Of a stretch of 33,790 nucleotides of DNA, positions 1-33,790 are shown piece after piece. The stretch spans positions 1-33,790 of the forward strand of contig NZ_NCII01000026.1 in the NCBI RefSeq assembly GCF_002256775.1, given 5' to 3'. Every line of letters begins with the position of its first letter. Position 1 is the stretch's first letter. The notes under the pieces were generated by a model. That model did no database searches. It worked only from the letters and a program-made list of their open reading frames with translations, and was not told the origin of the DNA. The stretch comes from Novosphingobium sp. 17-62-19. Lineage in GTDB: Bacteria > Pseudomonadota > Alphaproteobacteria > Sphingomonadales > Sphingomonadaceae. The position numbers and the translations under genes are program-made.

Positions 1-989
1 CCCCAGATGCGGCGGGCCATCGCCTGATGGCGGCGCACCTGTTCAAAGGCATCGCGCGTGTCATAGGCATGGCCTTCCCACTCGCTCACCATCGTGCCGA
101 TAAATCCGCCGTCCTTGAACAGCGGCAGGATCGTATCGTAATCGATCGCTTCTTCGACCAGATCCTCGCTCACGCCATAGAACTTGCCGTGGATGTGGAT
201 CGTGCGGTCCACCAGCGCGGCCCAGCTTTTAGGATCGTGGTTGGACAGGATGAAGAACGCCAGGCACGCGGCCTGGATGTGCAGCGGCGCGTGGCCGTGG
301 GCCATGCCCCATTCACGCAGACGCCCGGCCTTTTCATGGCTCATGCCGTCTTCAGTCCAGACCTCTTTCAGCTTATCAAGCAGGTCTTCCGAAGCACCCT
401 TGGCACGCGCGGCATCGAGCATCGATTCCGGGATACGGCTTGCCGTGCCACCAAAATCGGGAATCCAGCCCAGATAGGGCGTGTCCAGCTTGTCGTACAT
501 CTCGCCATAGGCCTGTACGGCAGGATGGCCCGCCCACATCGGCGCGTGAACTTCCACACCCATGCGGATGTCCAGTTCCTCGGCATATGGTGCGATTTCG
601 GGCAGGAGATGCACGGGCAGCGCGAACTGATACCGCACCAGCGAAAAGCCCATCTTCTTGGCCGAGCGCAGCTGGCGCTTGTGGTACTCCACCAGCGCGG
701 CATCTTCGATCGGCTGCTGGCCGGGCTTGAGGAAGCGATCCGAATTGATCGCGCAGGACACGGGGTTAAGGCCCGTGGCGGCAATCATTTCCTTGAACTT
801 TTCGGCATAGGCATCCGAAACGTCGGGGAATTCCTTGAACTGCTGAAAGCCGATGATTTCGATGTTCGGGCCAAGACCGCGCTTGGCCACTTCGGCCAGC
901 AGGGTATCAACCTCGAACTGGCGGGTCAGCCATTCGTTGGTGAAGGAATAGAGCGTGACGCCGGTCTGTGGACCTGTTGAAGCTGTCAT
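1..989 (-). CDS. C-glycoside deglycosidase alpha-like TIM-barrel protein (C-terminus cut by window edge)
   Basis: The minus strand is open from an ATG at 987-989 to the left edge, giving 329 residues with no stop. The start has a good Shine-Dalgarno (GAGAGGA) 8-10 nt upstream. The protein looks like the sugar phosphate isomerase/epimerase (xylose-isomerase-like) TIM-barrel superfamily. Candidate metal ligands are E146 (VEVH), D178 (IPDFGG), H265/H267 (IHIHG) and E303 (SEWEGH), in the order expected for that fold. It lies 15 bp downstream of a small DUF6379-like gene on the same strand. That pairing is the hallmark of C-glycoside deglycosidases (CarC/CarB, DfgA/DfgB type), in which the barrel subunit cleaves the C-C or C-O bond of a 3-keto-glycoside. 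Fold and pairing are read from the sequence; substrate and activity are inferred. It could instead be a generic sugar isomerase. Confidence 0.75.
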   Translation of the reverse strand, partial: MTASTGPQTGVTLYSFTNEWLTRQFEVDTLLAEVAKRGLGPNIEIIGFQQFKEFPDVSDAYAEKFKEMIAATGLNPVSCAINSDRFLKPGQQPIEDAALVEYHKRQLRSAKKMGFSLVRYQFALPVHLLPEIAPYAEELDIRMGVEVHAPMWAGHPAVQAYGEMYDKLDTPYLGWIPDFGGTASRIPESMLDAARAKGASEDLLDKLKEVWTEDGMSHEKAGRLREWGMAHGHAPLHIQAACLAFFILSNHDPKSWAALVDRTIHIHGKFYGVSEDLVEEAIDYDTILPLFKDGGFIGTMVSEWEGHAYDTRDAFEQVRRHQAMARRIW

Positions 990-1004
990 GTCTGTTGTCC
1001 TCTC

Positions 1005-1400
1005 TCAGGCCGCTACGCGCAGGGTTTCAGTCTGCGGATTGGTGCGCTTCATGCCGGGGATGTAGGGCGGGCTGACGAAGAGGTTCAGCGAGACTTCGCA
1101 ATTGCTGCCGACATTGGAGTGTACCGAAGGCAAGATCAGGAACGCAGAATCGCGGATGAACCAGAAGGTATCCACCTTTTCGCCATTCTCGCTCAGCGGC
1201 CAGCGCTGCCCGTCATATTCGATCAGTGCGTCTGAAAGGTCCACCGCATCGCCATTGATCGACAACGGCCCCACTTCGACCACCGAAAATGGCAGCGAGC
1301 GATACCACGGCAGGCGCATCGCCAATTTCAGCCCGCCATCGCTCAGGCAAAGCCCTTCTTCCCCGATAACCCGTTCGACTGGCAGCACAGCACTCTCCAC
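1005..1400 (-). CDS. C-glycoside deglycosidase beta-like small protein (DUF6379 type)
   Basis: This 131-residue protein starts with GTG at 1398-1400 (MESAVLPVERVIGEEGL). No strong ribosome binding site is visible. It has no signal peptide or membrane segment and is rich in beta-strand-like stretches (LPWYRSLPFSVVEV, TFWFIRDSAFLIL). Length and sequence style match the small beta subunit (DUF6379) of two-subunit C-glycoside deglycosidases, which packs on the barrel subunit and shapes the active site. The TIM-barrel gene follows after 15 bp, so the two are almost certainly co-transcribed and probably form a complex. The gene diverges from a GMC oxidoreductase, a family that can supply the 3-keto sugar these lyases need. 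The family name is from memory of the sequence pattern and was not searched. Confidence 0.65.
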   Translation of the reverse strand: MESAVLPVERVIGEEGLCLSDGGLKLAMRLPWYRSLPFSVVEVGPLSINGDAVDLSDALIEYDGQRWPLSENGEKVDTFWFIRDSAFLILPSVHSNVGSNCEVSLNLFVSPPYIPGMKRTNPQTETLRVAA

Positions 1401-1407
1401 GTTTTAA

Positions 1408-1425
1408 TTAGAATTTGACTTCTAA
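1408..1425. promoter_or_regulatory. Inverted repeat in divergent promoter, candidate operator
   Basis: The 110-bp gap between the deglycosidase-like operon and the GMC gene (1401-1510) holds a perfect inverted repeat, TTAGAA-N6-TTCTAA. The octamer TTCTAATC overlapping it (1421-1428) recurs at 1481-1488, 60 bp away, close to the GMC start. This is the only AT-rich part of the neighbourhood, so both promoters must lie here. A repressor or activator site is inferred; no regulator gene is adjacent in the visible part. Confidence 0.45.
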
Positions 1426-1510
1426 TCATGGGTTGACAGGCGGTCAAGGGCTGTGCAGACAAAAACGAACGATAGTTCTATTCTAATCTGCGAGCGGATG
1501 CCGGATCAAC

Positions 1511-3130
1511 ATGGCTGAATTCGATTACATCATCGTCGGCGCAGGCTCTGCCGGATGCGTGCTGGCCAACCGGCTCAGCGCCGATCCGCGCAATCGCGTG
1601 CTGCTGATCGAAGATGGGGGCGATAACCAGCACCCCTTCATCAAGATGGCGGGCGGCTTCGTGAAGATCATGGGGAACCCTGAATATTTCCGCGTCTATC
1701 CGCTCACCCAGCGCCCCGGAATGCGCGGCGGCATCCATACATATGGGCGCGGGCTTGGCGGATCATCAGCCATCAACGGCACGTGGTATCTCACCGGCGC
1801 GCCCAAGGATTTCGATGGCTGGGCGCAATCGGGCCTTGCCGGTTGGGGCTGGGACGAGATCGCCCGCTGCTATCGCAAGATCGAAAGCTATCGCGAACCC
1901 GGCGCGCATCCGGGGCGCGGGCGCGATGGCGAATTGCAGATCACTGCCTCCACCTATCAATCGCCCGTGTTCGATGCATTGGCGGCAGGGTTCGGCACGC
2001 AAGGTATGCCCTGGCTGGACGACATCACCACGCCCTCTACCCACGGCGTGGGCCGCAGCCAGTACACTGTAGACCGCAAGGGCGTGCGCGAAAGCGCCTA
2101 CAAGGCCTTCGTCATGCCGGTCCTGTCGCGCCCCAACCTGACCGTCGCCACCCACACTGCCGTCAGCCGCGTGCTGATCGAAAATGGCCGCGCTACCGGC
2201 GTGGTAACCGAAGCGCATGGGGAAGAACGCATCCACACCGCTGCGGGCGAAGTGATCGTCTCCGCAGGCGTCTACGGCTCACCGCAGTTGCTCCAGCTTT
2301 CTGGCGTCGGCCCCGGCGCGGCATTACAAGCGCTGGGCGTGCCCGTGGTGAAAGACCTGCCCATGGTGGGCCAGCAACTGGCCGATCACACGAAGTTCGG
2401 CGTGTCTTTTGACCTCACCAACCACCCCGGCACCAATCGCGAATTCTTCGGATGGCGGCTCTATCGCAACGCGATGCAATACTTCCTCACCGGCAAAGGC
2501 CACCTCGCCCGCGTCGGGATGCCGCTCACCGGGCTGATCGCCAGCGAAGGGGTGGATGCGGACTGGCCCGATCTGCAAGTCGCCGCCGCGCCTTTTGCCA
2601 TGCGCACGGTGAACGAGATGGCCGCCCGCCCCGGCAGCCCGCTCACCCCCAACCCCGGCCTCACCTTCTCAGGCTATCACTTGCGCCCGCGCAGCCGGGG
2701 CAGCGTCACGCTCACGTCACCCGACTTCCGCGCAGCCCCGCTGATCGATGCGGCGATCTGGGCCGATCCCTATGACCGCGCCAAATCGCTCGAACTGTTC
2801 CGCCTGTTCCGCGCCATTGCCGCGTCCGATCCACTAAAGCCCTTCATCGGCACCGAACGTATGCCCGGCCCCGCCGTGCAGGACGAGGACGCCATCGCCA
2901 CCGAACTTGCCAAGATGGTCGAAGGTGGACTCCATGGCACCGGCACCTGCTCGATGGGCACCAGCGAGAAAACCTCGGTCACCGACGCCCGCGCCCGCGT
3001 GCATGGCATTGGCGCCTTGCGCGTCGTCGATTGCTCGATCATGCCAACGCCGGTTTCCGGTAACACCAATGGCCCGGCCATGGCCGTGGCCGAACGCGCA
3101 GCCGAACTGATCCTGGCAGATGCGCGATAA
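1511..3130 (+). CDS. GMC-family FAD-dependent oxidoreductase
   Basis: This 539-residue protein is full length for the glucose-methanol-choline oxidoreductase family. It opens with the Rossmann FAD motif (IIVGAGSAGCVLANRLS, about residues 7-23), then GMC signature 1 (GRGLGGSSAING, from residue 79) and signature 2 (GSPQLLQLSGVGPG, about 256-269). The catalytic His is H475 (GLHGTGTCSMG), with the second polar active-site position in the SGNTNGP segment (N518/N520). There is no signal peptide, so it should be cytoplasmic. It diverges from the C-glycoside-deglycosidase-like pair. In known C-glycoside catabolism an FAD or NAD oxidoreductase first makes the 3-keto sugar. By sequence, however, this protein resembles choline/alcohol dehydrogenase-type GMC members, so its substrate is open. 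Only a weak ribosome binding site precedes the ATG. Confidence 0.92.
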   Translation: MAEFDYIIVGAGSAGCVLANRLSADPRNRVLLIEDGGDNQHPFIKMAGGFVKIMGNPEYFRVYPLTQRPGMRGGIHTYGRGLGGSSAINGTWYLTGAPKDFDGWAQSGLAGWGWDEIARCYRKIESYREPGAHPGRGRDGELQITASTYQSPVFDALAAGFGTQGMPWLDDITTPSTHGVGRSQYTVDRKGVRESAYKAFVMPVLSRPNLTVATHTAVSRVLIENGRATGVVTEAHGEERIHTAAGEVIVSAGVYGSPQLLQLSGVGPGAALQALGVPVVKDLPMVGQQLADHTKFGVSFDLTNHPGTNREFFGWRLYRNAMQYFLTGKGHLARVGMPLTGLIASEGVDADWPDLQVAAAPFAMRTVNEMAARPGSPLTPNPGLTFSGYHLRPRSRGSVTLTSPDFRAAPLIDAAIWADPYDRAKSLELFRLFRAIAASDPLKPFIGTERMPGPAVQDEDAIATELAKMVEGGLHGTGTCSMGTSEKTSVTDARARVHGIGALRVVDCSIMPTPVSGNTNGPAMAVAERAAELILADAR

Positions 3131-3153
3131 CGCTCTGCACGCGCCCCCTCAAT

Positions 3154-3220
3154 GGCGGGGGCCTCAGGCCGTTTCAACCACCCTCCCGTAACACGCCTGA
3201 GGCCCCCGCCTTCGCGGGGG
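3154..3220. repeat. GC-rich REP-like palindromic repeat, copy 1
   Basis: Two 16-bp arms, GGCGGGGGCCTCAGGC (3154-3169) and its exact reverse complement (3195-3210), enclose 25 nt. The right arm extends into a local hairpin, CCCCCGC-CTTC-GCGGGGG. A 26-bp block at 3195-3220 recurs exactly at 4728-4753. It sits just after the GMC gene and could also act as a transcription terminator. Confidence 0.8.
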
Positions 3221-3315
3221 CGCGCATCTGCGTTGTTACCGCCCTTGCGTCATAAGTCTGAAACGTCGATCCTCCACCGCGCCCGCTAAGCCGTTTGCCG
3301 CAAGGAATAAAATCG

Positions 3316-4638
3316 ATGGACCGTCGCACTTTCAACCGCAGCCTTGCCGCCACGGCGTTTGGCGGGCTGGTCACAATGCTGGGCGGCTGTTCCACGGCGA
3401 GCGGCCTGGCAAACGCCGCGCCGCGCCGCCCGGTAGGCCCGCTGGTGCCTGATCCGGCGGGCATTCTCGATCTGCCCGCAGGCTGGCGCTACACCGTGAT
3501 CTCGCGCATGGGCGATGCGATGGACGATGGCCATGTGGTGGGTGACAAGGCCGATGGCATGGGTTGCTTCGCCATCGCACCGGGTAAGGTCGCGCTGGTC
3601 CGCAACCATGAACTTTCCGCCAAGGACGCCGCCCGCGGCCCCTTTGCCGACCGCAGAGTAGCACGCACGTTCGACCGCTGGCAGGGCGGCCGCCCACTGC
3701 CGGGTGGCACATCGACGCTGGTCTATGACCTGAAGAGCGGGCAGGTCGAAGCGCAATATGCCTCGCTGGCCGGCACGATCCGCAACTGTTCGGGCGGGAT
3801 CACGCCGTGGGGCACATGGCTGACGTGCGAAGAAGACATGTCGCGCGCCGGAACCAATCTGTCGCAGGATCATGGCTGGGTGTTCAAAGTACCCGCCACC
3901 GCGCGCGCCCTTGTCGATCCGGTCCCACTCAAGGGCCTTGGCCGCTTCAACCACGAAGCCGCCGCCATCGATCCGCGCACGGGCATCGTCTATCTGACAG
4001 AGGACCGCGAGGACGGGCTGCTCTATCGTTTTGTGCCATCAAAGCCCGGCGATCTGCGCGCGCCTGGAAAGCTGCAAGCCCTTGGCCTTGCCAGCGGCGC
4101 AACCGATACGCGCAACAAGCAGGGCGTGGCCATGACACGCGGCGAGGCACTGAAGGCCCGCTGGATCGATCTGGACGGCACCGATTCCGCCAACGACGAT
4201 CTGCGCCAGCGCGGCCACGCATCGGGCGCAGCGCTGTTCGCGCGCGGTGAAGGCATTCATTACGGGCAGGACGAGATCTACTTCGTCTGCACATCGGGCG
4301 GCGCAGCGCGGTTGGGACAGGTGTTCCGCTATCGCCCGTCCGCCGATACGCTCGACCTGTTCTATGAATCCACCGATCCCAACGTCTTCAATTTCGGCGA
4401 TAATCTGACCATCGCCCCCAATGGCGATCTGATCGTGTGCGAGGATCAGTACACCGAAATCACCGACAACCACCTGCGCGGCATCACGCCCGATGGCACC
4501 GCCTATGCCCTCGCCCGCTGCCGCCGCCAGACCGAACTGGCAGGCGCCTGCTTTGCGCCCGATGGCAGTACGCTGTTCGTCAACCTCTACAGCCCGGCGA
4601 TGACGCTGGCGATAACCGGGCCGGGGTGGAGCGTCTAA
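3316..4638 (+). CDS. PhoX/DUF839-family exported lipoprotein, alkaline-phosphatase-like
   Basis: This 440-residue protein is read from the ATG at 3316, which has AAGGA 9 nt upstream. A TTG 21 nt earlier is in frame but poorly placed. The N-terminus has a twin-arginine motif (DRRTFNRS) followed by a hydrophobic stretch and a lipobox-like MLGGC, so C25 may be lipidated after Tat export. The mature part carries DUF839/PhoX-type blocks: VRNHELS, RNCSGGITPWGTWLTCEED, GRFNHEAAAIDP, VYLTEDREDGLLYRF and NFGDNLTIAPNGDLIVCEDQ. These acidic and His-rich blocks in a beta-propeller supply the Ca/Fe ligands in PhoX phosphatases. Known PhoX enzymes release phosphate from phosphoesters in the periplasm. Whether this shorter member is a phosphatase is not proved. 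It is convergent with the DUF885 gene. Confidence 0.85.
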   Translation: MDRRTFNRSLAATAFGGLVTMLGGCSTASGLANAAPRRPVGPLVPDPAGILDLPAGWRYTVISRMGDAMDDGHVVGDKADGMGCFAIAPGKVALVRNHELSAKDAARGPFADRRVARTFDRWQGGRPLPGGTSTLVYDLKSGQVEAQYASLAGTIRNCSGGITPWGTWLTCEEDMSRAGTNLSQDHGWVFKVPATARALVDPVPLKGLGRFNHEAAAIDPRTGIVYLTEDREDGLLYRFVPSKPGDLRAPGKLQALGLASGATDTRNKQGVAMTRGEALKARWIDLDGTDSANDDLRQRGHASGAALFARGEGIHYGQDEIYFVCTSGGAARLGQVFRYRPSADTLDLFYESTDPNVFNFGDNLTIAPNGDLIVCEDQYTEITDNHLRGITPDGTAYALARCRRQTELAGACFAPDGSTLFVNLYSPAMTLAITGPGWSV

Positions 4639-4676
4639 TCGCGCCCCCTCACCATCACCCCGCACCCTAACCCGCG

Positions 4677-4753
4677 CCCCCGCGAAGGCGGGGACCTCGG
4701 TCGTTTTACGCAGGTTCTGATTAAACGGCCTGAGGCCCCCGCCTTCGCGGGGG
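4677..4753. repeat. GC-rich REP-like palindromic repeat, copy 2
   Basis: The left arm is CCCCCGCGAAGGCGGGG (4677-4693) followed by a degenerate CTCGGTCGTTTTA. The right arm (4721-4753) is its near reverse complement and contains the 26-bp block shared exactly with copy 1. Both copies therefore have the same head-to-head layout of two related hairpins around a short variable centre. This one fills the gap between two convergent genes, where it probably also terminates transcription from both sides. Confidence 0.8.
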
Positions 4754-4783
4754 AGCAATGGTAAAATTGGTGATCACCCACCC

Positions 4784-6556
4784 TCACTCCTCCTCGGAAT
4801 AAGGCCCCTTCCCCCCATCGGCGATCAACTGGTCGATCCGCTGGTCGATCACCGGCAGCGGTACCCCGCCCAGCGCCAGCACGGCATCGTGAAAGCCGCG
4901 TATGTCGAACTTGCTGCCCAGCGCCGCCTCGGCCTTGCGCCGCGCGTCCAATATCGCAACCTGCCCCATGTAGTAGGACAGCGCCTGCCCCGGCCACGAG
5001 ATATACCGGTCCACCTCGGTCTCGATCTCGTGATCTGAAAGCGCCGTATTCTCGCGCATGTATGCCTGCGCCTGTTCGCGGCTCCAGCCCTTGGCGTGAA
5101 TGCCGGTGTCCACCACCAGCCGTGACGCACGCCAAGCCTGATAGCTGAGCATCCCGAACCGGTCATAGGGCGTTTCGTACATGCCCATTTCGACGCCCAG
5201 CGCTTCGGTATAGAGCGCCCAGCCCTCGCCATAGGCCGAAAGATACGTATCGCGCCGGAACTTCGGCAGGTCCTTGTTCTCCATCGCCAGCGGCATCTGG
5301 AAGGCGTGGCCCGGCGCGCTTTCATGCAGCGTCAGCGCCACTTGCGCATAGAACGGGCGCGATGGCAGGTCATAAGTGTTGATCAGGTACACCCCCGGCC
5401 CACCGCGCCCGCTGGTATAGAACGGCGCAATGTCATCGGGCACTGGCTTTATCGCAAAACGGCTGCGCGGCAGGCGCCCGAAATACTGGGAAGCCTTTCC
5501 GTCAAACTGCTTGGCAATCCACGCCGCACGATAAAGCAACTCATTCGGCGTCTTGGGATAGAACTGCGGATCGGTGCGCAGATGGGTGAGGAATGCCTTC
5601 AGATCACCGGCAAATTTTACTTCGGCCATCACGCCCGCCATCTCGGTGCGGATGCGCGCCATTTCCTTCAGGCCGATCTGGTGGATCTCTTCCGGTGTGC
5701 GATCAAGCGTCACGTACTCCCAGATTTTGGATTGATAATAGGCCCGGCCATCGGGCAGGTCGGAAGCCGCAATCCCAGCGCGCGCCTTGGGGAAATACTC
5801 AGCCTCCAAAAACGCCAGCAAACGCTGGTGTGCAGGCGTCACCCCGCTGGCAATTGCGGCGCGGGCCTCCTTGCGCAATTCCTCCTGCACCGCCGCCGGG
5901 ATTGACGCAGGCAGCTTTTCAAACGGCTGCCAGAAGGGCGAGCTTTCCGCATCCTTCGCCCCCGCCACTTGCGCCACCGCCACTTCGCGGCCCTTCAGCG
6001 TCACCTTCGGCACAGTGAAGCCGCGCTTCAACCCGGCGCGCATCTGCGCGATCTGCTGGTCGTAATAACGCGGCAGTTGCGCCATCACCGCAAGGTAGAT
6101 CCTCGCCGCCTTCTCGTCCTTGAAGGGACGGCGCGACTGGTCGATCAGCTCGCCCCAAAAGCTGCTGTCCGAATTGAACGGCATTTCATATTCGCGGTAG
6201 AACTGCGCATTGCGCAGCGCCTCGACCTGCCCCTTGTAAACCGCAAAATCCACCCGCCGTGCAGGTGAAAGCTGCTGCACCGGAATTGCCGCAAGATCGC
6301 GCAACACCGCGTCCCACTTCGCCAGCCGCGCCGCTTGAGCCGCGTCAGACAGATCGGGCAAACCTTTCGCGCCCTTGCCGGTCACGTCCTCAAACGGACC
6401 TTGCTGCGCCTCGCGCCATTCGTACTCAGTCTTCCACACCGCCTCGAACCGGGCATCCGCCGAGTTGGCAACATCAGCGGAAACAGCAGCCATTGCGGAA
6501 CCCGCCACAACCGGCATCAAACCTGCCAGGACTGCCGCCTGCAAAATCACTTTCAT
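4784..6556 (-). CDS. DUF885-family secreted metallopeptidase-like protein
   Basis: This 590-residue protein starts with a Sec signal peptide (hydrophobic to about residue 22, cleavage near AMA-AV), so it is periplasmic or outer-membrane associated. Its C-terminal half matches the DUF885 family: the HExxxxH-like motif LHESAPGHAF (H411, E412, H417), then YGEGWALYTEALG, which carries the likely third zinc ligand, and ISWPGQALSYYMG. Length is typical for the family. DUF885 proteins are thought to be zinc-dependent carboxypeptidase-like hydrolases, but substrates are mostly unknown. It is transcribed alone, divergent from the chemoreceptor gene across about 160 bp and convergent with the PhoX-like gene. 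Confidence 0.88.
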   Translation of the reverse strand: MKVILQAAVLAGLMPVVAGSAMAAVSADVANSADARFEAVWKTEYEWREAQQGPFEDVTGKGAKGLPDLSDAAQAARLAKWDAVLRDLAAIPVQQLSPARRVDFAVYKGQVEALRNAQFYREYEMPFNSDSSFWGELIDQSRRPFKDEKAARIYLAVMAQLPRYYDQQIAQMRAGLKRGFTVPKVTLKGREVAVAQVAGAKDAESSPFWQPFEKLPASIPAAVQEELRKEARAAIASGVTPAHQRLLAFLEAEYFPKARAGIAASDLPDGRAYYQSKIWEYVTLDRTPEEIHQIGLKEMARIRTEMAGVMAEVKFAGDLKAFLTHLRTDPQFYPKTPNELLYRAAWIAKQFDGKASQYFGRLPRSRFAIKPVPDDIAPFYTSGRGGPGVYLINTYDLPSRPFYAQVALTLHESAPGHAFQMPLAMENKDLPKFRRDTYLSAYGEGWALYTEALGVEMGMYETPYDRFGMLSYQAWRASRLVVDTGIHAKGWSREQAQAYMRENTALSDHEIETEVDRYISWPGQALSYYMGQVAILDARRKAEAALGSKFDIRGFHDAVLALGGVPLPVIDQRIDQLIADGGKGPYSEEE

Positions 6557-6717
6557 CGCGCACCCTTATCTTCCGGTCTAAGCAATCGCCCTGATCACCC
6601 TGCCGCGAAATGCCAACCTGCCCGGTGCTAACCCACGCTGCAACGAATTGCGATGCCCGGCGCCAGCCACACGTCGCAATTTGAAGACCCGTGGGGAATG
6701 GCAGAAGGTAGCGCGGC

Positions 6718-8808
6718 ATGAAGATCGACAAGGTGGATGTGGCAGCGGCCATAGCCGGAGACACCAGCGACCGGCAGACTCTGCTGGCGATCGACCACGC
6801 CTTTGCCATGATCGAATTCGATACCGGCGGCACCATCCTGCGCGCCAACACCCGCTTCCTCGATCTGATGGGCTACACCGCCGAAGAGCTGATCGGCCAA
6901 CACCACAGCCAGCTTTGCGAAAAGCAGTTTGCCAGCTCTGCTGCCTACCGCACTCTTTGGGAAAATCTGGCCAAGGGTGAGGAACAGCAGGGCGAATTCT
7001 GCCGCCGCCGCAAGGATGGCAGGCAGGTCTGGCTTCAGGCCAGCTACAACCCGGTGAAAGATGACAGTGGTGCCACGCAGCGCGTCGTCAAGATCGCCAT
7101 GGACGTGACACAGCAACGCCTTGAGGCGCTTGCCGCAGCGGGCAAACTGGCGGCAATCGAAAACGCGCAGGCGATGGTCGAATTCGACCTGTCCGGCAAG
7201 ATCACGTCCGCCAACGAACTCTTCCGCACCATGAAGGGCTTCGAACCGGGGCAGGAGAGCAACTTCACCCACCGCGATCTATGCGACCCTGCCTTTGTAA
7301 AGACTGAGGAATATGCAAAATTCTGGGATCGCCTGATCAAGGGCGAGGCCATTTCCGGCGTATTCAAGCGCCGCAGCATTTCAGGCACCGACGTGTGGAT
7401 ACACGCCTCCTATGCCGCAATTCTGGACCTGACCGGCAAACCCCGGCGCATCGTGCAGTTCGCGCACGACATCACCGACCAGCGCCGTCGCGATGCCGAA
7501 TCCGAGGGCAAGGTGCGCGCCATCGAACGCGCGCAGGCCGTCATCGAATTCGACCTTGAAGGCAACGTTCTGGATGCCAACACCAATTTCCTGACACTGA
7601 TGGGCTACCACATCGAAGAAATTCGCGGCCGCCATCACCGCATCTTCTGCGATGTGTCTTCTACACAGGGCGAAGATTATCGCGCTTTTTGGGACAAGCT
7701 CGGCCGCGGCGAATTTGAAACCGGCGAATACAAGCGCCTGCGCAAGGATGGCGGTGAGGTGTGGATACATGCCTCCTACAATCCGATCTTCGATACCAGC
7801 GGCAAACCGGTCAAGGTCGTCAAGTTCGCATCAGACGTCACCGAGGAAAAGCTGCGCAGCAACGAGTTCTCGGCCAAAGTCGATGCCATCGGTCGCAGCC
7901 TTGCCACCATCGAATTCGATCTTGATGGCAAGGTGATCAGCGCAAACGACAATTTTCTGCGCACCATCGGCTATTCGCTGCGCGAAATCGTGGGCCAGCA
8001 CCATTCGATGTTCTGCTCGCCAGACTACATCCGTAGTGCCGAATACCGCGATTTCTGGATGAAGCTCAATGCAGGGCAGTACCATGCCGGGCGCTTCCAC
8101 CGCGTTGGCAAATATGATCGCGATATCTGGATACAGGCCACCTACAATCCGATCTTCGATCTGACAGGCAATCCCGTGCGCATCGTGAAGTATGCTTTCG
8201 ACGTGACCGAACAGGTGCAGATGGAAAAGGCCATCACCGAACGCGCGCACGAAATGAACCTGCTTTCAACGCAGCTTTGCAAATCGATTGCGGAAATCAC
8301 CGGATCGACCGAGCAGGCGCTTTCACTTTCGCTGCAAACCCGCGTCAATGCAGAACAGGGCGAGGAGACGCTGGGTTCGGCCATCGAATCCATTGAACTG
8401 ATCCAGAAGTCTGCCACTTCGATTTCCGAAATCGTGCGTATCATCAGCGAGATTGCAGGGCAAACTAACCTGCTGGCGTTCAATGCTGAAATCGAGGCCG
8501 CTCGCGCAGGCGAACATGGAGTAGGCTTCTCTGTGGTCGCAGGCGAAGTGCGCAAGCTGGCCGAGCGCAGCTCCACAGCCGCGCGCGACATTTCGCGCCT
8601 GATCGACCAGTCCAACGCACAAGTGGGCGAAGGCACCAATCGCTCACGCATGGCCCGCAACGCTTTTTCCGACATCGTCTCCAGCGTGCAGCAGACCAAT
8701 TCCGCAATCGAGGCGATCACGCGGCTTGCCTCCAATCAGGCGCAGTTGACCGAAAATGTGGTTGTCCAGATATCGCAATTGTCTGCCACAACCAGCGTCG
8801 CCGCATAA
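6718..8808 (+). CDS. Soluble methyl-accepting chemotaxis protein with four PAS repeats
   Basis: This 696-residue protein has no transmembrane segment or signal peptide, so it is a cytoplasmic chemoreceptor. Four PAS domains follow each other from residues 24, 146, 268 and 390, each offset by exactly 122 residues (366 nt). Each has an IEFDxxGxIxxAN start and ends in a VVKxAxDVT segment. A His and a Cys recur in register in all four (H63/C67, H185/C189, H307/C311, H429/C433). The last 190 residues form the signalling hairpin, with the tip [20 protein letters not shown] and [13 protein letters not shown], where CheW and CheA would bind. GAAGG lies 9 nt before the ATG. The CheW-like gene starts 5 bp after the stop, so the pair is an operon. 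The ligand is unknown; redox or energy sensing is a guess from the PAS class. Confidence 0.93.
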
Positions 8809-8813
8809 AGACG

Positions 8814-10346
8814 ATGACTGCGATTCCGCAACCGGGTGCACACGACACGCTGTTCGGCCTGATCCGCCTTGCCGGGCTGTGCGCGGCACTGCCAGTTGCC
8901 GCCATCCGCGAAGTTGTGCCCTGCCCCCCACAACTCGATCCTTCTCCTGCATCGCGGGCAGACATACTCGGCGCGCTCGAACTGCGGGGCGAAGTGATCC
9001 CGGTGATCGACCTCGCCCGCGCGTTGACCAGCGCGTCGGCCGATGGCGGTGAGTTGCAGTCAGACGACCGCTCGATCATTGTAATCTTGCGCCATGAGCA
9101 GCACATTTTTGCCGTACTGGCCGATGGTATTCTGGGCGTTATGCCGCTCACCGCGCGCGAAATCAGTCCGATCGGCCACAGCGCGGCTAACGAGGGAGAG
9201 CGCCTGTTCTTCAGCACGTTCCGCGTTGAGACTCATAACGGCGTCGTGCTGGACCCGGCCGCGATCATCGCGCTGCCCAGCATGGTCACCGCCACCGATC
9301 GCAGCGCGCGAAAGGACGATACCCGCCAGATCGACGAGCCGATCCTCGCGTTCACGGTTGCTGGTCTGCGGCTTGCACTGCCCGCCAGTTGTGTCGATGC
9401 CAGCCTGCCCCGCGCCGATCTTTTGCCCACGCCGACGGAAACCGAACTGTGGATCGCCCAGCGTGAATACAAGGGCGCAGAAATCCCGGTGATCGATACG
9501 CTTCACCTGCTCGGCCACGGTTCGCTTCCCGAAGGCCGGCGCAGCGGTGCCAGCATTGTCGTGCGCACGCAATTGCCCGTTCCAGCTCCGCCAGGTTGGA
9601 CAGAACCCTTCGGCCTTGTCGCCCTGCTGATCGATACGGTGGACGATATTGGGCGCTTCGCCGCCGGCTGCTTTGCCCCGCTGCTGCAGGATGCTGTGTC
9701 CGGTGCCAGCTTCTCACGCGGGTTGCTGGAAACGGCAGAGGGTGCAGCCCTCTTGCTCGATGCGCACAAAATCGCCGCACACGATGGCCTGCGCCACCTC
9801 GGTGTGATCCGCAATCAGCCTGAAGCCACCAAGACCACCGTGCAGTCTGTGCAACACGGGAATGCCGCGGCCCGTTCCGCTGAAAAGCCGTTCCTCGTGT
9901 TCTCGGTGGGCGATCAGCGCTTTTCCACCCCGCTCGAAGCGGTCGAGGAAATACTGCTGGCGCAAACCGCCATTCTGCCCATGCCAGCCGGCCACAGCGG
10001 CATGATCGGCCTTTTCGCCTCACGTGGAAACTGCGTCCCCTTGCTCGACCTCACGCATGTGTTGGGCGATGCCGCTACTCGCGATGGCCACTACATCATC
10101 GTCACCCGCAGCGATCACCCCCACGGCCTGCGCCGCGCGGGTTTCCGTGTGGATGAACTGCACTCGGTCGATCGCAAAGTTCTGCAGGAAATCGGGCGAA
10201 AATCTGCTGATGACACCGCGCGCCGCAATCCGTCCGGCCTGCCCGGCCCGACCATTCGCCTCAACGATGGGCACGCCTGCTCCGTGCTGGATCTTGCCGG
10301 AGCCGCCGAACGCCTGCTCAATGCACCCGCCGCTACGGCTGCGTGA
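8814..10346 (+). CDS. Triple CheW-domain chemotaxis coupling protein
   Basis: This 510-residue protein is built from three CheW-like segments, at about residues 10-155, 173-315 and 360-500. Each has the pattern of a short beta-rich entry, a GxxxxRGxxIPVIDL-like core and a later IVV/IIV strand: GALELRGEVIPVIDLAR, REYKGAEIPVIDTLHLLG and FASRGNCVPLLDLTHVLG. Single CheW is about 150 residues, so this is a fused coupling protein. It begins 5 bp after the chemoreceptor stop, with no clear ribosome binding site, and is probably translated by coupling. No CheA, CheY, CheR or CheB is seen in the window, so it must work with a kinase encoded elsewhere. The second repeat is the most diverged. It may link receptors in an array or scaffold this one receptor. 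Confidence 0.85.
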   Translation: MTAIPQPGAHDTLFGLIRLAGLCAALPVAAIREVVPCPPQLDPSPASRADILGALELRGEVIPVIDLARALTSASADGGELQSDDRSIIVILRHEQHIFAVLADGILGVMPLTAREISPIGHSAANEGERLFFSTFRVETHNGVVLDPAAIIALPSMVTATDRSARKDDTRQIDEPILAFTVAGLRLALPASCVDASLPRADLLPTPTETELWIAQREYKGAEIPVIDTLHLLGHGSLPEGRRSGASIVVRTQLPVPAPPGWTEPFGLVALLIDTVDDIGRFAAGCFAPLLQDAVSGASFSRGLLETAEGAALLLDAHKIAAHDGLRHLGVIRNQPEATKTTVQSVQHGNAAARSAEKPFLVFSVGDQRFSTPLEAVEEILLAQTAILPMPAGHSGMIGLFASRGNCVPLLDLTHVLGDAATRDGHYIIVTRSDHPHGLRRAGFRVDELHSVDRKVLQEIGRKSADDTARRNPSGLPGPTIRLNDGHACSVLDLAGAAERLLNAPAATAA

Positions 10347-10350
10347 CGCC

Positions 10351-11124
10351 TCAAGAGCCGATGAACTTTGCCTCGCGCCGCTCGAACACGGAAGCCACGC
10401 CCTCGGCATAGTCGGCGGTCTTCTTCAGGATCGATTGCTGCGCATGTTCGTGCGCCAGCACTGCGTCGAGCTTGGCCAGCGTATCGGCCATCAGGGTCGA
10501 CCGCACCGCCTCCAACGCCAGTGGCGCATTTTCGGCGATCTCGGCCGCCATGCCAAAAGCACGGTCGAGCAGTTCATCCTGCCCGGCCAGCCGATCAACC
10601 AACCCCCATGCCAGCGCATCTTCCGCTTTAACGCGCGTGGCAGAAAGCAGCATGAGCGCCGCCTTCTGTTCACCAACCAGACGCGGCAGCGTGTGGCTCA
10701 ACGCAAAGCCCTGATGAAACCCCAGCCGCACAAAGTTGGCGGAAAAGCGCGCGGCAGGGGCGCCAACGCGGAAGTCTGCAGCGAGTGCAAGCCCCAGCCC
10801 AGCCCCCACCGCTGCCCCCTGCACCGCCGCTACCATCGGCTTGCGCCGCCGGAAAATGCGCATGGCCTGTCCATAAAGTCCGGCAACCGCGTCCATGCCG
10901 GCATCGCCCGCCAGCGTTTCGTCGCCAGCCAGATCGGCCCCACCACAGAACGGTTTGCCTTCGGACGACAGCACGATGCAGCGCACGCCCGTAGTGGCAT
11001 CGAACGCATCGATGGCATCGGCGATCTGCCGCAGCAATTCAGGGCAGGCATAGTTGAAGGGCGGCTTGCCAAAGCGGATGTGCCCCACGTAGCCTTGCGT
11101 CTCGGTGTGCAAAGTGATCGTCAT
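10351..11124 (-). CDS. Enoyl-CoA hydratase/isomerase (crotonase) family protein
   Basis: This 257-residue protein is read from the ATG at 11122-11124, which has GAAGAGG 8 nt upstream. An in-frame extension further upstream looks non-coding. Crotonase-fold blocks are present: IVLSSEGKPFCGGADL, AAVQGAAVGAGLGLALAADF (oxyanion hole) and LPRLVGEQKAALMLLSATRVKAEDALAWGLVDRL. The two glutamates used by true enoyl-CoA hydratases appear to be absent: GLALAADF has Gly where the first is usual, and ARFSANFVRLGF has Phe where the second is usual. The protein may therefore be an isomerase, hydrolase or other crotonase-fold CoA enzyme rather than a hydratase. It is transcribed alone, convergent with the CheW-like gene (4 bp apart). 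Confidence 0.9.
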   Translation of the reverse strand: MTITLHTETQGYVGHIRFGKPPFNYACPELLRQIADAIDAFDATTGVRCIVLSSEGKPFCGGADLAGDETLAGDAGMDAVAGLYGQAMRIFRRRKPMVAAVQGAAVGAGLGLALAADFRVGAPAARFSANFVRLGFHQGFALSHTLPRLVGEQKAALMLLSATRVKAEDALAWGLVDRLAGQDELLDRAFGMAAEIAENAPLALEAVRSTLMADTLAKLDAVLAHEHAQQSILKKTADYAEGVASVFERREAKFIGS

Positions 11125-11197
11125 GGCGCGCGCCTCTTCTGCCTGAATGGCCTTGCGATAGGCGAGCGTGCTGCGCCTTGGCAACCAACCACGCGCG

Positions 11198-11232
11198 CCA
11201 ATTCCTGACACTTCAGGTCAGCCCGGAATTGG
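11198..11232. promoter_or_regulatory. Inverted repeat in divergent promoter region
   Basis: CCAATTCC (11198-11205) and GGAATTGG (11225-11232) are perfect inverted arms, with an inner TGAC/GTCA pair between them. They sit in the 150-bp gap between the divergent crotonase and DUF1612-like genes. A dimeric regulator site is likely; the regulator is unknown. Confidence 0.4.
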
Positions 11233-11274
11233 TGTAAACACACTGCGGATATGCCATCAAGGCACATGGACTGA

Positions 11275-12318
11275 ATGACCATTTTCAGTCTACAATCAGC
11301 ATCAATGGCCACGCCCCTTCCCGTCACCGCCTTGCGCTGGACCAGTGCGCTGGCTGATGCCCTTGCGCAGGCCAGTGGCGCCCTTGCCCGCCTTGACGCC
11401 CGTGTTTCCGCCAGTTCGTTGCGTCCCGGTTGGGCATTGCGCGCCTCGTGGGCAGGCTATGCGCAAGCCCTGCATCTGCAACTCTCGCAGATCGAAGAAA
11501 TCGACATTATTGCGCAGCGCTGCGACCTGCGCCTCCCCGGCCGCGCGCTCCCCCGCACCGATGACGAGCCTTTCGCCGCCTACGATGGCTGGCTTGCGTT
11601 ACTTTCCGAACCGGAAGGTCGGCACTGGAGCGAAGGCCTGCCCTTCACGTTCGATCCGCCCGAAGGCTGGCAAGACGCTCCCCTGCTGGTCCGCGCCTTT
11701 CATCTGCTTGATGCTGCCGCCCGCGCAGACCGCACTATCAATCCGTGGCTTGCCTTCCCGCTCACCCTGCGCCGCATCGGCCTCACCCGCCACGCCCTGC
11801 CCTGCATGGCACTGGGTGATCCATCGCAACGCTTTGCCAGTGATCCACGCCCGGTCCTGTTGCGCCGCCTTCTGAAAGCCGTGCAGAAGCGCGCCGAGGA
11901 TGGCCTTGACCGGCTTGAGCGGCTTGAAGCCACTACCCGCCGCGCCGCTACCGCCCTTGCCAAAGAACACCGCCCCGGCAAACTCGCTGATCTGGGTCGC
12001 CTCACGCTCACCCGCCCCTGCCTTGCCGCGCGGAGTCTCGCCCCGCTGCTGGGCCTCACGGTTTCCGGCGCAGGCAAGTTGCTCGAACGTGCGGCGGCAT
12101 TGGGACTCATGGTCGAAATCTCAGGGCGCGAATCTTGGCGCACTTATGTCGCGCCGGACGTGGCCATCGCCCTTGGGCTGCGCCGGGCCAACCGTGGCCG
12201 CCCGCCGTCGACAACCAGCCCTGCCCCGGAAGTCGAATCCATCCTCAGCAGCTTCGATGCCGAAATGGCTGACATCGACGCGCGCTTGCGCAAGCTGGGC
12301 ATTGCATCCGAAGACTGA
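11275..12318 (+). CDS. RHE_PE00001/DUF1612-like protein with C-terminal HTH
   Basis: This 347-residue protein resembles the rhizobial-plasmid RHE_PE00001 family: an N-terminal helical region with a Trp and ALARLD motif (near residues 20-45), a DUF1612-like middle, and a C-terminal helix-turn-helix (LAARSLAPLLGLTVSGAGKLLERAAALGLM). The tail is rich in Arg, Pro and Ser, then acidic. Such proteins are common on alphaproteobacterial plasmids and are presumed DNA-binding, with no defined function. It lies directly upstream of the parS-like sites and parA. A second in-frame ATG at 11305 (MATPLPVTALRW) is an alternative start; neither has a clear ribosome binding site. Possible roles are replicon maintenance or regulation, by context only. 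Confidence 0.7.
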   Translation: MTIFSLQSASMATPLPVTALRWTSALADALAQASGALARLDARVSASSLRPGWALRASWAGYAQALHLQLSQIEEIDIIAQRCDLRLPGRALPRTDDEPFAAYDGWLALLSEPEGRHWSEGLPFTFDPPEGWQDAPLLVRAFHLLDAAARADRTINPWLAFPLTLRRIGLTRHALPCMALGDPSQRFASDPRPVLLRRLLKAVQKRAEDGLDRLERLEATTRRAATALAKEHRPGKLADLGRLTLTRPCLAARSLAPLLGLTVSGAGKLLERAAALGLMVEISGRESWRTYVAPDVAIALGLRRANRGRPPSTTSPAPEVESILSSFDAEMADIDARLRKLGIASED

Positions 12319-12361
12319 TTCCATCGCGCCAAACGGCATCGGTGCGTCAGGCTTCCAAAAG

Positions 12362-12379
12362 TGTTTCCCCGGGGAAACA
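12362..12379. other. parS-like centromere site 1
   Basis: The 18-bp perfect palindrome TGTTTCCCCGGGGAAACA lies about 190 bp upstream of parA. Its arms (TGTTTC/GAAACA) equal those of the classic parS, but the centre is 6 bp (CCCGGG) instead of 4 bp. With the second copy it is the likely ParB loading site. Confidence 0.8.
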
Positions 12380-12404
12380 TCGCCTGAAGGCTGTGGGTTG
12401 CGCG

Positions 12405-12428
12405 GAGTGTTTCCCCGGGGAAACACTC
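12405..12428. other. parS-like centromere site 2
   Basis: The same 18-bp core as site 1 is extended here by GAG/CTC to a perfect 24-bp palindrome. The two centres are 46 bp apart. The region 12319-12566 otherwise holds only the parA promoter. Confidence 0.8.
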
Positions 12429-12490
12429 TCAGCCGATGGGCGCACTGCCGTGCATGTGATTCATGGATCACCCGTGATTTCGACAGCGGT

Positions 12491-12520
12491 TTGACTTTCG
12501 CTCCTATTTCTGCCCATAAA
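12491..12520 (+). promoter_or_regulatory. Candidate parA promoter
   Basis: TTGACT (12491-12496) and CATAAA (12515-12520) are separated by 18 bp and lie about 45 bp upstream of the parA start. The -35 box is strong and the -10 box is weak. Autoregulation by ParA through the nearby region is usual for such operons but is inferred here. Confidence 0.4.
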
Positions 12521-12566
12521 ACACAAACCGGACCGCTAACAGGCGATTCATCATGAGGCGGCTTTC

Positions 12567-13766
12567 ATGTCCTATACCGTAGATACCCTGCGAAACATGA
12601 CCCGTTCCTGCGAAAATATGCGCGACCGGGTGAAAGCGGTGGTGTTCAAGCCGGAAGATCGCAAGGTTCTGGACATCACTTTTGGCCCTACAGCGGCAGC
12701 CGAATTGGTCGGGCGCACTCCCGAAGCGCTGGCCAAGGCTGAAAAGGAAGGCCGCCTTGCCGCGCCCAAACAGCTTGGCAACGGGCGGCGCTACTACACG
12801 CTGGAAGATCTGACCCATATCCGCAAAGCGCTGAACATCCATCCCGGAAAGCTCGCAGACGAGGATGCTGTCGTCGTTGCCGTACAGAACTTCAAAGGCG
12901 GCGTCGGCAAAAGCACGATCACCAAGCACTTTGCGGATTTCCTTGCGCTTCAGGGCTATAGCGTTCTTGTGATCGACTGCGATCCACAGGCTTCCACCAC
13001 GACGATGTTCGATATTCAGCCCGAAACGCTGATCGATGATTCGGATTCGCTCGGCAACTTCCTGTCCCCGCGCAGCACGTTCGATGATTTTCCAAAAGCG
13101 ATTCGCGATACCGCGTGGCCAACGATCAAGATCGTGCCGTCCAGTCTGGGCCTCCAGGATGCCGAATGGGATCTTACGGCAACGCTGCGAGAAGGTGGGC
13201 AGGCCGTCCGCGAGGGGTTGCAGCGCCTGCGCATCGGCATCGACAGTGTGCGCAAAAGCTTTGACGTGATCCTGCTCGATCCGCCGCCGGCAATGGGCTT
13301 TCTGGGCCTGAATGTGATGGCTGCGGCAACGGGAATGCTGATCCCCGTGCCTGCGCGCCAGCTGGACTATCTCTCGACGATCCACTTCATGGACACCATT
13401 GCCGAGAACATCGAGATTCTCGAAGAGCACGGCACGCCGGTGGACTATGGCTTTATCCGGGTGGTCTGCTCCGCCTATTCGCCCAGCAAACCGGGCGAGG
13501 CCGATATGTGGAAGATGATGAAGGCCACATATGCCAACTTCCTGCTGAACCAGCCCATTCTCGCCTCTGAAGAAATCAAGAACGCAACACAGGCTTTCCG
13601 CTCGATCTACGAGAGCAAGCCATCTGCAGCGCATTCGACCTATCTGCGGTGCAGGGAGAACCTCAATCTGGTGTTTGGCGAAGTGCTGCGCGAGATTCAC
13701 GAACAGTGGCCATCGAAGAGCATGTCGCATCAAGCCGGTGACGTTTCCGGGAGCGTTGCAGCATGA
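12567..13766 (+). CDS. parA: Plasmid partition ATPase ParA
   Basis: This 399-residue protein is of the large plasmid ParA type. It has an N-terminal MerR-like DNA-binding region (AELVGRTPEALAKAEKEGRL, then NGRRYYTLEDL, about residues 45-85), followed by the deviant Walker A box FKGGVGKST (residues 109-117, with K110 and K115) and VLVIDCDPQASTT. A further conserved block is DVILLDPPPAMGF. ParA binds ATP, coats nucleoid DNA and moves ParB-parS complexes; large ParAs also repress their own promoter through the N-terminal domain. GAGG lies upstream of the ATG. The stop overlaps the parB start by 4 bp (ATGA), so the two are translationally coupled. Confidence 0.95.
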   Translation: MSYTVDTLRNMTRSCENMRDRVKAVVFKPEDRKVLDITFGPTAAAELVGRTPEALAKAEKEGRLAAPKQLGNGRRYYTLEDLTHIRKALNIHPGKLADEDAVVVAVQNFKGGVGKSTITKHFADFLALQGYSVLVIDCDPQASTTTMFDIQPETLIDDSDSLGNFLSPRSTFDDFPKAIRDTAWPTIKIVPSSLGLQDAEWDLTATLREGGQAVREGLQRLRIGIDSVRKSFDVILLDPPPAMGFLGLNVMAAATGMLIPVPARQLDYLSTIHFMDTIAENIEILEEHGTPVDYGFIRVVCSAYSPSKPGEADMWKMMKATYANFLLNQPILASEEIKNATQAFRSIYESKPSAAHSTYLRCRENLNLVFGEVLREIHEQWPSKSMSHQAGDVSGSVAA

Positions 13767-14785
13767 GCCGCCGTTCCCTGATAGGTGAAGCGTTGGCAGC
13801 CCCTGATCCGACGCCAGCCCCCTCACCCATGCCAGACGCGAACGAGGTTGCACCGACCGCAGCGCCGCGCAACTTCACCACCCGCAGGCTGGAAGGCTTC
13901 ACCGAAGCTGCCCGCATGGTCAAACGCCCGACCATTCGCCTCAAGCCTGCCGAATGTTCGATCTGGTCGGGCAATGCGCGCGACTATGCGCAGCTTTCCG
14001 AAGATCGTCTGCATACCCTGATCGAATCGATTCAGGCAGAAAACGGGAATCGCATTCCTGTGGTGGTGCGGCGGACACCGCAAGGTGATCAGCAGTATGA
14101 GCTGATCATCGGCACGCGGCGGCACTGGGCCGTATCCTGGCTCAACGCCCACCACTATCCCGACATCGAGCTTGTTGCGATCATCGAGGATCTTGATGAC
14201 GAGGCGGCATTCCGGCTTGCCGATATCGAGAACCGCGAACGCGAGGACATTTCCGATCTGGAACGCGGGCTGAATTACAAGGCCGCCATTGACGCCTACT
14301 ACGATGGGCTTCAGGCCCGGCTGGCCGAACGGGTGAAAATTTCGAAATCCACGCTGGCGCGCTATGTTGGCTTGACCGAAATTCCCCCGGCGATTGTCAG
14401 CGCATTTGCCTCGCCCATGGACCTCCAGGTCCGCCACGGCGACAAGCTGCTTCCGCCGTTGCGCAACCCGGCACTTCGCCCAAGGATGGAAGAGGCAGCA
14501 GCCCGCATCGCGGCAGAACAGAGCTTCCGGCAATCGGGAGACGAGGAGCCGATCAGCGGGGCAGAAGTGGTCGCCCGTCTGGTCAAGGCCGTGTCGGGCC
14601 GGCCCGGCCGCGCGCAGAAAGCGACGATCGAAGCCCAGGGCAAGCCGATTGGTCAGATCGAGAAAGACCGCGCGCGGGGGTTGACGATAACACTCAATCC
14701 GACCGATCTGAGTGCCGAGGAGATTGTCGAAGCGCTGCGCCCGCTGATTGCGAACGCGAAAATCCTGAAGACGGGCAGCCGGTGA
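13763..14785 (+). CDS. parB: Plasmid partition protein ParB
   Basis: This 340-residue protein is of the ParB/RepB/Spo0J family. The N-terminal CTPase-like domain shows IPVVVRR, then YELIIGTRRHWA (the GERR box reads GTRR here) and LADIENREREDISDLERGLNY. A central helix-turn-helix follows (RLAERVKISKSTLARYVGLTEIP) and then a C-terminal dimerisation region. It starts inside the parA stop. It should bind the two palindromes upstream of parA and load onto the DNA as a clamp. The first 40 residues are Pro/Ala-rich and probably disordered; this stretch carries the usual ParA-contacting tail. Confidence 0.95.
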   Translation: MSRRSLIGEALAAPDPTPAPSPMPDANEVAPTAAPRNFTTRRLEGFTEAARMVKRPTIRLKPAECSIWSGNARDYAQLSEDRLHTLIESIQAENGNRIPVVVRRTPQGDQQYELIIGTRRHWAVSWLNAHHYPDIELVAIIEDLDDEAAFRLADIENREREDISDLERGLNYKAAIDAYYDGLQARLAERVKISKSTLARYVGLTEIPPAIVSAFASPMDLQVRHGDKLLPPLRNPALRPRMEEAAARIAAEQSFRQSGDEEPISGAEVVARLVKAVSGRPGRAQKATIEAQGKPIGQIEKDRARGLTITLNPTDLSAEEIVEALRPLIANAKILKTGSR

Positions 14786-14830
14786 ACTGCGATTTCATCC
14801 ATAAACATTCAGGGATTTGCGCCACTCTGA

Positions 14831-14843
14831 AAAATGACATTTT
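14831..14843. promoter_or_regulatory. Palindrome upstream of replication initiator gene
   Basis: AAAATGACATTTT is a perfect palindrome around a central A. It lies within a wider imperfect inverted repeat (CTGAAAA at 14827, TTTTCAG ending at 14858) in the AT-rich 97-bp gap between parB and the rep gene. This is a likely promoter or operator region controlling initiator level. Confidence 0.4.
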
Positions 14844-14875
14844 ACTGTTTATTTTCAGTAACTTAAGCTGTATTT

Positions 14876-14887
14876 CCCACGCGTGGG
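14876..14887. promoter_or_regulatory. Palindrome over the rep start
   Basis: CCCACGCGTGGG is a perfect 12-bp palindrome that includes the candidate GTG start of the replication initiator. It could be an operator; if so, the ATG at 14916 would be the more likely start. Confidence 0.3.
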
Positions 14888-16208
14888 ACAGCTTCAGGAC
14901 GCGTGGATTGAGCGCATGAGCACTGGCGAGCAACCTGCCAATGCGACCGGCCGTCGCGTACAGTTCGAGATGTTCTTTACGCTGCCCGATTTCAGCGATG
15001 TTTCCTTGCGCGATTACCAAGAAACCATGCAGCGGCCCTTCTTTAGCCTTTCGAAGAAGAAGCGCCTGAAGCCCATCGAATACCTCAGTCCCGACAAGTC
15101 GGTTACCGTGCACGTTTCGGCCAACCCCGAATATGGCATGGCCACGATCTGGGACGCGGACATCATGATTTACCTCGCGTCGCATCTGAACGAGCTGCGG
15201 GAACGTGGCGACAACGACATGTCGCCGACGATCCGCCTGCAACCGGGTGATCTGCTGAAGCGGATATGCTGGGGCGTCAGCGGGCGCGCCTATGAGCGAC
15301 TGATTGGTGCGCTGGACCGGCTTCAAGCGACGACGATCAAGACGAACATCCGCGCAAATTCAAAAAGTCGCGAAACCACGTTCTCGTGGATCGATAGCTA
15401 CACCCACCTTGTCGACGAGCGCACGCAGCGGTCGCTGGGGATGGAAATCACGCTGTCGAAATGGTTTTTCGATGGCGTGATGGACAAGCGCAATGTCCTT
15501 GCGATTTCGCCACTCTATTTCGAAATCACCAGCGGGCTTGGGAAGTGGCTCTATCGGGCCGCACGCAAACATGCCGGGGGCAATGGGCCAGAAGGCTTCA
15601 CGATCGGCTTTGAAACGCTCCACCAGAAAAGCGGCAGCGAAAGCTCGCTTCCATCGTTCAAGAACAAGATTCTCGAACTGGCGCGTGCCAACAACCTGCC
15701 CGACATCAGCCTTGATGTCATCGGCCCGGAAACGCCGCGACCCAAGCTCAGGATGACCATGCGCAAGCATCTGGCGTGCGATGCGCCAGCGAGCAACGCG
15801 GCGCAGTCGTCTGTCGCTTTGGTCTCCCCTACCCCCGGTATTCGCCCTGCCAAAGTCAAGCAGCAGAGGGCCTCATGGCCATCGGAGCAGGATCAGATGC
15901 CGCCGGCTGCCATCCGCAGCTTGTTGGCCAGTGCAGCCTCCAACCTGCGGGCTGAACGGGGTGACACGGCTGGACCTGCCCCCTCTGCACCGGCAGGTCC
16001 AGCCAGTGCGCAAGACGTCCTCGGCGCGGAAATGTATGCGGCTATCAAGGCTGAATCTCCCGGCTGGGATCTGGATGTCCTGATGCAACAGTTCGATTCA
16101 TTCCTGAATCGCAATCCGCACGAATTGCCGCGCAACTATGCCAAGCGCTTTCAGGGCTTCGTCAAAAAGCACCACGAGCGCAATCGGCACACCCTGCCCG
16201 GCGCATAA
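14883..16208 (+). CDS. repA: Replication initiator protein, RPA family
   Basis: This protein has 441 residues if GTG 14883 is used, or 430 from ATG 14916 (MSTGEQPANATGRR); neither start has a clear ribosome binding site. The sequence matches the alphaproteobacterial replication initiator protein A family (RPA): RRPFFSLSK-like block QRPFFSLSKKKRLKPIEY, then IWDADIMIYLASHLNE, LLKRICWGVSGRAYERLIGALDRL (winged-helix), FSWIDSY, and ISPLYFEITSGLGKWLYRAARKHAG. The C-terminal 130 residues are Pro/Ala-rich, then a conserved NPHELPRNYAKRFQGFVKKH tail. It should bind the iterons just downstream and recruit host replication proteins. It follows parAB by 97 bp, giving the gene order parA-parB-rep-ori. Confidence 0.9.
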   Translation: MGQLQDAWIERMSTGEQPANATGRRVQFEMFFTLPDFSDVSLRDYQETMQRPFFSLSKKKRLKPIEYLSPDKSVTVHVSANPEYGMATIWDADIMIYLASHLNELRERGDNDMSPTIRLQPGDLLKRICWGVSGRAYERLIGALDRLQATTIKTNIRANSKSRETTFSWIDSYTHLVDERTQRSLGMEITLSKWFFDGVMDKRNVLAISPLYFEITSGLGKWLYRAARKHAGGNGPEGFTIGFETLHQKSGSESSLPSFKNKILELARANNLPDISLDVIGPETPRPKLRMTMRKHLACDAPASNAAQSSVALVSPTPGIRPAKVKQQRASWPSEQDQMPPAAIRSLLASAASNLRAERGDTAGPAPSAPAGPASAQDVLGAEMYAAIKAESPGWDLDVLMQQFDSFLNRNPHELPRNYAKRFQGFVKKHHERNRHTLPGA

Positions 16209-16322
16209 CGCTCCTCCCCAAAGAATGACGCGCGCTGATCCATAGCTTTATTTTGGACCGGCCGCATGAGCAGTCTTGCTCGCCTTAGAGCATGATCCGC
16301 CCTCAAACTTTGCGCCGCCAAT

Positions 16323-16336
16323 AGACGTGTTTTTGG
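16323..16336 (+). repeat. Isolated iteron-like copy
   Basis: AGACGTGTTTTTGG matches the iteron core ACGTGTTWTCAG with changes at the 3' end. It lies 115 bp after the initiator stop, in direct orientation. Confidence 0.4.
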
Positions 16337-16580
16337 AAATCACGTTTCGAGGGTCGCCTGGCGCAAATCACTGGCCACACCAATATGCGCTGAGGCCTCG
16401 TCCGTCGAAGCCCTCACGACTGTAGCATTGCTGCTGCGTCGGCCCCCGTGGGCAACCAGAAACCCCGTCTGGTGCTGCTGCACCTGCCATGGGTCGGTCC
16501 CGTGCTCGATGCCCCGACGCGGAGATCCGACCTTGCGAAAGGCAGGAACGCGCGAACGCGTGGGAGGCGGAAATCCTGTT

Positions 16581-16628
16581 CCTGAAAACACGTTGAGTTC
16601 GCAATGAGCGATTTCCGAAAACACGTTG
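16581..16628 (-). repeat. Pair of inverted-orientation iterons
   Basis: CCTGAAAACACGTTG (16581-16595) and CCGAAAACACGTTG (16615-16628) read CAACGTGTTTTCAGG and CAACGTGTTTTCGG on the minus strand. They share the core ACGTGTTTTC with the downstream array but face the other way. The copies are 33 bp apart at the CAACG end, about three helical turns. Confidence 0.7.
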
Positions 16629-16742
16629 TATCGCGGCATGGTCTGGCAATCGCTGTGGCAGGTTTGGAAACGACACTGCCATTTGCGAATCGGAACACTA
16701 ACCGTGAGTCAGTTGCTCGCTGCGACGCCAGCCCTTTTGAAG

Positions 16743-16751
16743 TTACCCACA
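16743..16751 (+). other. DnaA-box-like site, left of iterons
   Basis: TTACCCACA differs from the consensus TTATCCACA by one base. It lies 25 bp before the tandem iteron array. Confidence 0.5.
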
Positions 16752-16775
16752 GGCCCCGAAGCAGGCACACGGCAT

Positions 16776-16856
16776 CGGGCGTGGTATCAGGATCGAACCG
16801 ACGTGTTATCAGAATCAGGCCATCGTGTTATCAGGTGGAAGCCGACGTGTTTTGAG
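16776..16856 (+). repeat. Tandem iteron array, four copies, 22-bp spacing
   Basis: The copies are CGGGCGTGGTATCAG (16776), CCGACGTGTTATCAG (16798), CCATCGTGTTATCAG (16820) and CCGACGTGTTTTGAG (16842). Each starts exactly 22 bp after the previous one, two helical turns. The first is the most degenerate. This is the expected binding array for the RPA initiator. Confidence 0.85.
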
Positions 16857-16859
16857 ATT

Positions 16860-16868
16860 CTATCCACA
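16860..16868 (+). other. DnaA-box-like site, right of iterons
   Basis: CTATCCACA differs from TTATCCACA by one base and begins 4 bp after the last iteron. It points the same way as the left box. Confidence 0.55.
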
Positions 16869-16941
16869 GGTTGCGACTCGCCTGAAACAGGGTGATCTGA
16901 GCGACATGAAGCGCCAGTAACTTTCTAACTTTAAGAATCTA

Positions 16942-16974
16942 AATCCTCTAACCCAGTCGCCTGCGGCGAGGATT
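16942..16974. other. Hairpin at end of origin region
   Basis: AATCCTC (16942-16948) pairs with GAGGATT (16968-16974), and an inner TCGCC-TGC-GGCGA stem lies just inside. CTTTTC follows on the plus strand. It may be a terminator or an origin structure; it lies 70 bp after the end of the HTH gene that comes from the right. Confidence 0.4.
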
Positions 16975-17043
16975 CTTTTCAATTGATTTTGGAAGATGAG
17001 AGGGATCCCCCGCGAGGAAAGGCCTGATGCCATACGTCAGCTA

Positions 17044-17889
17044 CTATATGGCTATGATGGCCTTGCCAGACAGATCCAAGCGCACGAGGCCAACCTGCTC
17101 CAAGGTTGTGTAAACCCTCGAAGCTGTGCGTTTGGTGACGCCGAGGGCGCGTGCAAGTTCTGCGCGGGTGAGGGGGCCGAGACCAGCCAGAAGCCGCCAC
17201 GCCTGCGGGGCAGTCGACGATGCATAGAGTCCGCCAAGCACCTCATTTCCGCGCACCACAACCTTGTGCATGGCGGCTAGATCAGCGGCCATGCCGTCAG
17301 ACGCAGCACTGAGAGCCGAGGAATGCAGCGTAGTACGAGGCTGTTCATCAAGCGTCTGGAGCAGTGATCGCGGCACTAGTCCCGCCAGCGCGACCGGCCC
17401 GGCCTCAAGGCCGAAGAGTTGTGGCCGCATGGCCGCCGCAAGCGAAGCTGCCCAAGCAGTTGAACGTCCATCGGACCGCGACGCTGCGATCCATTCCAGC
17501 AGGGTCGAAACCGGATCATTGCCCGGCAAGATGGCATCGAGCTGCCCCAGCGCGAGGTCTGCGACGTCATAGAACGCAGAGACGCTCTCCGACTGGTTCT
17601 TGGCTGCGAGCGCGACCTTGGCTGCTTTGGCGAGGGCAGGGGAGGCGGTGCGGGCAATCCATGAAAGAAAGTCCTGCCGCTCCGCCGCGTGCGGCGATAG
17701 CATCAGTTCTTCGTCCGAGGGATTAGACGGACCTTTCGCGAAGGTGCCGTGGCGCGCGTGGACGCGCCAAAGGCGGCGCAGGGTGGCCAGCGCAAGGCAT
17801 TCTGCCAGTTCATTGGAGATAAAGGGCAGGGCACCTTCGATGCGGGCAATGGCCAACTGCCAGGGAGGAGGAGCGGAGTGCACTGCCAC
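17044..17889 (-). CDS. HTH-domain protein next to replicon, function unknown
   Basis: This 281-residue protein starts with GTG at 17887-17889 (MAVHSAPPPWQLAIARIEGA). The C-terminal 55 residues form a clear winged helix-turn-helix of MarR/ROK style (PLTRAELARALGVTKRTASRVYTTLEQVGLVRL). The rest is helical and Ala-rich, with a Trp near the start, which faintly recalls the DUF1612-like protein on the other side of the replicon. The start codon lies inside a 42-bp inverted repeat, so autoregulation is likely. A TATACT sequence ends 4 nt before the GTG, so the transcript may have almost no leader, and no Shine-Dalgarno is seen. Another GTG at 17881-17883 is a possible start. I do not recognise the family with confidence; copy control, partition or plasmid gene regulation are guesses from place. 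Confidence 0.65.
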   Translation of the reverse strand: MAVHSAPPPWQLAIARIEGALPFISNELAECLALATLRRLWRVHARHGTFAKGPSNPSDEELMLSPHAAERQDFLSWIARTASPALAKAAKVALAAKNQSESVSAFYDVADLALGQLDAILPGNDPVSTLLEWIAASRSDGRSTAWAASLAAAMRPQLFGLEAGPVALAGLVPRSLLQTLDEQPRTTLHSSALSAASDGMAADLAAMHKVVVRGNEVLGGLYASSTAPQAWRLLAGLGPLTRAELARALGVTKRTASRVYTTLEQVGLVRLDLSGKAIIAI

Positions 17890-17927
17890 AGGAGTATACT
17901 AAATCGTCAAAAAGTATACTCCTGTGG
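17886..17927. promoter_or_regulatory. 42-bp perfect inverted repeat, probable operator
   Basis: Two exact 15-bp arms, CCACAGGAGTATACT (17886-17900) and its reverse complement (17913-17927), flank 12 nt. Each arm contains the self-palindrome AGTATACT, so this is a palindrome of palindromes, as for two dimers of one repressor. It overlaps the start of the HTH gene. A terminator role for the upstream esterase is less likely because no T-run follows. Confidence 0.7.
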
Positions 17928-17967
17928 CGGACGTTCGTCGGCTAGATGAGCGGAGTCTGGCCGAAGC

Positions 17968-19548
17968 CTATCCATGCAGCTTCCGCATGGCACCGCGCGG
18001 ATCATCGGCCACGGTGATCGTGTTATCGAAGATCAACGTGGCGCGGCGCTTGGGTTCGTAGGCGGGCCAATGCGGGATGCGCGGGTTGTCAGGCGTGCCA
18101 TTGGCGGCAAAGGCGGCCCAGCTTGAGGCAATGGCGGCGGCAAGGCTGACCGCTTCGGGCGATGATCCGTTCAGCGCGCTGCGGGTGTTGTAGAGGCTTG
18201 GGGCAACGTCGATGCCATGGACGGCACCGAACCGGCCTCCCGCCGCAGGGCTGGGCGCTTTCCACAAGTAGGCCCAGACTGGGGCGCCCCCTTGCTGGGC
18301 TTTGCGCTCTGCCTGCGTGAAGGCACTTTTGCGGAACGTGCGATCGGTTTCCATGCGTGCGGCAAGGAGGAACGGCTTTTCATCGGGCGCTTCGGCGCGA
18401 TAGGCCGCCATGGCATCGGCGGCGCCATCACCGAAGAGCTTTTGAGCAAAGGTGGCAAGTCCTGCCTCGGTCATGCCGAAATCGGCCATGCGATAGGCGC
18501 GTTCGTCCAGCGCGGTGGAGACGATCATCGGCACATCGGCGGAGACGGCAGGCGCTTCCGGGTCCCACGGGTGGTGGGGCAGGGTGGTGCCATCGATCAC
18601 CGGGGCAAAGGCACCCGGCGCTTCGCCGCGCGCGCGGTCTGCCAGTTCGAGCTTGGCCTGAGTTTCCAGCAGTGTGGTCCACGGCACCTGCTGAAGCGTG
18701 CGGGCCTTTTCCGGTGCAATGTCCAGCGCGGCGAGAAGGCGGCGTGTGGCGGCAGAGGCCATTTCGGCGGGCATCATGCGCAAGGCCGATCCGCTCATCA
18801 CTCCGGCGCGGTGGAACAGGCCCTTGGCCGAGGGCATGGCCATCAGCACGCTGGTCTTGGCCCCGCCGCCCGATTGGCCATAGACCAGTACGCGCGAGGG
18901 ATCGCCGCCGAATTCGGCCACGTTCTGGCGCACCCAGGCCAGCGCGGCGACGATATCCTGCATTCCAGCGGTGCCCGATGTGGCAAAATCGGCCCCGGCG
19001 AATTCGGGCAGGTGGAGAAAGCCGAAGGCCCCGAGGCGGTGATTGATCGCGATGACCACGCTATCGGTAAAGCGGGCCATCTGTTCGCCGTCCATGCCAA
19101 CCGAATTGCCCGATCCGCTGTAGAACCCGCCGCCGTGCAGCACGACGATGACCGGCTTTTTTGCAGTGGCATCGATGCGCGGGGTCCACAGGTTAAGCGT
19201 GAGGTTGTTTTCACCCATGCCCGATGGATTGCGATCGACCATGATGAGATCGGCATAGACCGAGCGCCGGTCTCCCGGCACTTGCGGCGCGACATCGCCC
19301 CAGTGCAGGGCATCGCGAATGCCTGCCCAGTTTTGCAAAGGGCGCGGCGGCATGAAGCGGTTGGGGCCTGAGGTATCGGCCGCATAGTGGACGCCCCGGA
19401 AGATCGCCACGCCGCCCGATGAAAGCCCGCGCAGCTTGCCCTGTGCGGTTTCGACCACCGGGAACAGCGTGGCGCCCAGCGCCGGTTCCACCAAAGTGCC
19501 CACGCCCGTGGCCAGACCTGCTGCGATTGCCGTTCTGCGAGACATCAT
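17968..19548 (-). CDS. Type-B carboxylesterase, exported (esterase 1)
   Basis: This 526-residue protein is read from the ATG at 19546-19548, preceded by AGGAGAG 4 nt upstream. The N-terminus MMSRRTAIAAGLATGVGTL is a Tat-like signal (SRRTA), so it is exported. Type-B carboxylesterase features are the oxyanion block VVLHGGGFYSGSG, the nucleophile elbow YGQSGGG (S226), the acid in STALDE and the His in AVHGIDVAP. ENNLTLNLWTP stands for the usual EDCLYLNVW. It would hydrolyse carboxylic esters in the periplasm. It shares the island with two related esterases at 20991 and 29394; the three differ enough to suggest distinct substrates. It lies divergent from the aldolase gene. Confidence 0.93.
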   Translation of the reverse strand: MMSRRTAIAAGLATGVGTLVEPALGATLFPVVETAQGKLRGLSSGGVAIFRGVHYAADTSGPNRFMPPRPLQNWAGIRDALHWGDVAPQVPGDRRSVYADLIMVDRNPSGMGENNLTLNLWTPRIDATAKKPVIVVLHGGGFYSGSGNSVGMDGEQMARFTDSVVIAINHRLGAFGFLHLPEFAGADFATSGTAGMQDIVAALAWVRQNVAEFGGDPSRVLVYGQSGGGAKTSVLMAMPSAKGLFHRAGVMSGSALRMMPAEMASAATRRLLAALDIAPEKARTLQQVPWTTLLETQAKLELADRARGEAPGAFAPVIDGTTLPHHPWDPEAPAVSADVPMIVSTALDERAYRMADFGMTEAGLATFAQKLFGDGAADAMAAYRAEAPDEKPFLLAARMETDRTFRKSAFTQAERKAQQGGAPVWAYLWKAPSPAAGGRFGAVHGIDVAPSLYNTRSALNGSSPEAVSLAAAIASSWAAFAANGTPDNPRIPHWPAYEPKRRATLIFDNTITVADDPRGAMRKLHG

Positions 19549-19842
19549 GCTGCTCTCCTGTCGTTGCCGCCCCTTTCCGGGATCGGTCCGTGGCTCTGAC
19601 ACTAGAACCAATAGCGCATTCGTGTTAAGTCCTTTTTCCTTGAATGGGTATGGTTTCAAGGGTTCCGCTGCGGAATCCGCGCGAGAGGATGCAAATGTGA
19701 GACTTTCCGTGCGCGACGATGGCGCAGATCCGCGAAATATCCGATCTGTCCGGGACGAATCGGGTGCAGCAGCGGTCTATCGCGCGGCTCGACTGAAATG
19801 CGCGCCTTTGTGCTTGGCTCCACCGTTGAAAGAATTTTGAAA
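19549..19842. promoter_or_regulatory. Divergent intergenic region with two inverted repeats
   Basis: No gene is seen here between esterase 1 and the aldolase. Two operator-like palindromes lie in it: CCTTGAA-N10-TTCAAGG (19638-19661) and TTCCGC-T-GCGGAA (19663-19675), almost touching. They are placed to control both directions. The 18-bp motif found in the other divergent promoters of this arm is not seen here. Confidence 0.5.
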
Positions 19843-20973
19843 ATGGAGTCTGTTCTTGCTAACGGGCGAATCGTGCCGGACAGCTCCACGCCGCAACGCC
19901 AGTGGGCGCAGGCAAAGCTGACTGGACTGATGAACCTGATCCAGCCCACGTTCCGGCGCGACGGGGGAAGGTTGGACGAAGAGGCAATCCGCATCGATGT
20001 GCGTGCGGCTATTGCGCAGGGGTTTTCGGGAACGATGCCCATGCCCAACTGGACGATGCCGGGCAGTGCCGATTGGGACAGCTTTCACCGCATTGTGTGC
20101 GACGAGGCGCGGGGCAAAATTGCGGTGCACGGCATCGTGGCCGGGCGCGATCCTGAGGCAGATCGGGCCGTGCTTGGCGCGCTGGAGCGGCATGGGGTGG
20201 ATCTGGTGCTGCTGGCACCGACATTTCCGCGCGATGTGGATGCGCGCAGGCTTTATGATCTGATCGCGGCACGGGCACAGGCCACAGCGCTGCCGGCCAT
20301 GCTCTATGCCGCCACCGGGCGGCGTGCCTTTCCTGCGCTGGGGCCGGAAGGGCAGCCGCTGGACGTTTATGACCGGCTGGCGGATCTGCCCAATGTGGTG
20401 GCGGTCAAGGTTTCGCAGACGGTTTCTGCCACGGCGACCGAACTGGTCTGTGAGAGACTGGGTGACAGGCTTTCGATGGGGCCGGTCAATCTGGCGTTCC
20501 TGCCGCAACTGGCGCGGCGGTTCCGCATTGCGTGGAGCGGGCAGTGGAATGCCGAGGCGATCCAGACTCCGCAGGACAGGGCGGGCGTGCAATTGCTGGA
20601 CGCTTCGGCCTGCGGTGATCTGGTGCGGCTTGATGCGCTGGCGGAGCGGCTGCGGCCGGTTCTGGCACATTTCTTTGCGGTGCAGGCGCCGGTGCTTGCC
20701 CAAGGTGCGCATCCCTGGCCGCACAACCGCTATTACCAATGGCTGGGCGGGGGCAGCGGCGGGTTGCTTCCGGCCGATCCCCATGTGCCATCAGGCGTCA
20801 TTCCCGTGCTGGACGCGGCGGGGCGCGCTGCGATCCGGGCGGCCTTTGCCGCAGCGGGGCTGGAGCCGGTGGATGCCGAAGACGACGATGTGTTCATCGT
20901 TGGGCGGGCGGCCTGGGGGCGAGGGGAGCGGCCCGGTGCAGCCACAAAGACAAGCGGATATTCCCGCAATTGA
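19843..20973 (+). CDS. DHDPS/N-acetylneuraminate-lyase family aldolase-like protein
   Basis: The protein has 376 residues from ATG 19843 (MESVLANGRIVPDSS), or 391 from ATG 19798; no strong ribosome binding site decides. The fold is class I aldolase of the DapA family: Tyr in PAMLYAATGRR (Y155) and the Schiff-base Lys in NVVAVKVSQT (K189). The usual TTGE motif is replaced by GFSGTMPMPNWTM, and the chain is 70-80 residues longer than DapA, with a C-terminal extension. A role in lysine synthesis is therefore unlikely; cleavage of a pyruvate-containing catabolite, as in hydratase-aldolases of aromatic pathways, fits better. Esterase 2 starts 17 bp after its stop, so they form an operon. Confidence 0.8.
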   Translation: MESVLANGRIVPDSSTPQRQWAQAKLTGLMNLIQPTFRRDGGRLDEEAIRIDVRAAIAQGFSGTMPMPNWTMPGSADWDSFHRIVCDEARGKIAVHGIVAGRDPEADRAVLGALERHGVDLVLLAPTFPRDVDARRLYDLIAARAQATALPAMLYAATGRRAFPALGPEGQPLDVYDRLADLPNVVAVKVSQTVSATATELVCERLGDRLSMGPVNLAFLPQLARRFRIAWSGQWNAEAIQTPQDRAGVQLLDASACGDLVRLDALAERLRPVLAHFFAVQAPVLAQGAHPWPHNRYYQWLGGGSGGLLPADPHVPSGVIPVLDAAGRAAIRAAFAAAGLEPVDAEDDDVFIVGRAAWGRGERPGAATKTSGYSRN

Positions 20974-20990
20974 GAGAGGATGGATGCAGC

Positions 20991-22607
20991 ATGAAACGAG
21001 TTTGCATGAGAGCCTTGCCGCTGGTGGCCCTGATCCTGAGCGGCGCTTTGCCAGCCTTGGCCGCGTCTGCTGCCGAGGCACCGCGCCCGGTGCTCACGAC
21101 GGGTTTTGGCCCGGTGACCGGCAAGGTTGAAGGCAAATCCGGGCAAGTGCAGGTCTGGCGCGGGGTCCGCTATGCCGCCTCAACCGAAGGGCGGCGCTTT
21201 CAGCGGGCAATCGATCCGCAACCGTGGACCGCGCCTGTCGATGCCAGCGAATTTGGCAGCGATTGCCCGCAGCCGGTGCCCGGCGATGTTCCGGTCTTTG
21301 CATCGTGGGCCAATCCGCGCGGGATGAGCGAGGACTGCCTGTTCCTCAACGTGTGGACGCGGGGAAAGCCCGGCGATGGCAAGAAGCGGCCGATCATGGT
21401 CTGGCTGCATGGTGGCGGCTATGTCACCGGGTCGGGATCGAGCCATGGGTATGACGGTTCGCGGCTGGCCGAACGCGGCGATGTGGTGGTGGTGACGCTG
21501 AATCACCGGCTGAACGCCTTTGGCTATAGCCACCTTGCGCAGGCAAGCGACGATCCGCGCTATGCCGATGCGGGGAATCTGGGCAGCCTTGATATCGTGA
21601 AGGCGCTGCAATGGGTGCGCGATCATGCCGATGCGCTGGGCGGCGATGCCGGGAACGTGACGATTTTCGGGGAATCGGGCGGCGCGGCCAAGGTTTCCAC
21701 GCTGATGGCCATGCCCGATGCGCGCGGCCTGTTTCACCGCGCCATTGCACAATCGGGATCAATGTCTCTGGCGGGGTTCGATCCCCGGCTGGGTGCGGCG
21801 CTGGCGAAGGATCTGATGGCCACGGCGGGGGCGAACAGTGTGGCTGATCTGGCCGCGATGCCCATGGATGCGCTGGTCAAGGCCATGGTGCAATCGCGCA
21901 GCAGGGGCGGCTTTTACCGCCCTGTGGTGGATGGACGCGCGCTGACGCGCCATCCCTTTGCGCCTGATGCAACGCCGGTATCTGCCGATATTCCACTGCT
22001 GGTAGGCACCAACAACAACGAGATGCGGCTGCAAGGCGGGCTGGGCCAGCCCGGCAATTTTGCGCTGACATGGGAACAGTTGCCGCAAAAGCTGGAAGCC
22101 TTTGTGCCTGCAGCGGCGGTGGCAGACGTGATTGCGGGAATGCGCACCGCCCATCCCGAATACAACGCCAGCGACGTGTTCTTTCAGGTGGCCACGTTCC
22201 GCAACTATCGCGGCACCGCGCTGCGCCAGGCAGAGCGCAAGAGCGCGCAGGTCGCGCCGGTCTATATGTATCGGCTGGACTGGAAGACGCCGGTGGAAGG
22301 CGGCAGGCTGGGCACGCCGCACGCGCTCGACATTGCGTTCGTGTTCGACAATGTGGCGCGTTCCACCAGCTATACCGGTCCGCAGACTGCGCAGACGCAG
22401 CGCATGGCCGACCTGATGGCAGATGCGTGGATCGCCTTTGCGCGCACCGGCAACCCGGCCACGCCTGCGCTGCCCAAATGGCCCGCCTATGCCACTACGC
22501 AGCGCGCCACGATGATCTTCGACCTGAAGCCTGCGGTAGTGGCCGATCCCGATGCTGCAGAGCGCGAATTGTTGCAGCGGCTTCTGCCGGAAGGCCCGGC
22601 GCGATAG
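20991..22607 (+). CDS. Type-B carboxylesterase, exported (esterase 2)
   Basis: This 538-residue protein is read from ATG 20991, with GAGAGGA 10 nt upstream. It has a Sec signal (MKRVCMRALPLVALILSG, cleavage near ALAASA). Catalytic features are VWLHGGGYVTGSG, the Ser elbow FGESGGAAK (S229), the acid in GTNNNE and the His in TPHALDIAFVF. EDCLFLNVWT is the family signature. It should act in the periplasm. It is the second gene of an operon with the aldolase-like gene, suggesting that an ester product feeds a lyase step, though the two act in different compartments. It is convergent with the VOC gene. Confidence 0.93.
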   Translation: MKRVCMRALPLVALILSGALPALAASAAEAPRPVLTTGFGPVTGKVEGKSGQVQVWRGVRYAASTEGRRFQRAIDPQPWTAPVDASEFGSDCPQPVPGDVPVFASWANPRGMSEDCLFLNVWTRGKPGDGKKRPIMVWLHGGGYVTGSGSSHGYDGSRLAERGDVVVVTLNHRLNAFGYSHLAQASDDPRYADAGNLGSLDIVKALQWVRDHADALGGDAGNVTIFGESGGAAKVSTLMAMPDARGLFHRAIAQSGSMSLAGFDPRLGAALAKDLMATAGANSVADLAAMPMDALVKAMVQSRSRGGFYRPVVDGRALTRHPFAPDATPVSADIPLLVGTNNNEMRLQGGLGQPGNFALTWEQLPQKLEAFVPAAAVADVIAGMRTAHPEYNASDVFFQVATFRNYRGTALRQAERKSAQVAPVYMYRLDWKTPVEGGRLGTPHALDIAFVFDNVARSTSYTGPQTAQTQRMADLMADAWIAFARTGNPATPALPKWPAYATTQRATMIFDLKPAVVADPDAAERELLQRLLPEGPAR

Positions 22608-22612
22608 GGTCC

Positions 22613-22642
22613 TGGTCCCCGGAGCAAGGCGCTTCGGGGCCA
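22613..22642. terminator. Hairpin between convergent genes
   Basis: TGGTCCCCG and CGGGGCCA pair with one bulge around GAGCAAGGCGCTT. It lies between the stops of esterase 2 and the VOC gene. There is no T-run, so it would be a weak or bidirectional terminator. Confidence 0.4.
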
Positions 22643-22649
22643 GCCATGC

Positions 22650-23051
22650 TCAGCCGAGGCCGGGTTGCAGCAGTTCGATCTCGTGCCCGTCGGGCGTGAG
22701 CAGGAAGGCGATACGCGCCGGGCCGAACTGCACGGTGGTGCCCTTCTGACGCGCCCCTGCCGCCACGGCGCGGGCTACGTCACGATCCAGATCATGGGTA
22801 ATCATGCCCAACGGTCCCCAGCCATTGCCGATCTCGACCTGGCGCTGGTCCTTCCAGTGGAACAGGACCACCGTGGCCGAGCCTTTGCGCCCGGTCAGCA
22901 TGTGTTCGCGGAACTGCGACGTGTCCACCGTATCGGCGTGGACCATGCCGAAACCTGTGATGAAGAACTGCGTGGCAGCATCGATATCGGTGACGACAAG
23001 CTTCACGAACGAAAACAGTGCAGCAGGCGGCGTTTCAGTGGCAGCGGTCAT
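22650..23051 (-). CDS. VOC-family (glyoxalase/dioxygenase fold) protein
   Basis: This 133-residue protein has a single vicinal-oxygen-chelate pattern: FSFVKLVVTDIDAATQFFITGFGM at the start and ARIAFLLTPDGHEIELLQP at the end, the latter with the metal-ligand Glu. The length is that of a one-module VOC protein, which usually dimerises. Reactions in this superfamily include isomerisation, epimerisation (for example methylmalonyl-CoA) and ring cleavage; the substrate cannot be told. The ATG overlaps the SDR stop by 4 bp (ATGA), so it is translated with the SDR in a thioesterase-SDR-VOC operon. Confidence 0.85.
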   Translation of the reverse strand: MTAATETPPAALFSFVKLVVTDIDAATQFFITGFGMVHADTVDTSQFREHMLTGRKGSATVVLFHWKDQRQVEIGNGWGPLGMITHDLDRDVARAVAAGARQKGTTVQFGPARIAFLLTPDGHEIELLQPGLG

Positions 23052-23812
23052 ATCGTGGCACCTCCATCAACGACCAGAGCCTGCCCGGTGATCCACCGCG
23101 CTGCGGGCGAGGCGAGATAGACCGCAGCACCGGCAATATCATCGGGCACGCCGATGCGGCGCATGGGCAGGCGGGCTTCGGTGGCGGCAAGCGCGGCGGG
23201 ATTGTCCCACAGGGCACGGGCAAAGTCGGTGCGGACCAGCCCCGGCGCTATGGCGTTGACGCGCACGCCATATTGTCCGTTCTCAACCGCATAGTTGCGC
23301 ACCAGTTGGAAATCGGCGGCTTTCGACACGTTGTATGCGCCAATCGTGGCGCTACCGCGCAGGCCGCCGATCGAACTGACGACAATGATCGCACCATCGT
23401 TGCGCGCGCGCATATCGGGCAGGGCCAGTTGCATCAACCAGTGGTTTGACAGGATGTTGTTGTCGAGCACCTTGCGGAAGGCATCGTCCTCTATGCCGTC
23501 CATCGACCCGTAGTAGGGGTTGGAGGCTGCATTGCAGACAAGGATGTCCACCGGGCCGAGCGCTTCGCGCGTGCGGGCGAACATATCTTCCAACTGTTCC
23601 TTGCTGGAAATGTTGGCGGCAATACCCAAGGCCGTGCCTGCGCCGTGGGTCTGGTTGATCTCTTCGGCCACGGCATCGCAGGCGTCCTGCTTGCGGCTGG
23701 AAATCACGACCTTGGCGCCGTGGACGGCAAGCTGCTGGGCAATCGCCTTGCCGATACCCTTGGTGGAGCCGGTGATTATGGCGACTTTTCCGGTAAGATC
23801 GAACATCGACAT
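23048..23812 (-). CDS. Short-chain dehydrogenase/reductase (SDR)
   Basis: This 254-residue protein is a classical SDR: cofactor motif TGSTKGIG (residues 14-21), CNAAS (93-97), catalytic Ser around 146-147, and Y160-x3-K164 (YNVSK). The motif IAPGLVRTDFA and the terminal ITGQALVVDGGATI are typical. The basic residue R40 after strand 2 suggests NADP(H) preference. It would oxidise an alcohol or reduce a ketone or 3-oxoacyl group in the cytoplasm. It lies 33 bp after the thioesterase gene and overlaps the VOC gene, so it is the middle gene of a three-gene operon. Confidence 0.93.
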   Translation of the reverse strand: MSMFDLTGKVAIITGSTKGIGKAIAQQLAVHGAKVVISSRKQDACDAVAEEINQTHGAGTALGIAANISSKEQLEDMFARTREALGPVDILVCNAASNPYYGSMDGIEDDAFRKVLDNNILSNHWLMQLALPDMRARNDGAIIVVSSIGGLRGSATIGAYNVSKAADFQLVRNYAVENGQYGVRVNAIAPGLVRTDFARALWDNPAALAATEARLPMRRIGVPDDIAGAAVYLASPAARWITGQALVVDGGATI

Positions 23813-23845
23813 TCGTGCGTCATCCTTGAACGGGGTGGCGGGTTT

Positions 23846-24739
23846 TCAGGTGTCCTTCGCCGCAAGCGCGGCCAGTGCATCGCCGCGTGGTCGCATCAGG
23901 CTTTCCTGCGTGACTGTGGCGATCAGCCGTCCATCACGCGCGAAGAAATGGCCAAGGTTCAGCCCGCGCGCCTGCCCGGACCATGGGCTGCTGGTGGCAT
24001 AGAGCAGCCAGTCATCGAATTCGGGCGTTTCGTGGAACCACAGTGCGTGATCGAGGCTGGCCGCCTGCACGCGATCACTGCCCGGACGGATGCTGTGTGG
24101 CAGCATGGCATTGCGAAGGAACATCATGTCCGAAGCATAGGCAAGCATCGCCCTTTGCATTGCGGGATCGGCCGGGCCGGTCTGCCGCAGGCGCATCCAT
24201 GTGCCGGTGCGCGGTTCGCGCGGCCGGTTTCCGAACAACGCGCCGGGATCAAGCGGTGCGATTTCTATCGGGCGGGTCTGGATGCGGCCAAAGATGGGGG
24301 AGGCGGCGGCTTCGGGGTGCTTTTCGATCCAGCGCTCCAGCGATTCCAGCGCGGCATCGATATCGAGCGGCAGTGGCGATTCCATCTGGTGGGACAGGCC
24401 CGGTTCGGGCGCATGGAACGATGCGGTCATGGTGAAGATCAACTGGCCGTGCTGGCGCGCATCGATGCGGCGCGTGGCAAAGCTGCGGCCTTCGGCCAGC
24501 GTGGTTACGGCATAGTCCGCAGGGTCGGCAGCGATGCCGGCTTTCAGGAAATGGGCGTGGAGCGAATGGGCAAGTTTGCCGTCCTGCTCTTCACCTGATG
24601 CAGCAAGCAGGGCCTGGGCAATCGCCTGTCCGCCAAACATGCGCGGCCCCATGGCGGGGCCGGGGCCTCCGGTCCATTTGCCTTCCGACCGGCGCTGCGG
24701 CCTGAGCAATTCGTGCAGCAGCTCTATGATCCCCTCCAT
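23846..24739 (-). CDS. TesB-like acyl-CoA thioesterase (double hotdog)
   Basis: This 297-residue protein has the TesB/acyl-CoA thioesterase II blocks: RMFGGQAIAQALLAA, SLHAHFLKAG, SFATRRIDARQHGQLIFTMTASFH in the first hotdog, and LDHALWFHETPEFDDWLLYATSSPWSGQARGL and LIATVTQESLMRP in the second. Asp in LDHALWFH and Gln in VTQES are the usual catalytic positions. It would release free acid and CoA from an acyl-CoA in the cytoplasm. It is the first gene of the operon with the SDR and VOC genes and diverges from the amidohydrolase gene across 215 bp. The start ATG has no clear ribosome binding site. Confidence 0.92.
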   Translation of the reverse strand: MEGIIELLHELLRPQRRSEGKWTGGPGPAMGPRMFGGQAIAQALLAASGEEQDGKLAHSLHAHFLKAGIAADPADYAVTTLAEGRSFATRRIDARQHGQLIFTMTASFHAPEPGLSHQMESPLPLDIDAALESLERWIEKHPEAAASPIFGRIQTRPIEIAPLDPGALFGNRPREPRTGTWMRLRQTGPADPAMQRAMLAYASDMMFLRNAMLPHSIRPGSDRVQAASLDHALWFHETPEFDDWLLYATSSPWSGQARGLNLGHFFARDGRLIATVTQESLMRPRGDALAALAAKDT

Positions 24740-24890
24740 TTAATGTTTGCATACCGGATATTCAAAATGGTGCTGGTCCGCAAGAGCGTGATGGTTTCAT
24801 TTGGCCGTGCAATTGCAGAAATAAAGGAAATGAAGGGGTTTGGGGGTTGCGTTGGCCAGATTGGTCGCAGCGCGCTGTGTCAAACCCGAT

Positions 24891-24923
24891 ATTCTATCAA
24901 ATTGACAATCTAACAAATAGAAT
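24891..24923. promoter_or_regulatory. Shared operator-like motif, site 1 (thioesterase/amidohydrolase)
   Basis: ATTCTAT (24891-24897) and ATAGAAT (24917-24923) are perfect inverted arms. Within them, on the minus strand, CTATTTGTTAGATTGTCA (24903-24920) matches sites at 27740 and 29331. It ends 31 bp before the amidohydrolase GTG. Confidence 0.6.
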
Positions 24924-24954
24924 CGATAAAGCAGCAGCAATTGGGAGAATCGCC

Positions 24955-26133
24955 GTGGCTTACGCAAAAGGAAGAATGATCAACGACGCCGACGCGCACA
25001 CGATGGAAACGCAGGACTGGCTGGCTCCGTTCGTGGATGGCGCTTTCAAGGCGCAATATTCGGAAGTCTATTCCAACCGCGACGGCGGCGAACGGATCAT
25101 CAAGATGATCGATCTGGCAAAGGCGCGCAAAGCCGATCCCGAAGCCCGTGCCAAGGCGCTGGAAAATCCGATCGAAGGGGCCAAGGGCTGGCTGGGCTAT
25201 GGCGGTTTTGACAAGGAAGAGCGGGTCGAGGCGCTCGACTGGCTGGGCTTTAACAAACAGCTGGTGTTCCCGACCTTTGGCTTGGGTGCGATCACCCGGG
25301 CGGAAACCGACGATCAGCGCTATGCCGCCGCGCGCGCCCTGAACATGGCGCAGCAGGATTTCTGCAACGCCGATCCGCGGCTGGAATGCGTGGCCTTTGC
25401 CCCGCTTGACGATCCAGCCCGCGCCATCAGCGAAGCGCGCCGCGCCATCGGTGCAGGGGCCGCGGCGATCATGTTCTCGGCAGGGCCAGCGGGCGACAAG
25501 AGCCCCGGCCACGCCGATTTTGATCCGTTCTGGCAATTGCTGCAGGACAGCCGCATCCCGTTCATGCTGCACATCGGGCCGGGCACGCGGACGCAGCCTG
25601 CAAAGTTCAAGAACAACGGCCGCGAACGCGCGCCCGATCTGCACGGCGGGGGTGAAAACCTGCGTTTCCCCGACTTCTTGTGCCTGTGGTATGCGCCGCA
25701 GGAATTCCTGACCGCCATGATCTATGACGGCGTGTTCCAGCGCTTCCCCGATCTGCGCGGTGGCGTGATTGAAAGCGGGGCAGGCTGGGTGCCGGAATTC
25801 CTGCGGATGCTGGACCACGGGTGGCATTCGTTCAACAAGACCGATCCCTATTTGCAGTCGATGGAACTGATGCCTTCCGAATACATTCGCCGCGCGGTGC
25901 GCTTTACCCCGTTCCCGAACGAGGATGTGGGCCGGATGATCCGTGACAGTTGGCCCGAACTTTACATGTTCTCCAGCGACTATCCGCACCCCGAAGGGAC
26001 GCGCGATCCGCTGGGCAAATTTGAGGCCTCGCTCGAAGGTTTCAACGAGGATGTGCAGGACATGTTCTTCCGCACCAATTACGATCACATGATGTGCCGC
26101 GATATGGCGCAGATCGCCGTCGCGGCCGAGTAA
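24955..26133 (+). CDS. Amidohydrolase-2 family metal-dependent hydrolase/decarboxylase
   Basis: This 392-residue protein is read from GTG 24955 (MAYAKGRMINDADAHTME), with GGGAGA 7 nt upstream; in-frame codons further upstream are in the promoter. It belongs to the TIM-barrel amidohydrolase 2 (ACMSD-like) family: the first metal motif DADAH (D11-H15), H206 in HIGPGT, and the Asp in FSSDYPHPEG (D342, H345). The family contains hydrolases and non-oxidative decarboxylases of aromatic or vinylogous acids. Asp rather than His at the first motif position is common in the SDYPHPEG subgroup, whose substrates are mostly unknown. There is no signal peptide. A strong terminator follows, so it is monocistronic. 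Confidence 0.9.
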   Translation: MAYAKGRMINDADAHTMETQDWLAPFVDGAFKAQYSEVYSNRDGGERIIKMIDLAKARKADPEARAKALENPIEGAKGWLGYGGFDKEERVEALDWLGFNKQLVFPTFGLGAITRAETDDQRYAAARALNMAQQDFCNADPRLECVAFAPLDDPARAISEARRAIGAGAAAIMFSAGPAGDKSPGHADFDPFWQLLQDSRIPFMLHIGPGTRTQPAKFKNNGRERAPDLHGGGENLRFPDFLCLWYAPQEFLTAMIYDGVFQRFPDLRGGVIESGAGWVPEFLRMLDHGWHSFNKTDPYLQSMELMPSEYIRRAVRFTPFPNEDVGRMIRDSWPELYMFSSDYPHPEGTRDPLGKFEASLEGFNEDVQDMFFRTNYDHMMCRDMAQIAVAAE

Positions 26134-26152
26134 ACAGTTGGTTCGTAAAGTG

Positions 26153-26183
26153 GGAGCGCCGGGCCAGGTCCGGCGCTCCTTTT
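26153..26183. terminator. Intrinsic terminator between convergent genes
   Basis: GGAGCGCCGG and CCGGCGCTCC form a perfect 10-bp stem around a 7-nt loop and are followed by TTTT. It ends the amidohydrolase transcript and lies just before the stop of the PrpD-like gene from the other side. Confidence 0.9.
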
Positions 26184-26187
26184 GCGT

Positions 26188-27678
26188 TCACACGCCGGGC
26201 ACCCGCATCAACGCCACCAGCGGATCGACCGAAGTGGCGCTGTCCAGCCCATCGCACAGGGCGATCAGCCGGTCGGCCTTGGCCGCTCCCAGCACCGGGC
26301 TTACGAGTTCGCGTGCCTTTTCCTCAGCCTCGGCCTTGGTCAGCGGGTGGGTGGGGAAGCCGGGGACATAGGGAACGAAGCGTTCGGCCTCCTGCCCGTT
26401 GGTGAGCGTGATGGTAACGCGGGCGCTTTCGGTGCGGTCTGCGCCTTCGCCTGATTCCTGCGCTTTGTCGTGCACCACAGTGACGCGGCGGGCAAATTCG
26501 GCGGCGGCCGTGTCGGTCTGCAGCCGCTCAAGCGATTGCGCGGAAACGAAATCGAGCTTTCCATCGAGCATGATGATGGCGGCAAGATAAGGGATGTTGA
26601 GCGCGGGCATATTGGCACGTTCGAACGTTGCCGCCTCCCCCGGCATGGCCACATGGATGGCGCGCACCTGATCGGGCCGGATCGTGCGGCGCAGATCCAG
26701 CAGGGCGCGCACGGCGGGCTGGGTGGGGCCACCCACGGGGTAGCGCTTCATCGCGGCCAGTCGCAGCTCCCAGTGCTGGTTCAGCCCTTCGACCAGCGCT
26801 GCGTGATTGCGCCCCGGTCCCTGGAAAGCGCGCCAGCGGAACCACGCCTGTTCGTGATCAAAACTGTCGGGCACGCCGGTAAAGCCCAGACGCGCCATGT
26901 GTGCGGCCTGCATCCCGTTGCGCGCGCCCATTCCGGCAAAGACGAATGCCTTTTCCACGTGGCGCACATCCAGCAGCCATTGCCAGGCGCCCGATGCCTG
27001 CTGCGCGCAATAGGCGATCATGTGGCCAATCTGCGCGCGGTCCAGCCCCAGCAATGGCGCGCAGGCAGCCGCAGTGCCGAAAGTGGGGGCAACGCCATGA
27101 TTGGCCAGCCCCGCCTGATAGAGATTGCGCGTACCGATGGCCTTGGGCAGCCTTCCGGCAATTTCATAGCCGACGATCACTGCGCTGATCAGGTCTTGTC
27201 CGCTGCGGCGCTGGCTGCGCGCAGTCTCCAGAGCGGCGCTGACGATGGCAGGGCCGGGCTGGACATAGGCCGAGGGGATGAAATCGTTGATTTCCGCGGC
27301 GTGGGCCGTCATCGCGCTGGCGAAAACGGCATCGACCGGCGGCGCGTACTGGCTTGAACCGAGGATCGGGCTGTCACCGCGTCCGCCCATGTCCTTGGCA
27401 TAGGCCCGGCCAAGCTGCGCCGCTTCAAGCGTGTGGCAAGCGATGATCGAGGCGAGCGTATCGAGCACGTGCAGCCGCGCCCTTTCACGCACGTGCGCCG
27501 GAACCACATGGCGCGCGGCATCGGCGATATAGGCGGTGAGCGCGGGCATGATGGGCACCCACGGCGTTTCGGTGGCGGGCTTGTCGCTTGCCTTGCTGCC
27601 CGTGCTGGCGCCAAGTGCCAAGGCGGCGCTACCGCCCTTCATGATCGTGCGTCTTGTCATGCCTGCTCCGCTGGTCAT
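26188..27678 (-). CDS. MmgE/PrpD family protein with Tat-like signal
   Basis: The protein has 496 residues from ATG 27676-27678 (GAGGA 10 nt upstream) or 490 from ATG 27658-27660 (GGAG 5 nt upstream); both are possible. It carries MmgE/PrpD (2-methylcitrate dehydratase-like) blocks: HVLDTLASIIACHTLEAA, SAMTAHAAEINDF, VGYEIAGRL, HGVAPTFGTAAACAPLLGLD, and KRYPVGGPTQPAVRALLDL. Unusually for this cytoplasmic family, the N-terminus reads MTRRTIMKGGSAALALGAS, a Tat-type signal. Known relatives dehydrate or isomerise hydroxy-tricarboxylates; an exported one would act on an extracytoplasmic acid, perhaps released by the esterases. It diverges from the TetR gene at 27826 and is convergent with the amidohydrolase gene. 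Confidence 0.88.
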   Translation of the reverse strand: MTSGAGMTRRTIMKGGSAALALGASTGSKASDKPATETPWVPIMPALTAYIADAARHVVPAHVRERARLHVLDTLASIIACHTLEAAQLGRAYAKDMGGRGDSPILGSSQYAPPVDAVFASAMTAHAAEINDFIPSAYVQPGPAIVSAALETARSQRRSGQDLISAVIVGYEIAGRLPKAIGTRNLYQAGLANHGVAPTFGTAAACAPLLGLDRAQIGHMIAYCAQQASGAWQWLLDVRHVEKAFVFAGMGARNGMQAAHMARLGFTGVPDSFDHEQAWFRWRAFQGPGRNHAALVEGLNQHWELRLAAMKRYPVGGPTQPAVRALLDLRRTIRPDQVRAIHVAMPGEAATFERANMPALNIPYLAAIIMLDGKLDFVSAQSLERLQTDTAAAEFARRVTVVHDKAQESGEGADRTESARVTITLTNGQEAERFVPYVPGFPTHPLTKAEAEEKARELVSPVLGAAKADRLIALCDGLDSATSVDPLVALMRVPGV

Positions 27679-27739
27679 CGCGCCAGAATCCTCATTCCCG
27701 TTTTGTCTGATTGCGTGCTCATGCTGGACAGGTCACATC

Positions 27740-27757
27740 TGACAGTCAAACAAATAG
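27740..27757 (-). promoter_or_regulatory. Shared operator-like motif, site 2 (PrpD-like/TetR)
   Basis: On the minus strand CTATTTGTTTGACTGTCA differs from site 1 at only 2 of 18 positions. It contains the palindrome TGAC-A-GTCA. It lies between the divergent PrpD-like and TetR genes, about 70 bp before the TetR start. Confidence 0.6.
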
Positions 27758-27825
27758 CGATTTATGTTGATCCGCTGCGCCGGGGCGCTTGTCAATTCGC
27801 ACCGCGCGGCCCAAAGCAAAGGGCT

Positions 27826-28410
27826 ATGGCGGCGCAAGGCGACGAAACCGGAAGACGCGAACAGGTTCTGGCCGTGGCCGAACGGCTGGTGCTTGCGCGC
27901 GGATCGCTGAACATCTCGCTCAACGCCATTGCCGAGGAACTGGGCGTCAGCCGCAGCCTGCTCTACGTCTATTTCGAAAGCGTGCCGCAGATCGTGGATG
28001 CGTTGTTCTTCGAACAGGCTTCAAACCTTGACCGGCTGGTGGGGCAGATGCAGGCGGCGCACGCGGACTTTCGGCCGCGCATTCTGGCGCTGTTTCGCGG
28101 GTACCTGCTCCATCTGGCGCAGCGCGGGCACCTGATCCAGATCGTGCTGCGTGAACGCCATCAGGACAATCCGTTGCAGCAGGAAAGCTCTCGGCTGTTC
28201 CGGCGCATCCTGCTGACAGTGGCGCGTGATGTGGCGCGAGAGTTGCAGCTGGAGCCGCGTGCGGCGTTCGTCACGCTCGAACTGCTGGCGGCGATTCCCG
28301 AAGCGCTGGCGCGGCTGGTGCGGCACGGCACGGTGGACGAGGCCGTGGCATTGACCACGTGCGAGCGGTTGCTGGGTGCGGCGCTCGATGCGCTGGCCGT
28401 GCGGGCTTAA
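27826..28410 (+). CDS. TetR-family transcriptional regulator
   Basis: This 194-residue protein is read from ATG 27826, with AAAGGG 4 nt upstream. The TetR N-terminal DNA-binding domain spans about residues 8-55: REQVLAVAERLVLARGSLNISLNAIAEELGVSRSLLYVYFESVPQIVDALF. The recognition helix is SRSLLYVYF. The C-terminal part is an all-helical ligand and dimer domain. It diverges from the PrpD-like gene, with a motif in between that recurs before two other genes of the island, which makes it the best candidate for the local repressor. Its stop overlaps that of the next, convergent TetR gene by 3 bases. Confidence 0.92.
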   Translation: MAAQGDETGRREQVLAVAERLVLARGSLNISLNAIAEELGVSRSLLYVYFESVPQIVDALFFEQASNLDRLVGQMQAAHADFRPRILALFRGYLLHLAQRGHLIQIVLRERHQDNPLQQESSRLFRRILLTVARDVARELQLEPRAAFVTLELLAAIPEALARLVRHGTVDEAVALTTCERLLGAALDALAVRA

Positions 28411-29249
28411 CGGCCTACAAGCTCTTCATCGCTGGCGACGCCGGCCATGGTGATCGACAGGCAAAGTTGTTCTACCATCGCAAAAGGCGCGCGGCGCGCG
28501 GCGACGATTCCGCCCGCCTTCAACGAAACGGCTGCCAGCGCGGTGGTAGATGCGCGGGCGGTGGCAGCGTCCATCGTGCCGGTTTCGGTCAACCAGTCGA
28601 TGATCGGTGCGCGGGCGCTGCTGGCCGCCTTGCGCCGTTCATCCCGCAGAGCTTCCTTCACCTCTGGCACGCGCAGCAGCATCAGCAGCAAGGGGCCGTG
28701 CCGGGCGGCTTCGTGAAGATACCCGATCGTCGATAGCACGACCATCGTGTGCCGATCGGCGTTGCGCGCAACGCTGCGCACGCGCGCGGCTTCCTGCCGC
28801 GCAATCTCCTGCCGGGCCATGGCCACCAGCAGATCGGTGCGGCCGCCAAAGCAATTGTGGACCTGCGTTTCGCTGATCCCCACCAACTGGCCCAGGCGCC
28901 GCATGGTCAGGGCCGATAGCCCCTCATCCAGGATGATCCGCCGTGCGGCAGTGACGATCTGCGCGCGGCGGCTGGCAGCATCGAGCCGCGTGCGGACTCC
29001 GGGCGATTGGCGCGTCTGGCGTGACCCGAAGGCCACAGTCTCGCTCAATCCCACCGGCGGTGGGGGCAGGGCGGGTGCCGCCTCACGCGCTTGGGGGTTG
29101 CGCGTCCAGTGGGACCGGGCGGGGCGCGGAATGTTCAGTCGGTCGCAGACTTTGGCAAGGCCATTGCCGGTCATGCCGTAGCGTCCCGCAACAGTGCCGA
29201 TCGGCTCTGCCCAAATCTGCTGAAACAGCTGTTCGCGGGTCAATTCCAT
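28407..29249 (-). CDS. TetR-family regulator with extra N-terminal HTH domain
   Basis: This 280-residue protein is read from ATG 29247-29249 (MELTREQLFQQIWAEPIGTV); ATG 29259-29261 is also possible. Residues 1-50 match a small HTH module seen in other bacterial proteins (LTREELYxxVWxEPxxxLAxRYGxSxxxLAKxCxxLxIP). A Pro-rich linker follows (about 58-68). Residues 94-145 are a normal TetR DNA-binding domain (RRAQIVTAARRIILDEGLSA, TMRRLGQLVGISETQVHNCF). The rest is the helical regulatory domain. It thus has two different DNA-binding modules in one chain. It diverges from esterase 3 and its TonB receptor, which it may control, and is convergent with the first TetR gene. Confidence 0.88.
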   Translation of the reverse strand: MELTREQLFQQIWAEPIGTVAGRYGMTGNGLAKVCDRLNIPRPARSHWTRNPQAREAAPALPPPPVGLSETVAFGSRQTRQSPGVRTRLDAASRRAQIVTAARRIILDEGLSALTMRRLGQLVGISETQVHNCFGGRTDLLVAMARQEIARQEAARVRSVARNADRHTMVVLSTIGYLHEAARHGPLLLMLLRVPEVKEALRDERRKAASSARAPIIDWLTETGTMDAATARASTTALAAVSLKAGGIVAARRAPFAMVEQLCLSITMAGVASDEELVGR

Positions 29250-29330
29250 AGCCCGGACCATAGCGGCGCGTTTGCCTGTGTGTCTACCGGCATGGCGCAA
29301 ACACAACGATCATACCGCAACTTCAAAATG

Positions 29331-29361
29331 CTATATTGTTAGATCGTAAATTTCAGGATAG
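29331..29361 (+). promoter_or_regulatory. Shared operator-like motif, site 3 (TetR fusion/esterase 3)
   Basis: The core TTGTTAGATCGTAAATTT (29336-29353) matches the minus-strand core of site 1 at 16 of 18 positions. CTAT and ATAG lie on the two sides (29331 and 29358-29361). It ends 32 bp before the esterase ATG. Confidence 0.6.
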
Positions 29362-29393
29362 GCATTGTCCCCAAGGGAAGAGGACAAAAATAG

Positions 29394-30821
29394 ATGAGTC
29401 GGTATGCTGGTATCACGCTGGGCGTGATTTCGTTTGCTATGGCGGCTGGGGCGGGCCTTGCGCAGATGCCTCCGACGATTGATCCGGCTGTCGTGCAGAT
29501 CGCCAACGGGACGCTTTCCGGTTCGCGTGAAAACGGCGTACTTGTCTTTCGAGGAGTGCCCTATGCTGCGGCTCCCGTGGGTGAACTGCGCTGGCGCGCA
29601 CCGCAGCCGGTGGCAAACTGGACCGGCGTACGCGCTGCATCCGCGCATGAAGCCCCCTGCGTGCAGCCCGTGGATATTGACAGCACGACGGCAAACTTTG
29701 GCGGTGTGAACGGCGCGCAATCCGAAGACTGCCTCTATCTTACCATTCACGCACCACAGGCGGGCAAGGGCGCGCCGGTCATGGTCTGGTTCCACGGCGG
29801 GGCGTTCTTTCTGGGTGCGGGTCACCTTGGTTCATACGATGGCACGGCCAATGCCCGGCAGGGTGTTGTCACCGTCAGCGTGAACTACCGCCTTGGGGCG
29901 ATGGCAAATTTCGTGCACCCCGCGCTTGAAGCCGAGGCGAAAGCTGCAGGAGCTGCGCGGGCCAGCGAGCCGCGTGGGAACTATGCGCTGCAGGATAGCG
30001 TGGCGGCGCTGCAATGGATTCGCGCCAATATTGCGGCGTTCGGCGGTGATGCATCGAATGTCACCATTGCCGGACAATCGGCGGGCGGCGGGATTGTTAC
30101 CAACCTGCTGTCGCTTCCTTCAGCCAAGGGCTTGTTTGCCAAGGCGATTGTCCAGTCCGGCAGCCTGCTTATGCCCGATCGTGATCCGGCCAGCGCCAAG
30201 GACCTGGCGGTGAAGGCGATGGCGACAATTGGTGTGAGCGAAACGGCTAAGGCAAAGGATCTGCGGGCGATTTCGGCCCAGACCTTTGCCGCATCGACCG
30301 CGCTGCGCAGCGGTTTTTTCTTCACCAGCGATGAGGGCTACAAACCGCGCTCGACCATCGCCGCGCTGAAGGACGGCACCGAATTCGACGTGCCGCTGCT
30401 GGTGGGATCGAACAAGGGAGAGCGCGGCTTTGCAGCAGCGCGGACTTTTGCCAGCCTTGCCGGAGACAGCGGCGCGCCGGCCTTCCTCTATCGTTTCGAT
30501 CATGTGCCCGCGTTCCGGGCATCGGAATGGAAAAGCGGGCCGATCCATTCGGCTGAACTGATGTTCACCTTTGATTCGATTGATCTTTCAAGCTGGGGCG
30601 GGGCCAAGGCCGATGCGGCGGATCGCGCGCTGGCCAAACAGATGAACGGCTGCTGGGTGGCCTTTGCACGCATGGCCAAGGGCGCGCGCACCTTTGATTG
30701 CGCCAACGGCTTTGCGTGGAAGCCATTCGGGAAAGAGGGCGAAACGGCGGTTTTCGGCAGCACAGGCCCAGCCATGAAAAGCGGCCTCGCCATGCCTGAC
30801 GGGCCTGCTGCAGCGGAGTGA
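29394..30821 (+). CDS. Type-B carboxylesterase, exported (esterase 3)
   Basis: This 475-residue protein has GAAGAGGA 9 nt before the ATG. It has a Sec signal (MSRYAGITLGVISFAMAAGA, cleavage near GLA-Q). Family blocks are complete: FRGVPYAAAPVGELRW, EDCLYLTI, VWFHGGAFFLGAG, the Ser elbow AGQSAGG (S229), the acid in GSNKGE and the His in IHSAELMFTF. It is about 50-60 residues shorter than esterases 1 and 2, mainly between the Ser and His blocks. It lies 74 bp upstream of a TonB-dependent receptor on the same strand, so substrate import and hydrolysis appear linked. Periplasmic hydrolysis of an imported ester is the simplest reading. Confidence 0.93.
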   Translation: MSRYAGITLGVISFAMAAGAGLAQMPPTIDPAVVQIANGTLSGSRENGVLVFRGVPYAAAPVGELRWRAPQPVANWTGVRAASAHEAPCVQPVDIDSTTANFGGVNGAQSEDCLYLTIHAPQAGKGAPVMVWFHGGAFFLGAGHLGSYDGTANARQGVVTVSVNYRLGAMANFVHPALEAEAKAAGAARASEPRGNYALQDSVAALQWIRANIAAFGGDASNVTIAGQSAGGGIVTNLLSLPSAKGLFAKAIVQSGSLLMPDRDPASAKDLAVKAMATIGVSETAKAKDLRAISAQTFAASTALRSGFFFTSDEGYKPRSTIAALKDGTEFDVPLLVGSNKGERGFAAARTFASLAGDSGAPAFLYRFDHVPAFRASEWKSGPIHSAELMFTFDSIDLSSWGGAKADAADRALAKQMNGCWVAFARMAKGARTFDCANGFAWKPFGKEGETAVFGSTGPAMKSGLAMPDGPAAAE

Positions 30822-30895
30822 CGGCAGGTCGAAGCGACACCAGAATGTGCGGTAAAAGACTGAAAAATATGAATACCTAAAAAGGGAGAGAGGGA

Positions 30896-33790
30896 ATGGC
30901 TAGAAAGACCCGTTACATGTTGGGGACAATGCTTGCCCTGCCATTGGCAGTGATGGCCAGTGGTGCGGCAGTTGCGCAGGAAGCGCAGGCCCAAACCAGC
31001 GAGGATGTGCAGGAGCTGGAACGCCAGATCATCGTAACCGGCAGCTACATTCGCGGCACGTCGGAGAACGATTCTCTCCCGGTCGAGGTCTATACCACCG
31101 CAGAACTTTCGCAGCGCGGCATCGACAGCCCGCTCGAATTCATCCGCACGCTGCCTTCGGTGGGTATCACGCTGGGGGAATCCAACCAGTATGCGGCAGG
31201 CGGTAGCCAGGGCGTGGGTTCGATCAACTTGCGCGGACTGGGGCGCGAACGCACGCTCGTTCTGATGAACGGCCGCCGCTTCTTTCCTGAACCGGGCGAT
31301 GGCGCTTCGGACACCAACCTCATTCCGATGTTCGCATTGCAGCGCGTGGAAGTGCTGAAAGACGGTGCATCGACGACCTATGGTTCCGATGCGATTGCAG
31401 GCGTGGCCAACTTCGTCACACGCAAGAATTTTACCGGCGTCGAAGTTTCGGGCAACTACCAGTTCGTACGGGGATCGAAGGGCAACTATCAGGCCAGCAT
31501 TCTGGCGGGCCATGATTTCGGCACGGCGAACCTGATGGTCGGGTTCGGCTATCAGCACCGTTCGGAACTGAGCACGCGCGACCGCGATTTCACCGATGTG
31601 CCTTATGCGGTCAATCCCTCGGGCTGGTCGTTCCTCAACGATGTGGGCAGCTACATTCCCAAGCTGGGCTCGATCACACAGGGCGTTGCAGGGCGTTCAC
31701 TGGGGCTGGGGGTTGATGGGCAACTGTCCAATGCCTGCGGTGCCATTGGCGGACTGGCTGGCACATTCCCGTCTGGCGCGTCCAACTTCCCGGTCTGCCG
31801 CTATTCGTTCATTCCTTTCGTCAACCTGATCGAGGAAGAGCATCGCTATCAGGGCTATGCGCAACTGGACGTCGATCTTTCGGACAGTCTGCGTTTCGTG
31901 GCAGATGTGCTCTATTCGCACACCGATGTGCCGACGCTCGGCTATTCGCCCAGCTATCCGCCGACGTCAGGCCCGCGCGGGCCGGGATCATCGCAGGCGT
32001 TCTTCGTCCCGCGCTCCAACCCCGGCTACAACACATTCCTTGCGCAGACTTTTCCTGCCGGAAACCCGGCCTATCTTTCGGGATATTCCAGCATCCTGTT
32101 CTTCCGTCCGTTCGGGCTGACGGGCAATCCGCTCGATCCCGAAGGATCGGGGCAGGGCGCTGCCTACAACAACGCCTGGCGGGTGACGGCAGGCTTCGAA
32201 AAGGAATTCAGCCCCAATTTCCGGGCCGAACTTTACGGCACGTTCCTGCGCAGCCATCGCACCGCCTATTCATTCGACATTCTGGGCGGCCGCTTGCAGA
32301 ACGCGCTCAACGGCCTTGGCGGACCGAACTGCACCGGTACTACGCCGGGAGCAAACGGGTGCCAGTACTTCAACCCCTTCGTCAATTCGCGGCCGGGGAA
32401 TCCCGCGCTGGGCCTGGACAATCCGCTCTATGTTCCGGGCAACGAAAACAGCGCGGCGCTGGTCGAATGGATGCGCGCCAAGAACGGTACCAAGGCGCAT
32501 GAAGAACAACGCATCGTCGATCTGGTGTTCAGCGGCTCGTTCAACATCGGCATACCGTTCGATTATGCGTTTGGCGCGCAGTATCGCAGCACCAACTTCG
32601 TCAGCCGTGGCATCAACAGCTTCAACGATCCGGCAGTAACGCCTTGCGCAATCGAAGGGGACCGCACCTGTCTGGATGATCCCAATGATCTGAATTTCCC
32701 CACAGGGCCGTTCATTTTCCTTGGCCAGTATCCCACGGCGAACCAAAGTCAGAGCGTCTATGCCATCTTTGCCGAAGCCAAGATCATCCCGTTCACCGGG
32801 TTCGAACTGAACGGCGCGGTCCGCTATGAGGACTATGGCGGCTCGGTGGGATCGACCTTCAATCCCAAGCTGAATGCGCGCTGGCAAATGACAGACTGGC
32901 TCGCGCTGCGGGGATCGGTGGGCGATACCTTCCGTGGGCCTTTGCCGGGCGATCTTTCACCCAATGGCGCCAGTGCCGTTGCGGGGATCAACGTGCTGGG
33001 CAACAACTTCAAGGCCATCGATTCGGGCGGCAATCCCAATCTGAAGCCGGAAACGGCGCTGACCTACAACATCGGTGCAATCATCGATGCGGGGGGCTTC
33101 TCCTTCACAGCCGATTACTGGACCTACAAGTTCAAGGGACGGTTCACCGATTTGCCCGTGCAGGCAATTGCGGCCTTGGTAGCGCCGGGTGGCACCAACG
33201 GGCAGCAGGCGGTCAACTGTGCCAGCCCCTTTGTTCAGTTCGTGGTGTTTGAAGGCGGCGTCTGCACCGCCAGCACGATCGGCCTCGATATTTCGCGCAT
33301 CCGCCGCCAGACGGTGAACGGCCCGGATTCGACCGTAAGCGGCCTCGATTTCGGGCTGAACTACCAGGGCGAAGTGGGTGGCGTGAAAGTGGACTTTGGC
33401 GTGAACGCCACGCACGTTCTGAAATACACATTCTCCGACTTCGTTTATGAGGGCCTGACCTTCAGCCCCGGTTACGATGCAGCGGGCTTGTCGAATTATG
33501 ACCGCGCGCCCGGCACGGTTTCAAAATGGCGCGGCAATGCCTTTGCCTCGTTCGGGGTGGGGCCGGTTACCGCCACCTACAACCTGCTCTACATCGATGG
33601 CGTGACCGACAACCGCTGCCAGCCCAACGTTCCGTGCGCGACAACGCCGGAGTTCGGCGGCACCGATTTCGGGCGCGAGATCGGCAGCTATCCGGTTCTG
33701 GCCGGACAACTTTCGGACTGGATCGCGGGAGCCGGTCCTCATGGCCTGCGCATTGGCCTGTCGGTCGCCATCCCCACCGGTTACATCGGC
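30896..33790 (+). CDS. TonB-dependent outer-membrane receptor (C-terminus cut by window edge)
   Basis: The frame is open from ATG 30896 to the right edge (965 codons, no stop). GGGAGAGAGGGA lies just upstream of the ATG. A Sec signal (cleavage near AVAQ, residue 28) is followed by a TonB-box-like segment (QIIVTGSYIRG), then the plug domain (PLEFIRTLPSVG, INLRGLGRERTLVLMNGRRF, IPMFALQRVEVLKDGASTTYGSDAIAGVANFVTRK). After that come beta-barrel strands (AYNNAWRVTAGFEKEF, FELNGAVRYEDYGGSVGSTFNPKLNARW, NLKPETALTYNIG). The end probably lies only a short distance beyond the window. It should import a compound through the outer membrane using TonB energy. The gene before it is an esterase, so an ester or plant-derived or xenobiotic compound is likely. 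The plug is of the large sphingomonad catabolic-receptor type, not a classic siderophore receptor by context. Confidence 0.94.
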   Translation, partial: MARKTRYMLGTMLALPLAVMASGAAVAQEAQAQTSEDVQELERQIIVTGSYIRGTSENDSLPVEVYTTAELSQRGIDSPLEFIRTLPSVGITLGESNQYAAGGSQGVGSINLRGLGRERTLVLMNGRRFFPEPGDGASDTNLIPMFALQRVEVLKDGASTTYGSDAIAGVANFVTRKNFTGVEVSGNYQFVRGSKGNYQASILAGHDFGTANLMVGFGYQHRSELSTRDRDFTDVPYAVNPSGWSFLNDVGSYIPKLGSITQGVAGRSLGLGVDGQLSNACGAIGGLAGTFPSGASNFPVCRYSFIPFVNLIEEEHRYQGYAQLDVDLSDSLRFVADVLYSHTDVPTLGYSPSYPPTSGPRGPGSSQAFFVPRSNPGYNTFLAQTFPAGNPAYLSGYSSILFFRPFGLTGNPLDPEGSGQGAAYNNAWRVTAGFEKEFSPNFRAELYGTFLRSHRTAYSFDILGGRLQNALNGLGGPNCTGTTPGANGCQYFNPFVNSRPGNPALGLDNPLYVPGNENSAALVEWMRAKNGTKAHEEQRIVDLVFSGSFNIGIPFDYAFGAQYRSTNFVSRGINSFNDPAVTPCAIEGDRTCLDDPNDLNFPTGPFIFLGQYPTANQSQSVYAIFAEAKIIPFTGFELNGAVRYEDYGGSVGSTFNPKLNARWQMTDWLALRGSVGDTFRGPLPGDLSPNGASAVAGINVLGNNFKAIDSGGNPNLKPETALTYNIGAIIDAGGFSFTADYWTYKFKGRFTDLPVQAIAALVAPGGTNGQQAVNCASPFVQFVVFEGGVCTASTIGLDISRIRRQTVNGPDSTVSGLDFGLNYQGEVGGVKVDFGVNATHVLKYTFSDFVYEGLTFSPGYDAAGLSNYDRAPGTVSKWRGNAFASFGVGPVTATYNLLYIDGVTDNRCQPNVPCATTPEFGGTDFGREIGSYPVLAGQLSDWIAGAGPHGLRIGLSVAIPTGYIG

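What the first reader, a model, noticed from the sequence alone, without database searches (positions are those of the whole stretch)
1..3130. Candidate C-glycoside (or 3-keto-glycoside) cleavage locus in a sphingomonad-like replicon
A TIM-barrel protein with xylose-isomerase-like metal ligands and a 131-aa DUF6379-like partner lie 15 bp apart and diverge from a GMC FAD oxidoreductase. Characterised C-glycoside catabolism uses exactly these three roles: an FAD oxidase makes the 3-keto sugar, then an alpha/beta lyase breaks the anomeric C-C bond. Here the oxidoreductase looks like the choline-dehydrogenase branch rather than known C-glycoside oxidases, so the pathway could act on a new substrate.
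Basis: partly seen in the sequence, partly recalled or inferred. Interest (0 to 1): 0.7.

Follow-up and report, generated by a model that had tools for sequence, protein, structure and literature searches.

The report
Novosphingobium C-glycoside-type lyase and oxidase locus
A Novosphingobium bacterium carries a two-part enzyme of a known type that splits sugars off plant-like aromatic glycosides, kept together with an unusual flavin enzyme that probably primes the sugar, under one shared DNA switch.

Summary
Observation confirmed. The 131-aa protein is a Pfam CGDB (C-glycoside deglycosidase beta) member (32.7 bits, cut-off 27.6). The barrel is CGD-alpha-like; all seven metal/catalytic residues of AgCGD2 are conserved in 41 of 41 aligned relatives. 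The divergent GMC is BetA-branch, not pyranose-oxidase/C-glycoside-3-oxidase.

New here: (1) the window starts at a contig end; contig C1 overlaps it by 76 bp and adds two sugar isomerases, a second CGD pair, a GPH symporter and a TonB receptor. (2) In 195 Novosphingobium genomes 34 have the alpha and 33 the GMC, the 33 all within the 34. (3) A palindrome, ATTAGAA-N6-TTCTAAT, lies between GMC and beta in 37 of 37 loci and marks further CGD, transporter, Gfo/Idh and TetR genes. (4) That regulon also holds a fructose-dehydrogenase-type GMC, a rival 3-oxidase; in genome G157, where none was found, a BetA-like GMC fills its slot, though beside a lyase with an altered metal site.

Verdict: CGD-type 3-keto-glycoside beta-eliminase with an unusual, possibly sugar-oxidising GMC partner. 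Activity and substrate are untested.

The parts
3..989 (-). CGD-type alpha subunit (xylose-isomerase-like TIM barrel), 329 aa in the window; the last codons lie on contig C1
1005..1400 (-). CGD-type beta subunit (DUF6379 / Pfam CGDB), 131 aa as called; the start is more likely the GTG at 1388
   Evidence: orthologue starts
1407..1426 (.). Palindromic putative operator ATTAGAATTTGACTTCTAAT (ATTAGAA-N6-TTCTAAT) between the two divergent genes
1511..3130 (+). BetA-branch GMC flavin oxidoreductase, 539 aa, conserved H475/N518 pair; apparently dedicated partner of the alpha-beta pair

Best explanation
The beta-alpha pair is a divalent-metal-dependent 3-keto-glycoside beta-eliminase of the C-glycoside-deglycosidase (CGD) family. 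The alpha barrel binds the metal through Glu146, Asp178, His267, Lys269 and Glu303. The sugar 3-keto group sits on the metal, His148 removes the C2 proton, and the aglycone leaves from C1, giving 2-hydroxy-3-keto-glycal. Sugar-isomerase-like TIM barrels encoded next door probably hydrate this, and a Gfo/Idh enzyme of the same putative regulon probably reduces 3-keto-glucose to glucose. The divergent GMC most likely performs the flavin-dependent oxidation, probably at sugar C3, that arms the substrate of this particular lyase. It is a BetA-branch enzyme in the role that CarA/PsG3Ox/PurA (pyranose-oxidase branch) play in soil actinobacteria and DgpA plays in gut bacteria. A TetR repressor acting at ATTAGAA-N6-TTCTAAT probably turns the set on together with uptake genes. 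Shown by sequence: families, active site, conserved palindrome, co-occurrence. Inferred: every reaction, the regulator-operator pairing, and the substrate (an aromatic glycoside, C- or O-linked).
For: CGDB match over cut-off; CGD catalytic residues in 41/41 alpha1-group rows. GMC beside beta-alpha in 36 of 39 loci; the three exceptions have a contig edge or a truncated alpha. In 195 genus genomes alpha (>=60% identity) is in 34 and GMC (>=62%) in 33, all 33 within the 34; within 2.3 kb in 32; hypergeometric p 1e-36. In a 199-genome family sample alpha is in 4 and GMC at 71% or more in the same 4. Palindrome in 37/37 intergenic regions (26 exact, 11 with one mismatch). In G352, where the GMC sits on another contig, both genes keep a copy (L055 0 mismatches, L054 2 mismatches). 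In the tree's sister clade 5 of 11 GMC rows have CGD genes within 10 kb, against 0 of 7 plasmid GMC loci outside both clades (9 kb flanks). In L044 (G157) such a GMC overlaps the Gfo/Idh gene and fills the slot that a fructose-DH-type GMC fills in L045, and G157 has no fructose-DH-type match at E<=1e-20.
Against: No characterised BetA-branch GMC is known to me to oxidise sugar C3; the best PDB hits are a chloramphenicol-inactivating oxidoreductase, choline dehydrogenase and alcohol oxidases. A fructose-dehydrogenase-type GMC is in each alpha1 genome checked (34/34 in the genus sample; 10/10 distinct ones outside it), and its operon carries the palindrome in the window genome and its nearest orthologues, so it could supply the 3-keto sugar. 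The slot argument is weakened: the alpha beside the L044-type GMCs has Gln in place of metal ligand His269 (6 of 28 alpha2-group rows, L044, L052 and L060 among them), a position whose Ala mutant nearly lost activity in known CGDs (PMC8563793), and the L044 Gfo/Idh is itself a possible oxidase. The join of the window GMC clade with its sister clade is weakly supported (85/75). Beta1 is a divergent CGDB member, and AgCGD2 aglycone contact N248 is Phe in 38 of 38 clade rows, so the substrate may not be a flavonoid C-glucoside. Docking not reproduced.
Confidence: 0.47

Rival explanations
1. The fructose-dehydrogenase/GlycDH-type complex (Gluconate_2-dh3 with a Tat-like start, plus GMC; contig C120) makes the 3-keto glycoside in the periplasm. 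The 3-keto glycoside is imported and cleaved by beta-alpha. The window GMC works on another alcohol, for example on the released or still attached aglycone.
For: This GMC type is present in all 34 alpha1 genomes of the genus sample (88 of 195 overall; hypergeometric p 2e-14) and in 10 of 10 distinct alpha1 genomes outside it, at 74-81%. Palindrome (2 mismatches) 48 bp before the Gluconate_2-dh3 start, whose product begins with a Tat-like RRDFLG; seen at <=3 mismatches in 9 of 9 orthologues of 86% or more. In L045/L046 this GMC type sits in one cluster with a 41%-identical alpha-beta pair that has the full metal site. In 7 alpha1 loci both GMC types lie within the fetched stretch. BetA-branch GMCs are typically alcohol oxidoreductases (recalled).
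Against: It is not exclusive: 54 genus genomes have this GMC type without an alpha1 of 60% or more, whereas the window GMC was found only with alpha1. Palindrome seen in only 3 of 10 orthologues at 71-79%, and no control was run at 3 mismatches. G157 has a CGD-like operon with a BetA-like GMC and no match to this type.
Confidence: 0.34
2. The beta-alpha pair is an O-glycoside (not C-glycoside) 3-keto eliminase, or acts on a non-flavonoid aglycone, with CGD chemistry otherwise unchanged.
For: PuCGE of this family also cleaves 3-keto O-glucosides (PMC10628242, abstract, introduction and results parts 1-2 read). The alpha1 clade has Phe where the AgCGD2 aglycone contact N248 lies. Genes near or under the palindrome in relatives include GH43, DUF1080, ThuA, carboxylesterases and Rieske/FAD monooxygenases.
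Against: The beta subunit, present in the characterised C-glycoside cleavers and absent in AtOGE (PMC10628242), was seen in each locus with a full-length alpha1 that I examined.
Confidence: 0.4
3. The GMC is an unrelated alcohol dehydrogenase that merely lies next to the pair.
For: BetA-branch GMCs are abundant; the genome search gave three further genes, none with a CGD in the roughly 1.5 kb of flank held.
Against: Exclusive co-occurrence in 33 genomes, shared palindrome in 37 of 37 loci, and both genes kept with the palindrome after separation in G352.
Confidence: 0.05

Closest known systems
C-glycoside deglycosidases CarBC/MiCGD, AgCGD2 (7dnm), PuCGD/DgpBC (7bvr), Deinococcus aerius CGD (8qvc), PurBC
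   Same: Adjacent alpha and beta genes, alpha TIM barrel with the same metal ligands and catalytic His/Glu, CGDB beta subunit; model alpha TM 0.85-0.89 (8qvc, 8umc, 7dnm, 7bvr, 9m3a) and beta TM 0.68-0.73 (7dnm, 7dnn), target-normalised
   Different: Separate well-supported clade (99/98); 27-31% identity to four characterised alphas; aglycone contact N248 is Phe; beta only 32.7 bits to CGDB
C-glycoside-3-oxidases CarA / PsG3Ox / PurA (pyranose-oxidase branch of GMC)
   Same: GMC superfamily, gene beside beta-alpha (GMCs of about 520 aa lie so in Arthrobacter NicSoilB11 and Deinococcus aetherius), probable role
   Different: The window GMC is BetA-branch (NF002550 407 bits against pyranose oxidase 24.7) and is far from the Deinococcus CGD-linked GMC in the tree
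A. tumefaciens GlycDH-AtOGE-AtHYD-Gfo pathway (PMC10628242)
   Same: Oxidation, elimination, hydration, reduction; the genome has a fructose-DH-type GMC, TIM barrels and a Gfo/Idh near one palindrome
   Different: CGD-type heteromeric eliminases instead of AtOGE, plus an extra BetA-type GMC
BetA-type GMC alcohol dehydrogenases; chloramphenicol-inactivating oxidoreductase (8b7s)
   Same: Nearest characterised sequences of the GMC; H475/N518 pair kept
   Different: Clade-specific residues such as Y78, T91, W92, Y127, W352, mostly different in ten outside GMCs; tied to CGD loci

Membership tests
C-glycoside deglycosidase (CGD) alpha-beta lyase | Beta subunit matches Pfam CGDB over its curated cut-off | tested here: met
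   32.7 bits against 27.6; also found by whole-genome search
C-glycoside deglycosidase (CGD) alpha-beta lyase | Alpha metal ligands E147, D179, H269, K271, E305 (AgCGD2 numbering) | tested here: met
   E146, D178, H267, K269, E303; invariant in 41 of 41 alpha1-group rows
C-glycoside deglycosidase (CGD) alpha-beta lyase | Catalytic His149 and Glu307 | tested here: met
   H148 and E305, 41 of 41
C-glycoside deglycosidase (CGD) alpha-beta lyase | Alpha and beta genes side by side | tested here: met
   15 bp apart; one open frame of 465 aa in Novosphingobium sp. MW5, L018
C-glycoside deglycosidase (CGD) alpha-beta lyase | Subunits dock as in CGD crystals | tested here: inconclusive
   Single-chain read-through model pLDDT 81.8, pTM 0.67; each domain matches CGD subunits but the whole matches the fused CGD 8qrz only at TMq 0.52, rmsd 16
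C-glycoside deglycosidase (CGD) alpha-beta lyase | Cleavage of 3-keto C-glycosides | not testable with these tools
   Needs enzyme assay
Pyranose oxidase / C-glycoside-3-oxidase (CarA, PsG3Ox) | GMC matches the pyranose-oxidase branch | tested here: not met
   TIGR02462 24.7 bits, cut-off 544.9; far from the Deinococcus CGD-linked GMC in the tree
Choline dehydrogenase BetA | Passes the TIGR01810 or NF002550 cut-off | tested here: not met
   329 against 732 and 407 against 605 bits
Fructose-dehydrogenase/GlycDH-type complex (C120, same putative regulon) | GMC large subunit with a Gluconate_2-dh3 small subunit upstream | tested here: met
   PF13618 in L096:1569-2195, next to the GMC

The most novel reading that the evidence does not exclude
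A BetA-branch GMC clade of sphingomonads is a new, independently evolved class of glycoside C3-oxidoreductase. It serves CGD-type lyases (alpha1-beta1 here, and a metal-site variant in G157/RAC03) in place of pyranose-oxidase-branch or Gfo/Idh enzymes. In Novosphingobium it belongs to an undescribed TetR regulon with operator ATTAGAA-N6-TTCTAAT that unites uptake, 3-oxidation, C-C/C-O beta-elimination and aglycone hydroxylation.
Probability: 0.39. Interest if true: 0.72.

Novelty: new variant of a known kind. Interest (0 to 1): 0.57.

Why it matters
Characterised CGD systems pair the lyase with an FAD oxidase (CarA, PurA) in soil bacteria or NAD-dependent DgpA in gut bacteria (PMC12724307, discussion read); the soil oxidases belong to the pyranose-oxidase family (PMC10628242, for CarA and PsG3Ox). 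If the BetA-branch GMC is the oxidant here, oxidation for glycoside beta-elimination evolved once more, from alcohol dehydrogenases, and the clade signature would let it be recognised in genomes. The palindrome gives a genetic handle: the inducer of the regulon would point to the natural substrate. Novosphingobium aromaticivorans, an established aromatics-degrading laboratory strain, carries the orthologues SARO_RS18750-18765, so the pathway can be tested directly.

Tried and rejected
I used genome searches and stretches instead. 2) Chance adjacency of GMC and the pair: rejected by the genus profile and the palindrome. 3) 'GMC is a CarA-type oxidase': rejected by NCBIfam scores and the tree. 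4) 'GMC is certainly the 3-oxidase': not accepted, because the fructose-DH-type GMC co-occurs and carries the palindrome. 5) First fold alignment A1: MAFFT put beta rows on the alpha part; replaced by A2 with in-frame read-through rows. 6) Docking by the read-through model: inconclusive. 7) Substrate from neighbours: suggestive only (aryl O-demethylase, FAD hydroxylase, GH43, esterases in relatives). 8) Paper searches. No title or abstract start listed concerned this locus or a CGD regulator (lists were capped at 12-25 rows; most hits were off topic); DUF6379 gave 0 papers. The library lacks most subscription papers, so this is weak.

Limits: genus counts use identity thresholds that I set after seeing a gap (alpha >=60%, GMC >=62%); rows below them (alpha 41%: G280 and a second G390 copy; GMC 49-51%) were set aside and studied apart. 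Reversed-pattern controls were 4 against 7 sites in the own genome and 9 against 58 in eight relatives, so single two-mismatch sites may be chance; the 3-mismatch scan had no control. One GMC first taken as an outside control (L069, 45%) falls in the sister clade in the tree, so the contrast is given as 5 of 11 against 0 of 7. Of those 7, L074 has GH3 and sulfatase genes and L073 a weak TIM-barrel hit nearby. Some listed sites were not followed up (for example G328 C1 and C2:68534/1462789, G203 C1:3133148) and one fetched site (G285 C7, L139) lay by no gene of the set.
Full report
WHAT IS THERE. The window is contig C42 of a draft genome (3.8 Mb, 149 contigs) that is taken as Novosphingobium: a genome listed as same genus (G203) has the alpha at the very coordinates of pNL2 of N. 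aromaticivorans (inference). On the minus strand lie beta (1005-1400) and, 15 bp on, alpha (3-989, running into the contig edge); GMC (1511-3130) diverges. Beta passes the Pfam cut-off for CGDB, the C-glycoside deglycosidase beta subunit. Alpha hits the alpha subunits of C-glycoside deglycosidases in the PDB. GMC scores highest with choline-dehydrogenase models without reaching their cut-offs and hardly touches the pyranose-oxidase model.

LEFT OF THE WINDOW. The first 76 bases of contig C1 (L007) equal the reverse complement of the window's first 76 bases, and gene order on pNL2 agrees. C1 continues with a TIM-barrel isomerase (hydroxypyruvate-isomerase-like, under that model's cut-off), TspO, a second and stronger CGD pair (beta2 117.5 bits to CGDB; alpha2 363 bits to Deinococcus aerius CGD 8qvc), a GPH sugar symporter, a further TIM barrel, an isochorismatase-family hydrolase, an ORF that looks like a chemotaxis receptor (read by eye, not scanned) and a TonB receptor. 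The window thus shows the edge of a glycoside-use locus.

ACTIVE SITE. Mapping on AgCGD2 (residue roles from PMC8563793, passages and sections 8, 11, 13 read) gives E146, D178, H267, K269, E303 for the metal and H148, E305 for catalysis, invariant in 41 of 41 alpha1-group rows (38 clade rows plus L045, L046, L057); Tyr17 is kept, while the aglycone contact Asn248 is Phe in the 38 and Gly in the other 3. Alpha1 of sphingomonads forms a clade (38 rows, 99/98), nearest to AgCGD2-type and to a 41% homologue in other Novosphingobium. Several long branches make deeper placement unsure.

LINKAGE OF THE GMC. 39 loci with alpha1 (35 from the species collection, plus four plasmids) were examined: 36 have the GMC divergent from beta-alpha. 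The other three are L016 (a 5.1-kb contig with the pair at its edge) and L040 and L042 (truncated alpha). In a genus sample of 195 genomes, alpha at 60% or more is in 34 and the GMC at 62% or more in 33, all within the 34; the miss is G310, 78% complete, whose 5.1-kb contig matches L016. In 32 of 33 the distance between match starts is 1.5-2.3 kb; in G352 the GMC is on another contig. In a family sample of 199 genomes alpha is in 4, and the GMC at 71% or more in the same 4, with two further GMCs at 50% (G119, G157). Named loci and G genomes overlap, so these samples are not independent.

SISTER GMCs. GMCs at 45-51% identity form a neighbouring clade of 11 rows in the tree (96/96; its join with the window clade is weak, 85/75). 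Five have CGD genes within 10 kb (L043, L044, L050, L052 and the Sphingobium RAC03 plasmid, L060). Of the six others, L047 and L049 lie by a TIM barrel and a TonB receptor, L051 and L053 by a GPH transporter, L048 and L069 by none of these as far as scanned. Seven plasmid GMC loci outside both clades (39-42%) have no CGD within 9 kb; the six annotated ones sit mostly with P450, acyl-CoA, amine, transport or aromatic genes, though L074 also has GH3 and sulfatase genes. The two clades share residues such as Y78, T91, W92, Y127 and W352, mostly different in ten outside rows (ten such positions, picked after the fact).

PALINDROME. The GMC-beta gap holds ATTAGAA-N6-TTCTAAT in 37 of 37 loci, 26 exact and 11 with one mismatch, with arms nearly fixed and spacer free; 0.03 expected in the window at up to two mismatches. 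Where the GMC has moved (G352), the motif is before GMC (exact) and before beta (two mismatches). In the window's genome seven sites have two mismatches or fewer (reversed-pattern control: four): GMC/beta; upstream of alpha2-beta2; upstream of TIM3/GPH; between a TetR gene and a Gfo/Idh-TIM operon on C86; before a TonB receptor on C86; before a Gluconate_2-dh3/fructose-DH-type GMC operon on C120; and between an MFS and an FAD monooxygenase on C130. Eight relatives give 58 sites against 9 controls. In G203 (N. aromaticivorans) and G352 the MFS is followed by a further CGD-like pair (with a hydrolase ORF between its two genes in G352); in G214 and G232 a site lies at the start of a GH43 gene. 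The C86 TetR is 55-71% identical to a TetR within about 4 kb of alpha1 in 15 of the 39 loci, hence the likely regulator (inference). In the window the motif lies between the beta start and a TTGACC-like box read on the minus strand (inference of a -35 box).

WHICH ENZYME OXIDISES THE SUGAR? For the GMC: exclusive partnership, shared palindrome, the position that annotated GMC oxidoreductases hold beside CGD pairs in Arthrobacter and Deinococcus plasmids, and slot exchange. In L045 and L046 GPH, beta, alpha and a fructose-DH-type GMC follow each other (a Gluconate_2-dh3-like ORF between alpha and GMC in L046), with Gfo/Idh and TIM next in L045. In L044 the order is TonB receptor, alpha, beta, BetA-like GMC, overlapping Gfo/Idh, TIM, and that genome (G157) has no fructose-DH-type match at E<=1e-20. 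Against: the alpha of L044, L060 and four more rows has Gln where the metal ligand His269 should be, as have the further pairs in L135 and L136, so these may not be ordinary CGDs. The fructose-DH-type GMC is in all 34 alpha1 genomes (88 of 195 overall), in 10 of 10 distinct alpha1 genomes tested outside the genus sample (G001 and the L023 genome gave the same coordinates and count once), and has the palindrome upstream in 9 of 9 near orthologues but only 3 of 10 farther ones, at up to three mismatches and without a control. I give the GMC 0.47 for the arming oxidation and 0.34 to the rival.

STRUCTURE. Beta and alpha are in frame, so the pair was folded as one chain with the TGA read as Gly. 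Mean pLDDT 81.8, pTM 0.67. Alpha matches CGD alphas (target TM 0.85-0.89 for 8qvc, 8umc, 7dnm, 7bvr, 9m3a), beta matches 7dnm_B (0.73), but the natural fused CGD 8qrz is matched only at TMq 0.52, rmsd 16, so the relative placement was not recovered. A related strain (L018, Novosphingobium sp. MW5) has both subunits in one open frame of 465 aa, which supports a complex but could be a sequencing error.

LITERATURE SEEN. PMC8563793 (abstract, passages, sections 8, 11, 13), PMC10628242 (abstract, introduction, results parts 1-2), PMC12724307 (abstract, discussion), PMC10646112 and PMC10807413 (passages); the rest as search listings only. The reaction sequence and the roles of CarA, PurA, DgpA, GlycDH, AtOGE are from these; that BetA-branch GMCs are alcohol oxidoreductases, and Tat export of such dehydrogenase complexes, are recalled.

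VERDICT. A CGD-family lyase locus by sequence, of a new clade, with an unusual GMC partner and a regulon that I found in no paper listed. Not categorically new chemistry; the open point is the GMC's substrate.

Noticed in passing
L018:9599-10996: Novosphingobium sp. MW5 carries beta1 and alpha1 in one open frame of 465 aa, a natural (or sequencing-error) fusion.
   Followed up: partly
L044, L052, L060, L059, L063, L030 (alpha rows); L135, L136: A CGD-like alpha subfamily of sphingomonads has Gln in place of the metal ligand His269 (HIQAKFY instead of HxHxKFY-type), next to BetA-like GMC or MFS genes; metal binding or reaction may differ.
   Followed up: partly
window 1473-1486: A second motif-like half (AGTTCTATTCTAAT) near the GMC start; similar words recur in about a dozen relatives.
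   Followed up: no
L086 (genome contig C60): Gluconate_2-dh3, fructose-DH-type GMC and ThuA on a 5.3-kb contig: a second 3-keto-sugar-type cluster without the palindrome.
   Followed up: partly
window 17968-19659, 20739-22607, 29394-30821: Three carboxylesterase-family genes, 33-44% identical to one in the pNL2 CGD locus; a TonB receptor starting at 30896 runs off the right edge.
   Followed up: no
L135, L136: A further CGD-like alpha-beta pair (44% to alpha2) follows an MFS gene under the same palindrome in N. aromaticivorans (G203) and G352; a VanA-like Rieske gene lies near in L135.
   Followed up: partly
L141:2872-4566, L142:2557-4248: Palindrome-like sites lie at the start of GH43 genes in two relatives.
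   Followed up: partly
L040:8948-9988: A Nitrospira MAG contig holds beta1 fused behind an unrelated (RibF-like, by eye) stretch and a truncated alpha1; looks like an assembly chimera.
   Followed up: no
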